A stretch of 51,637 bases of DNA from an uncultured Eubacteriales bacterium (GTDB lineage: Bacteria > Bacillota > Clostridia > Christensenellales > CAG-138), in the NCBI GenBank assembly GCA_902787375.1, contig CADAGD010000002.1, positions 1-51,637 on the forward strand, read 5' to 3'. Of the stretch, positions 1 to 51,637 are shown piece after piece (the stretch's first letter is position 1; each line of letters starts with the position of its first letter). Both the position numbers and the translations under genes were made by a program. The notes under the pieces are model-generated. The model was not told where the DNA came from, ran no database searches, and saw nothing but the letters and a program-made list of their open reading frames with translations.

Positions 1-880
1 AAGCAGCTCCGATCAAGGCTTCATAGGCAATTTCAGGTTCTCCAAATCGGCGGATGAGAACGGATTGCGGATAATATTCCTCGATTGCGGCAGAAAGCTC
101 GATCAGTTCAGAAGCTTTCTTCGGATCAGCGTCATAGTCGGTCTTTGCGGCTGCTTGGTCGTTTTCCTCGCTTTTGTGTTCACGGCGGGAATAATCGTCG
201 CTCCCATTGCCGAGAGCTATGAAAAGCAGAAGCGGTTCATATCCGACGCCGGGCATGAGATCAAAACACCCCTGACGATCATTAACGCAAATGTAGACCT
301 GCTTGAGCTGGATGGCGAGAAGGAGGAACTCACGGAGATACGCGAGCAGACCGTACGGCTAACGGGGCTTACAAACGACCTTATCATGCTCTCAAAGATG
401 GAAGAGGCGGAGCATACGATTCAAAAAATAGACTTTCCGCTATCCGATCTCGTGAGCGAGACCGCAGCCTCGTTCCGCGCTCCGGCTGCCTCGCGCGGAC
501 TAAATTTCGACGCGGACATAGCTCAGGGCGTTTCAATGAACGGAGCCCCTGACACAATTCGCAGGCTTATATCCGTGCTTCTCGAAAACGCCGTCAAATA
601 TGCTCCTGAGAACGGGAGTGTCAAGCTATGCATGATCTCCCAAAAGAAGCAGTCTATTATCTCGGTCGAAAACGATACTGCCGAAAGAATCGCAGAAAAC
701 GACCTTGCTCACATATTCGACAGGTTCTATCGCGCCGACGCCTCGCGCAATTCCTCCACCGGAGGGCATGGCATAGGTCTTTCCATAGCCAAGGCGATAG
801 TGGAAGCGCACGGCGGGAGCATTTCCGCTTCATCGAAAACCGGGAACGATTTCTGCGTCACGGCTGTGCTGCCCCTATGA
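1..880 (+). CDS. Sensor histidine kinase, C-terminal part (cut by window start)
   Basis: The reading frame is open from base 2, so the gene starts before the window. The visible part has one membrane segment (about bases 125-200), then a HisKA dimerisation helix with the H-box FISDAGHEIKTPL, an N-box (LLENAVKYAP) and a G-box (GGHGIGLSIAKAI). It is therefore the cytoplasmic half of a membrane sensor kinase that would autophosphorylate on the H-box histidine and pass phosphate to a response regulator, presumably encoded just upstream. The N-terminal sensor domain is not visible. No HAMP domain is obvious between the membrane segment and the H-box. The signal sensed cannot be told. Confidence 0.9.
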   Translation, partial: SSSDQGFIGNFRFSKSADENGLRIIFLDCGRKLDQFRSFLRISVIVGLCGCLVVFLAFVFTAGIIVAPIAESYEKQKRFISDAGHEIKTPLTIINANVDLLELDGEKEELTEIREQTVRLTGLTNDLIMLSKMEEAEHTIQKIDFPLSDLVSETAASFRAPAASRGLNFDADIAQGVSMNGAPDTIRRLISVLLENAVKYAPENGSVKLCMISQKKQSIISVENDTAERIAENDLAHIFDRFYRADASRNSSTGGHGIGLSIAKAIVEAHGGSISASSKTGNDFCVTAVLPL

Positions 881-943
881 AAAGACAGCGGTTTAACAAG
901 AAAACCAAGAAAAACATATAAAAGCCGAAACGGAAAAGGAGTG

Positions 944-978
944 TGAGGGAGGCTCTTCGTAAGGAAGTGTCTCCCTCA
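944..978. repeat. Inverted repeat after the sensor kinase gene
   Basis: TGAGGGAG (944-951) and CTCCCTCA (971-978) form a perfect 8-bp stem with a 19-base loop. There is no T-run directly after it, so it is only possibly a terminator for the kinase transcript. Confidence 0.4.
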
Positions 979-1026
979 GACCGTTTTAACTCCACCAACA
1001 GGCGAGACAACTTGAAAACCGGGTTA

Positions 1027-1055
1027 TTGAAACCCGTGCGCCGGTTTCGTATAAT
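1027..1055 (+). promoter_or_regulatory. Sigma-A promoter of the Xre/TPR gene
   Basis: TTGAAA (1027-1032), a 17-base spacer and TATAAT (1050-1055). The -35 lies within a short inverted repeat (GGGTT...AACCC, about 1021-1037), which could be an operator for autoregulation. The operator role is inference. Confidence 0.8.
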
Positions 1056-1099
1056 GAGCTTGCAATCGGAAAACAAAACCCAGTGAGGAGGTATTTCAT

Positions 1100-2134
1100 A
1101 TGGAAATGGGAAAGAAAATCAGACAGCTCCGCTTCAAGGCGGGACTGACACAGGAGCAGCTGGCGGAGAAGCTGGGTATCGGCCCCCAGTCGGTGTCCAA
1201 GTGGGAAAATGCCGTGGCCATGCCCGACATCACCACCCTTCCCCTTCTGGCGGAGATCTTCGGCGTCAGCATCGACGATCTCTTTGATCTGACAAGCGAG
1301 CAGCGTCTGAACCGCATTGAGAACAGCCTGGATATTACAGAGGAACTCCCGCAGGATCTCTTCCGGGAATACGAGGATTTTCTGAAGGCGCAGCTTGACG
1401 GCGAACAGAACCGGCAGCGCTCAACGAGCCTCATCGCCTACCTGTACTGGCACCGCATGAAATCCTGCGCTGCAAAAGCGGCCAGATACGCCAAAGACGC
1501 CATCCGGACGGCCCCCGGCGAGAAGGACTGCCAGTGGGTCCTGGATCGGGCGGAAGGTCATGCGAGTTGGGACTGGAACATCGCCAATCACACGAAGGCT
1601 ATTGAGTTCTGGCGCGGTATCGTTGAAGAAAACCCGGAGGTCCGCCTGCCGTATCTGTATCTTTTAGGCAATCTGCTGGCAGATCACCGCGCGGACGAAG
1701 CGGAATCGTATCTGGAGCGGGTAAGCCGGCTCCCAGATGCAAGGCCCGTCATGGTCCAGGTCTACCGCGCGCACATTGCTCTGGCCCGCTTTGACGCAAA
1801 AACGGCAGACAGGATTATGGAAGACCTGGTGGCAGCGCACCCGGAGGACCCCGCCTGTCTGTTCGAAGCTGCACAGTATTACGCGAAAAAATGCGATTAT
1901 CAGAAAGCGATCGGACTCTATGAGCGATCCTTTGAGAACGAGCCCCGCCGGCCGCGTTTCACCGATGAGCTGACGGCCATCGCGGACATCTGCGAGATCA
2001 CCGGCGACTACCGCAAGGCGGCGGAGACCTACGACCGGATCATTGGCCTCTTGGAAAACGAGTGGGGATTTACTGAGGAAACAGATCTGCGAAAGGCCAA
2101 AAAAGAAAAAGCACGTCTGCTTGCGAAAGCATAA
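1100..2134 (+). CDS. Xre-family helix-turn-helix regulator with TPR-like C-terminal domain
   Basis: This 344-residue protein starts at the ATG served by GAGGAGG (1085-1091). Residues 5-60 are a typical HTH_3 domain (TQEQLAEKLGIGPQSVSKWE). The rest is helical with TPR-like pairs (for example around residues 225-320), as in regulators that sense a peptide or protein partner. It is probably a cytoplasmic DNA-binding regulator with its own promoter. Isoleucine is mostly coded ATC here, while most other genes of the window favour ATA, and the gene looks richer in G+C. That hints at a different origin. The target genes are unknown. Confidence 0.85.
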   Translation: MEMGKKIRQLRFKAGLTQEQLAEKLGIGPQSVSKWENAVAMPDITTLPLLAEIFGVSIDDLFDLTSEQRLNRIENSLDITEELPQDLFREYEDFLKAQLDGEQNRQRSTSLIAYLYWHRMKSCAAKAARYAKDAIRTAPGEKDCQWVLDRAEGHASWDWNIANHTKAIEFWRGIVEENPEVRLPYLYLLGNLLADHRADEAESYLERVSRLPDARPVMVQVYRAHIALARFDAKTADRIMEDLVAAHPEDPACLFEAAQYYAKKCDYQKAIGLYERSFENEPRRPRFTDELTAIADICEITGDYRKAAETYDRIIGLLENEWGFTEETDLRKAKKEKARLLAKA

Positions 2135-2228
2135 TTCGGTTCTGCCCCACAACTCTTGTCAACAGTCATAACAACAGTCATAACGAGCATCGGATTTTGC
2201 ACCCCATAATCCGTAACAGGCAAAAAAA

Positions 2229-2258
2229 CCGGCGTGACCGCAACGGTCACGCCGGTTT
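2229..2258 (+). terminator. Terminator after the Xre/TPR gene
   Basis: A perfect stem, CCGGCGTGACC (2229-2239) with GGTCACGCCGG (2245-2255), has a 5-base loop. A-run before it and T bases after it make it plausible on either strand. Confidence 0.75.
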
Positions 2259-2387
2259 CACGTCCTTTTGAGCTGGTAATTGCCGCCTCAAAGCAACTTC
2301 CTTATAAAGTGCTGCTTGAAAACTCGCTTCTTTTTTATTTTCGATTAAGAATAGCCCCGTATAATGCGAGTATAGGAGGTGGGAACA

Positions 2388-2975
2388 ATGACATACACCG
2401 AGTTTTACGGAAACGAGTATGAATTGCTGAAGCAAACGCAGCACTCGCTGACGGTCAAGATCGAGAGGATGATGGACGCATTCCGCTCGGAAGAAGACAT
2501 ACAGCCCATCGTTTATTATTGCTCACGAATCAAAAGCCCCGACAGTATGATCGACAAGCTGCAAAGGTACGGTCTGCCCGTAACCCGTGAAGCCGCGCTC
2601 GGCAGCATATACGACGCGGTCGGCGTTAGGGTTATATGCTCGTTTACCGGCGATGTGATAAGCGTCATCGAAACATTCGAGAACGATCCCGATATAGAAA
2701 TCATCAAAAAGAAGGATTACTTCTCGAATCCCAAGCCAAACGGCTATCGCAGCGTGCATCTGTGCATCCGCGTGTGCGAAACTGCCGCTCTTGCCGAGAT
2801 ACAGATAAGGACGATCGCTATGGATTTCTGGGCTACGCTGGAGCATCAGTTGAAATACAAAAAGAGCATATCCCATGAGGCTCTTATCCGAAACGAATTG
2901 AAGCGTTGCGCCGACGAGATCGCATCGACCGATATCTCGATGCAGACGATTCGAGAAATACTCAAAGATATATAA
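2388..2975 (+). CDS. Small alarmone synthetase ((p)ppGpp synthetase, RelQ-like)
   Basis: This 195-residue protein contains only the RelA/SpoT nucleotidyltransferase domain. It shows DAVGVRVIC, then KDYFSNPKPNGYRSVH, then IQIRTIAMDFWATLEHQ, the conserved synthetase motifs. There is no hydrolase (HD), TGS or ACT domain, and the length fits stand-alone SAS proteins (about 210 residues). It should transfer pyrophosphate from ATP to GTP or GDP to make the stringent-response alarmone. The ATG at 2388 is chosen because AGGAGG (2374-2379) lies 8 bases before it. A GTG at 2379 in the same frame overlaps that site. A TATAAT lies at 2360-2365, but no clear -35 is seen. Confidence 0.92.
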   Translation: MTYTEFYGNEYELLKQTQHSLTVKIERMMDAFRSEEDIQPIVYYCSRIKSPDSMIDKLQRYGLPVTREAALGSIYDAVGVRVICSFTGDVISVIETFENDPDIEIIKKKDYFSNPKPNGYRSVHLCIRVCETAALAEIQIRTIAMDFWATLEHQLKYKKSISHEALIRNELKRCADEIASTDISMQTIREILKDI

Positions 2976-3006
2976 TCGTGTTTTAAGTTCAATTAAGCTT
3001 GATGGC

Positions 3007-3012
3007 TATAAT
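3007..3012 (+). promoter_or_regulatory. Probable -10 element of the HtrA-like gene
   Basis: TATAAT at 3007-3012 lies 41 bases before the start codon. A weak -35 (TTAAGT, 2983-2988) is 18 bases upstream. Confidence 0.5.
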
Positions 3013-3047
3013 GATAATTGTAAATCATCCAAAGGAGGAAAAAGATC

Positions 3048-4376
3048 ATGTACGATAATGAATATTTCTATGATGAAACTTTAAATGCCGGCGTCGAGAC
3101 GGAAAGCAACGGTAAAAAGACCAAAAAGTCAGGAATGGGCAGAAGGATACTATCCGCTCTTCTCTGCGGGGCAATATTCGGAGGCGCCGCTGCCGGAGCT
3201 TTCGCGGGCGTCAACTCCGTTTTTAAAGACAACTCATCCGCAGAAGCCCTGACCGCACCGACGGAGCAAAGCTCCTTTACAGGGCTTACGACCGTATCCT
3301 ATTCATCGCTTAACGCGAAAACCGTTCAGACGCTTGATGTAAGCGATATTGCCGAGGGTGTTATGCCTGCCATGGTATCCATAACCAATGTGAGCGTGCA
3401 GGAGGTACAGAGCTATTTCGGGCTTTTCGGCGGGAGCAGAACGCTGACCGAGGAGCAGCAGTCGAGCGGTACGGGTATAATAATCGGTCAGAATGACAGC
3501 GAGCTGCTGATCGTCACCAACAATCACGTCGTCGAGGACGCCACAACGCTCTCGGTCTGCTTCGTCGATAACAATATATCGGAGGCTGTGATAAAGGGTA
3601 CCGATCCCGACAACGACCTTGCCGTCATAGCCGTCAAGCTCTCGGATATAAAAGATGAAACCTCATCGGCAATAAAGATTGCCGTACTCGGTGATTCGAA
3701 TACGCTCAAGGTCGGTCAACAGGTCGTCGCAATAGGCAACGCTCTGGGTTACGGGCAGTCCGTAACTACGGGCATCGTTTCGGCACTCGGCCGCAGCATC
3801 GACACTACCGACGCGATAATGATACAGACCGATGCCGCGATCAACCCCGGCAATTCAGGCGGTGCGCTGCTCAATATGAACGGCGAGGTTATAGGCATCA
3901 ATTCCGCTAAATTCTCCTCAACGGAGGTAGAGGGCATGGGCTACGCGATCTCCGTAACCACCGCAATGCCCATCATTGAGGACTTGATGAACCGAACCAC
4001 GCGAGAGAAGGTCGCTGATGAAAACGCCGCCTATCTTGGCGTCAACGGCGAGGAAATCACCGCCTCCATATCCTCCGCCTACGGCATCCCTCAAGGCATT
4101 TACATCACCTCGATAGACGGAGACAGCCCGCTTAAAAAGCTCGGAATAACGGTCAACAGCGTCATCACCCACTTCGACGGCATACGCGTTACCAGCATAT
4201 CCAACCTCGAAAACCGTTTGAAGTACTATGCTGCGGGAGAGTCCGTTGAGATAACCGTTCAGGTAATCGAAGGAAACGCATACGTCGAAAGGACATTCGA
4301 GGTCACGCTCGGCGCGGCAGCGGAACACAGCACCGACAGCTCAGGCTTCGGCTACAACCCATTCGGTCGGCACTGA
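3048..4376 (+). CDS. HtrA/DegP-type membrane-anchored serine protease with one PDZ domain
   Basis: This 442-residue protein has a short cytoplasmic head, a membrane anchor (about residues 31-57), a trypsin-like protease domain and a C-terminal PDZ domain (about residues 325-415). The catalytic triad is visible as H160 (TNNHVVEDA), D190 (DPDNDLAV) and S270 (NPGNSGGALLN). Such enzymes degrade or refold misfolded proteins outside the membrane. AAAGGAGG at 3031-3038 supports the start. The linker after the anchor is rich in Ser and Thr. The gene stands alone between the alarmone synthetase and a 400-base non-coding stretch. Confidence 0.93.
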   Translation: MYDNEYFYDETLNAGVETESNGKKTKKSGMGRRILSALLCGAIFGGAAAGAFAGVNSVFKDNSSAEALTAPTEQSSFTGLTTVSYSSLNAKTVQTLDVSDIAEGVMPAMVSITNVSVQEVQSYFGLFGGSRTLTEEQQSSGTGIIIGQNDSELLIVTNNHVVEDATTLSVCFVDNNISEAVIKGTDPDNDLAVIAVKLSDIKDETSSAIKIAVLGDSNTLKVGQQVVAIGNALGYGQSVTTGIVSALGRSIDTTDAIMIQTDAAINPGNSGGALLNMNGEVIGINSAKFSSTEVEGMGYAISVTTAMPIIEDLMNRTTREKVADENAAYLGVNGEEITASISSAYGIPQGIYITSIDGDSPLKKLGITVNSVITHFDGIRVTSISNLENRLKYYAAGESVEITVQVIEGNAYVERTFEVTLGAAAEHSTDSSGFGYNPFGRH

Positions 4377-4776
4377 CAGCTTCAGGCTGATAGCCTCCCG
4401 CAAGATAAATCCTCGCTTTTGCCGGAAGCCGGCATGTCGGAGCAGTAAAATCGGATGAAAGCTTTTTGCCGAAATCGACTCTTCCCCAAGGTGTCAGTTA
4501 ATCAGAGCTTGCCCAAGTCCTCCGGCATCGGCTCCCGTCCGAGCAAAGCACATAAAAGGTCACTTTAAGTCTAAGGCTGCAAAATCCGTCATTTTGCAGC
4601 CTTGCAAGCTGTTGAGCCGAAACGCCGTATTCGGCATTGCAAAATAGATGTATATTGTAAAAACAAAAAAACAGTATTGAAACTTATCCTTATCGGGTTT
4701 ATAATTGTTACAATTAAAGTATTGTTGCAAAACTACTGCAATACCATAAAAAAGCCTACAGGCTATGGAGGTTTAA
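4377..4776. other. Non-coding stretch between htrA-like gene and citE
   Basis: No convincing gene is seen. The stretch holds a perfect 12-bp stem (AAGGCTGCAAAA 4573-4584 with TTTTGCAGCCTT 4592-4603) that may end the htrA transcript, although no T-run follows. It also holds the citE promoter and an inverted repeat just downstream of it. The first 190 bases show nothing recognisable. There is no citD-like gene here. Confidence 0.6.
4677..4705 (+). promoter_or_regulatory. Sigma-A promoter of the citE-citF-mesaconase operon
   Basis: TTGAAA (4677-4682), a 17-base spacer and TATAAT (4700-4705). An inverted repeat (GTATTG 4719-4724 with CAATAC 4739-4744) falls in the first transcribed bases and could be an operator. 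Confidence 0.85.
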
Positions 4777-5658
4777 ATGCGCAGAAGTATGCTTTTTTTG
4801 CCGGGCAACACGCCTAACATGATTATAAACGGCGACGCTCTTGGCGCAGACAGCATCATATTGGATCTTGAGGACGCCGTATCCCCCGATGAGAAGGATG
4901 CGGCAAGGCTGCTTGTACGCAGCGCGATGCAGAACATGGGCTTCGTCGGAGTTGAGATAACTGTCAGGATCAACTCCATCGACACGGACTACTGGAAGGA
5001 CGATCTGGACGCCATAGTCCCCCTTAAACCGAATCTCATAATGCCGCCTAAGGCGAGCTGTGCCGAGGACATTCGCACCGTTGACGCCTACATTGCCGAG
5101 GTTGAGAAACGCTGCGGTATGGAGATCGGAACCGTAAAGCTGATACCGCTCATCGAAACAGCCATGGGCGTTGAAAACGCTTTCGCCATCGCTTCGGCAT
5201 GTCCCCGTGTCGCCGCGATATTCCTCGGCGGCGAGGATCTGACAGCCGACCTGCGCTGCAAGCGCACAAAGGCGGGCAACGAAATCGACTACGCAAGAAA
5301 GCGTCTTGTCGTTGCGGCAAGGGCTGCCGGAGTTGACGTTTACGATACTCCGTTCACCGACGTAAACGACGACGAGGGCATCGTAACCGACGCCGAGTAC
5401 GCAAAGAGCCTCGGCTTCAGCGGCAAATCCGCCATCGCTCCCCGTCACGTTAAGGTCATAAACGAGGTATTCAGCCCCTCAATAAAGGATATCGAATATG
5501 CCAAGCTCGTCTTTGAGGCGATAAGAATAGGCAAGGAGCAGGGCAAGGGCGCGGTTTCCCTGCGCGGAAAGATGATCGACAAGCCCATTGTCGAGCGCGC
5601 AAGGCAGACCCTTGAAATGGCAAAGCAGCTCGGTCTTGGAGGTGATTCGGATGAATAA
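4777..5658 (+). CDS. citE: Citrate/citramalate lyase beta subunit (CitE family)
   Basis: This 293-residue HpcH/HpaI-type TIM-barrel protein matches CitE in length and motifs: ILDLEDAV, VRIN, LIPLIETA and FLGGEDLTADL. CitE proteins cleave a citryl- or citramalyl-thioester, here most likely citramalyl-thioester to acetyl-thioester and pyruvate. The context, next to genes for making mesaconate from glutamate, points to citramalate and not citrate. It is the first gene of an operon with an ATGGAGG site at 4766-4772. Its last 8 bases overlap citF. The usual partner CitD (the acyl carrier) is not encoded in the window. Confidence 0.9.
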   Translation: MRRSMLFLPGNTPNMIINGDALGADSIILDLEDAVSPDEKDAARLLVRSAMQNMGFVGVEITVRINSIDTDYWKDDLDAIVPLKPNLIMPPKASCAEDIRTVDAYIAEVEKRCGMEIGTVKLIPLIETAMGVENAFAIASACPRVAAIFLGGEDLTADLRCKRTKAGNEIDYARKRLVVAARAAGVDVYDTPFTDVNDDEGIVTDAEYAKSLGFSGKSAIAPRHVKVINEVFSPSIKDIEYAKLVFEAIRIGKEQGKGAVSLRGKMIDKPIVERARQTLEMAKQLGLGGDSDE

Positions 5659-7057
5659 ACTCGTAAACAGCATTAAACAGGCGGTCATAGACAGCGGCTT
5701 GAAGGATGGCCAGACCATATCCTTCCACCATCATTTGAGGAACGGCGACTATGTTCTCAACATGGTAATGGAGGTCATAGCGGAGCTTGGAATCAAAAAC
5801 CTGACCGTCAACGCCAGCTCCCTTTTCGACACGCACCGCCCCTTGAAGGAGCATATCAAGAACGGCGTCGTCACAACAATACTGACGGACTATATGTCCG
5901 CTGAGCTGGGAAGCTTCATATCGGCGGGCAATATGGCAAATCCCGTCCAGTTCCGCACTCACGGCGGAAGGCCATGCGATATTGAGAACGGCAGCACTCC
6001 GATAGACGTGGCTTTTATTGCCGCTCCCGCTTCGGACGCCATGGGCAACTGCACGGGCAAGTACGGAAAGTCCGCCTGCGGTTCGCTCGGATACGCCATT
6101 CCCGACGCGAAAAACGCCGGATTCGTCGTCGTTATAACCGACGAGCTTCATACCTATCCGCTTACCGGCTGGTCGATCCCCGAAACGGATGTCGATGAGG
6201 TGGTAGTTGTTGACTCAATAGGCAATCCAGCCGGCATCGTATCCGGCACAACCAAGATAACCCGCGATCCCGTCGGTCTTTCAATGGCAATGACCGCCGT
6301 TGACGTCATCAAGGCTTCCGGGCTTCTGAAGGAGGGCTTCAGCTTCCAGACCGGCGCGGGCGGAGCCTCGCTTGCCGCCGCCAAATACCTCAAGGACGTC
6401 ATGCTTCGTGAAAAGATACGCGGAAGCTTCGGGCTTGGCGGTATTACCGGCTACATGGTCGATATGCTTAACGAGGGCTGCTTCGACTCGCTTATGGACG
6501 TTCAATGCTTCGACCTCAAGGCGGTCGAGTCAATAAGGAGCAACCCCCGTCACAACGAGATATCCGCCACTCATTACGCCTCTCCCGGTGCTAAGAGCGC
6601 GGTCGTTGACAGCCTTGACGTCGTAATACTCGGCGCGACTCAGATCGACACCGACTTCAATATCAATGTCCACACCGACTCCAACGGGCGCATAATGGGC
6701 GGCTCCGGCGGTCACAGCGATACCGCGGCAGGCGCGAAGCTTTCCATGATAATCGCTCCGCTCTCAAGGGCGAGGCTTCCCATCGTCACCGACCATGTCA
6801 CCTGCGTTTCCACTCCCGGAAGCACCATCGACGTGCTTGTCACGCAGAAGGGCGTCGCCGTCAATCCCCGAAACGAGGAGCTGAGGCTCAGGCTCAGGGA
6901 CGCGAATATAAAGCTCCTTGACATAAACGAGCTGAAGAGCATGGCTGAGAGAACAAGCGGCACCCCCGAAAAGCCCTCCCTCGGCGACCGCATTGTCGCG
7001 GATATTATCTACCGTGATGGAACGGTCATAGACCATATAAGAAATGTTGTTGAATAA
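5651..7057 (+). CDS. citF: Citrate/citramalate CoA-transferase, lyase alpha subunit (CitF family)
   Basis: This 468-residue protein is a clear CitF homologue along its whole length, with GGASLAAAKYL, FALGGIT-like SFGLGGITGYMVD and CITPGS-like CVSTPGSTIDVLVTQKG blocks. It lacks roughly 45 N-terminal residues found in enterobacterial CitF. CitF swaps the acetyl group of acetyl-thioester for the substrate acid, so that CitE can cleave it. Start ATG 5651 has GGAGG at 5638-5642 and overlaps the citE stop, which suggests coupled translation. With no citD, citC, citX or citG visible, it may use free acetyl-CoA as donor. That last point is inference. Confidence 0.9.
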   Translation: MNKLVNSIKQAVIDSGLKDGQTISFHHHLRNGDYVLNMVMEVIAELGIKNLTVNASSLFDTHRPLKEHIKNGVVTTILTDYMSAELGSFISAGNMANPVQFRTHGGRPCDIENGSTPIDVAFIAAPASDAMGNCTGKYGKSACGSLGYAIPDAKNAGFVVVITDELHTYPLTGWSIPETDVDEVVVVDSIGNPAGIVSGTTKITRDPVGLSMAMTAVDVIKASGLLKEGFSFQTGAGGASLAAAKYLKDVMLREKIRGSFGLGGITGYMVDMLNEGCFDSLMDVQCFDLKAVESIRSNPRHNEISATHYASPGAKSAVVDSLDVVILGATQIDTDFNINVHTDSNGRIMGGSGGHSDTAAGAKLSMIIAPLSRARLPIVTDHVTCVSTPGSTIDVLVTQKGVAVNPRNEELRLRLRDANIKLLDINELKSMAERTSGTPEKPSLGDRIVADIIYRDGTVIDHIRNVVE

Positions 7058-7078
7058 TCAGAAAGCGCGGTAATTGAA

Positions 7079-7918
7079 ATGAGAGAGATAAAGGCCGATA
7101 TAATCACCGAAAGGATAGCCGAGCTGTGCGTCGCGGCAAACTGCGTGCTTCCCTGCGACATAAAGTCGCGCATCGAGGACGCGCGCAGTAAGGAGCCCTG
7201 GCACACCGCTCAGGGAATACTTGATAAGATAATCGAGAACTACGGCATTGCCGAGAGGGACAACGTCCCCATATGTCAGGATACGGGCGTTTGCTGTGTA
7301 TTTCTCAAGATAGGTCAGGAGGTTCATATAGACGGCGACCTCCGAGCCGCCGTTGACGAGGGCGTCCGCAGGGGCTATGGCGAAGGCTATCTCAGAAAGT
7401 CCGTCGTAAAGGATCCCCTTCGCAGGGTGAACACGGGCGATAACACTCCCGCCATGCTCTACACCGAGATAGTTCCCGGAGATAAGATAGAGCTGACAGT
7501 CGCTCCCAAGGGCTTCGGCAGCGAGAACATGTCCAAGCTTGCCATGCTCAAGCCCTCCGACGGCATTGAGGGCGTAAAGGCGTTCATACTGCAAACCGTC
7601 AAGGACGCCGGCCCCAATCCATGTCCGCCCATTGTCGTCGGCGTCGGCATTGGCGGCACATTCGACAAGGCTGCTTATCTTGCCAAAAAAGCCCTTATGC
7701 GCAGCACCGATGTGCGCAATTCCGATGAGTTCTACGCGGAGCTTGAAGCCGAGATGCTTGAGAAGATAAACTCTCTCGGCATTGGCCCGCAGGGGCTTGG
7801 AGGCAGAACCACCGCTCTGGCTGTCAATATCGAGTGGATGCCCACTCATATAGCCGGACTTCCCGTCGCGGTGAACATAAACTGTCATGTGACAAGGCAC
7901 AGAACCCTCGTTATTTAA
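7079..7918 (+). CDS. Mesaconase (class I fumarase-like hydro-lyase) alpha subunit
   Basis: This 279-residue protein is the N-terminal-domain subunit of a two-subunit, oxygen-sensitive class I fumarate hydratase. Three cysteines match the [4Fe-4S] ligands of the family: C66 (PICQDTG), C182 (NPCPPIVVGVGIGG) and C269 (NINCH). The family covers fumarase, L(+)-tartrate dehydratase and mesaconase. The neighbouring methylaspartate genes make mesaconase (mesaconate + water to citramalate) the best assignment, but a fumarase role cannot be excluded. No strong ribosome binding site precedes ATG 7079. Confidence 0.88.
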   Translation: MREIKADIITERIAELCVAANCVLPCDIKSRIEDARSKEPWHTAQGILDKIIENYGIAERDNVPICQDTGVCCVFLKIGQEVHIDGDLRAAVDEGVRRGYGEGYLRKSVVKDPLRRVNTGDNTPAMLYTEIVPGDKIELTVAPKGFGSENMSKLAMLKPSDGIEGVKAFILQTVKDAGPNPCPPIVVGVGIGGTFDKAAYLAKKALMRSTDVRNSDEFYAELEAEMLEKINSLGIGPQGLGGRTTALAVNIEWMPTHIAGLPVAVNINCHVTRHRTLVI

Positions 7919-7930
7919 GGAGCGTGCAAT

Positions 7931-8491
7931 ATGGAAAAACGAATTACCCTCCCCCTCACAAGGGAAATGGCAAGAACCATCAAGTCCGGGGACGCATGTC
8001 TGCTCTCCGGCGTCATATACACGGCGAGGGACGCCGCACACAAACGCCTTGTTGAGCTTGTCGAAAGCGGAAAGCCCCTCCCATTCGATATAAAGGACGC
8101 GACCATCTATTATGTAGGCCCCACTCCGGCAAAGCCCGGTCAGGTCATAGGCTCGGCAGGCCCCACAACAAGCTACCGCATGGACGCTTACTCCCCCATC
8201 CTCATTCGTGAGGGCGAAACCGGCATGATAGGCAAGGGCAAGCGAGGCTCCGAGGTCATATCCGCCATGAAGGAATACGGCGCGGTGTATTTCGCCGCTA
8301 TCGGCGGAGCCGGCGCGCTGCTCTCAAGCTGCATCAAATCGGCTGAAATAGTCTGCTATGAGGACTTGGGCGCGGAAGCCGTAAGACGGCTCGTCGTGGA
8401 AGACCTCCCCGTCGTGGCTGTAATCGACAGCGAGGGCGGCAATCTTTACGAAACCGGCGTTTCGGCCTACCTCGATTCCCTCAAGAGCTGA
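7931..8491 (+). CDS. Mesaconase (class I fumarase-like hydro-lyase) beta subunit
   Basis: This 186-residue protein is the C-terminal-domain subunit of a class I fumarase-type enzyme, with YYVGPTPAKPGQVIGSAGPTTSYRMD-like motif pieces (GPTTSYRMD), IGKGKRG and the IGGAGALL loop. It follows the alpha subunit by 12 bases, with AAGGAG overlapping the alpha stop codon. Together the two subunits should hydrate mesaconate to citramalate, feeding CitE/CitF encoded upstream. A terminator follows 48 bases downstream. Confidence 0.88.
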   Translation: MEKRITLPLTREMARTIKSGDACLLSGVIYTARDAAHKRLVELVESGKPLPFDIKDATIYYVGPTPAKPGQVIGSAGPTTSYRMDAYSPILIREGETGMIGKGKRGSEVISAMKEYGAVYFAAIGGAGALLSSCIKSAEIVCYEDLGAEAVRRLVVEDLPVVAVIDSEGGNLYETGVSAYLDSLKS

Positions 8492-8538
8492 ACCCCTATA
8501 ACGTCATTCGGCGCATACCTGCGCCGTGTTTTAAAAAT

Positions 8539-8561
8539 CCAATAAATATATTGGTTTTTTT
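8539..8561 (+). terminator. Terminator of the cit/mesaconase operon
   Basis: CCAATA and TATTGG pair around an AATA loop and are followed by seven T. A second short hairpin (GGCGC 8510-8514 with GCGCC 8521-8525, then GTGTTTT) lies just upstream. Confidence 0.75.
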
Positions 8562-8573
8562 CCTCTGTACTTA

Positions 8574-8602
8574 TTGACATTGTTTTAGAAGTGGCGTATC
8601 AT
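8574..8602 (+). promoter_or_regulatory. Sigma-A promoter of the glutamate mutase operon
   Basis: TTGACA (8574-8579), a 17-base spacer and TATCAT (8597-8602). It lies between the upstream terminator and glmS, so the two halves of the pathway are separate transcription units. Confidence 0.85.
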
Positions 8603-8611
8603 ACGCAAAAG

Positions 8612-8669
8612 TGGGAGGTGCGGAGCCGTATCGTTTTTTCACAAGGCTTTCGATATGGCTCCATCCCCA
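8612..8669 (+). ncRNA. Structured leader hairpin in the glmS 5' UTR (function unknown)
   Basis: GGAGCCGTATCG (8622-8633) pairs with CGATATGGCTCC (8651-8662) as 11 Watson-Crick pairs plus one G-U. A lower stem, TGGGA (8612-8616) with TCCCCA (8664-8669), closes it across a GGTGC bulge. It sits within the first 70 transcribed bases. It does not resemble a cobalamin riboswitch, although the operon encodes a B12 enzyme. Whether it is regulatory is unknown. Confidence 0.5.
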
Positions 8670-8717
8670 TTGTAATCAGCATTCCAAAAAACAATTATTC
8701 ATAAAGAGAGGTTTGAA

Positions 8718-9134
8718 ATGGAAAAGAAAACCCTGGTCATCGGCGTCATAGGCGCGGATGTCCATGCCGTTGGCAACCAGATACTTTACCACGCCTTTAC
8801 CGACGCCGGATTCAACGTAATCAATCTCGGCGTCATGGTGTCTCAGGAGGAGTTCATCAACGCCGCCATAGAGACAAACGCTGACGCCATTGTTGTTTCC
8901 TCACTTTACGGTCAAGGCGAGCTTGACTGCCGCGGTCTGCGTGAGAAATGCAACGAGGCGGGTCTTGAGAACATCCTGCTGTACGTTGGCGGCAACATCG
9001 TCATCGGCAAGCAGCCCTTCGACGAGGTCGAAAAACGCTTCAAAGCCATGGGCTTTGACCGCTCCTTCCCTCCCGGAACACCTCCCGAAGTCGATATCGA
9101 AGCACTCAAAGAAGATCTGCACATTGAGGAGTAA
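8718..9134 (+). CDS. glmS: Glutamate mutase sigma (small, B12-binding) subunit
   Basis: This 138-residue protein has the cobalamin-binding Rossmann fold signature: DVHAVG (the DxHxxG motif whose His replaces the lower ligand of B12), then SSLYGQGE and LYVGGN. Length and order agree with GlmS/MutS of Clostridium. With GlmE it forms adenosylcobalamin-dependent glutamate mutase, which isomerises L-glutamate to (2S,3S)-3-methylaspartate. It is first in the operon glmS-glmL-glmE-mal, with AAGAGAGG before the ATG. It is unrelated to glucosamine-6-phosphate synthase, which shares the symbol. Confidence 0.95.
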
Positions 9135-9151
9135 TCCATAGGTATCATATT

Positions 9152-10540
9152 ATGAAACCTGTCCTTTTGATTGATTTCGGAAGTACCTATACCAAGGTCA
9201 CAGCGGCGGACATAGATTCTCCGCGTCTTTTGGGAACAGCAAATTCATACACCACAGTTCAAACAGATATAAACGACGGGCTTGCCGACGCTCTTATCCG
9301 GCTTGAGAAAAAAACGGGCAAGCTCGATTTCTGCGCCCGTTACGCCTGTTCAAGCGCGGCGGGCGGGCTGCGTATGCTCGCAAGCGGTCTCGTCCCTGAG
9401 CTGACTGCCGAAGCTGCCAAGACCGCAAGTCTCGGCGCGGGAGCCAAGGTTCTGAAAACCTACTCGTTCAAGCTCACCGAGGACGACGAGGAGGAGATAA
9501 GAAGGCTTGACCCGGACATATTTCTCCTTGTCGGCGGCACGGACGGCGGAAACACGGACTGTATCACCCATAACGCAAGGGTACTCGCGCGCATCGGCGG
9601 CACATATCCCATTATACTTGCCGGGAACCGCAATGCCGCGAGGGAGTGCGAGCGCATACTCGAAGGACGTGAGGTTCACATATGCGAGAACGTAATGCCC
9701 AGATTTGGCACTCTCAATATTGAGCCCACGCAAAAGCAGATACGCGAGGTATTCCTCAACAGGATAGTACAGGCAAAGGGTCTGACACAGGCGTCCGAGC
9801 TTATATCGGGCATTATGATGCCCACTCCGAGCGCGGTAATGACGGCTATGGAGCTTCTTGCCAAGGGAACCAAGAACATTCCCGGCATAGGCGATCTCGT
9901 TGCCGTTGACGTCGGCGGCGCGACCACCGACATCTATTCCGTCGCCGAGGGCTTGCCCGACGATCCGAGGACTTCGCTTAAAGGCCTGCCCGAACCGTAC
10001 ATAAAGCGCACCGTCGAGGGCGATATAGGCATGCGCTACAGCATACACGGCATTGTCGATGCGGCGGGGCTTGACCGTATCGCCGAGGCTGCCGGCATAT
10101 CCGAGCAGCGTATGGGCGAGATAGTGGATATGTTCGGTGAAAACACGGATATGCTGCCATACGATGAGGAAACTCAGTCGGCGGATGAAGCTCTTGCGAG
10201 CTTTGCCGTCCGCGTCGCCGTGACGCGCCATGCCGGAAGGCTTGAGGAGGTCTTCGGCATAGGCGGACTGAAGCTCGTCCAGACGGGCAAGAACCTGCTG
10301 AACGTCGATAAATTCATAGTCACGGGCGGTTCTCTCATCCATACCAAGAACACGGGGCGCATAGCCTCATACGGCTTCTATGACGAGGAGGATCCGACGT
10401 CCTTAAAGCCCAAGAGCTGTGAGGTTCTTGTGGATCGAAGCTACATTATTGCCGCGATGGGTCTGCTATCGCAGTACTATCCGGACGCGGCTCTCACCAT
10501 ATTGAAAGAGGAGTTAATTAAAGATGGCACTTCAAAATAA
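9152..10540 (+). CDS. glmL: Glutamate mutase-associated ATPase (MutL/GlmL, reactivating factor)
   Basis: This 462-residue protein of the GlmL/MutL family has actin-like ATPase motifs: an N-terminal phosphate-1 loop (DFGSTYTKV), [10 protein letters not shown] and a second phosphate loop ([11 protein letters not shown]). By family, it is thought to reactivate glutamate mutase by replacing damaged cobalamin. It lies between the small and large mutase subunits, as in Clostridium tetanomorphum and C. cochlearium. Its last 17 bases overlap glmE. Confidence 0.93.
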
Positions 10541-11975
10541 GCGCATTCCCGATGATGAGTTCAATTCCATCAGAGAAGAAGTTTTAAAGCAATGGCCCAC
10601 AGGCGCGGATGTTGACCTGAAGGAAGCCATTGAGTTCCACAAGTCCCTGCCGGACAAAAAGGTCTTTTCAAAGAAGCTCGTTGACGCCAAGAACAAGGGC
10701 ATTACACTCATTCAGCCCCGTGCCGGCGTCGCGCTCATAGACGCGCAGATAGAGCTTTTGACATACCTTCAGGACAAGGGTGAAGCCGATCTGCTTCCGA
10801 CAACGATTGACAGCTATACCCGTCAGAACCGCTATCAGGAGGCGGAAAACGGCATACGCGAATCCATGAAGGAGCGTCGTTCGATGCTCAACGGCTTCCC
10901 GGCTGTCAACCACGGCGTTGACGGCTGCCGCAGGCTCATAAACAGCCTTGATACCCCCATTCAGGTTCGTCACGGAACCCCCGACGCAAGGCTCCTTACC
11001 GAGATAACCTATGCCGGCGGCTTCACAAGCTATGAGGGCGGCGGTATCTCCTATAACCTTCCCTACGCCAAGAATGTTCCCATGGAAAAGACCATAAGGG
11101 ACTGGCAGTATGTTGACCGTCTTACAGGCATCTATGAGGCAAACGGCGTTTCCATCAATCGTGAGCCCTACGGCCCCCTGACGGGTACTCTCGTTCCCGC
11201 CTGCATCTCCCACGCGGTAGCCATAATCGAGGCTCTCCTTGCCGCCGAGCAGGGTGTTAAGAACATAACCGTCGGTTACGGTCAATGCGGAAATCTCGTT
11301 CAGGACGTCGCGGCAATCCGTGTTCTTGAGGAGCTTACCAACGAATACCTTGAAAAGAACGGCTATAACGACGTCTGCGTCACGACCGTATTCCATCAAT
11401 GGATGGGCGGCTTCCCGCAGGATGAGGCGAAGGCGTTCGGCGTCATAAGCTGGGGTTCCGCCACAGCAGCTCTCTCCAAGGCGACCAAGGTCATAGTCAA
11501 GACTCCCCATGAGGCGGCAGGCGTTCCCACAATGGAGGCTAACGCTCAGGGGCTTCGCTGCACCAAGCAGGTCATAAGTATGCTTGCCGATCAGGTCTGC
11601 ACGGCGAACAATCTTGAGGAAGAGAAGGAAATGATCCGTCAGGAAACCCGCTGCATCGTTGACAAGTGCTTTGAGCTTGGCAACGGCGATATAGCCGACG
11701 GCACGGTCAAGGCCGTTATGAGCGGCGTACTGGATATTCCGTTCGCTCCCTCCCGCTTTAACGCCGGAAAGATGCTCCCCGCAAGGGACAATGACGGCGC
11801 GATACGCATACTTGAGATGGGCAATCTTCCCTTCTCCGATGATATAAAGGCGTTCCATCGCGCCAAGATAGGCGAAAGGGCTAAAGCCGAAAAGCGCAAC
11901 GCCACATTCCAGATGGTAATTGACGATGTTTACGCTATAAGCAAGGGCCGTCTTGTCGGACGCCCCAGGGTTTAA
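10524..11975 (+). CDS. glmE: Glutamate mutase epsilon (large, catalytic) subunit
   Basis: This 483-residue TIM-barrel subunit matches the usual length of MutE/GlmE. Visible conserved stretches include [20 protein letters not shown] and HQWMGGFP. It holds glutamate in the barrel while the B12 on GlmS supplies the radical. Its start lies inside glmL, which points to coupled translation. It is followed 42 bases later by mal. Confidence 0.95.
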
Positions 11976-12017
11976 TAAGCGATAGAATAAAAAAACACAA
12001 AATGAAAGGCAATAAAA

Positions 12018-13268
12018 ATGAAAATCATTGATGTTATCTGCTCAGCAGGACGTACAGGCTTCTATTTCGACGATCAGCGCGCCATCAAGGCGGGCGCAAA
12101 GAGCGACGGCTTCGCTTATGTTGGCGAAACCAAGACCTCCGGCTTCACATCCGTCCGTCAGCCCGGCGAATCCATCTCCGTAATGCTGATACTTGAAGAC
12201 GGTCAGATCGCTATGGGCGACTGCGCTGCCGTTCAGTATTCCGGCTGTGGCGGACGTGATCCCCTCTTCCTCGCAAAGGACTTCATTCCCATAATTGAGA
12301 AGCACATCAAGCCCCGGCTCGTTGGCCGTGAGGCGGATAACTTCCGCAAGCTTGCCGCTGATCTTGAGGCGATAACCGTTGACGGAAAGCGTCTTCACAC
12401 CGCCATCCGCTATGGCATGACACAGGCTCTTCTTGACGCCGTCGCCAAGTCCACACGCCGCATGATGTATGAGGTAGTCGCTGACGAGTACGGCTGCAAA
12501 TTCGAGGCAAAGCCCCTTGACATATTCACCCAGTCCGGTGACGACCGCTACAACAACGCCGATAAGATGATTATAAAGGGCGCGCAGATACTTCCCCATG
12601 CCCTCATCAACAATGTCAAGACAAAGCTCGGTGAGCATGGCGAGCTTCTCCTTGACTATGTAAAATGGCTGCGTGACCGCGTAATCGCTCTCCGCACCGA
12701 CGAGAGCTACTGCCCCATATTCCATATCGACGTTTACGGCACAATAGGAGCCGCCTTCGGCAACGACAATTACAAGGCGATGGCTGACTACATGGCTACC
12801 CTTGAGGAGGCTGCCAAGCCCTTCCACCTGCGCATTGAAGGCCCCATGGATGTTGAGGATCGTGAGAAGCAGATGCTCGCTCTCAAAGCCATCACCAAGG
12901 AGCTTGACGACCGCGGCATCAATGTTGAGATAGTCGCCGACGAGTGGTGCAACACTCTTGAGGACATCAAGTACTTCGCTGACAACAAGGCAGGTCATAT
13001 GGTTCAGATAAAGACCCCCGACCTCGGAGGCATCAACAACACCATAGAGGCTGTCCTCTACTGCAAGGAGCGCGGCATCGGCGCGTATCAGGGCGGTACA
13101 TGCAATGAGACCGACCGTTCCGCTCAGGTCTGCGTACAGTGCGCCATGGCGACACGTCCCGACCAGATACTCGCAAAGCCCGGCATGGGCGTTGACGAGG
13201 GCTACATGATAGTCTATAACGAGATGCAGCGCATTCTCGCTTACGCGAACGCCAAGATGGCAAAATAA
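12018..13268 (+). CDS. mal: Methylaspartate ammonia-lyase
   Basis: This 416-residue enolase-superfamily enzyme removes ammonia from 3-methylaspartate to give mesaconate, the substrate of the hydro-lyase encoded upstream. The catalytic residues known from the Clostridium tetanomorphum enzyme are present: H194 (ILPHALINN), the Mg ligands D238 (HIDVYG), E274 (RIEGP) and D308 (VADEW), and the base K332 (QIKTPDLGG). Positions are counted from this start and are within one of the published numbering as I recall it. It is the last gene of the glm operon, and a strong hairpin follows. Confidence 0.96.
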   Translation: MKIIDVICSAGRTGFYFDDQRAIKAGAKSDGFAYVGETKTSGFTSVRQPGESISVMLILEDGQIAMGDCAAVQYSGCGGRDPLFLAKDFIPIIEKHIKPRLVGREADNFRKLAADLEAITVDGKRLHTAIRYGMTQALLDAVAKSTRRMMYEVVADEYGCKFEAKPLDIFTQSGDDRYNNADKMIIKGAQILPHALINNVKTKLGEHGELLLDYVKWLRDRVIALRTDESYCPIFHIDVYGTIGAAFGNDNYKAMADYMATLEEAAKPFHLRIEGPMDVEDREKQMLALKAITKELDDRGINVEIVADEWCNTLEDIKYFADNKAGHMVQIKTPDLGGINNTIEAVLYCKERGIGAYQGGTCNETDRSAQVCVQCAMATRPDQILAKPGMGVDEGYMIVYNEMQRILAYANAKMAK

Positions 13269-13289
13269 AGCAATATCGGTACTAATGAA

Positions 13290-13320
13290 AGGGCTGCCGC
13301 GGTTCATTTGCGGCAGCCCT
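13290..13320. terminator. Hairpin terminator after mal
   Basis: AGGGCTGCCGC (13290-13300) pairs perfectly with GCGGCAGCCCT (13310-13320). It lies between mal and the convergent dehydrogenase remnant and could serve both. The T-run is weak on both sides. Confidence 0.65.
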
Positions 13321-13355
13321 GCTGTATCTTAAAATGCTATCGGCGAATGTCTATT

Positions 13356-13663
13356 TTATTTCTTCGGAATCGAAATTGCGTTTATCAGCTTTTCAAAGTC
13401 GGCATACTCCCACACGGCCGGCACGGGGTACAGGGGATTCGCCTCCTTATCCGCCCAGCGGATTATCCGGGGAACATCCTCCCTTTTGATGCAGTCAAAG
13501 CCCGTTGGTATGCCCATCCCTCAATATCCTTTTCATGCTTTACAACCATATCACGGAGCTTTTTAAGCTGCTGCCTGCGCCATGAAACGTCCAGCGTACA
13601 GCCGGTTCTAAAAAAAACGCGCTGTGCTTCAACAACGTCATGTATGCTTGCCTTATTCCACAT
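13356..13663 (-). pseudogene. Fused remnant: aldehyde dehydrogenase start joined to iron-alcohol dehydrogenase end
   Basis: On the minus strand a good ribosome binding site (GGAAGGAG) and ATG (13663) open a frame that reads like the first ~45 residues of a class-3-type aldehyde dehydrogenase (VVEAQRVFFRTG, QQLKKLRDMVVKHEKDI). Near base 13520 the similarity stops. In another frame, bases 13517-13356 read like the last ~53 residues of an iron-containing alcohol dehydrogenase (IPTGFDCIKREDVPRII, KEANPLYPVPAVWE). An internal deletion in an aldehyde dehydrogenase-alcohol dehydrogenase pair would give this. No functional enzyme can be made. The family calls are from recalled motifs, not a search. 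Confidence 0.7.
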
Positions 13664-13712
13664 TAAAATTCTCCTTCCGATGTTCATCCAAACTACATCT
13701 GTTCAAATTGTA

Positions 13713-14159
13713 TCACAGGTGTTTTTCAAGCGTCCTCACAAATTCCTCAAGACCTGCCCTGTCGTCCTCTGTAAACCTTGAAAATTCAGGGCTGTCGATG
13801 TCAAGCACGCCTATAACTACGCCGTCCTTCCTTATGGGAACCACTATCTCCGAATTGGATGCGCAGTCACACGCTATATGTCCCGGAAACTCATGCACAT
13901 TCGGTACAAGCATTGTCGCATTCTCAGCAACGGCGGTTCCGCATACGCCGCTGCCTATCTGTATCTCTATACAGGCGGGCTTGCCCTGAAACGGCCCAAG
14001 CACGAGCTTGCCGTCATCGACAATATAGAATCCCGCCCAGTTGATATTCTCCATCATATCATTGAGAAGCGCGGATGCGTTGGCAAGGTTTGCTACGGTA
14101 TGGGGTACGCCCTCGATAAGCCCCTCAAGTGCCGCAGTCATAAGTGAATAGTCAGTCAT
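13713..14159 (-). CDS. msrC: Free methionine (R)-sulfoxide reductase (GAF domain)
   Basis: This 148-residue single GAF-domain protein has the conserved cysteines of the fRMsr family: C63 (GKPACIE), C73 (GSGVCGTA) and C97 (GHIACDC), followed by SEIVVPI and GVLDIDS. The enzyme reduces free methionine-R-sulfoxide in the cytoplasm using thioredoxin-type electrons. A GAGAGG site precedes ATG 14159. It follows the opp operon on the same strand, separated by a hairpin. Confidence 0.92.
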   Translation of the reverse strand: MTDYSLMTAALEGLIEGVPHTVANLANASALLNDMMENINWAGFYIVDDGKLVLGPFQGKPACIEIQIGSGVCGTAVAENATMLVPNVHEFPGHIACDCASNSEIVVPIRKDGVVIGVLDIDSPEFSRFTEDDRAGLEEFVRTLEKHL

Positions 14160-14181
14160 AATAACCTCTCATTTCATAGGA

Positions 14182-14211
14182 AATGAGCCGCCGTATTCCC
14201 GGCGGCTCATT
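14182..14211 (-). terminator. Terminator of the opp operon
   Basis: AATGAGCCGCCG (14182-14193) pairs with CGGCGGCTCATT (14200-14211). It lies just after the 59-residue membrane protein on the minus strand. The following T-run is poor. Confidence 0.65.
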
Positions 14212-14216
14212 AAGTT

Positions 14217-14396
14217 TTATCTTGCAAATAGCAACAGGACTACTGCTGTAATTATCAGGATGAGTATCAAGCACGGAAGACCTATTACAAGGAAGCCCGA
14301 TATGGTCATTGCGAGCAAATCCTTCTTCTCAACAGGCAGCTCCTCATCCTCCAAATCCACATGACCATCCTTAACTTTCTTATCAGGATCGTTCAT
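14217..14396 (-). CDS. Small single-span membrane protein co-transcribed with opp
   Basis: A 59-codon frame starts three bases after the oppF stop codon. The first ~27 residues are charged (MNDPDKKVKD, then many Glu/Asp). Residues about 32-57 form one hydrophobic segment (GFLVIGLPCLILILIITAVV) that runs almost to the end. It is the last gene before the operon hairpin. The spacing and membrane segment suggest a real gene, perhaps an accessory of the Opp transporter. I do not recognise the family. Confidence 0.7.
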   Translation of the reverse strand: MNDPDKKVKDGHVDLEDEELPVEKKDLLAMTISGFLVIGLPCLILILIITAVVLLLFAR

Positions 14397-14399
14397 GGA

Positions 14400-16016
14400 T
14401 TACTTTGCAGCTTCCTTCTCATTCTTGGTCGTCTTAACCTTGAAGAGGAATTCCTTATTATCTCCCAGCTTGCGCTCAGGATAATGGCAGGCGCAGAAGT
14501 GGTTGGGCTCGATCTCAACAAGAGGAGGCGTAACCCTGCTGCACTTCTCGGTAGCCATGTAGCAGCGTGTGCAGAACTTGCATCCGGGCGGGGGATTGAC
14601 GGGGCTGGGGATATTTCCTTCGAGGATGATCCTCTCCTTATCAGCCGAGCCTTCCTCAGTCGTGGGAATGGAGGACAGAAGAGCCACAGTATAGGGATGA
14701 CGCGGATCATCGAATATGGTCTTCTTGTCAGCAAGCTCAACTATATTGCCCAGATACATAACGGCTATGCGGTCGGAGATGAACTTAACGACCGAAAGGT
14801 CATGGGATATGAACATGTATGTAAGCTTCTGCTGCTCCTTGAGCTCCTGAAGCAGGTTGATTATCTGGGACTGAATGGAAACGTCAAGAGCGGATACGCA
14901 CTCGTCGCAGACAACGAACTTGGGCTTAACGGCAAGCGCACGGGCTATGCAGATACGCTGACGCTGACCGCCGGAGAACTGATGGGGATAACGGTGCAGC
15001 ATGTACTCCTGCAGACCGCACTTCTCCATCGTTTCAACGATATAGGCACGCAGCCTCGGAGAACCGTGCTTGAAGAAGTTATGCGTTACAAGACCTTCCT
15101 CAATTATCTGGCCGACCGTGAAGCGGGGATTCAGCGAGGAATAGGGATCCTGGAAGATTATCTGCAGGTCTTTACGCAGACCGCGCATCTCCTTGTATTT
15201 CAGACGGGCGAGGTCAATGCCGTTATCGCGCATTGCCTCATACTTCTGGAACTCAGGATCGTCCTTATACTTTGCCCTGACACCGTCAAGCTTTTTCTGA
15301 AGCTCGGCAATCTTGGCATCGACGGTCTTTAATTCGCCCTCGACCTTATCCATCGCGCTCTTGGTTTCAGTAAGCTTCTTCTTGAACGACTCAACCTTCT
15401 TGGATTCGCCGTCCTTTATGGAATGCTCATAGTGCTCATAGTTGACGCGGTTCTTATCAAGACGCTCCCTGATGCCCTTACGCTTCTGGTTCTCACGGTA
15501 AATCTCCATCATAAGGTTAGTAGCTTCGTGATCCTCGTGAGCATAGAAGCCGCCGATGACCTTAACGATGTTGCTCAGGTGAGTCTGCTCCTCGCACTTT
15601 GCGATATTGGCTTCCTGGAGGGTATAGAAATCAGCGGAGTCCTCGCCGCCGGCTTCCTGAACCTTTTTAGCCATCTCCTCAGCCTTATGCTGAGCGTGAG
15701 CGTGCTTCTTGCGGTACTTGGCCTGATTCCTGATTGTATCGCTTACATATTCGGGAACCATATCGTCAATGGTAGTGCCGTAATACAGCGTGCAGCCGGC
15801 TGTCTGGGGATAGAGCTGGAGAAGCACACGACCGAGGGTGGACTTACCGCAGCCGGACTCACCGACTATACCGAGAGTTTCGCCCTCATATATGTCGAGG
15901 GTGATGTCCTCGTTTGCACGGACATACAAACGCTTCTTCTGGAAGATGGAGGACTTTGCAACAGGGAAATATTTTTTAAGATTAGTAACTGACAGTAATT
16001 TTTTTGTGTTCTGCAC
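14400..16016 (-). CDS. oppF: Oligopeptide ABC transporter ATPase (OppF) with coiled-coil insertion
   Basis: This 538-residue ATPase has Walker A (GESGCGKST, 52-60), Q-loop Q289 (FQDPYSS), signature FSGGQRQR (347-354), Walker B ending D371-E372 and H405. It ends with the Oligo_HPY cysteine motif (CKFCTRC...C) that can hold an Fe-S cluster in DppD-type proteins. Ordinary OppF is about 330 residues, with ~50 between the Walker lysine and the Q-loop. Here the gap is about 230, and the extra ~180 residues (about 85-270) are highly charged and predicted to form coiled coil (for example [20 protein letters not shown]). The frame is continuous. The start is GTG 16016, with GGAGG 9 bases upstream, and it overlaps oppD by 35 bases. 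Confidence 0.9.
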
Positions 16017-16995
16017 TGTTCCGTTCCTCCTTATTGGGATAGAAGCACCTTATCTGCTGATCATCGCTGATAGCCTCAAGTGTAGGTTCCTCTTCGATAC
16101 ATTTCTTTGTGCAATATTTGCAGCGGGGCGCGAACTTACATCCCTTCGGCAGGGCGAGGGGATGAGGCACGACGCCGGGAATCGGCTCAAGGCGGTCGCT
16201 CTCATTTTCAAGGCGCGGGATGGAGAGCATCAGACCCTCTGTATAGGGGTGGCTGAAGTTATTCTCGCGGAAAATAACGGAGGCGGGAGCCTTTTCGACG
16301 ACCTGACCGCAGTACATAACGGCAACGTCATCCGCCATCTCATTGATAACGCCGAGGTCATGGGTTATGAATATGATGGCTGTGCCGGTGGATTCCTTGA
16401 GCTCGTTCATGAGCTTCAGTATCTGAGCCTGAATCGTAACGTCAAGAGCGGTTGTGGGCTCATCGGCAATCAGAATCTTGGGCTTACAGGCAAGTGCCAT
16501 AGCTATCATGACACGCTGTCTCATACCTCCGGAGAGCTGATGCGGATACTGCTTGATAACAACCTCAGGATTCGGTATCTGTACGTCATAGAGCATCTTA
16601 ACAGCATGCTCATGGGCTTCCTTCTTGTTCATGCCCTGATGGATCATGAACGGCTCGGAAAGCTGACGGTCGATGGAGAATACCGGGTTCAAGCTTGTCA
16701 TGGGCTCCTGGAATATAACGGAAATATCGTTTCCGCGGACGCTGTACATCTGTTTGAGGGTGTACTTTGTCAGATCCTTGCCCTCAAGGAGAATCTCGCC
16801 GCTGTCGATATAGCCATTGCCGTCAAGGAGCTGCAGTATGCTCATGGCGGAAACGGACTTACCGGAACCGGACTCACCGACTATACCGATGGTCTTGCCG
16901 GCTTCGAGTGTGTAAGATACATCGTTAACTGCTTTTACAGTACCTTTCTTGGTGTGAAAGAACGTATGCAGGTGTTTAACTTCAAGCAAAGGCAT
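15982..16995 (-). CDS. oppD: Oligopeptide ABC transporter ATPase (OppD)
   Basis: This 337-residue ATPase has normal length and all motifs: Walker [10 protein letters not shown]-loop [10 protein letters not shown], signature LSGGMRQR, Walker [13 protein letters not shown] and H-loop ITHDLG. The C-terminal Oligo_HPY region has clustered cysteines ([14 protein letters not shown]). It pairs with OppF at the cytoplasmic face to power peptide import. ATG 16995 is preferred because GGAGG lies 9 bases before it; an in-frame GTG at 17001 is only 3 bases from that site. Unlike its partner OppF it has no insertion. Confidence 0.95.
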
Positions 16996-17009
16996 AATCA
17001 CTTTCCTCC

Positions 17010-19019
17010 TTACTTATCGTTCGAGGACTTGGGGTCAATAACGTCACGGAGAGTATCACCGATGGTATTGATACAAACTGCGGTCAAAACGAGGATGAAG
17101 GCGGTGAATACCCACTGCCACCAGAAGTTGATGGCCGCCGTTGCGTTGGAAGCACGGGTAAGCATGTTACCCCAGCTCGGCTGCGGCTCCATAACGCCGA
17201 ATCCGAGGAATGAGAGCGTGGTCTCAGTCTGGAGCGAAGAAGCGAATGCAAGCGTCATGTCTACAAGAATAACCGAAATAACATTGGGCAGAATATGCTT
17301 GAATGCGATTCGTGTTTCCTTGACGCCCATGGACTGAGCGGCGGTAACGTATTCGCTCTCACGCGCAACGAGTATCTGCGCACGGGTGATGTAACAGAAG
17401 CCGGGCCAGCGGAGTACACCGATTATAGCCATAATCATGTACAGACGCTCATAGACCGTCATGTTCCACCTTAAAGTCAAAGTACTCAGTATCAAAACGA
17501 AGGGTAAGAACGGGATGGAGCTGAATACCTCAGCAACACGCATGATGAGCATGTCAACCCAGCCTCCGAAGTAACCGGCGAGCAGACCCAATGAAACGCC
17601 GAGGATGATCTCGATTATAACCGCGACGATACCGACCGTCATGGTTATCTTACCGCCCGCTATAACACGCTGGAAAATATCCGCACCGCGGCTGTCGGTA
17701 CCGAATATGTATCCCTTGAGTCCCCATGCGTCGATGAGCTTGCCGTTCTCGTCAGCAGCGTAGCTCTGGAAGGAGCCGGCGTAAACCTTGGCGGCGTTCT
17801 TGACCTTGGTGGGAACCTTTGTCTGATAGTAATGATCTCCGCCGAAGCAGTAGACATTACCCTTGTTTGTGATGCCGGTGTAGTGATATGTACCGGACTG
17901 GATATCGACGAATTTCTCGTCAGCCTCAAGCTGAGGAACATCGACTATATCAGCCTCGAAGTCGCCGGTGAAGCCTATCGTACCGTCGTCGAGGAGCAGG
18001 CAGATGTTCTTGGAGGTCGTGCGGATCTCCTGAATCTTGCGGCCGTTAAGGAACTCGCTCATCTTGATGGTCTTGTTGTTGGTTAGGCTTGTTCTGACGG
18101 CGGAATACATGTTCTTAACGCCGGTGAACACGCTGTTCTGGTTCTGATTGATGGCACATACGAAGTTGAGGGTGAAGTCGATATCGACGATGCCCGTCAT
18201 GTAATCGTATTCGCCGGTCGCCTCATCGTATGTGGCGGCGAATCTCTCAAGGTTCGAGTATGCCTGCTTGTTGCCCCAGATATAGAGCGTGCCGTCGTCC
18301 ATCAGAATGGCGGAAGCCTGGAAGCCGCATGTGACCTTCTTGATGTGGTTGACATCAAGCTCGCCGTTGGCGACTATTTCGGGAACGGGAACGAGGTTGG
18401 GGTTTTCAAGAACCACCTTATCGCGGGCAAACTGACCGAAGCGGTTGCTGCCCCAGCCGTAGAACGAGCCGTCCTCGGCGATGGCGATTATATGGTCCTG
18501 ACCGGCAGCCGCGAAGGCGATCTTCTTATCAAGAACCTCCTGCGGGATGTCGGCAACATTAAGTCCTGTTGCGCCGAGCCTTGTGATGCCCCAGAGGTGG
18601 AACTTGCCCGTGTTGGAAACGCCGACGGTGAAACTGCTGTAGGAGTCGATGGTTCTGATACCGTCGGTCTTCATTTCGCCGGGAACACTCATCAGCGACA
18701 TTGTCGGGGGAAGGTCCATCTGGGTGGTTTCGGTAAAGGCGTCATAGTATTTGGGCATGAAGTACGGCCCAATGAACACTACAAGCAGCATAAGAACAAC
18801 GACGAAAACGGCGAATATGGCAACCTTACGCTCGCAGAAGCGGTTAAATATCTGCCTTGCCGGGCTTACTATAAGCTCGGAATCGTCGGGCCTGCTGTTA
18901 TCAGCACCGCCTGCCTGCTTGGAGCCAAACCATTTATCCTCGTATTTGGCGCCCATAAAGCCGCGAACAGCCCACCTTGCAAGCTTGCGGAATATGTTTT
19001 CTCTCTTTTTGTTTTCCAT
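17010..19019 (-). CDS. oppC: Oligopeptide ABC permease (OppC) with inserted RCC1-like beta-propeller
   Basis: This 669-residue protein is about twice the usual OppC length (~300). Residues 66-87 are the first membrane helix. Residues ~113-440 form seven imperfect RCC1-like repeats, each a run like [21 protein letters not shown]. Residues ~440-660 are the normal permease core, beginning at [17 protein letters not shown] and including the EAA loop ([19 protein letters not shown], ~560-578). By topology the propeller would sit outside the cell, between helices 1 and 2. The frame is continuous and the ribosome binding site (GGAGG, 7 bases before ATG) is good, so this is one designed protein. The propeller may dock a peptide, cell-wall component or OppA. 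Function is inference. Confidence 0.93.
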
Positions 19020-19031
19020 TTGTCTGCCTCC

Positions 19032-20072
19032 TTACTTGCTGATACGGACGCGCGGATCGACGAGGCCGTAGGTGAGGTCGATGACGAGGTTGCTGAACAA
19101 TCCGAGGAATGTGTACATGACCTCAAGGAACATTATGAGGTCATAGTCAGCATTTCTTGCCGCATTCAGCATCAGCAGACCCATTCCCTTGAAGCCGAAC
19201 ATGGTTTCAAGAATCATGGCACCGGATATAGTGGCAAAGAAGCTGCCAACTATAATGGAAACCATGGGGATGATGGCGTTGCGCCACGCGTGGCTGTAGA
19301 TGACGGACTTCTCGGTAAGACCCTTGGCGCGCGCTGTGCGGATGCAGTCAAGGCTGAGAGCATCTATCATGGAAGCACGGCAGATACGGGTGGTTCCGGC
19401 AAGGTTGCTGTATATAAGACAGATGGTGGGGAGCGCGATATGCCAGAGCGTATCGAGAACCGCCTTCATGCCCGTATAATTGGTTCCCGCGGTCTTCATT
19501 CCGCTGACCGGGAAAATCTTCAATATTGAACAGAAAAGAACTATAAATATGATGTAAGTAATGAACGAAGGGGTTGAGTATCCGAACAGGGAGAATATCT
19601 GAACTCCGTGGTCGAATCGGCTGTTCTTCTTGACGGCACATTTGATGCCGAGGGGTATCGTAACGCCGAGAACAGCTATCTGTGTGAACAGACCAATGAG
19701 GAACGAGTTCCTTATATAGGGACCAACGAGCTTAATAACGTCCATTCTGTGGTCGTATGAATAACCTACGTCGCCGGTGAGAAGTCCCTTATACTCACCG
19801 TAATAGTTGGGGTAAACTCCGAGCCAGCGCAGATACCTCTTCCAAACTTCGGGAACATCGGTACCGTATTTGCGCTGATACATCTCATAGAGCTCATCGA
19901 ATTTATGCTTCTTCTCCTCCTCGGTCAGCCTCTTCATCGTGCTCACGTCGTTCTTCGCGTCCTGATAGGCGCGGTTGACGGGCATGAGCTGATAGAATGA
20001 ATAAAGAACGAATGTCAGGAGTATGAAGACAAGCACCATGTATACTAACCTTTTAAGTATGTATCTTCCCAT
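19032..20072 (-). CDS. oppB: Oligopeptide ABC permease (OppB)
   Basis: This 346-residue membrane protein has six predicted helices. The family N-terminus (GRYILKRL), the GDVGYSYDHRMDV loop and the EAA motif (RTARAKGLTEKSVIYSHAWRN) are seen. It forms the membrane channel with OppC. ATG 20072 is chosen because AAGGAG precedes it and the sequence starts like other OppB proteins; the frame extends upstream without one. The first external loop is charged and a little long (about residues 35-80). Confidence 0.93.
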   Translation of the reverse strand: MGRYILKRLVYMVLVFILLTFVLYSFYQLMPVNRAYQDAKNDVSTMKRLTEEEKKHKFDELYEMYQRKYGTDVPEVWKRYLRWLGVYPNYYGEYKGLLTGDVGYSYDHRMDVIKLVGPYIRNSFLIGLFTQIAVLGVTIPLGIKCAVKKNSRFDHGVQIFSLFGYSTPSFITYIIFIVLFCSILKIFPVSGMKTAGTNYTGMKAVLDTLWHIALPTICLIYSNLAGTTRICRASMIDALSLDCIRTARAKGLTEKSVIYSHAWRNAIIPMVSIIVGSFFATISGAMILETMFGFKGMGLLMLNAARNADYDLIMFLEVMYTFLGLFSNLVIDLTYGLVDPRVRISK

Positions 20073-20133
20073 TGGAATAACTCCTTTTTTTCGCGCTCGC
20101 GCGCTTTTTTTGAAACACAGACAACATATGCTT

Positions 20134-20201
20134 CGGAGCCTGTCAAAAAGACGTTTTGTCCAGGCCTTCGGATTTATGATCCGTTTTTTTGACGGACTCC
20201 G
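20134..20201 (-). other. Long intercistronic hairpin between oppA and oppB
   Basis: Bases 20134-20149 and 20186-20201 are complementary over 16 positions, with one wobble and one mismatch. The hairpin lies in the 270-base gap between oppA and oppB. Such stems can protect the upstream mRNA so that the binding protein is made in excess. A second stem (about 20289-20316, AGCCGGCGGCGA with TCGTCGCCGGCT) lies right after the oppA stop. Confidence 0.6.
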
Positions 20202-20288
20202 CAACCGGTATCAGCGCGATTCGGTCGTCCGTTTGAACGTGCTGCGTTGTGTGTTATTGCATTTTGAAATGCTGTAATTCCCAAATAC

Positions 20289-20316
20289 AGCCGGCGGCGA
20301 TAATTCGTCGCCGGCT
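20289..20316 (-). terminator. Hairpin after oppA (possible attenuating terminator)
   Basis: AGCCGGCGGCGA and TCGTCGCCGGCT form a 12-position stem with one mismatch and a 4-base loop, 27 bases after the oppA stop codon on the minus strand. The T-run is weak (GTATTTG), so partial termination is likely. Confidence 0.5.
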
Positions 20317-20342
20317 TTGTCTTCAGATACGATAATTATATC

Positions 20343-22664
20343 TTATTTGTTGAGCCAGAGGACATCAGCATAGTCCTTGATATAGTAGCTGGAGTAATTG
20401 TCATAAATCTCAGGATCGATCGTCATGTTGTAGCTCATATCATACATCGCGGAACCGAAGGAGGTAGCGAAGTTGAATGCGCAGTACATGGGAGAGCCGG
20501 AGTACAGACCTGTGCCGTAACCGCCCTGTGTGAGCTCGTCAAGCATGGGAGCGAAGTCGCCGAGGCTCTTGTAAACAAGCATACCGACGTTCTTAACATT
20601 GCTGTCCTCCTCGAAACCGGTAACGAGCTGATCGGTGAACGGGTTGGGTGTGGTGCCGTACCAGTTGATTACAAGGGGCATATAGTAGTCGCCATTGACC
20701 TCAACGGTCTTGTAAGCGCCGTCAACGGACTGATAGTTCTTATCGTTCTCGTTGATGCAGTCAGCGGGGATCTTCTTATAACGAACACCCTCGGTGTACT
20801 CGCCGCCCTCGGCATTGTAGATCCAACCACCGGCCTCAAGAACCTGGATGGCTGTATCGGCGGATGTGGGATAGCTGTCAAGCTGCATGCCCTGCTTTAC
20901 AGCCTCTTTGTACATCCAAGCACCGGTGTAGTAGGGGCCGTCAACAACGCCGCCGTAACCGCCGGTGAAGTCCTTAGCGAACTGAGCGCGGTCCATGCAG
21001 TAAGCGATCGCCTGACGAACAGCGATGAACTGAGCGGGGCCGTAGTCGCAGCGGAAGCCGAGCTTACCGTAACCGGCACGGCTGTAGTGGATGTAAGCGA
21101 ACTTGCCATTGGACTCGTCGCAAGCCTTCAGAGCATCGTCGGTCTCCTTACCGCCTGTGATGCCGGCAATAACGTCAACGCCGCCGGTCTTGAACTCTTC
21201 AAGCTGTGTGGAAGGAACGAGCTTCTTGTAAACGATCTTCTCGATCTTGGGGGTCGCGCCTTCGTAGTTGCCCTTGAAGTACTCATTGCGAACGAGAACA
21301 GCGGAGCTGTCGGTGGAGTCAAAGGACTCAACAGCGTAGGCACCGGAGAAGGGGTACTTCTGATAGGCTTCCTTGCTGGTATCCATGCAGTTGCTCTTTA
21401 TAGCAGCGGCCTGAACGTATGTACCGTCGGCATTCTTATCATAGAAGCTGTCGGACAGGTAGCAGCCATTGCCGTCATCCATGATGTCAGCATCGCCAAG
21501 GAAGAGAGCCTTGGGGTAAGCAGCGAAAGCAGCATATCCGATATCATAGTAGTAGGGGAGCTGATCGGCGGGAACAGTTATGGAGAACTGATAGTCGCCA
21601 AGCAGACGCAGACCCGCAAACTCCTTGGTGCCCTCTTCGCTGTCGGGACCGGTGTAGGCGTCATAAGCCTTTTCCCAACCGAGGATGTAACGAGCCATAC
21701 GGTTGTTGGCTTCAGCCTCATGACCTACGGGGCTGAGCATAGCCATCTCGAACGCGATGAAGTCCTTGGCTGTAACGGCGGAACCGTCGGAGAACTTAAG
21801 GTCATCATAGATTGTGATGGTGTAGGTCTTGTTGCCGTCAGCATCAACCTCTTCGGTATGCTCCTTAACAATGTTGTCATTCCATGTATAGGAGCCTTCC
21901 TTGGTGGTTTCAACGGTGTTAAGACCTGTGATGAGGCTATGAATATCGTTGTCGGAAGCACCGGGGTTACCGCCGCCGAAGTTGGCAATACGGAACTTAC
22001 CGGAAAGCTCGGTGCTGTTGCCGATGATGATGTCGTGATCCTTCTTATCGGAGGACCAATCGATCAGAGCACTTGTTACGCCCCAGAAGGGGTTGGTGGG
22101 ATGCTCCTCAACGCCCTTGATCTCGGTGTTGTAAGCATCATAGTACTCGTTGGAGTAGAGGGGGATTTCGGGAAGCAGATAGTTCCAGCGGGTGATGTAG
22201 AGCCTCCACCAAGCGGCGTAGACGTCATCCTCAGTCGCATAGTTGCTTCCTTCGGGGTCAATGTTGTAAACCATCGCCATTGTCAGGAAGTCAAGACCAA
22301 GCTCATACTTGGTGCCATCGATCGTGATGTAGGCGAAACCGGTTTCGGGATCCTCTTCGACGTCGGCGATCTTAACATCCTTGCCGTACTGATCGTACAG
22401 GGAGATGTAATCCTTGCCGTACTCGTAGTTGCCAAGGGTCATGATATCAAGCTCAGGAACCTTGTCAGGATCGGGCTCTTCGGTGGGCTCAACGGGTTCA
22501 GCCGATTCACCGGCATCCTCGGTGGCCTCTGTCGTGTTTTCAGGGTTTGTGCCCTGAGTCTCTGTGGGCTTTTCGCTATTGTCAACGTCTGCGGGCTTCG
22601 GTGTGCAAGCAACGATAGCCAGAACCATGACAAGAGCAAGAAGCATAGCCAGAAGTTTCTTCAT
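20343..22664 (-). CDS. oppA: Oligopeptide-binding lipoprotein (SBP_bac_5 family), apparently circularly permuted
   Basis: This 773-residue protein begins with a lipoprotein signal ending in IVAC (C20), then an acidic Thr/Glu/Pro linker (~27-70). The SBP_bac_5 core starts near residue 211 (DIIIGNSTELSGKF) and includes LKFSDGSAVTAKDF. Motifs normally near the C-terminus of this family (PEIPLYSNEYYD, then EIKGV and LIDWS) are found at residues 165-204, before the core. The protein ends at about the place where that block would normally follow. It should capture peptides outside the cell for OppBCDF. ATG 22664 has AGGAGG 8 bases upstream. Confidence 0.9.
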   Translation of the reverse strand: MKKLLAMLLALVMVLAIVACTPKPADVDNSEKPTETQGTNPENTTEATEDAGESAEPVEPTEEPDPDKVPELDIMTLGNYEYGKDYISLYDQYGKDVKIADVEEDPETGFAYITIDGTKYELGLDFLTMAMVYNIDPEGSNYATEDDVYAAWWRLYITRWNYLLPEIPLYSNEYYDAYNTEIKGVEEHPTNPFWGVTSALIDWSSDKKDHDIIIGNSTELSGKFRIANFGGGNPGASDNDIHSLITGLNTVETTKEGSYTWNDNIVKEHTEEVDADGNKTYTITIYDDLKFSDGSAVTAKDFIAFEMAMLSPVGHEAEANNRMARYILGWEKAYDAYTGPDSEEGTKEFAGLRLLGDYQFSITVPADQLPYYYDIGYAAFAAYPKALFLGDADIMDDGNGCYLSDSFYDKNADGTYVQAAAIKSNCMDTSKEAYQKYPFSGAYAVESFDSTDSSAVLVRNEYFKGNYEGATPKIEKIVYKKLVPSTQLEEFKTGGVDVIAGITGGKETDDALKACDESNGKFAYIHYSRAGYGKLGFRCDYGPAQFIAVRQAIAYCMDRAQFAKDFTGGYGGVVDGPYYTGAWMYKEAVKQGMQLDSYPTSADTAIQVLEAGGWIYNAEGGEYTEGVRYKKIPADCINENDKNYQSVDGAYKTVEVNGDYYMPLVINWYGTTPNPFTDQLVTGFEEDSNVKNVGMLVYKSLGDFAPMLDELTQGGYGTGLYSGSPMYCAFNFATSFGSAMYDMSYNMTIDPEIYDNYSSYYIKDYADVLWLNK

Positions 22665-22736
22665 GTTGTAATCCTCCTATTTTTTATTGTATAGGCAGCG
22701 ACGCTTCCGCATCGCCATCTATATAATCACAATCTA

Positions 22737-22765
22737 ATTATACAAACACAATATACCTTTGTCAA
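22737..22765 (-). promoter_or_regulatory. Consensus sigma-A promoter of the opp operon
   Basis: On the minus strand TTGACA (22765-22760), a 17-base spacer and TATAAT (22742-22737). Both hexamers are perfect consensus, which suggests strong expression. Confidence 0.9.
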
Positions 22766-22858
22766 GATATATTTTAAAAACCGTTCAAAAATTAGACACA
22801 TTATTTTGGGGGCGGCGTTTTCAATCCCCGTTTTTCCCCTTTTCCGCGCACTTTTTCC

Positions 22859-23464
22859 CTATTCGCTGTAATATGAATTGGGCTTTTCCTCTCTATCTAT
22901 GTTATAAATCAGCCTCAGCATTACAAACAAACACACGATCGTTATTACGCTCAACGCTATATACATCCAATCTATGCCAATGAAAATCATGAAGGATTCG
23001 ATGATCCTGTATATCAATCCCGTTATGAGCGACAGCCCCGTCATTATCATTACCGCCACTCCAGACCTCGACATCCTGATAAAGCTGTGCGCTTCCCTGT
23101 CCCTGTGCATCGGCTTCATCCTGTACGGAAGGTCGATTATTCCCATCAGCAGATAGAATACCGGAAACAGCGCGAGAATCCTCGGCCCCATAATCAGATA
23201 ATTGTCCGAACCGAAATGCGACCCCATCATCAGCGTCCATATATGGCACACCGCCGCTATCACTCCAAGCACCGCCGCAATTATCATCCTTGTAAGCGCG
23301 GCCTTCTTCTCGGTCGTTATCACTACCCACGGGCCTATGTACCGCGCTACCCTGCGCTTCCTGCCCTTCGAGTTCTCAACTTCCTCGATCTTATAATCAT
23401 CAACGTATTTGAGCGTGTCCGAAAACTTGAAAACCGAACCGCTCTTGTTGTCGAATAGTGCCAT
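22859..23464 (-). CDS. Integral membrane protein of unknown function
   Basis: This 201-residue protein has a basic soluble head (about residues 1-55) and four predicted membrane helices (about 58-80, 90-112, 132-155 and 163-185). I do not recognise the family. It starts at ATG 23464 behind GGGAG and has its own promoter. It lies between the opp operon and the degV genes on the same strand. Nothing in its sequence suggests an enzyme. Confidence 0.75.
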   Translation of the reverse strand: MALFDNKSGSVFKFSDTLKYVDDYKIEEVENSKGRKRRVARYIGPWVVITTEKKAALTRMIIAAVLGVIAAVCHIWTLMMGSHFGSDNYLIMGPRILALFPVFYLLMGIIDLPYRMKPMHRDREAHSFIRMSRSGVAVMIMTGLSLITGLIYRIIESFMIFIGIDWMYIALSVITIVCLFVMLRLIYNIDREEKPNSYYSE

Positions 23465-23583
23465 TTGCTTCTCCCTTCCGTTTCCGTGCGGCGGACACTT
23501 GGAGAACCTCCCTCTCCGTAAAGAATATTACCCGGATATGCTCCGTATGAGATGGAATGTTTCCTCCGCAATTCACCATTATA

Positions 23584-23612
23584 AATATACCACACTATTT
23601 CGATTTTTGCAA
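23584..23612 (-). promoter_or_regulatory. Probable promoter of the 201-residue membrane protein gene
   Basis: Minus strand: TTGCAA (23612-23607), 17 bases, TATATT (23589-23584). Confidence 0.6.
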
Positions 23613-23683
23613 GAGGGTTTAATTTCAACAAACAGGCTGCTCCGAAATCGAAACAGCCCGTTGATTATTTATTCATTCCGCAA

Positions 23684-24550
23684 TCAGCGTTCCCTGCCCT
23701 CAAAGAACAGCGCGATGGTACCCGGACCCGAATGGGCTCCTATCACGGGGCCAATATCCGTTATCAGCTTCGCGTGATTGCCATGCTCGTTGGCTATCAT
23801 CGACTCAAGCTTTTTCGCGTCCTCTATGCTGTCGCCGTGGGATATGAAATATGTGCATCCGGCGGGATCGAGTGCCATTTCCGAAAATTTCTTCGCCATT
23901 GCCTTGAGCGATGCGTTCCTGCCCCTTACCTTAAGCATGGGTATGAGCAGACCGTCGTTATCCACATGAAGCACCGGCTTTATGTTCAGCATTCCTCCGA
24001 AGAACGCCGCTGTAGCCGAAACCCTGCCCCCCCTCTTGAGGTATACAAGGTCTTCGACCGTGAACCAATGGCAGAGCCTCGGAAGCTTGGAATTGACCTC
24101 CGCCTCTACTTCGTCGATACTCCCGCCCCTGCGCTTCGCTTCGACCGCAAAGTACAAAAGCAGTCCCTCTCCCGCCGACGCGCAGAGCGAATCTATCACG
24201 ATTATCCTGTTGTCGGGATATATCGGCGCAAGCTGCTCCGCCGCAAGCTTTCCCGCTCCGACCGTGCCGCTCAGACCCGATGAAAAACCGAGGTAGAATA
24301 TGTCCTTCCCATCTTTCAGCACCCGCTCGAAAGCCTTCTTTATGCTCTCCGAGTTCGCCGCGGACGTCCTGTAAACCGTTCCGTCCCTCATGTTGTCATA
24401 GAATTCCTTGTTGCTTACGTCGGTTTGGGTGAAATCAAGGTTGGAACCGTCAGCGCGGAATGTCAAGTCTATACAAACAACTCCCCATTCCTTTAGCAGC
24501 TCCGGTGAAATATCACAACTGCTGTCGGAAAAAATAACATATTCTCTCAT
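23684..24550 (-). CDS. DegV family fatty-acid-binding protein (copy 1)
   Basis: This 288-residue protein has the DegV fold signatures SDSSCDI, TSAANSESIKKAFE, LGFSSGLSGT, DSLCASAGEGLL and the C-terminal PVIGAHSGPGTIALFF. DegV/FakB proteins bind a fatty acid, and FakB present it to the kinase FakA. No fakA is nearby. The sequence is clearly more distant from copies 2 and 3 than they are from each other. GGAGG lies 7 bases before ATG 24550. Confidence 0.92.
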   Translation of the reverse strand: MREYVIFSDSSCDISPELLKEWGVVCIDLTFRADGSNLDFTQTDVSNKEFYDNMRDGTVYRTSAANSESIKKAFERVLKDGKDIFYLGFSSGLSGTVGAGKLAAEQLAPIYPDNRIIVIDSLCASAGEGLLLYFAVEAKRRGGSIDEVEAEVNSKLPRLCHWFTVEDLVYLKRGGRVSATAAFFGGMLNIKPVLHVDNDGLLIPMLKVRGRNASLKAMAKKFSEMALDPAGCTYFISHGDSIEDAKKLESMIANEHGNHAKLITDIGPVIGAHSGPGTIALFFEGRER

Positions 24551-24604
24551 TCATCTACCTCCGAAAAATTTTATTCTCAATCCGCGCTTCTGCAATGGAT
24601 TTAT

Positions 24605-25498
24605 TCACATATTCCTCACGCCGTCGCATCCCTCAAAAAAGAGCGCGACGGTTCCCGGCCCCGCGTACGAACCCGTGACAGGCTCATATCTCTCAATCAG
24701 AAATCCCTTGGGCTTCCATATGGCCTCAAGCATGTCCCGCAATGTGTATGCGTCCTCAGGACAATCCGTATACGCTATGCACACAAGCTGATCCTTCAGC
24801 CTGTCAACCAGCTTCCTGTATGCGTCCGCAAGCACCTCAAGCCCGCGCTTTCTGCCCTTCGTCTTGCCGCACAGCACGAGCCTTCCCTCTTTGTTGCCCT
24901 TGAGTATGGGACGTATTCCAAGCAGCGTGCCGAGCAACGCCTTGGGCGCGGATATCCTCCCGCCCTTGTGCAGAAACATCAAATCGTCAAGCATCGCCAC
25001 CTGATAGAGCGACTGCCTTTCCGACTCTATTAAATCAGCCGTTTCGTCAAGGCTCATGCCCTTTTCACGGCACTCGACCGCCCTCAGCACCGCCTTGCCC
25101 TCGCCAAGCGAAGCCGCAAGCGTATCCACTATCCGAAGCTTCCTCTCAGGATATGCCTCTCGCATCTGCGCCGCCGCCAGCTCCGCCGAATTGTATGAGC
25201 CGCTTATTCCCGAACTCATTCCGATGAATACTATATCCTCGCCCCTGCTCAGTATTGGCTCAAAAACATCTATATACTGCTGTGGAGATACCTGCGACGT
25301 CGTTACCCTCGCACCGTCCTTGAGCCTCTTGTAATACATATCGCCCTTGCCGCCGCTGAATTCCGTCGTGTCAAGACAGCAATGCTCCTCTCCGTCAAAG
25401 CTGAATGTAATGGGTATTACCGAAATGCCCTTCTCTTCAAGCATCGGAGTGGGTAGATTTGATGTTGAATCGGTAACTATCGCAAAGCCCTTGCTCAT
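24605..25498 (-). CDS. DegV family fatty-acid-binding protein (copy 2)
   Basis: This 297-residue DegV protein starts VTDSTSNLP and has TSQVSPQQYIDVFEP, FIGMSSGISGSYNSAE, DTLAASLGEGKAV and the C-terminal PVTGSYAGPGTVALFF. It is very similar to copy 3 throughout, so the pair arose by recent tandem duplication. It probably carries a fatty acid in the cytoplasm. A promoter and a ribosome binding site (GGAGG) of its own precede it. Confidence 0.92.
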   Translation of the reverse strand: MSKGFAIVTDSTSNLPTPMLEEKGISVIPITFSFDGEEHCCLDTTEFSGGKGDMYYKRLKDGARVTTSQVSPQQYIDVFEPILSRGEDIVFIGMSSGISGSYNSAELAAAQMREAYPERKLRIVDTLAASLGEGKAVLRAVECREKGMSLDETADLIESERQSLYQVAMLDDLMFLHKGGRISAPKALLGTLLGIRPILKGNKEGRLVLCGKTKGRKRGLEVLADAYRKLVDRLKDQLVCIAYTDCPEDAYTLRDMLEAIWKPKGFLIERYEPVTGSYAGPGTVALFFEGCDGVRNM

Positions 25499-25530
25499 GC
25501 CGCGCCTCCATATACATAATTTCTTGTATC

Positions 25531-25559
25531 AGATTATCATATCAGAAATATCAAGTCAA
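25531..25559 (-). promoter_or_regulatory. Promoter of degV copy 2
   Basis: Minus strand: TTGACT (25559-25554), 17 bases, TAATCT (25536-25531). Confidence 0.65.
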
Positions 25560-25609
25560 GCGTTTTTTGCCCGAATGGCACTATCCGTTCACAGTTTTTT
25601 TAAGCCGGA

Positions 25610-26503
25610 TCAATACTCTCTTACGCCCGGTTTTCCCTCAAAAAACAGCGCGATGGTTCCCGGCCCAACGTACGAACCCGTGACCGGCTCATAGCGTTCT
25701 ATCAAAAAGTCCTTGACCTTCCATATGGCTTGCAGCGTATCCCGCAGAGTATAGGCGTCCTCCGGGCAGTCGGTATAGGCTATGCACACAAGCTGCTCCT
25801 TCACCCTGTCAATGAGCGTTCTGTACTTTTCCGCCAAAATCTCAAAGCCGCGCTTTCTGCCCCTCGCCTTGCCGCATACGACAAGATGTCCGTCGGGACT
25901 TCCCTTGAGTATGGGACGCATCCCAAGTACGGTTCCAAGCAACGCTTTGGGCGCGGATACCCTGCCTCCCCTGTGGAGGTACATCAGATCATCCAGCAGA
26001 ACGACCTGATAGAGCGATTCCCTGTCCGAAAGCAGCCTGTCCGCGGTTTCATCAATGCTGAGCCCCTGACTTCTGTACTCCACCGCGTGAAGCACCGCCT
26101 TGCCCTCGCCAAGTGACGCGGCAAGCGTATCCACCGTGCGTATCTTTCTTTCGGGATAGGCTGCCCTAAGCTGCTCGGCGGCAACCTCGGAGGAATTATA
26201 GGAATTGCTGATGCCCGAACTCATTCCGACAAAGAGTATGTCCTCCCCGCTTTTGAGCAGCGGCTCAAGCACCTCAATATACTTCTGCGGCGTTATCTGT
26301 GACGTCGTCACCTTTACGCCCGCCTTGAGCTTGGCGTAAAACTCCTCGCCCTCGCCACCGGCAAATTTCACAGTATCGAGGCAGAGATGCTCCCTGCCCT
26401 CAAAATTATAGGTAAGTGGAAGAACCACTATGCCGTTCTCCTTAACCATCGGCGTCGGCAGGTTCGCCGAGGTGTCCGTCACTATTGTAAATGGATATTC
26501 CAT
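25610..26503 (-). CDS. DegV family fatty-acid-binding protein (copy 3)
   Basis: This 297-residue DegV protein starts VTDTSANLP and has TSQITPQKYIEVLEP, FVGMSSGISNSYNSSE, DTLAASLGEGKAV and PVTGSYVGPGTIALFF. It is the close paralogue of copy 2. ATG 26503 has AAGGAG before it and a promoter with a perfect -35. Separate promoters for each copy suggest they can be expressed differently. Confidence 0.92.
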   Translation of the reverse strand: MEYPFTIVTDTSANLPTPMVKENGIVVLPLTYNFEGREHLCLDTVKFAGGEGEEFYAKLKAGVKVTTSQITPQKYIEVLEPLLKSGEDILFVGMSSGISNSYNSSEVAAEQLRAAYPERKIRTVDTLAASLGEGKAVLHAVEYRSQGLSIDETADRLLSDRESLYQVVLLDDLMYLHRGGRVSAPKALLGTVLGMRPILKGSPDGHLVVCGKARGRKRGFEILAEKYRTLIDRVKEQLVCIAYTDCPEDAYTLRDTLQAIWKVKDFLIERYEPVTGSYVGPGTIALFFEGKPGVREY

Positions 26504-26534
26504 GTTAAGCTCCTTACATCTGATTTCTCAGATT

Positions 26535-26563
26535 AAGCTATCACGCAAACAACATTATGTCAA
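26535..26563 (-). promoter_or_regulatory. Promoter of degV copy 3
   Basis: Minus strand: TTGACA (26563-26558), 17 bases, TAGCTT (26540-26535). It is back to back with the DUF1836 promoter. Confidence 0.7.
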
Positions 26564-26582
26564 GTGCTTTTTTAAATTATTC

Positions 26583-26611
26583 TTGAATTTTTTTTGCTAT
26601 GAGAGTATAAT
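26583..26611 (+). promoter_or_regulatory. Promoter of the DUF1836 gene
   Basis: TTGAAT (26583-26588), a 17-base spacer, TATAAT (26606-26611). Confidence 0.8.
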
Positions 26612-26652
26612 GGGCTATATTAATTGTCGAATACGCTATCTGGGAGGCTCAT

Positions 26653-27273
26653 ATGCAGTATGATAATGCTCTGATTGAAAAGAAGCTACGTCGATGGGAG
26701 AAGTATCTAAATGAATACAGACTGCCCGCATGGGAGGATATTCCCGACCTCGGCTTATACATGGAGCAGGTATTGGTTCTTCTTACCGAATATCTTGACT
26801 ATCTCCCTCCGGAGCTGAAGGGGGAACAGTTCATAACGGCGGCTTCCATAAACAACTATGTACGCAACCGCTATATGCCCAAGCCCATAAAAAAGAAGTA
26901 TTACCGCGTCCATATCGCATATCTTATCATGATATGCTCTCTGAAGCAGAGTCTTACCATCGCCACGCTTTCGCAGACAATTCCCGTGGACATACCAGAA
27001 AAGCGCGTGCGTGAGATATACACCGCCTACACCGAGCGTCACAGGATAGCCGCCGAATACTTCGTTCAGCAGGCTCGCATAATCGCCTCGCCCATACTTC
27101 ACCATGAGGAGATACGCACATTCGCATCCGTTGACGATACAAGCGATCTTATCTCGACCTACGCCATATTGAGCGGGCTTTCGGGGCTGCTTGCCGAAAA
27201 GCTCATACTGCTCAACGGCGTCAGCGATTCCGCAGCCCAGTCGGGAACCTCCGAAGCGGAGAAGGAGGATTAA
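26653..27273 (+). CDS. DUF1836 protein (predicted DNA-binding regulator)
   Basis: This 206-residue protein matches the DUF1836 pattern of clostridial regulators: an N-terminal Trp-rich helix, FITAASINNYVRNRYMPKPIKKKYYRVHIA-type block (NNYVRNRYMPKPIKKKYYR) and LIMICSLKQSLTIATLS. The block resembles a MerR-like helix-turn-helix that recognises promoters. The target is unknown; the divergent degV gene or metK downstream are candidates only by position. GGGAGG precedes ATG 26653. Confidence 0.85.
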   Translation: MQYDNALIEKKLRRWEKYLNEYRLPAWEDIPDLGLYMEQVLVLLTEYLDYLPPELKGEQFITAASINNYVRNRYMPKPIKKKYYRVHIAYLIMICSLKQSLTIATLSQTIPVDIPEKRVREIYTAYTERHRIAAEYFVQQARIIASPILHHEEIRTFASVDDTSDLISTYAILSGLSGLLAEKLILLNGVSDSAAQSGTSEAEKED

Positions 27274-27308
27274 ACCGACCGCAGGATTATATATTTCGTT
27301 TGAACTCC

Positions 27309-27340
27309 AAGTATTTTGCAAACCCTATTGCAAAATACTT
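27309..27340. repeat. Perfect 13-bp palindrome overlapping the metK promoter
   Basis: AAGTATTTTGCAA (27309-27321) and TTGCAAAATACTT (27328-27340) flank a 6-base loop. The right arm contains the metK -35. It may be a terminator for the DUF1836 gene or an operator. Confidence 0.75.
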
Positions 27341-27356
27341 TTTATTATGCTATATT
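27328..27356 (+). promoter_or_regulatory. Promoter of metK
   Basis: TTGCAA (27328-27333), a 17-base spacer and TATATT (27351-27356), about 16 bases before the riboswitch aptamer. Confidence 0.75.
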
Positions 27357-27371
27357 GCCCATATAAAAAAA

Positions 27372-27540
27372 CTTATCAAGAGTGGCTGAGGGAACGGCCC
27401 TGTGATGCCACGGCAACCTGTCCGCGCCTCCTTAAATGGACACGCCTTCAAGGTGCCAATTCCGGCGGTGATTATCCGCAAAGATGAGCGAATGAATGGT
27501 TTTTATCTAAGGGGAGCGCTCATCGGGTGCTTCCCTTTTG
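27372..27540 (+). promoter_or_regulatory. SAM-I riboswitch (S-box) with expression platform, upstream of metK
   Basis: The aptamer (27372-27490) begins CTTATCAAGAG and contains the conserved GGCAACC and AAGGTGCCAATTCC segments. P1 is CTTATC with GATGAG (27483-27488). The 3' side of P1 (GATGAGCG, 27483-27490) can alternatively pair with CGCTCATC (27517-27524), which lies in the terminator hairpin (AAGGGGAGC 27509-27517 with GCTTCCCTT, then TTTT to 27539). Thus SAM binding should favour termination and lower metK expression, the classical S-box logic. Confidence 0.96.
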
Positions 27541-27608
27541 ATATGTGCCAAGGCGTATATCCGTCAGCCGTTCGACCGAAGGTAAGAATAACAAGGAGGT
27601 TTAAAAAT

Positions 27609-28778
27609 ATGGAAAGAAACAAACGCTTATTCACATCGGAATCCGTTACCGAGGGACATCCCGACAAGGTTTGCGACAATATCGCGGACGCGGTGCTGGA
27701 CTCAATGCTTAAAAACGACGCCGGCTCCAGAGTCGCGTGCGAGGTCGCCGCGACGACCGGCATGGTGGTCGTAATGGGCGAGGTAACGACCGATTGTTAT
27801 GTGGATATACCCAAGCTCGTCAGGGACGTCGTGCTTGACATAGGCTACGATAAGCCCGAATACGGGTTTGACGGCAGGAGCCTTGCGGTTATCTGCGCGA
27901 TAAACAGCCAGTCCGCCGATATAGCCATGGGCGTCGATAAGAGCTTTGAGGCAAAGCACGGCGACGCCGACCCCTTCGATATAGGCGCGGGCGATCAGGG
28001 CATGATGTTCGGCTATGCCTGTGATGAAACGCCGGAGCTTATGCCCATGCCCATATCGCTTGCTCACAAGCTGACGAAGCAGCTCACGCTTGTGAGGAAG
28101 AACGGCGCTCTCCCCTATCTGCGTCCCGACGGAAAGAGTCAGGTCACGATAGAGTATGACGGCGACACTCCCAAGCGCGTAGATACAATAGTCATATCCA
28201 CCCAGCACGATCCTGATGTCGATATGGCAAAGCTTGCGGATGACGTCAAGCGCGAGGTCATTCGAGCCGTCATCCCCTCATCCCTGATGGATGATGAAAC
28301 ACGCATATTCGTCAACCCCACAGGCCGTTTCGTAATAGGCGGCCCGCATGGCGACAGCGGTCTTACGGGACGCAAGATAATAGTCGATACATACGGCGGT
28401 TACGGACGTCACGGCGGCGGCAGCTTCTCCGGCAAAGACCCGACAAAGGTCGATCGCTCCGCGGCATACGCCTGCCGCTATGTGGCGAAGAACCTTGTCG
28501 CCGCCGGCTACTGCAAACGCTGTGAAATACAGGTCGCGTACGCCATAGGCGTGGCTAAGCCGGTATCCGTCCGCGTGGACACATTCGGCACAGGCAGTCT
28601 TTCTGACAGGGAAATCGAGGATATTGTGCTTCGTTCCTTTGACTTCCGTCCCGCCGCCATTATTGACAGGTTCAAGCTTCGCCGTCCCATATACAGGGCA
28701 ACCGCCGCTTACGGTCATTTCGGCAGAACCGACGTCGATCTGCCCTGGGAAAGAACCGATCTGGTATTCAAGGCGTGA
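27609..28778 (+). CDS. metK: S-adenosylmethionine synthetase
   Basis: This 389-residue enzyme joins methionine and ATP to make SAM. Visible signatures are [15 protein letters not shown] near the start, [12 protein letters not shown] and [19 protein letters not shown] 27609 follows AAGGAGG (27593-27599). An upstream in-frame extension runs through the riboswitch and is not coding. It is controlled by the SAM riboswitch in its leader. HydG and HydE, encoded a few kb away, use SAM, but there is no sign of joint control. Confidence 0.97.
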
Positions 28779-29611
28779 GCAAGAGCATATCGCAAAAGCG
28801 CATACTCATAACAGGAGCGGGCGGCAGTCTTGGGGCTGCCGCCGCTTTGGAATTCGCTTCGGCGGGCTGGCATGTATATGCCGCCGATGTAAAAGCCATA
28901 GAATGGCACAATGACGACATAACCCCCATTGTGATGGACGTCACCGATGAGGCGAACGTCGCCTTAGCCGCGGAGCGTATAGGAAAGGACGGCGAGCTTT
29001 CCCTTATACTGCACATGGCGGGGCTTTATACGATGGATTCATTTATCGAGATAGAGCCGGATACTTTAAGGGATATGCTTAACGTCAACCTTCTGGGCGT
29101 CTATCATGTGAACCGTGCGTTTTTCCCGCTTTTAAGCAAAACAGACGGTCGAATCATAATCACGGCAAGCGAGCTTGCCGCGCTCGACCCGCTCCCGTTC
29201 AATGGCATATACTCCATGACAAAGCGGGCTTTGGACGCTTACGCTCATTCGCTCGCGCTTGAGCTTCATCTGATAGGAACAAAGGTGATAACACTCTATC
29301 CCGGAGCCTATGGCGACGGCATGACAAAGGGTTCGCTTTCCTCCATGGAGCGTATGCGGAGCCGAACAAGGCTCTTTGCTGATATAACCGACCGTTTCAG
29401 AAGCGTAATGCTCTCCGAGATAGGCTCGTCAAAGCCTCCATCCGACCTTGCTAAAAGGATTCGCGCCATTGCCGAAAAGCCGAAACCACGCTTTCGGTAT
29501 TTTATGAACTGCTCCCCGAAACTGAAAATGTTCTCCGCCCTGCCCATGCGCTTGCAGGCGTTTGCCCTGCGCAAGTTACTGGTCGGAAAACGGCCGAACC
29601 GCAACCCATAA
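28775..29611 (+). CDS. Short-chain dehydrogenase/reductase
   Basis: This 278-residue SDR has the nucleotide-binding GAGGSLG motif near the N-terminus, HMAG (the NNAG-equivalent), a serine in TASELA and the catalytic YxxxK as YSMTK. It starts at GTG 28775, which overlaps the metK stop as GTGA, so the two genes are likely translationally coupled and share SAM-riboswitch control. The substrate is unknown. The C-terminal ~50 residues are basic and beyond the usual SDR core. Confidence 0.88.
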
Positions 29612-29616
29612 TGAAA

Positions 29617-29646
29617 AAGCCCCGCCATTCAATCCGGCGGGGGCTT
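29617..29646 (-). terminator. Terminator copy 1 (oriented for minus-strand transcripts)
   Basis: AAGCCCCGCC pairs with GGCGGGGGCTT around ATTCAATCC. On the minus strand it is followed by five T. Its core is repeated at 29865-29893. Confidence 0.7.
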
Positions 29647-29684
29647 CAGGCCGCTGACAAACCCCAAACGTGCTGAAAGAATCA

Positions 29685-29837
29685 GCCTTCCCCTATGAGG
29701 GGAAGGGGAACCGCCGCCTCAGCTGTGGTGGATGAGGTGGCAAAAAGCTCAATAAGCAATTAGCTTTTTTGATAGCACCATTGTTTCCACCTCATCAGTC
29801 AGACTTCGTCTGACAGCTTCCCCTCAAAGGGGAAGCC
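29685..29837. mobile_element. MITE-like repeat element
   Basis: About 153 bases with imperfect terminal inverted repeats. The outer arms are palindromic hairpins themselves (GCCTTCCCCTATGAGGGGAAGG and CTTCCCCTCAAAGGGGAAG). Inner arms GATGAGGTGG (29731-29740) and CCACCTCATC (29787-29796) also pair, and a central stem AAAAAGCT/AGCTTTTT sits between. TCAGAC TTC GTCTGA adds another hairpin. It has no coding capacity. Repeats with these GGGGAAG and CCACCTCATC blocks are, as I recall, common in gut Firmicutes. Confidence 0.7.
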
Positions 29838-29864
29838 GAAAAAGAGGACTTTGTCATTAAGTTG

Positions 29865-29900
29865 AAGCCCCGCCATTCAATCCGGCGGGGCTTGTTTTTT
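29865..29900 (+). terminator. Terminator copy 2 (oriented for plus-strand transcripts)
   Basis: AAGCCCCGCC (29865-29874) pairs with GGCGGGGCTT (29884-29893), followed by GTTTTTT. It would stop the metK-SDR transcript before the convergent hydF. Confidence 0.85.
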
Positions 29901-29901
29901 A

Positions 29902-31104
29902 TTAAATCATTCCTCTAACTTCGGGTATCGGCTCTATGCTCCTTTTGAGTATGCCGTGCATGGCGGCGATGGCTATGCCGTAATTGACCATCGGGACGTC
30001 GGCGGCTTCGGCTCGCAAAGCTCTTGAGTGCATCTCGGCAGAGGGCAGCATACAGCCTCCGCAATGGACTATGAGCTTCAAATCCGGGTAGTCCGCCTTG
30101 ACGTCCGCCGGGAATCCTCCGCCCGATGTGAAAACATATTTGGGCTTTGCTCCGCAGAAATCCTCAATCCAGCCCGGTATTTTGACCGAGCCTATATCCC
30201 TGCATTGACGGTGGTGGGTACAGCCCTCGGAGATCATAACCAAATCGCCGTCACGGAGTTTTTTTAATGTATCCGCTCCCTTTATCTGCGAGGTAAGCTC
30301 GCCGCGATACCTCGCCATAAGTATCGAGAACGATGTGAGCGGCACTTCCCGCGGCACTGTTTGGGAAACTATGCCGAACACCTGCGAATCGGTTATGACC
30401 ATATCCGGCGCGGCATTCAGCATATCGAGAATGCCTTTCAGCTCGCTCGGCTGACAGCAGACGGCGCGGCAGTTATAATCGAGCAGCTCCCTCAGAACGA
30501 GCTGCTGCGGAAGTATCAGCCTGCCCTTGGGAGCGGATTCATCTATCGGCATCACAAGCACGACCACGGCGTTTTCGGGAAGTATATCCGCCACTATTAC
30601 GCGCTCCTCTTTTTTGCCGAAAGCGGCAATTCGCTCCTTCAGCTCATTCACTCCCTCGCCCGTGAGCGCGCTGACCGCGACCGCGTTCCTGCCTATATCG
30701 GCGGGCTTTGCCACATCGGATTTATTCCACGCTATTATGTACGGCAGCTCACGCGCCTCGAACAGCTTTATCATCTGCTCATCCTGCGCCGAGAGTCCTT
30801 TTGCGGAGTCCACGACAAGCACGGCAATATCGGTCTTGGCAAGTATCTCGTTGGTCTTTTCGACGCGCAGCGCACCGAGGCTTCCCACATCGTCAAAGCC
30901 GGGGGTGTCTATTATCAGCACGGGGCCGAGCGGCAATATCTCCATCGCCTTCTTGACCGGGTCGGTCGTGGTTCCCGCCACGTCCGAAACGACCGAGAGC
31001 TTCTGCCCCGTCACGGCATTGACAAGCGAGCTTTTGCCCGCGTTCCTCATTCCGAAAAAGGCTATGTGCGTTCTTTCTGCTGAAACGGTTTGATTTAAAG
31101 ACAT
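29902..31104 (-). CDS. hydF: [FeFe]-hydrogenase maturation GTPase HydF
   Basis: This 400-residue protein has an N-terminal GTPase domain (G1 GMRNAGKS, 18-25; G3 DTPG; G4 NKSD), a dimerisation domain and a C-terminal Fe-S domain with C295 (EGCTHH), C348 and C351 (HCGGC). HydF is the scaffold on which HydE and HydG build the di-iron H-cluster precursor before delivery to HydA. It is last in the operon regulator-hydE-hydG-hydF, 14 bases after hydG. Its hydrogenase partner is not in the window. Confidence 0.96.
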   Translation of the reverse strand: MSLNQTVSAERTHIAFFGMRNAGKSSLVNAVTGQKLSVVSDVAGTTTDPVKKAMEILPLGPVLIIDTPGFDDVGSLGALRVEKTNEILAKTDIAVLVVDSAKGLSAQDEQMIKLFEARELPYIIAWNKSDVAKPADIGRNAVAVSALTGEGVNELKERIAAFGKKEERVIVADILPENAVVVLVMPIDESAPKGRLILPQQLVLRELLDYNCRAVCCQPSELKGILDMLNAAPDMVITDSQVFGIVSQTVPREVPLTSFSILMARYRGELTSQIKGADTLKKLRDGDLVMISEGCTHHRQCRDIGSVKIPGWIEDFCGAKPKYVFTSGGGFPADVKADYPDLKLIVHCGGCMLPSAEMHSRALRAEAADVPMVNYGIAIAAMHGILKRSIEPIPEVRGMI

Positions 31105-31118
31105 AGCTTTACCGTCCC

Positions 31119-32576
31119 TTAGAACCTGAAATCCCTTCGGTTGGACTCGCGGATATCCTTTATGTTCTGCTCTGCAATCTCGCGCACCTTCTCCTTGGGT
31201 ATGCGCTTCAGCTCCCTCTCTATCATCTCGTAACCGATCCTCTTGGTTTCGGGCGAGGCGTAATCCTCAAGGTACTCGGAAAGCGTCATAAGCGCGTTGG
31301 GATGGCAGCAATTCAATATCTGACCGGACTTGCACAGGCTCATAAACCTGTCGCCCGTGCGTCCCTCTCTATAACATGCCGTGCAGAAGGAGGGGATATG
31401 TCCGTTCTCCATGAGCCATCTTACGACCTCATCGAGCGAACGCTGGTCGGAAACGTCGAACTGCTCAGTATCATGGGGACGCTCATCGGGAGTATAGCCC
31501 GCATAGCCGCCGACGGATGTTCTGGAGCCGCCCGAAACCTGCGAAACGCCGCATCTTAAAAGCTTGGAGCGAACCTCCTCGGTTTCGCGTGTTGAAACTA
31601 TCATGCCGGTATAGGGAACCGCAAGGCGGATGCAGGCGGTAATCTTCTCGAATATCTCGTCGGAAATGGAATTGTCGAATGCCGACGGGTCGATATCGTC
31701 CGCCTTCTTTATGCGAGGAACGCTTATGGTGTGCGGGCCGACGCCGTGAACCGCCTCCAGATGCTCGGCGTGCATTATAAGTCCCGCAAACTCATACTTG
31801 TAAAGCTCAAGGCCGAACAGTACGCCAAGACCCACGTCGTCTATGCCGCCCTCCATCGCTCTGTCCATCGCCTCGGTATGATAGGCGTAATTGTGCTTGG
31901 GGCCGGTCGGATGAAGCTGCTCATAGCTCTCCTTATGATATGTTTCCTGGAACAGTATGTATGTGCCGATGCCCGCCTCCTTGAGCTTGCGGTAGTTCTC
32001 GACGGTGGTTGCGGCAATGTTGACGTTTACACGGCGTATCGCGCCGTTCTTGTGCTTTACGGAATAGATGGTGTTGATGCAATCAAGTATGTACTCAATG
32101 GGGTTGTTGACGGGATCCTCTCCCGCTTCGATGGCAAGACGCTTATGTCCCATGTCCTGAAGGGCGATTACCTCCTGAGCAACCTCCTCCTGAGTGAGCT
32201 TCTTCCTTGCGATATGCTTGTTCTTGAGATGATAGGGACAGTACACGCAGCCGTTGACACAGTAATTGGAGAGATACAGCGGCGCGAATATGACTATGCG
32301 GTTGCCGTAAAAGGCAAGCTTTATCTCCTCCGCTATATCGAACATGCGCTTTACCCTTTCGGGGTCTTCGCAGGCAAGCAGTACGCTCGCCTCCCTGTGG
32401 GACAGTCCCGAACATACATAGCCCGTCGCGGTCTTCTGAGGACGCGCCTTTTCAAGTATCTCGTCTATGAGGGCAAAATTATTCTTGTTTGCTTCGGCAT
32501 AGGCAAGCGTTTCGCGTATCTCGCCGTCGTTGATAAACTCCTCAGCCTTGAGGGATTTAGGATCGTAAATAGCCAT
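31119..32576 (-). CDS. hydG: [FeFe]-hydrogenase maturase HydG (radical SAM tyrosine lyase)
   Basis: This 485-residue radical SAM enzyme carries the CX3CX2C motif (C106, C110, C113 in CVNGCVYC) for the SAM-binding cluster and a C-terminal CX2C...C motif (CTACYREG...LNCC) for the second, auxiliary cluster. It cleaves tyrosine to supply CO and cyanide ligands of the H-cluster. The length fits HydG. ThiH would be shorter and lack the C-terminal cysteines. AAAGGAAT precedes ATG 32576. Confidence 0.97.
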   Translation of the reverse strand: MAIYDPKSLKAEEFINDGEIRETLAYAEANKNNFALIDEILEKARPQKTATGYVCSGLSHREASVLLACEDPERVKRMFDIAEEIKLAFYGNRIVIFAPLYLSNYCVNGCVYCPYHLKNKHIARKKLTQEEVAQEVIALQDMGHKRLAIEAGEDPVNNPIEYILDCINTIYSVKHKNGAIRRVNVNIAATTVENYRKLKEAGIGTYILFQETYHKESYEQLHPTGPKHNYAYHTEAMDRAMEGGIDDVGLGVLFGLELYKYEFAGLIMHAEHLEAVHGVGPHTISVPRIKKADDIDPSAFDNSISDEIFEKITACIRLAVPYTGMIVSTRETEEVRSKLLRCGVSQVSGGSRTSVGGYAGYTPDERPHDTEQFDVSDQRSLDEVVRWLMENGHIPSFCTACYREGRTGDRFMSLCKSGQILNCCHPNALMTLSEYLEDYASPETKRIGYEMIERELKRIPKEKVREIAEQNIKDIRESNRRDFRF

Positions 32577-32609
32577 GGTTTATTCCTTTCCGGAGCTGCT
32601 GCTCCCTCA

Positions 32610-33674
32610 TTATTTGCATTTTTTTATATCGCCGCGCTTGCATACCGTTTCGTAGCCTATCGACCTTATTCTTGCCTCAAGGCATTTGCGGCATTCCGCC
32701 GCCTCCTCGCCGGTACACAATTTATTGTCATACAGCTCATATTTCTTTCTTACCGAAAGCGGCGAAAGATTGGGCATTACCACGTTTGCTCCCGCGAGTA
32801 TTCCCATTTCACGTCCCTTGGGATGTATCGTCCCAAGAGCCGTGGTGGCAGGCAGCAATACCGGCGGATGGATAAGGCGTATCACCGAAAGCAGGAATGT
32901 TGTAAGCTCAAGCGTTCCCGCGGTATGCGCCGCGAACGGAGTATCATGGTGCGGAATAAAGGGGCCGATGCCGCACATATCCGGCTTGAACTCCTCTATG
33001 AATTTCAAATCCTTCGCCAGCGTCATATCGGTCTGATAGGGGGAACCTACCATGAAGCCGCATCCGACCTGATAGCCGAGCTCCTTTAAGTCGCGCAGAC
33101 AGCGCATACGGTTATCAAAGCTCATTTCCTTTGGATGAAGCCTTTCATAATGCTCTCTGTCAGCCGTTTCATGGCGCAGCAGGTATCTGTCCGCGCCGGC
33201 GTTTTTCAGTCTTTCATAGCTTTCGCGGCTGCGCTCGCCAAGCGAGAGCGTAACGGCACAGTCGGGATGCCTCCGCTTTATCTCCTCTATTATCGGACAC
33301 AGCACATCATCCGTAAAGAAGCCGTCCTCTCCGCCCTGCAATACGAACGTGCGGAAGCCAAGCTCATATCCCTCGTCCGCACACTCCAGAATCTGCTCCG
33401 GCGTGAGCCTGTACCTTTCGGCATTGCGGTTGCTCCTTCTTATGCCGCAGTAAATGCAGTCGTTGCGGCATATCGAGCTTATCTCGATAAGTCCTCTCAG
33501 GAATACCTCACTGCCGTAAATGCTCTTTCTCTTTTCCACGGCAAGGCAGGCTAACTTCTCCCTCGCCTCATCGCGGTTCGCAATCAGATATTCGTATTCC
33601 TCAAGTGAAAGGGAGCCTTCCACGTTGAGCTTTTCCGTTATATCGTTAAGTCTCTTATTCATATCACGCTTCAT
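32610..33674 (-). CDS. hydE: [FeFe]-hydrogenase maturase HydE (radical SAM)
   Basis: This 354-residue radical SAM protein has CX3CX2C (C69, C73, C76 in CRNDCIYC) and the HydE-type blocks FVLQGGEDG and GCGFMVGSPYQT. HydE processes the organometallic precursor made by HydG. The frame starts at ATG 33674, inside the end of the upstream regulator (11-base overlap). ATG 33662 is an alternative. The BioB-like fold is shared with biotin synthase and PylB, but the HydFG context settles the call. Confidence 0.94.
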   Translation of the reverse strand: MKRDMNKRLNDITEKLNVEGSLSLEEYEYLIANRDEAREKLACLAVEKRKSIYGSEVFLRGLIEISSICRNDCIYCGIRRSNRNAERYRLTPEQILECADEGYELGFRTFVLQGGEDGFFTDDVLCPIIEEIKRRHPDCAVTLSLGERSRESYERLKNAGADRYLLRHETADREHYERLHPKEMSFDNRMRCLRDLKELGYQVGCGFMVGSPYQTDMTLAKDLKFIEEFKPDMCGIGPFIPHHDTPFAAHTAGTLELTTFLLSVIRLIHPPVLLPATTALGTIHPKGREMGILAGANVVMPNLSPLSVRKKYELYDNKLCTGEEAAECRKCLEARIRSIGYETVCKRGDIKKCK

Positions 33675-33924
33675 TCATCCCGACGGACGAGAATGCCGTC
33701 TTCACGCTCACTCCGTCAAGCCTGCCTATCTTCCCCGAAAGGGCGGATATCATATCCTGCGGAGCGTCTATTGCGATGGATATTATGCTTATCCCCCTCG
33801 CTCTGTAAGGTATTCCCATTCTTCCGATTATGTATTCGCCGTAATCGTGAAGCATTGCGTTCAGCTTTGCCGTCGATGCGTCGTTCTCCACTATTATGCT
33901 CATTACAGCTACCCGTGTTTCCAT
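33664..33924 (-). CDS. TM1266-type iron-only hydrogenase system regulator
   Basis: An 86-residue ACT/NikR-C-like protein (METRVAVMSIIVEN, then YIIGRMGIPYRARGI and ISIAIDA) fits the small TM1266 family found beside hydEFG genes. The start is the ATG at 33924 behind GGAAAGGAACG; a longer upstream frame reads through a terminator hairpin and is not coding. It is the first gene of the hydEGF operon and is thought, by family, to be a regulator without a DNA-binding domain. Its target is not known. Confidence 0.85.
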   Translation of the reverse strand: METRVAVMSIIVENDASTAKLNAMLHDYGEYIIGRMGIPYRARGISIISIAIDAPQDMISALSGKIGRLDGVSVKTAFSSVGMNEA

Positions 33925-34048
33925 TTCAATCGTTCCTTTCCGGTAAAAAAATACCGCAGCCCAAGCTTTGGGTGCGGCAAACAAATCCAATGTCATATTC
34001 GCACCTTCCGCTTCGGGGCGGCAATCGCCGCGCCTATCGTCAGGCTTT
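33925..34048 (-). ncRNA. Structured leader RNA of the hyd maturation operon (candidate attenuator or riboswitch)
   Basis: About 120 bases lie between the promoter and the regulator start. Minus-strand hairpins are GCCT/AGGC (34032-34045) and GCGGC/GCCGC (34018-34031). GGTGCG (34005-34000) can pair with CGCACC (33976-33971), which forms part of the terminator's 5' arm. So an antiterminator and a terminator can exclude each other. I do not recognise a known riboswitch class. Confidence 0.55.
33945..33977 (-). terminator. Terminator in the hyd operon leader, just before the ribosome binding site
   Basis: On the minus strand CCGCA-CCCAA (33977-33968) pairs with TTGGG-C-TGCGG (33964-33954), with one bulged C and an AGC loop, followed by seven T (33951-33945). 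It ends four bases before the ribosome binding site of the regulator gene, so it must be overcome for expression. Confidence 0.8.
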
Positions 34049-34053
34049 GTTTC

Positions 34054-34082
34054 ATTATAACATGCCCAAACGGTCATGTAAA
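34054..34082 (-). promoter_or_regulatory. Sigma-A promoter of the hyd maturation operon
   Basis: Minus strand: TTTACA (34082-34077), 17 bases, TATAAT (34059-34054). Confidence 0.85.
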
Positions 34083-34138
34083 TAACTTTATTTATATATT
34101 AGGTAATAAAAATAGTGGATTTTCTGTGCAATATAAGG

Positions 34139-34144
34139 TATAAT
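34139..34144 (+). promoter_or_regulatory. Probable -10 element of the two-component operon
   Basis: TATAAT at 34139-34144, with no good -35. The transcript would begin about 65 bases before the response regulator start. Confidence 0.5.
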
Positions 34145-34217
34145 GAGTTTTGAGAAAAAACCATACGGTCTTCTGCGCATTCATTTGATGCGGGAGCCGT
34201 ATGAGAAGGAGCGAATC

Positions 34218-34919
34218 ATGGATAACAGACCCGACGATAAAGTCAAGGTGCTTGTGGTTGACGACGACAAGCATATATTGCAAATACTGAGGCTTTATTT
34301 GATAAAGGACGGCTATGACGTCGTTACCTGCGAGACAGGCGACGCCGCCATGGATATGGCTCTTGATCCGTCGCTGGACATAATCATACTCGATGTTATG
34401 CTTCCCGGAATGGATGGTTGGGAGGTTCTTACGAATATCCGCAGGTCAAGCACGGTTCCCGTCATAATGCTGACGGCAAAGGGCGATATAACCGACAGGA
34501 TAAACGGTCTTGATCGCGGAGCCGACGACTACATAGTAAAGCCCTTCGAGCCCAAGGAGCTGCTTGCGAGGGTAAAGGCGGTTCTGCGACGCGCCACCGT
34601 CGTTCCCGATGAGGCGCGCGCCGTCACGATAGGCGATCTGTTCGTTTCGATAGACAACTACACCGTTACGACAAACGGTCACAAGCACGATATGCCTCCC
34701 AAGGAGATCGAGCTTCTGTATTTCCTCGCAACGCATCCCAACCGCGTATACACAAGGGAGCAGATACTCGACAGCGTTTGGGGCGTGGGCTTTTACGGCG
34801 ACAGCCGCACAATCGACGTTCATATAAAACGCCTCCGCGACAAGCTCGGCGAAAGCGAATACTGGAATATTGAAACCATCTGGGGCGTTGGTTACAGATT
34901 TAATATCAAGAAGGAATAA
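34218..34919 (+). CDS. OmpR/PhoB-family response regulator
   Basis: This 233-residue regulator has a receiver domain with the acidic pocket DDD (15-17), phospho-acceptor D59 (LDVMLPGMDG) and K108 (IVKPFEPKEL). A winged-helix DNA-binding domain follows (PPKEIELLYFLATHPNRVYTR-type block; SRTIDVHIKRLRDKLG). ATG 34218 is chosen because AAGGAG (34206-34211) precedes it and the protein starts like its family; an upstream extension is unlikely. It is the partner of the kinase 25 bases downstream. Target genes are unknown. Confidence 0.94.
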   Translation: MDNRPDDKVKVLVVDDDKHILQILRLYLIKDGYDVVTCETGDAAMDMALDPSLDIIILDVMLPGMDGWEVLTNIRRSSTVPVIMLTAKGDITDRINGLDRGADDYIVKPFEPKELLARVKAVLRRATVVPDEARAVTIGDLFVSIDNYTVTTNGHKHDMPPKEIELLYFLATHPNRVYTREQILDSVWGVGFYGDSRTIDVHIKRLRDKLGESEYWNIETIWGVGYRFNIKKE

Positions 34920-34944
34920 CGTCCCTGTTTAATCGGAGATATTG

Positions 34945-36411
34945 ATGTTCAAGACCGTTTACTCCCGCATGCTCACTTCAGTCCTTGCACTTGTGCTTGG
35001 ACTTTTGGTGATTTTGGGAACGGTGACATCACTATCCTTCCGTTCCTTCTACATTGATGAGATAGAGAATCGACTCAAGCGCGAGTTGGATGACATATGC
35101 AACATTGCCGCAACTCAGTATGTGGATGTGGACAAGCGCGGCTCCGCGGCGGAATCGCTTCAGATGGCTGTACGCCTGTACGACGCCTATCTTCAGATAT
35201 ACTTCAACTCCGACGAGCTTGGCAGGTACAGCGTCTACAATGACGCTTCGGGCTATCGCTGGGCTATCGCCGAGGAGACCGACCTCTCCGGCTACGCTCG
35301 TGAAGCTTTAAGAACCGGGAAGGAGACATTCCGTTACGGGCTTTTGAACAACTATACCGGCTTCGATACATTGACCGTTATAAGACCCATAGCGAATGAC
35401 GAGAACCACCCTCTCGGCGTTGTATTCTTTCATTACGATATGACCGGCGTCAATACCTCGATACAGCGGTCGCTTTCGAGCATTGTGACGTTCTGCATAA
35501 TAGCCATTGCGGTAGCCATACCCCTCGTCACGATACTCGTGCGCGGCATGACGAATCCCATAACCAAAATAACCGACGTCGTTAAGGATTTCACACGCGG
35601 CAATTTCTCAAGGCGCGTCGCAGTCAAAGGCAAGGATGAGCTTTCCAATCTCGGTCAATCCTTCAATACGATGGCGGACGAGCTGAATACCCTTGAGGAG
35701 GCGCGAAGGAGCTTTGTCGCCAACGTATCCCATGAGCTGCGCTCACCGCTCACATCCATGCGCGGATTCCTTGAAGCCATGATCGACGGTACCATACCCG
35801 TCGAGGAAAGGGATGGCTACATGGAAATAGTTCTTGACGAAAACCGACGCATGACCGTTATGGTAAACGATCTTTTAGACCTTGCGCGAATCGAATCCGG
35901 GCAGTACAAGCTGAACTTCAGCACATTCGACATCAATGAGCTTATGCGCCGCGCCGTGATAACATTTGAAGCGCGCATAAAGGCAAAACGGCAAAACATA
36001 ACCATCTCGCTCCCCGAAGGCTCGGTATACGTCGAGGCGGACTCCGTGAGGATAAACCAGGTATTGCATAATCTCATCGACAATGCCGTAAAATATTCGC
36101 CCGAAGACGGCAGGCTCAGTATTGAGTGCCGGCCCGAAAAGCACATCGTTCGCGTACTCATATCCAACACCGGCGCGGGCATCCCCGCCGACGCCCTGCC
36201 CCATGTGTTCGACCGCTTCTATAAGGCAGAAAAGGCGCACACACCATCCGGCACATCCGGCACGGGGCTTGGGCTTTCGATAGCCAAGCTGATAATAGAT
36301 CAGCATGAGCAGGAAATAAGGGCGGAATCCGAAAACGGAGTAACCTGCTTCTCATTCACGCTCAAGCGGGTAGGCAGGATGCCTATAAAGAAGACTTCCG
36401 AAAGGGTATGA
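34945..36411 (+). CDS. Membrane sensor histidine kinase
   Basis: This 488-residue kinase has helix 1 (about 8-30), an extracellular sensor region (~31-175), helix 2 (~178-199), a HAMP linker (~200-250), HisKA with H263 (VSHELRSPLTSMRGF) and a HATPase domain with the N-box LIDNAVKYSP and G-box GTGLGLSIAKLI. It resembles VicK/PhoR kinases in layout. ATG 34945 is used rather than the TTG just before it. It forms an operon with the response regulator. Confidence 0.94.
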   Translation: MFKTVYSRMLTSVLALVLGLLVILGTVTSLSFRSFYIDEIENRLKRELDDICNIAATQYVDVDKRGSAAESLQMAVRLYDAYLQIYFNSDELGRYSVYNDASGYRWAIAEETDLSGYAREALRTGKETFRYGLLNNYTGFDTLTVIRPIANDENHPLGVVFFHYDMTGVNTSIQRSLSSIVTFCIIAIAVAIPLVTILVRGMTNPITKITDVVKDFTRGNFSRRVAVKGKDELSNLGQSFNTMADELNTLEEARRSFVANVSHELRSPLTSMRGFLEAMIDGTIPVEERDGYMEIVLDENRRMTVMVNDLLDLARIESGQYKLNFSTFDINELMRRAVITFEARIKAKRQNITISLPEGSVYVEADSVRINQVLHNLIDNAVKYSPEDGRLSIECRPEKHIVRVLISNTGAGIPADALPHVFDRFYKAEKAHTPSGTSGTGLGLSIAKLIIDQHEQEIRAESENGVTCFSFTLKRVGRMPIKKTSERV

Positions 36412-36417
36412 TGCTCC

Positions 36418-36981
36418 ATGCTGACAGTAGATACCATATCATACATATCCGAAAAGCCCTGCGCGATTGCGCTCGGTACATTCGACGGCGTCCATACAGG
36501 GCATCGCGCCGTCATCGAAACCGCTGTCAACGCGGCGCGTGCAGAGGGCATTATCCCCGCAGTATTCACATTTTCCGAGCTTCCGCGAAACATTTTTGCA
36601 TCCCCGAATCAGCGGGTGTTCCCGCTTTGCTCACAGGCGCAGAAGGCGGCTCTCATAGAGGGGCTTGGGGTCGAGCTTCTCATAACCCCTCCCTTCGACA
36701 ACTCCATACGCTCGATGCCTGCGGAGGACTTCATAACGGATATACTCATCGGCAATCTGAATGCCCGCCATATCGTCTGCGGATACGATCACAGGTTCGG
36801 GGCAAACGGCGGCGGCAGCACGGATACCCTTGTCCGCATTTGCGGGAGCTATGGTATAGCCGTAACCATTATACCTCCCGTGATGCACGAAGGCGTAAAG
36901 ATATCGTCAACGCTCATCCGAAGCCTCATAAGAGAGGGACGGATAGACGACGCGAGGCTTTTGCTCGGTCACGACATTTAA
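36418..36981 (+). CDS. FAD synthetase domain protein (RibF N-terminal half only)
   Basis: This 187-residue protein has the nucleotidyltransferase motifs GTFDGVHTGHRAVI, the VCGYDHRFGANGGG loop and ISSTLIRSLIREGRIDDARLLLG, which match the FMN adenylyltransferase half of bifunctional RibF (about 310 residues). It stops just where the riboflavin kinase domain would begin (normally GRPY...). There is no sign of a frameshift downstream. It may make FAD from FMN, with the kinase encoded elsewhere. It starts seven bases after the sensor kinase stop. Confidence 0.88.
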   Translation: MLTVDTISYISEKPCAIALGTFDGVHTGHRAVIETAVNAARAEGIIPAVFTFSELPRNIFASPNQRVFPLCSQAQKAALIEGLGVELLITPPFDNSIRSMPAEDFITDILIGNLNARHIVCGYDHRFGANGGGSTDTLVRICGSYGIAVTIIPPVMHEGVKISSTLIRSLIREGRIDDARLLLGHDI

Positions 36982-37022
36982 GCGCTTTATTTGCGCCCGG
37001 CTCGACTTTTATCTCATTTTTA

Positions 37023-37051
37023 TTGACACGGCATAGAATTTGATATAGAAT
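37023..37051 (+). promoter_or_regulatory. Promoter of the yybS-rplI-dnaB unit
   Basis: TTGACA (37023-37028), a 17-base spacer, TAGAAT (37046-37051), 33 bases before the start codon. Confidence 0.8.
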
Positions 37052-37084
37052 ACTTTTCAAACGATGCTTTTAAGGATAGTGTAA

Positions 37085-38137
37085 ATGAAAACTGTTTCCA
37101 AAATAATGATCTGCGCGGCGGCTGCCTTGCTGTCCTCGGTATTCATAGTTTATTCGCAGACTGCTCTGCTGCTCTGCGTCGCGCTTGCCGCCTACATGGG
37201 CTCGGTATGGGGAACTGCCTATATCGTACCGGTGCTTGCGGCTATGACTGCGGGCTCCATGGCTTTGGGCGGCTGCGGAATCGAACAAACGACGACGCTC
37301 ATATGCTTCATATTATGTGTCGCTTACCTCACGTTCTGCGCAAGGAGGAAGCTTGCGCACAGGTATGCCCTGCTTGGGCTTGCGATACTTATTTGCGTCG
37401 GGAACTATCTTTCAATCGCTCTGCCTTCCATACTTGCAGGCGAGGCTCCGTATGAGGGCGAGCTGGCATCCATGCTCTCCGCCGATATGGTCAGCACCAT
37501 GGACAGCATAGCTCTTATAATACCCGATTTGCTCATGCCGGTATGCGTACTGACGGGTGAAGCCTATGCTCTTGCCATCGTTCTGCTTCTCAGGGCTTGT
37601 CACAGGCTGTTCAAGACCGAACCGCAGCGCATGGCTCCCTTTTCGCAATGGCAGCTTCCGCAGAGCATACTCCTCGGCAGCATCATAATCTGTGTCGGCA
37701 TTGCCGCGGTAATTCTGCTCGATATAAAGCAATCCACCGCCATAGCGTTATCGGCGGCAATACCCATCGTATCCTGCTTCTTCATTCAGGGCATGGCGTA
37801 TCTGATGTTCATATTCGGGAACAGCAGGTCTTCCCGCCCGATAAGGATATTCGTTTGGGCGTTTGTGATACTCTCCCTGCCTTACAGCGTAATCATTCCG
37901 GCTATACTCGGAATCAAAGAGCAGATAACGAAGAAGCGTCCCAAAATAGCCCGGTATCTTGAGCAGCTTTCTCAGGAAAAGAAGATCATCGACCGCATCG
38001 ACGAGTATTCAAAATACGGCTACATACGGGACAAAGAGGATGGAAAGTATGGAAAAAACGGAAAGGATGAAAAGGATGCAAAGTCCGACCATCCCGACGA
38101 GAATAAGGACGGGGACGGCGGCAGTACCGAAGAATGA
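37085..38137 (+). CDS. YybS-like membrane protein (DUF2232)
   Basis: This 350-residue protein has about eight predicted membrane helices spread over residues 5-290 and a charged tail rich in Lys, Asp and Gly (about 315-350, with KDGKYGKNGKDEKD-like repeats). Position just upstream of rplI and dnaB, and the overall pattern, match YybS/DUF2232 of Firmicutes, whose function is poorly known. In Bacillus, gdpP (yybT) lies between yybS and rplI; here it is missing. The family call rests mainly on context and topology. Confidence 0.7.
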   Translation: MKTVSKIMICAAAALLSSVFIVYSQTALLLCVALAAYMGSVWGTAYIVPVLAAMTAGSMALGGCGIEQTTTLICFILCVAYLTFCARRKLAHRYALLGLAILICVGNYLSIALPSILAGEAPYEGELASMLSADMVSTMDSIALIIPDLLMPVCVLTGEAYALAIVLLLRACHRLFKTEPQRMAPFSQWQLPQSILLGSIIICVGIAAVILLDIKQSTAIALSAAIPIVSCFFIQGMAYLMFIFGNSRSSRPIRIFVWAFVILSLPYSVIIPAILGIKEQITKKRPKIARYLEQLSQEKKIIDRIDEYSKYGYIRDKEDGKYGKNGKDEKDAKSDHPDENKDGDGGSTEE

Positions 38138-38167
38138 TTCAAGTAATAAATTGAGGAGGAACTACTT

Positions 38168-38620
38168 ATGAAGGTGTTATTACAGCAGGATGTAAAGGGA
38201 ACCGGCAGCGCGGGCGATATAGTCAACGTCAGCGACGGCTATGCCCGCAATTTTCTCATTCCCAAGAAGCTCGCCGTACCTGCCAACGCGGGCAACATAA
38301 ACGCGGCAAACATCAAGAAGGACGCGGCGAAGCACCGTGTCGATATGCAGCGCAAGAACGCGAAGGAGCTTGCCTCCGGCATGAGCAACCTGACCGTCAG
38401 GGTCTATGCCAAGGCGGGCGAGGGCGGAAGGCTCTTCGGCTCTATTACCGGCAAGGAGATAGCCGAAGCTCTCAAGGCGCAGTATGACATATCGGTCGAT
38501 AAGAAGAAGATAAGGATAGCCGAGCCCATAAAGCAGACGGGCATCGTCACCGTCAGCGCGCATATGTTTGAGCAGACCGACGCCAAATTCAAGGTCGAGG
38601 TCATAGCTCTGGACGAATAA
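38168..38620 (+). CDS. rplI: 50S ribosomal protein L9
   Basis: This 150-residue protein starts MKVLLQQDVKGTG and has the L9 signature DGYARNFLIPKKLA near residue 25, then the long linker helix and the C-terminal domain (GRLFGSITGKEIAEAL). It binds 23S rRNA in the large subunit. GAGGAGG before ATG 38168 is strong. It lies 30 bases after the yybS-like gene and six before dnaB. Confidence 0.98.
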   Translation: MKVLLQQDVKGTGSAGDIVNVSDGYARNFLIPKKLAVPANAGNINAANIKKDAAKHRVDMQRKNAKELASGMSNLTVRVYAKAGEGGRLFGSITGKEIAEALKAQYDISVDKKKIRIAEPIKQTGIVTVSAHMFEQTDAKFKVEVIALDE

Positions 38621-38626
38621 CAAGTT

Positions 38627-39985
38627 ATGGAAAGCATTGAAGAAAGCCTGAATCTGCCATACAGCGAGGAAGCCGAAAAAGCCGTTCTGGGCAGTATTCT
38701 GCTCGCGCCCCAGACTTCGGAAAAGGCTTTGGAGGAGCTTAGCTCCGCCGATTTTTACAATCTCCGCAACCGTGAGATGTTCGCGGCGATGAGGTATATA
38801 TGGGACAGGGGCGGCTCCATAGACATAGTCACGGTCATGGACGCCCTCGAAAAGCTCGGAAAGCTTGAATCATCGGGCGGACTTGAGTACATTACGGAGC
38901 TTTCCGTATTCACTCCCACCGCGCAGAACCTTGAGCATTACCTCGCCATAGTGAAGGAGGAAAGCACAAGGAGGCGTCTTATTTCCGTATGCACTGAGAT
39001 AGCTCAGGAGGCAAGGGTCGGAACAAAGGAAACGTCCAAGCTTTTGGACGACGCCGAAAGGCGCATATATGAGATAGCGGTACGCGCCTCCGACGACAAG
39101 ATAGAGCCGATAGCCCCCATATACGGCAGGGTCTACCGCCGCATAGGCGAGCTTATGCGCATGGACGGGCAGACCACGGGACTGCCTTCGGGCTTTATCG
39201 ACCTTGACAACCTCACAAGCGGTATGCACAGGAGCGACCTCATAATAATAGCGGGACGTCCCGCAAGCGGTAAATCCACGCTTGCGCTCAACATAGCCGC
39301 TCACGCCGCGCTCCATGAGGGAGCGACGGTCGCTTTCTTCAATCTTGAGATGAGCAAGGAACAGCTCGTATCGCGTGTCATGGCGACCGAAACGGGCGTA
39401 CCCCTGCAAAATATACGCACGGGCAGCGTCAGCTCCGAGGAGCTGCTGTCCATAGCCAAGGGCTTCAACGACATAGGTGACGCCGCGTTCCTGCTTGATG
39501 ACACTCCCGGCATATCCGTCGCGGAGCTTCGTTCAAGGTGCCGACGCATAAAGGCAAGGCAGGGACTCGATCTCGTCATAGTTGACTACCTCCAGCTTAT
39601 GCAGGCGAGCGGCAAGGCGGAGTCCCGCGTGCAGGCGGTTTCCGAAATGACAAGGAATCTGAAAATACTCGCAAGGGAGCTTGACATCCCCCTCATAGTG
39701 CTTTCACAGCTTTCGAGGGAGCCGGATAAGCGTTCCGACCACACCCCCATGATGAGCGACCTTCGTGAGAGCGGCTCCATCGAGCAGGATGCCGACATCA
39801 TTATGATGCTCTACCGTCCCGCCGCGTATGTGGATACCACCGAGTACAAGGAGCAGAACAATATCGCCTACTTAAACGTCGTCAAGCACAGGAACGGTGA
39901 AACCCGCTCCATCAATCTGACATGGCGTCCTGAGCTGACCAAGTTCGATAATTACGCCGATTTTGACGCTCCGTTTGAGCATTAA
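38627..39985 (+). CDS. dnaB: Replicative DNA helicase
   Basis: This 452-residue helicase has the DnaB N-terminal helical domain (SEEAEKAVLGSIL) and the RecA-like ATPase core: Walker A GRPASGKST (210-218), Walker B-like LVIVDYLQLM and the arginine-rich C-terminal block. It unwinds DNA at the replication fork (DnaC in Bacillus). The length is normal and there is no intein. Only a weak ribosome binding site precedes it, and it may be coupled to rplI. Confidence 0.97.
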   Translation: MESIEESLNLPYSEEAEKAVLGSILLAPQTSEKALEELSSADFYNLRNREMFAAMRYIWDRGGSIDIVTVMDALEKLGKLESSGGLEYITELSVFTPTAQNLEHYLAIVKEESTRRRLISVCTEIAQEARVGTKETSKLLDDAERRIYEIAVRASDDKIEPIAPIYGRVYRRIGELMRMDGQTTGLPSGFIDLDNLTSGMHRSDLIIIAGRPASGKSTLALNIAAHAALHEGATVAFFNLEMSKEQLVSRVMATETGVPLQNIRTGSVSSEELLSIAKGFNDIGDAAFLLDDTPGISVAELRSRCRRIKARQGLDLVIVDYLQLMQASGKAESRVQAVSEMTRNLKILARELDIPLIVLSQLSREPDKRSDHTPMMSDLRESGSIEQDADIIMMLYRPAAYVDTTEYKEQNNIAYLNVVKHRNGETRSINLTWRPELTKFDNYADFDAPFEH

Positions 39986-40002
39986 AATAAAGAATAAAAA
40001 AC

Positions 40003-40041
40003 AAAAAGCGTGGAGCAGCTTGAACTGCGCCGCGCTTTTAT
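40003..40041 (+). terminator. Terminator after dnaB
   Basis: AAAAGCG (40004-40010) pairs with CGCTTTT (40033-40039), with inner pairs GG/CC and GCAG/CTGC, followed by ATT. It also serves as a boundary to the convergent gene. Confidence 0.8.
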
Positions 40042-40052
40042 TAAGCATTATG

Positions 40053-40439
40053 CTATCTGAAAAAAGCATAGAAGTCTGAGAAGGGGCCGACATACTGCGT
40101 TGCCGGAAACTGAGTGTATTTGCGCGTTTCGGTTCTTCCGTCGCTGAACTCAAATGTTACATCATAGTATATCGGAGCGGTTTCCACGTCCAGTTGGGCA
40201 TACCTGTTGTTTAGCTCTGCCTTTTTTATACATTCCAGCAATACCGCTATCTGCTCCTTATCGGACGTCTGTACGGGGCCTCCGTAATGACTGTCCACCG
40301 TGGACGCGACTGTGACGGATTTAATATCCCCCCGTACAACGAAGTATTCATGCTTTATTATCGCATTTACGAGTATTGCTATTAGCAACGCACCAAGAAG
40401 TACGCCCACGCATATCAATATAATTCGCTTGGTCTTCAT
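40053..40439 (-). CDS. Membrane-anchored protein of unknown function (128 residues)
   Basis: The protein has one N-terminal membrane helix (about residues 5-27) and a small extracellular domain of ~100 residues (VTVASTVDSHYGGPVQTSD at the start; ends YTQFPATQYVGPFSDFYAFF). I do not recognise the family. ATG 40439 has AAGGAG 8 bases upstream, and a perfect-consensus promoter precedes it, so it is likely well expressed. An upstream frame extension is not used. Confidence 0.75.
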   Translation of the reverse strand: MKTKRIILICVGVLLGALLIAILVNAIIKHEYFVVRGDIKSVTVASTVDSHYGGPVQTSDKEQIAVLLECIKKAELNNRYAQLDVETAPIYYDVTFEFSDGRTETRKYTQFPATQYVGPFSDFYAFFR

Positions 40440-40481
40440 ATACGAAACTCCTTTCCGCATTAGCTTATTATTGCTGTGCTT

Positions 40482-40510
40482 ATTATACAATACCCGGCAT
40501 CACCTGTCAA
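40482..40510 (-). promoter_or_regulatory. Consensus promoter of the 128-residue membrane protein gene
   Basis: Minus strand: TTGACA (40510-40505), 17 bases, TATAAT (40487-40482). Both hexamers match consensus. Confidence 0.85.
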
Positions 40511-40589
40511 TTCCAATTATGTATTTTTTTTTTTTTTTGATTTTTTGACTTTATTGGTGCGATAACAATGAATCTACGGCGAGAACGCT

Positions 40590-41480
40590 TCAACTCAGTT
40601 TTGAAAAATAGCTTATCACCTTTCCGAGCGTTTCATCGGTTATTTCGTCGAGTACCAGCATTCCCGTTTCAACATACCTTTTTGCACCCGAAGAAGCATT
40701 GATTATCGAAGCAAAATCTTCATCGGAATGATATTGGCTTGCCACGGCAAGATACGCCGCCGCGGACGGGCTGTAAGGACTGTTCTGCGAATTGATAATA
40801 CTTGCGACTTTTTTCGCGGAAGCGGCTCCGAGTGTTTTGGCTTGCTCGGAGGACAGCCTATCCAATACCTCAGGCTGCCAAAGGAGAGCGTTCAACAGCT
40901 TAAAACGGATCGTGCAGAATCCGTCATTCTCAGCCTGCTCGTCAAGATCGTACAGCGAATAAAGCCTTATAAGCGAATCCGCGCAATCGTCACGGGATAG
41001 AAGCTCACGGCATCCGTTGAAATCCTCCTTTAAATTCTCGATGCCCTCGTCCATTGTGTCAAACAGCAATGCCTCAAAATACAGATTATAATTCAGGCAG
41101 TAAAGGACAAGCTCATCGGTGGAAGTATTTGAAAGAAGCTCCTCCGGCATTTGGGACGCTTCGCGCTTGGCGACTATGTCCCCCAGCGCATCCCACTCGT
41201 CGGGAGTATCAAAGGGGTTGATCTTCGAAACATATTTTTTATCATCGGTTTTTCCTTCCAAGAAGCCTTTGGGTGCCGAAAACCAGAACGGCAGATCGGA
41301 GGAGGTCTCTTCCTCGGTTTCATCATTATCTTCCGAGATACGGGATTGGTACTGCGAATACATTTCCTTCGCCTCCCTGCCTGAAGCCGCATAGCCCTTC
41401 ATAGGCACCATAATTAAGCACACGGCAGCAATCGCAATAATTACAACCAAAGCAATCAACGGTAACTTAAATCTTTTCAT
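40590..41480 (-). CDS. Exported/anchored protein of unknown function with helical domain
   Basis: This 296-residue protein has one N-terminal membrane segment (about residues 5-27), then a Glu/Asp/Ser-rich linker and a helical domain with the pattern PFDTPDEWDAL, MPEELLSNTSTDELVLYCLN, GIENLKEDFNGCRELLSR and LYSLYDL. I have seen this pattern in uncharacterised proteins of gut Firmicutes but know no function. ATG 41480 is preferred to ATG 41489, since AAAGGA is only two bases from the latter. It has its own promoter. Confidence 0.72.
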   Translation of the reverse strand: MKRFKLPLIALVVIIAIAAVCLIMVPMKGYAASGREAKEMYSQYQSRISEDNDETEEETSSDLPFWFSAPKGFLEGKTDDKKYVSKINPFDTPDEWDALGDIVAKREASQMPEELLSNTSTDELVLYCLNYNLYFEALLFDTMDEGIENLKEDFNGCRELLSRDDCADSLIRLYSLYDLDEQAENDGFCTIRFKLLNALLWQPEVLDRLSSEQAKTLGAASAKKVASIINSQNSPYSPSAAAYLAVASQYHSDEDFASIINASSGAKRYVETGMLVLDEITDETLGKVISYFSKLS

Positions 41481-41533
41481 ATTCAACATATTCCTTTCAT
41501 TGATGTGATTTTCAAGCAGACCATCATACCGCC

Positions 41534-41562
41534 ATCATATCACACCCACGCGCAATTTACAA
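41534..41562 (-). promoter_or_regulatory. Promoter of the 296-residue exported protein gene
   Basis: Minus strand: TTGTAA (41562-41557), 17 bases, TATGAT (41539-41534). Confidence 0.65.
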
Positions 41563-41641
41563 CAGTTTTTTTGTTCCGTCATACTTTTTTGACTTTTATG
41601 CCTGACAGCTCGATATATAGTGAGATAATGCGAAAAAACTG

Positions 41642-41670
41642 TTGCGTTTGCGCGCTGTTGGTGTTATAAT
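41642..41670 (+). promoter_or_regulatory. Promoter of the FMN riboswitch-ribU transcript
   Basis: TTGCGT (41642-41647), a 17-base spacer and TATAAT (41665-41670), just before the aptamer. Confidence 0.75.
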
Positions 41671-41674
41671 CGGT

Positions 41675-41862
41675 TTGCTTCGGGGCAGGGTGAAAGTCCC
41701 TACCGGCAGTATAGTCTGCGAACGGCGGTCGAACCGCTGTTGAATCGGTGTGATTCCGATACCGACGGTCAAAGTCCGGATGGGAGAAGCGGCAACACAT
41801 CGGGAAATCACCTCCTTTTGCGCTCCGCTTTGCACGGGAGCAAAAACAAAAGGAGGTTTTTT
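41675..41862 (+). promoter_or_regulatory. FMN riboswitch (RFN element) with terminator/ribosome-site hairpin
   Basis: The aptamer (about 41675-41792) shows the conserved RFN segments CGGGGCAGGGTGAAAGTCCC, GGTGTGATTCCGATACCGAC and GTCAAAGTCCGGATGGGAGAAG (given in pieces). Downstream CCTCCTTTTG (41811-41820) pairs with CAAAAGGAGG (41847-41856), followed by six T up to the start codon. This hairpin is a terminator and also buries the ribU ribosome binding site, so FMN could act at two levels. Confidence 0.95.
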
Positions 41863-42630
41863 ATGTTTGAAACTCTGAAAAAGACTTTTGAATCCGCCAA
41901 GGAAAACATCGGATTCATCGCCGTTTGCATCGACGTATTCGCGGGACTTCTGCTCGTGGCGTGGCTGTTTGAACGCCTGCTCGTCAAGAACGGCAAGAAA
42001 TTCTCCGACACGCATTACATCACCTACACCGCCCTCTTTTCCTGCATGGCGGCGGTTCTGATGCTGCTGGAGATACCGCTTTTCTTCGCTCCGAGCTTTT
42101 ACAAGATGGATCTTTCCGAGCTGCCCATTATGATCTGCACATTCTATCTGGGGCCGGTTTCGGGCGTCGTTGCGGAGCTTATAAAGGTTTTACTCAAGCT
42201 GGTTCTGAAGGGTACGACCACCGCGTTCGTGGGTGATTTCGCCAACTTCGCCGTCGGCTGTGCGTTCGTGCTTCCCGCAAGCGTTGTCTATCATGCGAAG
42301 CCCGGCAAGAAGACCGCCCTCATCGGACTCGGCGTCGGCACTCTCATAATGACTGTATTCGGCAGCGCGTTCAACGCCCTTTACCTCATTCCCAAATTCG
42401 CTCAGCTCTTTCACATGGAGCTTGACAGCATTATCGCCATGGGAACCGAGGTCAACGGACATATCACAAGTCTGTCAACGCTCGTGCTGTATGCCGTCGT
42501 TCCGTTCAATCTTCTCAAGGGCGTCGTCGTCAGCCTGCTTACATTCCTGCTCTACAAGCACATTTCGCCCATACTGCATCTGAATGACTCAAGACGCGGC
42601 GCGAAACGTCTGCAAAAGGGAGATAAGTAA
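41863..42630 (+). CDS. ribU: Riboflavin ECF transporter substrate-binding component
   Basis: This 255-residue membrane protein has the ECF S-component layout. The core has about six helices with YTALFSCMAAVLMLLEIPLFF at the first core helix and LPIMICTFYLGPVSGVVAELIK, the RibU-type signature region. An extra N-terminal segment (~20-38) precedes the core. It binds riboflavin outside and works with the shared EcfA/EcfT module, which is not in the window. The FMN riboswitch in its leader confirms the substrate. ATG 41863 follows AGGAGG by six T. Confidence 0.93.
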   Translation: MFETLKKTFESAKENIGFIAVCIDVFAGLLLVAWLFERLLVKNGKKFSDTHYITYTALFSCMAAVLMLLEIPLFFAPSFYKMDLSELPIMICTFYLGPVSGVVAELIKVLLKLVLKGTTTAFVGDFANFAVGCAFVLPASVVYHAKPGKKTALIGLGVGTLIMTVFGSAFNALYLIPKFAQLFHMELDSIIAMGTEVNGHITSLSTLVLYAVVPFNLLKGVVVSLLTFLLYKHISPILHLNDSRRGAKRLQKGDK

Positions 42631-42643
42631 TTCTTAATTTTAA

Positions 42644-42672
42644 AAGCGCGGTTCACGATGTGTTCCGCGCTT
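42644..42672. terminator. Terminator between ribU and the convergent lipoprotein gene
   Basis: AAGCGCGG (42644-42651) pairs with CCGCGCTT (42665-42672). On the minus strand TTTTAAAATT follows. Confidence 0.7.
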
Positions 42673-42694
42673 CATTATCATTATTTATGCTTTA

Positions 42695-43666
42695 TCAAAA
42701 CTCTATTGTTATGGGCTGACTGTCAACGATTCCATCATAATTATCGGAATTAAATACATTGAATGAAAGCTCCACATTTTCGATCGTTTCAATCGAGTTT
42801 TCTTCAAGCTCGGAATCCAAGAATGTTATTCCGTCAACCGCATGTTTTCCCGGATTCAGCTCACAGGAGAATATAGCGTTCATCATACAGCCGTTTATCG
42901 AAACATCCCTTACTTGAACCGTTATACTCTCATCGGTATTATTCGCAATGTATAAAAGGATTTCCTTTCCCAAGAACGCATCCTCGTTCACTCCCTTGGA
43001 AACTATCTTGATATTGTTTTCATCAAAAAGCACAGTACCTTCCTCATTGAAGCTGTACTCATATTCTCCGGCTATTGACGTCGATATTTTTATCATATCC
43101 GAATCATATGACTTGAGCCAATCATTCGATTCAAATATATGGAATGACAATTCAATATCAGCTATCTGCGTTATCCCGCTGTTTTTAAGCGAAGAGCTTG
43201 TTATGGTAAGGTCTTCATTCGCTTTTTTTCCGTCGGCAATATCAGCCGACATAATTGTATCCACCATATAATCATTAACCGAAACATTCCTTGACTGCAC
43301 GGTCAACGCTTTACCGGATTCGTTTTCGATCAGGAATTTGATTTCGGGGCCGAAAAGTCCATCCATATCCAGCGATTTTGCTGTTATTTTCAGCCCATTG
43401 TCGTCATAAACAACAGTTTCCTCGATTGTTGCTTCTCCTGTCGGAGCGTCGGATGGCTCATTGCTTTCCTCGACCGGCTCATCCGATGAGACCGTTTCTG
43501 TTTCAACCGGCTTATCGGTTTGTGCTTGCGGCTCATTTGAAGCGGCAGGGTTGTCCGTCGGTGCTTGAGTTGTTTTGCCGTCCTGCTTATCAGCCGTCTT
43601 GATCGAGCATCCGAACACGGAAACAGCCATTAAAACAACAAGAGCAAATACGATTATTCTTTTCAT
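42695..43666 (-). CDS. Lipoprotein with two tandem copies of an unknown domain
   Basis: This 323-residue protein starts with a lipoprotein signal (VFGCS, C20) and an acidic Thr/Glu/Pro linker. Two ~105-residue repeats follow. Repeat 1 reads NGLKITAKSLDMDGLFGPEI and NVSVNDYMVDTIMSADI; repeat 2 reads NNIKIVSKGVNEDAFLGKEI and DVSINGCMMNAIFSCEL. Each repeat ends with a block like IELSFHIFES or VELSFNVFNS. It is probably a surface-anchored beta-rich protein; function unknown. ATG 43666 has AGGAGG 5 bases upstream; the longer frame is not used. Confidence 0.85.
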   Translation of the reverse strand: MKRIIVFALVVLMAVSVFGCSIKTADKQDGKTTQAPTDNPAASNEPQAQTDKPVETETVSSDEPVEESNEPSDAPTGEATIEETVVYDDNGLKITAKSLDMDGLFGPEIKFLIENESGKALTVQSRNVSVNDYMVDTIMSADIADGKKANEDLTITSSSLKNSGITQIADIELSFHIFESNDWLKSYDSDMIKISTSIAGEYEYSFNEEGTVLFDENNIKIVSKGVNEDAFLGKEILLYIANNTDESITVQVRDVSINGCMMNAIFSCELNPGKHAVDGITFLDSELEENSIETIENVELSFNVFNSDNYDGIVDSQPITIEF

Positions 43667-43688
43667 CTTATCCTCCTCAAAAATGTTT

Positions 43689-44048
43689 TCAAAAGCCCTC
43701 ATAGGCATTTCTGATATAGTTTATGCGTCCTTTCGCGTCAACCTCCGCTATGTCGAATCTTATAACCTTGCCGCTCGTGTCGTGCTGTGAGCAGTAGCCC
43801 TTTGCGGCGGTCACTATGTTATACCGCTTATGTGCCGTCACGCTTGTATGCGGGGCGACCGAGGCATCCCGTCTTGTCTTGACCTCGACAAAGGCGATCG
43901 TCCTTCCCCTTGAGGCGATTATATCGACCTCTTTATGTCCGAACGTGTAGTTCCGCTCCAGTATTCGGTATCCGCGCAGCAACAGATAGAGAGTGGTTCT
44001 CCGCTCCCCCATATTGCCCGTCTTTCGCTCAGTGGTCGGTTTTTTCAT
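43689..44048 (-). CDS. yraN: YraN/UPF0102 family putative endonuclease
   Basis: This 119-residue protein has the UPF0102 pattern: GERRTTLYLLLRGYRILERNY, then a restriction-endonuclease-like core (KEVDIIASRGRTIAFVEVKTR with the D...E-K residues). The role in the cell is unclear, perhaps DNA repair or uptake. The start is placed at ATG 44048, one base after the rnhB stop; ATG 44057 is also possible. Position right after rnhB is typical. Confidence 0.88.
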   Translation of the reverse strand: MKKPTTERKTGNMGERRTTLYLLLRGYRILERNYTFGHKEVDIIASRGRTIAFVEVKTRRDASVAPHTSVTAHKRYNIVTAAKGYCSQHDTSGKVIRFDIAEVDAKGRINYIRNAYEGF

Positions 44049-44049
44049 G

Positions 44050-44685
44050 TTACGCATCGGGACAAAAATTCTTGATAAAGCTCCTTCGATGTATGGGGCA
44101 TGCGCCGTACTTTTTGAGTGCATCTATATGCGCAGCCGTGCCGTAGCCCTTGTTCTTCTCAAAGCCATATTCGGGATACAGCTTGCTCTGCTCCGCCATA
44201 TACCTGTCCCTTGTGACCTTTGCCATTATCGAGGCGCAAGCTATTGAGTATGAGAGCGCGTCCCCGTGTATTATGGGAACCTTTCGGCAGGGAATGTCAA
44301 GACCGTCAACAGCGTCTATCAGCGCGATATCGGCATCCGTTCCCATATCGGCATAAGCCTGAGCAAACGCCCTCTTGGTCGCGTTGAGTATGTTTATCTC
44401 GTCAATAACTTTCTCGTCGCAGAAGCCATAGCCTATCGCAAGCGCGGTATCGCCTATTATCTCAAACAGCTTTTCCCTTTTCTTCTCCGAGAGCTTTTTG
44501 GAATCGTTCACTCCCTCTATCAATGGATGGCTCGGCATTATGATACAGCATGTGACGACTGGCCCCGCGAGCGGGCCTCTGCCGACCTCATCCATTCCGC
44601 ACACGGAAAGCCCCTGTTCACCATATTCGCGCTCGTATTTTGTCAGCTCGAAAAGGCGTTCCCGCTCGTCCTGTTTTACTCGCAT
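44050..44685 (-). CDS. rnhB: Ribonuclease HII
   Basis: This 211-residue enzyme shows the DEVGRGPLAGPV motif (active-site D and E) near residue 32 and the DAVDGL and CASIMAKVTRDRYM motifs. It removes RNA, including single ribonucleotides, from DNA. Its start overlaps the end of rbgA by 10 bases. The order rplS-rbgA-rnhB-yraN is common in Firmicutes. Confidence 0.96.
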   Translation of the reverse strand: MRVKQDERERLFELTKYEREYGEQGLSVCGMDEVGRGPLAGPVVTCCIIMPSHPLIEGVNDSKKLSEKKREKLFEIIGDTALAIGYGFCDEKVIDEINILNATKRAFAQAYADMGTDADIALIDAVDGLDIPCRKVPIIHGDALSYSIACASIMAKVTRDRYMAEQSKLYPEYGFEKNKGYGTAAHIDALKKYGACPIHRRSFIKNFCPDA

Positions 44686-45551
44686 ATTTCCCGTGCTTCC
44701 TCCGGTCTTTCAAAAGACAGCTTGGCTATCTTTCCCGCGCGGAACTCGTCCAGCACTATGCGCGCCGCCCTCTCGGTATCGAGGACGCCGCCCGAAAGTA
44801 TGAAGCCCCTGCTCCGGCATACGCCCTCAAGCATTGACTCCGGGACGTCCCTGTCCTCCACCACTTCGAGCTTGGGATAACGCTTTATGAGCGCGTCATG
44901 GCAGAGCTTGTCCAGATCGCAGAGCATAAGCCCCGCTATCTCCTCGACATTCATAACGTCGTCGCGTATGGAGCCTATGTATGCTATATGCTTTGCAAGC
45001 TCCTGATCGTCGAGCTTGCCCCAGAGCAGACCCGGCGTGTCCATAAGCTCAAGGTAGGGCGATATTTTGACCCATTGCTTGCCCCTCGTGACGCCCGGTC
45101 TGTCCCCGACCTGCGCCCTCGTTATTCCGGCAAGCTTGTTTATGAACGTGGATTTTCCCACATTGGGGATTCCGACGACCATTGCCCTGAGCGTCTTGCT
45201 GACGCCCTTATCCCTGTATTTTTTCAGTATCGGCTCGCCCGCTTTCTCTATGAAAGCTATGGCGTTCTTCCTCGCGCCCGCGCCCGTGGACACGGCTTCC
45301 ATGACCGAAATGCCTTTAGAGCCGAAATACCTCACCCACTCCTTATTGGCGGAGGGGGACGACAGATCGCTCTTGTTGAGGAGCATCACCCTTATCTTGT
45401 TCTTGAAAAGCACCTCAAAGTCGGGATTCCTGCACGCGATGGGCGCCCTCGCGTCAACTATCTCGACAACGACGTCGATGAGCTTGAGATCGTCCTCAAG
45501 CATCCTCTTGGCCTTTGTCATATGTCCCGGATACCAGTTAATTGTCTGCAT
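44676..45551 (-). CDS. rbgA: Ribosome biogenesis GTPase RbgA (YlqF)
   Basis: This 291-residue circularly permuted GTPase starts MQTINWYPGHMTKAKR, the classical RbgA N-terminus. Motif order is permuted: G4 NKSD (59-62), then G1 GIPNVGKST (127-135), then G3 DTPG (171-174). It acts in late assembly of the 50S subunit. ATG 45551 has GAGGTG upstream; the long extension before it crosses a terminator and is not coding. Confidence 0.95.
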   Translation of the reverse strand: MQTINWYPGHMTKAKRMLEDDLKLIDVVVEIVDARAPIACRNPDFEVLFKNKIRVMLLNKSDLSSPSANKEWVRYFGSKGISVMEAVSTGAGARKNAIAFIEKAGEPILKKYRDKGVSKTLRAMVVGIPNVGKSTFINKLAGITRAQVGDRPGVTRGKQWVKISPYLELMDTPGLLWGKLDDQELAKHIAYIGSIRDDVMNVEEIAGLMLCDLDKLCHDALIKRYPKLEVVEDRDVPESMLEGVCRSRGFILSGGVLDTERAARIVLDEFRAGKIAKLSFERPEEAREICE

Positions 45552-45581
45552 ATAACACCTCGGTTTTTCCGATATAGAAAT

Positions 45582-45608
45582 ACCCCCAACGCCGAAGGCA
45601 TCAGGGGT
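45582..45608 (-). terminator. Hairpin between rplS and rbgA
   Basis: ACCCC...GCC and GGC...GGGGT pair over 12 positions including wobbles, with a UUCG-type loop. The T-run after it is weak (TATTTC), so partial read-through into rbgA is likely. Confidence 0.6.
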
Positions 45609-45621
45609 AACACTCTCATAA

Positions 45622-45975
45622 TTACTTGGTAACGATGCGCTCCTTGATCTTGGCGGCCTTACCCACGCGATCACGGATGTAATACAGCTTCGCACGACGG
45701 ACAACACCGTGACGAACGACCTCTATGCGACCGATGGAGGGGCTGTGATAGGGGAATGTACGCTCAACGCCGATACCGTAGCTCATACGACGGACTGTGA
45801 ATGTCCTGCGGATACCGCCGCCCTGCATCTTGATGATGATTCCCTCAAAGTTCTGAAGACGCTCACGGGTTCCTTCAACGACCTTGACATAAACCCTGAC
45901 CGTGTCACCGATCTCAAGCTTGGGCAGGTCTGTACGGAGCTGCTCTTTTTCGAGTTCCTGAATGATGTTTGCCAT
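45622..45975 (-). CDS. rplS: 50S ribosomal protein L19
   Basis: This 117-residue protein matches L19 ([63 protein letters not shown]). It sits at the 30S-50S interface. AAAGGG precedes ATG 45975. It has its own promoter here, with no trmD upstream in the window. Confidence 0.98.
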
Positions 45976-46046
45976 ATTATTTGACCCTTTCTCTATAGAT
46001 GTTCTTAACCGGCTCGCGGACAGAGGACCATCGCATTAACTTTTGC

Positions 46047-46075
46047 AGTATACCACGTTTTTGTTTTCAATTCAA
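46047..46075 (-). promoter_or_regulatory. Promoter of rplS
   Basis: Minus strand: TTGAAT (46075-46070), 17 bases, TATACT (46052-46047). Confidence 0.7.
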
Positions 46076-46106
46076 GGTGTTTCGGAAAATTGCTTAAAGT
46101 ATATTT

Positions 46107-46133
46107 TTTAAAAAACCGCCCCAAGCGGGGCGG
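46107..46133 (-). terminator. Terminator after the 332-residue lipoprotein gene
   Basis: CCGCCCC (46116-46122) and GGGGCGG (46127-46133) form a perfect stem with a 4-base loop; on the minus strand six T follow. Confidence 0.85.
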
Positions 46134-46151
46134 CAGAACGGTGAGCTTCGA

Positions 46152-47150
46152 TTACGGCTTTATGACCGCAACCATATCCACAGAGTCGAATAAAGGATCG
46201 ATAAAGCCTTCCCCTCCAACTTTAACGATATATTCCACATCAATGCAGGGCGAACCCTTTATATTAGTCAGGCGTGCCGAATCCTTATCTATCTTGAACT
46301 CTATAAGATATTCGCCAAAAAATTCTTTGATCTTCGCTTCGAACGCATCAGTATAGTCGTCCACGCTTATGTTATCGGGTACATTGTCAAGTCCCAAGTC
46401 CACATTGTTTGTCATCCGGAGATCGCGAACATTACCGTCATGATCAAGGCTAACCGAAACATAACTATTGGTAAGTATTCCGCTTATCTCTTTATACCAG
46501 ATTATTCGGTAGAAAATATGGTCCAACTCCGGGCTTGGTCCTTCTATTTTGCACACATTGAAAGCACTGAAATCTATCTCATCCTTAAACACTTCCTCCA
46601 AAGCTTTACGGACATCCTCACCGTTTTGGCAATTCTTCACGTTAATTTTGCCTGCCGATTTTGTTCGTATTGCGTATGGCGTTCCGTCAGGTAAAAGCTC
46701 AACACGACCCATGTCAGAAACGTACACAGGAAAAACGTTGTTCACCTCAATCTCATATTCATCAACTACCGTATTAAGAAGAACGTATTCTATTGTTCGC
46801 GTATATTTCAATTCATACTTGTTTCCGGCAAACTCTATTGTCTTTGTGTCATTGAGTAAACCCTCGTTCGTGCTGAAGCGAACGCTTTCATTAGTTTTTA
46901 CTTCGCCGCAAGAGTACATTTCAACGTTATTCAGAGCATCGACGTTATCATCAGGCTCTGCTGTTTCAGAGGGTTGGACAGTTTCTTCCAATACCGATTC
47001 GGTCGGAGCTTGGGTAACAACCTCGGTCGGCTGATTGATTGCGGCGGTCTGCTCCGACGCTTTATCCTCCGCACACGCAGGCAAGAGGAGCATCGCTCCC
47101 GAAGCGATCACAGCTATTGCTGCGGACATTAAATAATTCTTGCCGTTCAT
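46152..47150 (-). CDS. Lipoprotein of unknown function
   Basis: This 332-residue protein begins with a lipoprotein signal (LLLPACAED; the Cys is about residue 26), then a Thr/Glu/Pro-rich linker with two TQAPTES/EPSETAEP-like blocks. The body (~90-332) contains two stretches that look like beta-alpha units (YEIEVNNVFPVYVSDMGRVE; FRIIWYKEISGILTNSYV-type). I do not recognise the family. ATG 47150 is chosen because AAAGGAGG lies 4 bases before it. Confidence 0.75.
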   Translation of the reverse strand: MNGKNYLMSAAIAVIASGAMLLLPACAEDKASEQTAAINQPTEVVTQAPTESVLEETVQPSETAEPDDNVDALNNVEMYSCGEVKTNESVRFSTNEGLLNDTKTIEFAGNKYELKYTRTIEYVLLNTVVDEYEIEVNNVFPVYVSDMGRVELLPDGTPYAIRTKSAGKINVKNCQNGEDVRKALEEVFKDEIDFSAFNVCKIEGPSPELDHIFYRIIWYKEISGILTNSYVSVSLDHDGNVRDLRMTNNVDLGLDNVPDNISVDDYTDAFEAKIKEFFGEYLIEFKIDKDSARLTNIKGSPCIDVEYIVKVGGEGFIDPLFDSVDMVAVIKP

Positions 47151-47293
47151 TTTTCCTCCTTTGCTCATTGAGTCGGACGCTCAATGGATAATTTATACTG
47201 TTCTTTCGAATCATCAGCATCAAGCCGATGTCAAATCCGCAAATTTGTATTCTTATCCCATCCTCCTTTCGCTTCTGCCATTTTATATTCATA

Positions 47294-47322
47294 ACTATAT
47301 TATATAGACATTCCGTTGTCAA
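47294..47322 (-). promoter_or_regulatory. Promoter of the 332-residue lipoprotein gene
   Basis: Minus strand: TTGACA (47322-47317), 17 bases, TATAGT (47299-47294). It leaves a leader of about 135 bases in which I see no clear structure. Confidence 0.7.
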
Positions 47323-47371
47323 TGTTTATTTAAAAAAATAAAAAAGAATTCCGGCGTTGGCAACATAAAAA

Positions 47372-47401
47372 GACGGCGCGGACAAAAGCTTCCGCGCCGC
47401 C
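47372..47401 (-). terminator. Terminator of the grpE-dnaK-dnaJ operon
   Basis: GACGGCGCGGA (47372-47382) pairs with TCCGCGCCGCC (47391-47401). On the minus strand the stem is followed by TCTTTTT. Confidence 0.85.
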
Positions 47402-47413
47402 ATACTATAATCA

Positions 47414-48556
47414 TTATTTAAACAATCCTTTTTTCTTGGGCTTTGCCTTTGAAGCATCGCCGTCGCCCATCTCCTCGGCAAGCTTAGCCACCAGCTCACG
47501 CTGCTTTTCGGTGAGCTTCTTGGGTATCTCGACCGTGACGTTGACATACATATCGCCCTTTTCCGACGAGTTGAGCTTTTGGATACCGAAGCCCTTCATA
47601 CGGAACGTCTTTTGAGCGGGGGTTCCTTCGGGAATGGTCAGCTTAACGTCCTTATCGAGCGTCGGAACATTTATCGCGCCGCCGAGTATTGCCGTCGTGA
47701 CCGGTATCTCGATATTCTGGTGGATGTCGGCTCCGTCGCGTATGAAGCGTTTATGCTGCTTTACGCGGATGCCAATATGAAGATCGCCCTTTGGCCCGCC
47801 TCGCAGACCGTCGTCGCCGCCGCCTGAAACCCTTATTGTCTGTCCGTCGTCTATGCCGGCGGGTATCTTTATCTTGCGCTTTTGGAAGGTTCTCACCCTG
47901 CCGTTGCCGTTACAGGTCTTGCAGGGCTCCTTTATGACCTTGCCCGTGCCGCCGCAGGCGGAGCAGGGAACCGTGGTCTGCATTGCGCCGAGTATCGTAT
48001 TCTGAACCTTTGTTACCGAACCGCGTCCTCCGCAGACGTTACAGGTCTGGGGCTGTGTGCCGGGAGCCGCACCCGTGCCGCCGCAGGTCGAGCAGTTCTC
48101 CTCACGCCTGTACTGTATCTCCTTTTCGCATCCGAAAGCGGCCTCCTCAAACGAAATGGTGATCGTCTGACGCAGATTTTCGCCCCTTATGGGCCCATTC
48201 GGATTGGCTCTCGTCGAGCCGCCGCCGAATATGTCTCCGAATATGTCCCCAAAGCCGCCGAAGCCGCTAAACGGCGAACCGCCGCCGAAGCCCGACCAGC
48301 TTGAATAACCGCCGCCCGCCGACGGATCGAATGCCGCATGTCCGAACTGATCGTATTTGGCACGCTTGTCCGCGTTTGAAAGCACCTCGTAAGCCTCGTT
48401 CACCTCTTTGAATTTGGCTTCCGCTTCCTTATCGTTCGGATGGAGGTCGGGATGGTACTGCTTTGCCATTCTTCGGAAAGCGGATTTTATCTCATCGTCG
48501 CTTGCCGTCTTGCTTACACCCAAGACCTCATAATAGTCTCTTTTATTCTCTGCCAT
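47414..48556 (-). CDS. dnaJ: Chaperone protein DnaJ (Hsp40)
   Basis: This 380-residue type I Hsp40 has a J-domain with the HPD motif (QYHPDLHP), a Gly/Phe-rich region ([12 protein letters not shown]), four CxxCxGxG zinc-binding repeats ([32 protein letters not shown]) and the C-terminal substrate-binding domains. It delivers clients to DnaK and stimulates its ATPase. It is the last gene of the heat-shock operon. Confidence 0.98.
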
Positions 48557-48613
48557 GAAATCCCTGCCTTTCAGGAGTTTCTACCGAATCCGTTTTCTCT
48601 TTTACATGCCTTA

Positions 48614-48636
48614 GTGGAGGGAGCAATTCCCTCCAC
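48614..48636 (-). repeat. Intercistronic hairpin between dnaK and dnaJ
   Basis: GTGGAGGGA (48614-48622) pairs perfectly with TCCCTCCAC (48628-48636). No T-run follows, so it is more likely an mRNA stability or processing element. Confidence 0.55.
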
Positions 48637-48665
48637 CTCATGCACCTATACTATTTCAGACTTTA

Positions 48666-50489
48666 TCAGTTCTTGTTGTCGTCAACGACCTCATAATCGG
48701 CGTCAACAACACCGTCGTCGTTGGGAGCCTGAGCCGCGCCCTGCGCCTGCTGCTCCTGCGCCTGCTGCTGATAGATTCTGCCGAACACCTCATAGGATAC
48801 CTCGGTGAGCTTCTCGGTGGCGTTCTTGATATTCTCGGTATCGTTGGAGGATACGGCGTTCTTGACGTTCTCTATCTCGGCATTGATGCGCGCCTTGTCG
48901 GAATCGTTTATCTTATCGCCCATTTCCTTCATGGACTTCTCCGTCGCGGCAATCATGCTGTCGGCATGGTTCTTGACCTCGACCTCTTCCTTATGCTTCT
49001 TATCCTCGGCGGCAAACTGCTCTGCCTCGCGGACAGCCTTCTGGATATCGTCCTCGGAGAGGTTCGTGGAGGCGGTAATCGTTACCTTCTGCTCGTTGCC
49101 GGTTCCCAAATCCTTTGCGGAAACATTGACTATGCCGTTGCCGTCGATGTCGAATGTGACCTCGATCTGAGGTATTCCGCGGGGAGCGGGAGCTATGCCG
49201 GAAAGCTGGAACCTGCCGAGTGTCTTATTGTACTGCGCCATCTCGCGCTCGCCCTGGAGGACGTGAACCTCAACGGAGGTCTGTCCGTCAGCGGCGGTGG
49301 AGAATATCTGCTTCTTCTGAACGGGAATCGTGGTGTTCCTGTCGATGAGCCTTGTGAATACGCCGCCAAGCGTTTCGATGCCGAGGGACAGCGGTGTGAC
49401 GTCGAGCAGGAGGATATCCTTGACCTCGCCGCCAAGTATGCCGCCCTGAATCGCCGCGCCGACCGCTACGCACTCATCGGGGTTGATGCCCTTGAAGGGC
49501 TCCTTGCCGGTTATCTTCTTGACCAGCTCCTGAACGGCGGGAATACGGGATGAACCGCCGACCAGTATTACCTTGTCTATCTGGTTTGTCTTGAGGTTGG
49601 CGTCACGCAGAGCCTGCTCCATGCAGACGCGGGTCTTGTCAAGCAGGTCTGCAATAAGCTCCTCGAACTTCGCCCTTGTGATATTCATGTCGATATGCTT
49701 GGGGCCTGTTGCGTCCGCGGTTATGAAGGGCAGGTTGACGTTGGTTGTAAGCGTCGCGGAAAGCTCTATCTTCGCCTTCTCGGCGGCATCCATCAAACGC
49801 TGCTTGGCTATGCGGTCATTGCGCAGGTCGATGCCGTTATTGCGCTTGAAATCCTCGGCGATGTAATCCATCAGCCTCTTGTCGAAATCGTCGCCGCCCA
49901 GACGGTTGTTGCCGTTTGTTGCCAGAACCTCGAATACGCCGTCGCCTATATCGAGCAGCGAAACATCGAATGTGCCGCCGCCGAGGTCGTAAACGAGTAT
50001 CTTCTGACGATGCTCTTTATCGACGCCATAGGCAAGGGATGCTGCCGTCGGCTCGTTTATGATGCGCTTTACATCAAGACCCGCTATACGGCCCGCGTCC
50101 TTGGTAGCCTGACGCTGGCTGTCGGAGAAGTATGCGGGAACCGTTATGACCGCCTCCGTGACCTTCTCGCCCAGATATGCCTCGGCGTCCTGCTTGAGCT
50201 TCTGGAGGATCATCGCGGAAATCTCCTGGGGAGTATACGCCTTGCCCTCTATGGTGCGCTTATAATCCGAACCCATCTCCCTCTTTATGGATGAGATGGT
50301 GTTGTCGGGATTGGTTATCGCCTGACGCTTCGCTACCTGACCGACCATTCTCTCGCCGTTCTTGAAAGCGACGACGGAAGGGGTGGTGTTTGAACCCTCG
50401 GCGTTGGGTATTACCTTGGGGGAGCCTCCCTCAAGAACTGCTACACAGGAATTGGTTGTTCCCAGATCAATACCGATTATCTTAGACAT
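48666..50489 (-). CDS. dnaK: Chaperone protein DnaK (Hsp70)
   Basis: This 607-residue Hsp70 has the nucleotide-binding domain motifs [25 protein letters not shown] and [11 protein letters not shown], a substrate-binding domain ([13 protein letters not shown]) and a C-terminal lid ending with a Gln/Ala-rich linker and acidic tail ([11 protein letters not shown]). It is a cytoplasmic ATP-dependent chaperone working with DnaJ and GrpE. Length and motifs are typical of Firmicutes. Confidence 0.99.
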
Positions 50490-50552
50490 AATATTAAACC
50501 TCCATACTTATGATTATATTTAAATTTATTTCACCCTTGCGGGTCGATTGCT

Positions 50553-51179
50553 TTATTCGTTGACCTTTACCATGGCATAGCGCACTATTTTGCCCTTTAC
50601 CCGGTATCCCTTTTGAAGCACCGCCGTTATATCGCCCGACTCCATGCCCTCGATGCTGTCCTTCATTACCGCGTCGTGGAGGTTCGGATCAAACTTGCCG
50701 CTCGCCTCTATCTCCTCCGCGCCGCATTTTTTCAGCGCGTCGGCAAACTGCCTTGAAATATTCCTTATTCCCGCTGTGAAGGCGTCATCCGGAGCGTTCT
50801 CCAATGCCCTTTCAAAATTATCGAGTACCGGCAGAAGATTCTTTACAGTATCCCTCACACCGTCGTCACGGCTGTCCGCCGCTATCTGAACGTTGCGCTT
50901 CCTGTAGTTCTCAAACTCGGCTTGGAGTCTCTGCGCCTGCTTTACCGCGTCGTCCCTGTCCTCCTGCAATTTGTCGAGCTTCTCCTTGAGTGCCTTGACC
51001 TCCTCGGCTGAAAGCGTCAGCTCCTCATAGCTCTGCTCGGCTTCGGGAGCCTTTGCCGCTTCCTCTGCGACCTCGTCGGGGTTGATGACCGCGCTCTCCT
51101 GTTCGGGATTCTGTTTCTTCTGTTCGTCTGTCATTTTTTCGTTATTCCTTTTATTGTTCCTTTTTTTGTTTTTAGACAT
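50553..51179 (-). CDS. grpE: Nucleotide exchange factor GrpE
   Basis: This 208-residue protein has a charged, disordered head (Lys/Asn then Glu/Ala), a long coiled coil (about residues 45-100) and the GrpE core (FENYRKRNVQIAADSRD, LLPVLDNFERAL, VLQKGYRVKGKIVRYAMVKV). It releases ADP from DnaK. Its first ~17 codons and its upstream region are repeated in the 51389-51637 copy. No CIRCE element is seen upstream in the window; hrcA, if present, lies beyond it. Confidence 0.96.
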   Translation of the reverse strand: MSKNKKRNNKRNNEKMTDEQKKQNPEQESAVINPDEVAEEAAKAPEAEQSYEELTLSAEEVKALKEKLDKLQEDRDDAVKQAQRLQAEFENYRKRNVQIAADSRDDGVRDTVKNLLPVLDNFERALENAPDDAFTAGIRNISRQFADALKKCGAEEIEASGKFDPNLHDAVMKDSIEGMESGDITAVLQKGYRVKGKIVRYAMVKVNE

Positions 51180-51378
51180 ATGCTACTCCTCATTTAAGCA
51201 GACAATGTTTAACTTTGCAACAATCAAATTTCATTCAATGTTTGTCGCTCTGCCGCACCGATTTTCAGCAAATGCCGGAATATATCTCGCGGGAGCGGCA
51301 AATCCGGCTTGACTTATCGAGGTTCCGCGCCTATCGCGGCGCGTCCGCGCTGACCCGCGCGGCTCCCTTCGGTCGCGG
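51130..51378. repeat. Direct repeat unit 1 (start of grpE and upstream DNA)
   Basis: A 249-base unit is repeated at 51389-51637 (offset 259). I see only two differences (A/G near 51229/51488 and near 51278/51537). It spans the first ~17 codons of grpE and about 200 bases upstream. Confidence 0.95.
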
Positions 51379-51438
51379 CGGCTGCGCCGTCATTTTTTCG
51401 TTATTCCTTTTATTGTTCCTTTTTTTGTTTTTAGACAT
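51331..51438 (-). pseudogene. Duplicated grpE 5' fragment
   Basis: The second repeat copy contains the grpE start codon and 16 codons (MSKNKKRNNKRNNEKM). It then runs into GC-rich sequence and stops after 35 codons. It cannot make GrpE. Confidence 0.8.
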
Positions 51439-51637
51439 ATGCTACTCCTCATTTAAGCAGACAATGTTTAACTTTGCAACAATCAAGTTTCATTCAATGT
51501 TTGTCGCTCTGCCGCACCGATTTTCAGCAAATGCCGGGATATATCTCGCGGGAGCGGCAAATCCGGCTTGACTTATCGAGGTTCCGCGCCTATCGCGGCG
51601 CGTCCGCGCTGACCCGCGCGGCTCCCTTCGGTCGCGG
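51389..51637. repeat. Direct repeat unit 2 (runs to window end)
   Basis: Near-identical copy of 51130-51378, separated from it by ten bases (GCGGCTGCGC region). It reaches the last base, so its true end is not known. No gene beyond the truncated grpE fragment is visible in it. Confidence 0.95.

Follow-up and report, generated by a model that had tools for sequence, protein, structure and literature searches.

The window analysed here, 51,637 nucleotides of DNA from an uncultured Eubacteriales bacterium, raises the question of whether a permease subunit of a peptide importer can carry a whole propeller within its own chain, and of what such a domain would do there. The gene concerned, oppC (OppC-type permease with an inserted seven-bladed RCC1-like propeller), lies on the minus strand at 17010..19019 (ATG at 19019, stop at 17010) and encodes 669 amino acids with zero internal stops; the plus-strand reading of 17010-19019 is interrupted by stops. 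A sequence-only reading had described a single 669-residue frame here, and its coordinates were right, with minus as the strand.

Profile searches, as that reading had proposed, placed the RCC1 and BPD_transp_1 families over their curated Pfam cut-offs. OppC_N was matched at residues 52-105 (36.0 bits; cut-off 23.9) and BPD_transp_1 at residues 474-664 (111.6 bits; cut-off 26.4), and between them RCC1_2 (76.1 bits in 3 stretches; cut-off 22) and RCC1 (29.3 bits, including a match at 183-238; cut-off 21.7), the Pfam RCC1 repeat matches spanning about residues 124 to 352. The whole-domain model WD40_RLD was not reached (103.9 bits; cut-off 150), its best stretch covering 124-352 only. Among NCBIfam models, Opp4C was nearest for the permease part, at 280.2 against a cut-off of 350, which is short of equivalog membership, and OppC remained under the cut-off of every NCBIfam family listed (25 of the 28 matched); from these profiles we would class the protein as OppC-type, not as Opp4C.

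When aligned by phmmer to OppC of E. coli (8z21_B; E 1.9e-46 overall), the C-terminal part matched residues 80-301 and the N-terminal part, weakly (4.0 bits), residues 31-78; because of these two flanking segments, the first of them weak, the inserted stretch is placed at OppC residues 108-434 (17718..18698, minus strand), between E. coli residues 78 and 80. The extra length in the loop between TM1 and TM2 is about 325 residues. The first membrane helix, read as 66-87 from the sequence, is residues 65-87 in the structural model described below (18759..18827, minus strand) and holds a hydrophobic 19-mer at 66-84 within OppC_N. The canonical permease core that had been noted after the repeats starts at residue 439 and extends to 664 (17028..17705, minus strand), with the EAA motif near 556-579, where E556, A560, A561, G565, H575, P578 and N579 are invariant among 56 aligned rows; the EAA coupling motif of an OppC permease (E556, A560, A561, G565) is thus present. 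In this permease type that motif lies in the cytoplasmic TM4-TM5 loop, according to a passage of PMC12136057.

The inserted part was matched to solved chains of HERC2, UVR8, RPGR, RCC1 and BLIP-II in a search of PDB sequences, and since RCC1-family matches reach E 2.3e-17, a chance likeness to RCC1 is excluded; BLIP-II itself was matched at E 1.3e-7, with OppC residues 352-434 as the best stretch. An AlphaFold2 model, computed from an alignment of 56 rows (the window and 55 of the 80 related loci), gave pLDDT 85.5 and pTM 0.77, with blocks of the inserted part mostly >90, and ordered the chain as helix 65-87, seven groups of three strands, and the permease helices. The predicted blades, all on the minus strand, comprise residues 121-144 (blade 1; 18588..18659), 167-190 (blade 2, overlapped by the Pfam RCC1 match at 183-238; 18450..18521), 226-250 (blade 3; 18270..18344), 277-309 (blade 4, the least conserved; 18093..18191), 329-352 (blade 5, degenerate; 17964..18035), 370-394 (blade 6; 17838..17912) and 411-433 (blade 7, running straight into the FGTD elbow; 17721..17789). 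In Foldseek, ranks 1-10 were all OppC/DppC chains, followed by UVR8, BLIP-II, RPGR, HERC2 and the ACR4 ectodomain at E values of about 4e-13 to 2e-10; TM-scores by target length for BLIP-II were 0.72-0.74 (1jtd_B, 3qi0_A, 3qi0_C) and 0.67 (3qhy_B). The model and its fold matches support the insert as a seven-bladed RCC1-like propeller within an otherwise ordinary OppC. The seven RCC1-like repeats of the sequence-only reading accordingly reappear as seven predicted three-strand groups with matches to solved RCC1 domains, and the structure prediction that could have spoken against them returned a propeller; the YxWG-like strand claimed for each repeat is found in some blades, but the tryptophan of the strand-C W-G is absent from blades 4 and 5.

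Among the blades, 1-3 are the most conserved (0.73-0.76) and blade 4 the least (0.53), a bias that would suit a one-sided interface. The junction residues P105, G433, G436 and G440 are invariant (56/56 rows), and model confidence is high through the propeller exit into the FGTD elbow. For a chain with two large domains, a pTM of 0.77 suggests some confidence in how the two are placed relative to each other, and together with the invariant junctions it would point to a rigidly placed propeller. By the topology of the OppC/DppC family the propeller should lie outside the membrane; the earlier claim that it faces outside agrees with this topology and stays at the same conditional strength. DppC possesses a TM1-TM2 periplasmic region (a passage of PMC12136057). 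Acidic residues outnumber basic ones in the inserted loop (43 D/E, 31 K/R), and the reverse holds for the N-terminus of OppC (14 K/R, 9 D/E).

The architecture recurs beyond this genome. In its own family, 20 of 103 genomes (own included) match the insert strongly (E 7.6e-28 or better), all of them in OppC genes; 21 more match weakly (E about 1e-8 or worse), and the OppC core was found in none of ten loci fetched for weak-match genomes (L029-L038). A scan of genome contigs returned 404 stretches, 395 of them relatives, of which the best 80 were kept as loci. In 78 of these best 80 of 395, the propeller oppC is one frame of 616-822 amino acids, and in L073 and L092 it is split into two; NCBI ranks 79 of the 80 as Bacillota, 75 of them being Clostridia, and 62 of the 80 were taken as animal-gut by title words or codes. 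Single-sequence searches, which underestimate its frequency, detected the propeller type in 9 genomes among 391 of the class and in 7 among 398 of the phylum (own included in both), five of these 7 belonging outside the class; all 13 other genomes from these searches carry a propeller oppC beside the other opp genes, in the same gene set. The survey of homologues that had been called for as a check for an assembly join thus finds the insertion again in one frame, also outside the class, and that objection fails. When 118 genomes of the class were queried with the permease core, 66 gave OppC-like matches, the six propeller-type genomes ranking first. One contig, L109 (Candidatus Fimimonas), is Myxococcota by NCBI and its OppC core groups with Clostridia, possibly, as we would guess, through a naming fault.

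The propeller would seem, on a quick tree, to have arisen once in OppC. In a tree of 127 permease cores with the insert omitted (quick search, SH-aLRT support only; identical cores, matches covering <200 residues of the core query, and L135, a second cut of the L127 gene, were omitted), the 101 propeller OppCs are split from the rest by a single branch (support 100), and the propeller label requires one change, where shuffled labels need 24 on average. The 26 other OppCs all fall outside this clan, and all 101 members keep the propeller, in a set of rows found mostly with propeller queries, so that losses are under-sampled. Several unrelated acquisitions are not needed for one clan with support 100. 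The genome's own other OppC over the family cut-off (contig C40; 365 amino acids) is without a propeller. Long first loops with different inserts also occur in near relatives outside the clan (L163, L164, L166, L168, L169, L170, and a second OppC of L073 at 11831-13201), some of these inserts being repetitive by eye; in the six scanned (L163, L166, L168, L169, L170, L073) no Pfam family was found over its cut-off there. Because near relatives hold other inserts there, loop 1 of OppC looks like a recurrent insertion site; judged by eye, those inserts precede a PPS..H element where readable, and the propeller follows the corresponding place. The same genome also encodes a separate protein, a frame of 1027 amino acids, with seven RCC1 repeat matches (contig C28, 33208-34158; L001-L007).

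The opp operon of the window is complete (OppABCDF), and on this gene content OppC is a subunit of a complete, predicted Opp-type peptide ABC importer. On the minus strand, oppC is joined by oppB (19032..20072; 346 amino acids from an internal ATG, the ORF itself starting at 20204 and the start being set by the commonest ortholog lengths of 346-350 amino acids), which includes an extracellular scoop-type loop (about 19716-19991, minus strand), and by genes for two ATPases with profile matches, oppD (15982..17001, 339 amino acids) and oppF (14400..16016, 538 amino acids). Among the best 80 of 395 loci, OppB, OppC and OppD are found in 80, OppA in 71, OppF in 72 and all five in 67; where OppA or OppF is missing, contig ends are nearby. 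The genes keep the order A-B-C-D-F in all but two of the 80, the exceptions being L056, with a further OppF-like piece ahead, and L073, where genes are broken or doubled. Upstream of oppA, a small putative membrane protein (22859-23464, minus strand; no Pfam family over cut-off) has relatives in 25 of 80 loci (30-41% identity), followed by three DegV-type genes in tandem (23684-26503, minus strand), the second and third 34-35% identical to the first; on the other side, a methylaspartate ammonia-lyase gene adjoins the operon (12018-13268, plus strand).

Two further subunits are unusual. OppF carries an insertion of about 180 amino acids (residues 85-262; 15231..15764, minus strand), partly coiled-coil-like by weak Pfam matches, which would lie between Walker A and the Q loop. 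OppF is 506-590 amino acids long where intact in the propeller clan and 328-347 in five sister operons, whose intact OppFs do not have the insertion; a sixth sister OppF is cut. Searched against solved structures, the insertion had as its best match a designed miniprotein at E 0.0078, which is not meaningful, and in the contigs of L053, L143 and L152 oppF is split into two frames. According to a passage of PMC12136057, C and F are paired subunits in DppBCDF, and because of this pairing the propeller and the OppF insertion would share one half of the machine.

The other is OppA (20343..22664, minus strand), a lipoprotein-type binding protein of 773 amino acids which is circularly permuted: a segment ending in IPLYSNEYYDAYN (residues 85-201; 22062..22412, minus strand) sits near the N-terminus and is C-terminal in unpermuted relatives. 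By phmmer against OppA of 9p48, residues 228-302 align with 16-86, 457-585 with 189-311, and 137-200 with 495-555, and the moved segment searched alone finds the same place (E 1.4e-4); similarly, residues 206-759 match 29-595 of the OppA of L106, and 122-201 match 632-700. A model from an alignment of 29 loci and the window (pLDDT 84.9, pTM 0.82) matches binding proteins of the same family, with TM-scores by target of about 0.5-0.6. In a profile test of OppA frames, 60 were permuted, 22 unpermuted (L100, L101, L103, L106, L110, L111, L114, L116, L118 and deeper loci) and seven unscored. Mapped on the OppC tree with six outside OppCs as root, 59 permuted and 20 unpermuted loci require one change (support 80), the unpermuted rows being the deeper ones and the nearer relatives permuted. 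Because the deeper propeller loci keep an unpermuted OppA, the propeller is probably older than the permutation; that the propeller requires the permutation is rejected, as 20 of 79 scored loci combine a propeller with an unpermuted OppA. No report of a permuted peptide-binding protein was found in the literature searched.

The divergence of the propeller was compared with that of its neighbours by partial rank correlation of pairwise distances over seven partitions, in 70 of 96 loci; the other 26, lacking the full five genes in the expected size ranges, were omitted. Given all other partitions, the propeller correlates with OppA at 0.57 [0.44, 0.68] and with its own core at 0.19 [0.05, 0.35], and with OppB (-0.02), OppD (-0.04), the OppF ATPase part (0.01) and the OppF insert (0.03) near zero; raw-distance partials gave a small value for OppF (0.20 [0.03, 0.33]). 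With the OppB scoop loop separated, pairs with known contacts behaved as expected (OppB core and OppC core, 0.85; OppD and OppF, 0.43), OppA and the scoop, a contact of a known kind, correlate at 0.53, and the propeller correlates with OppA at 0.36 [0.21, 0.49], with the scoop at 0.21 [0.07, 0.37], with its own core at 0.20 and with the cytoplasmic parts near zero. In the 50 loci with permuted OppA the value for propeller and OppA was 0.65 [0.47, 0.75]; in the 16 with unpermuted OppA it was 0.31 [-0.03, 0.58], not significant, and only the OppF insert was clear of zero (0.31 [0.03, 0.54]). An outside control, a penicillin-binding protein, was available for 42 loci (none was obtained from six of 29 and from seven of 28 genomes, and a second candidate of the own genome, L196, was left out); there the propeller correlates with OppA at 0.65, with its own core at 0.42 [0.25, 0.55] and with the control at -0.10, the control being weak, of mixed orthology and tracking nothing well. 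With the scoop added to the 42-locus set, the values were 0.34 for the own core, 0.32 for the scoop and 0.28 for OppA, so that with the scoop counted OppA is not distinguished from the other two. The divergence of the propeller tracks that of OppA more than that of the cytoplasmic subunits; the comparison with its own core depends on the locus set. Among the roles suggested by the sequence-only reading (capture of peptide or wall ligands, gating of OppA access, binding of another surface protein), this comparison of rates favours a connection to OppA.

Our preferred reading, held tentatively and at slightly less than an even chance, is that the propeller forms an extracellular wall against which OppA docks, an arrangement comparable to MalF-P2. 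In an ancestor of this operon family, the extracellular TM1-TM2 loop would have taken up a propeller immediately ahead of the FGTD elbow into TM2; as a fixed wall on the OppC side the propeller would flank OppA, while the scoop loop of OppB would enter OppA from the opposite side, and it may help to recruit OppA and keep released peptide in a closed cavity. The TM1-TM2 scoop motif of DppB occupies the cleft of DppA, as a passage of PMC12136057 describes. Docking is favoured because of the co-divergence with OppA and a conservation pattern suiting a one-sided interface; a direct contact between propeller and OppA, and an effect on transport, are what we infer from these. Against docking, correlated rates prove no contact, for OppA, scoop and propeller lie together outside the membrane or have a substrate in common, and most OppCs are without such a domain (six propeller-type among the 66 OppC-bearing of 118 sampled genomes). 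The own-core correlation (42 loci) and the OppF-insert correlation (16 loci) also count against it.

Docking and ligand capture both predict co-divergence with OppA, and we favour docking first and capture second. As a receptor, rather unlikely in our estimate, the propeller would bind peptides or wall fragments by its funnel or a blade face and feed OppA or the translocation path as a second, tethered site. Polar inner-loop residues in blades 2, 3, 6 and 7 fit such a site (H176 in 55/56 rows; Q234, H379, Q418 and Y420 in 56/56), and a shared substrate would equally give the observed co-divergence; but these positions belong to the common RCC1 repeat motif and may be structural, and several PDB titles for the nearest folds (BLIP-II, UVR8 and RPGR) name complexes with proteins. 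A bolder reading, which we consider unlikely, would make this a distinct class of Opp importer, in which a propeller outside and a domain of about 180 amino acids in the ATPase inside were added to the OppC-OppF half, and OppA was later permuted within the same family; it would use a different docking cycle, with the tethered propeller receiving or holding OppA and the OppF domain reading the state.

It appears improbable that the partner of the propeller is instead some third component, be it peptidoglycan, a penicillin-binding protein or a different protein of the surface, through which the importer would be anchored or shielded within the envelope. BLIP-II, a near fold match, binds beta-lactamase, and the ectodomain of the ACR4 receptor is also among the matches; on the other hand, divergence follows OppA in the 70-locus set, the penicillin-binding protein is without co-divergence (weak as that control is), and only oppA, B, D and F are constant among the compared neighbours, the small upstream gene being present in 25 of 80 loci. 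That the insert is ballast which the protein tolerates, or a module for folding or stability without a specific partner, is more improbable still: loop 1 takes unrelated inserts in L163, L166, L168, L169, L170 and L073, and blades 4-5 drift, but every one of the 101 clan members keeps the propeller, with 0 of the 26 others inside the clan (losses being under-sampled), and blades 1-3 and the junctions are strongly conserved. A join of two genes in assembly is rejected as having practically no chance, since, with two split frames in 80 loci and no other support found, the propeller oppC is one frame in 78 of 80 contigs, lies within single contigs of 3,132,933 and 1,809,746 bases, and occurs in genomes outside the class.

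The propeller-bearing OppC is, by these results, a real and conserved architecture, and apparently an undescribed one: the open-access literature searched yielded no description of an RCC1 domain within OppC or any ABC permease, in line with the earlier remark that no described transporter was known to have such a design. Opp importers supply bacteria with peptides and bring in signal peptides, and how the binding protein is held during unloading has been argued mostly from short loops. A family with a whole propeller on one permease subunit, combined with permuted or unpermuted OppA, offers a natural experiment on docking, and the naturally permuted OppA is interesting in its own right, because it dissociates the order of the chain and the fold of a transport partner.

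In comparison with known systems, the OppC/DppC subunits of OppBCDF (8z21), DppABCDF (8z1v-z), OppABCD (8j5q-t) and DppABCD (8wd9-b) share with the window OppC_N, BPD_transp_1, the FGTD elbow, the EAA loop and the operon order, and differ by the about 325 extra TM1-TM2 loop residues of the window OppC. BLIP-II, UVR8, RPGR, HERC2 and the ACR4 ectodomain have seven blades and the RCC1 motif, as does the window propeller, which in contrast sits in a loop of a transporter membrane subunit and has degenerate blades 4-5. From MalF-P2 of the maltose importer the window propeller presumably differs in fold, in loop and in subunit family. Both, the window propeller by prediction, are large folded extracellular insertions in one permease subunit; that of MalF, in a type I importer, contacts the binding protein (in passages of PMC3150292), and for the window propeller the corresponding contact with OppA is proposed. 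The DppB scoop is likewise a periplasmic TM1-TM2 element, and it engages the binding protein (in a passage of PMC12136057); it is, however, short and on the B subunit, whereas in the window OppB keeps its own loop and OppC gains the propeller.
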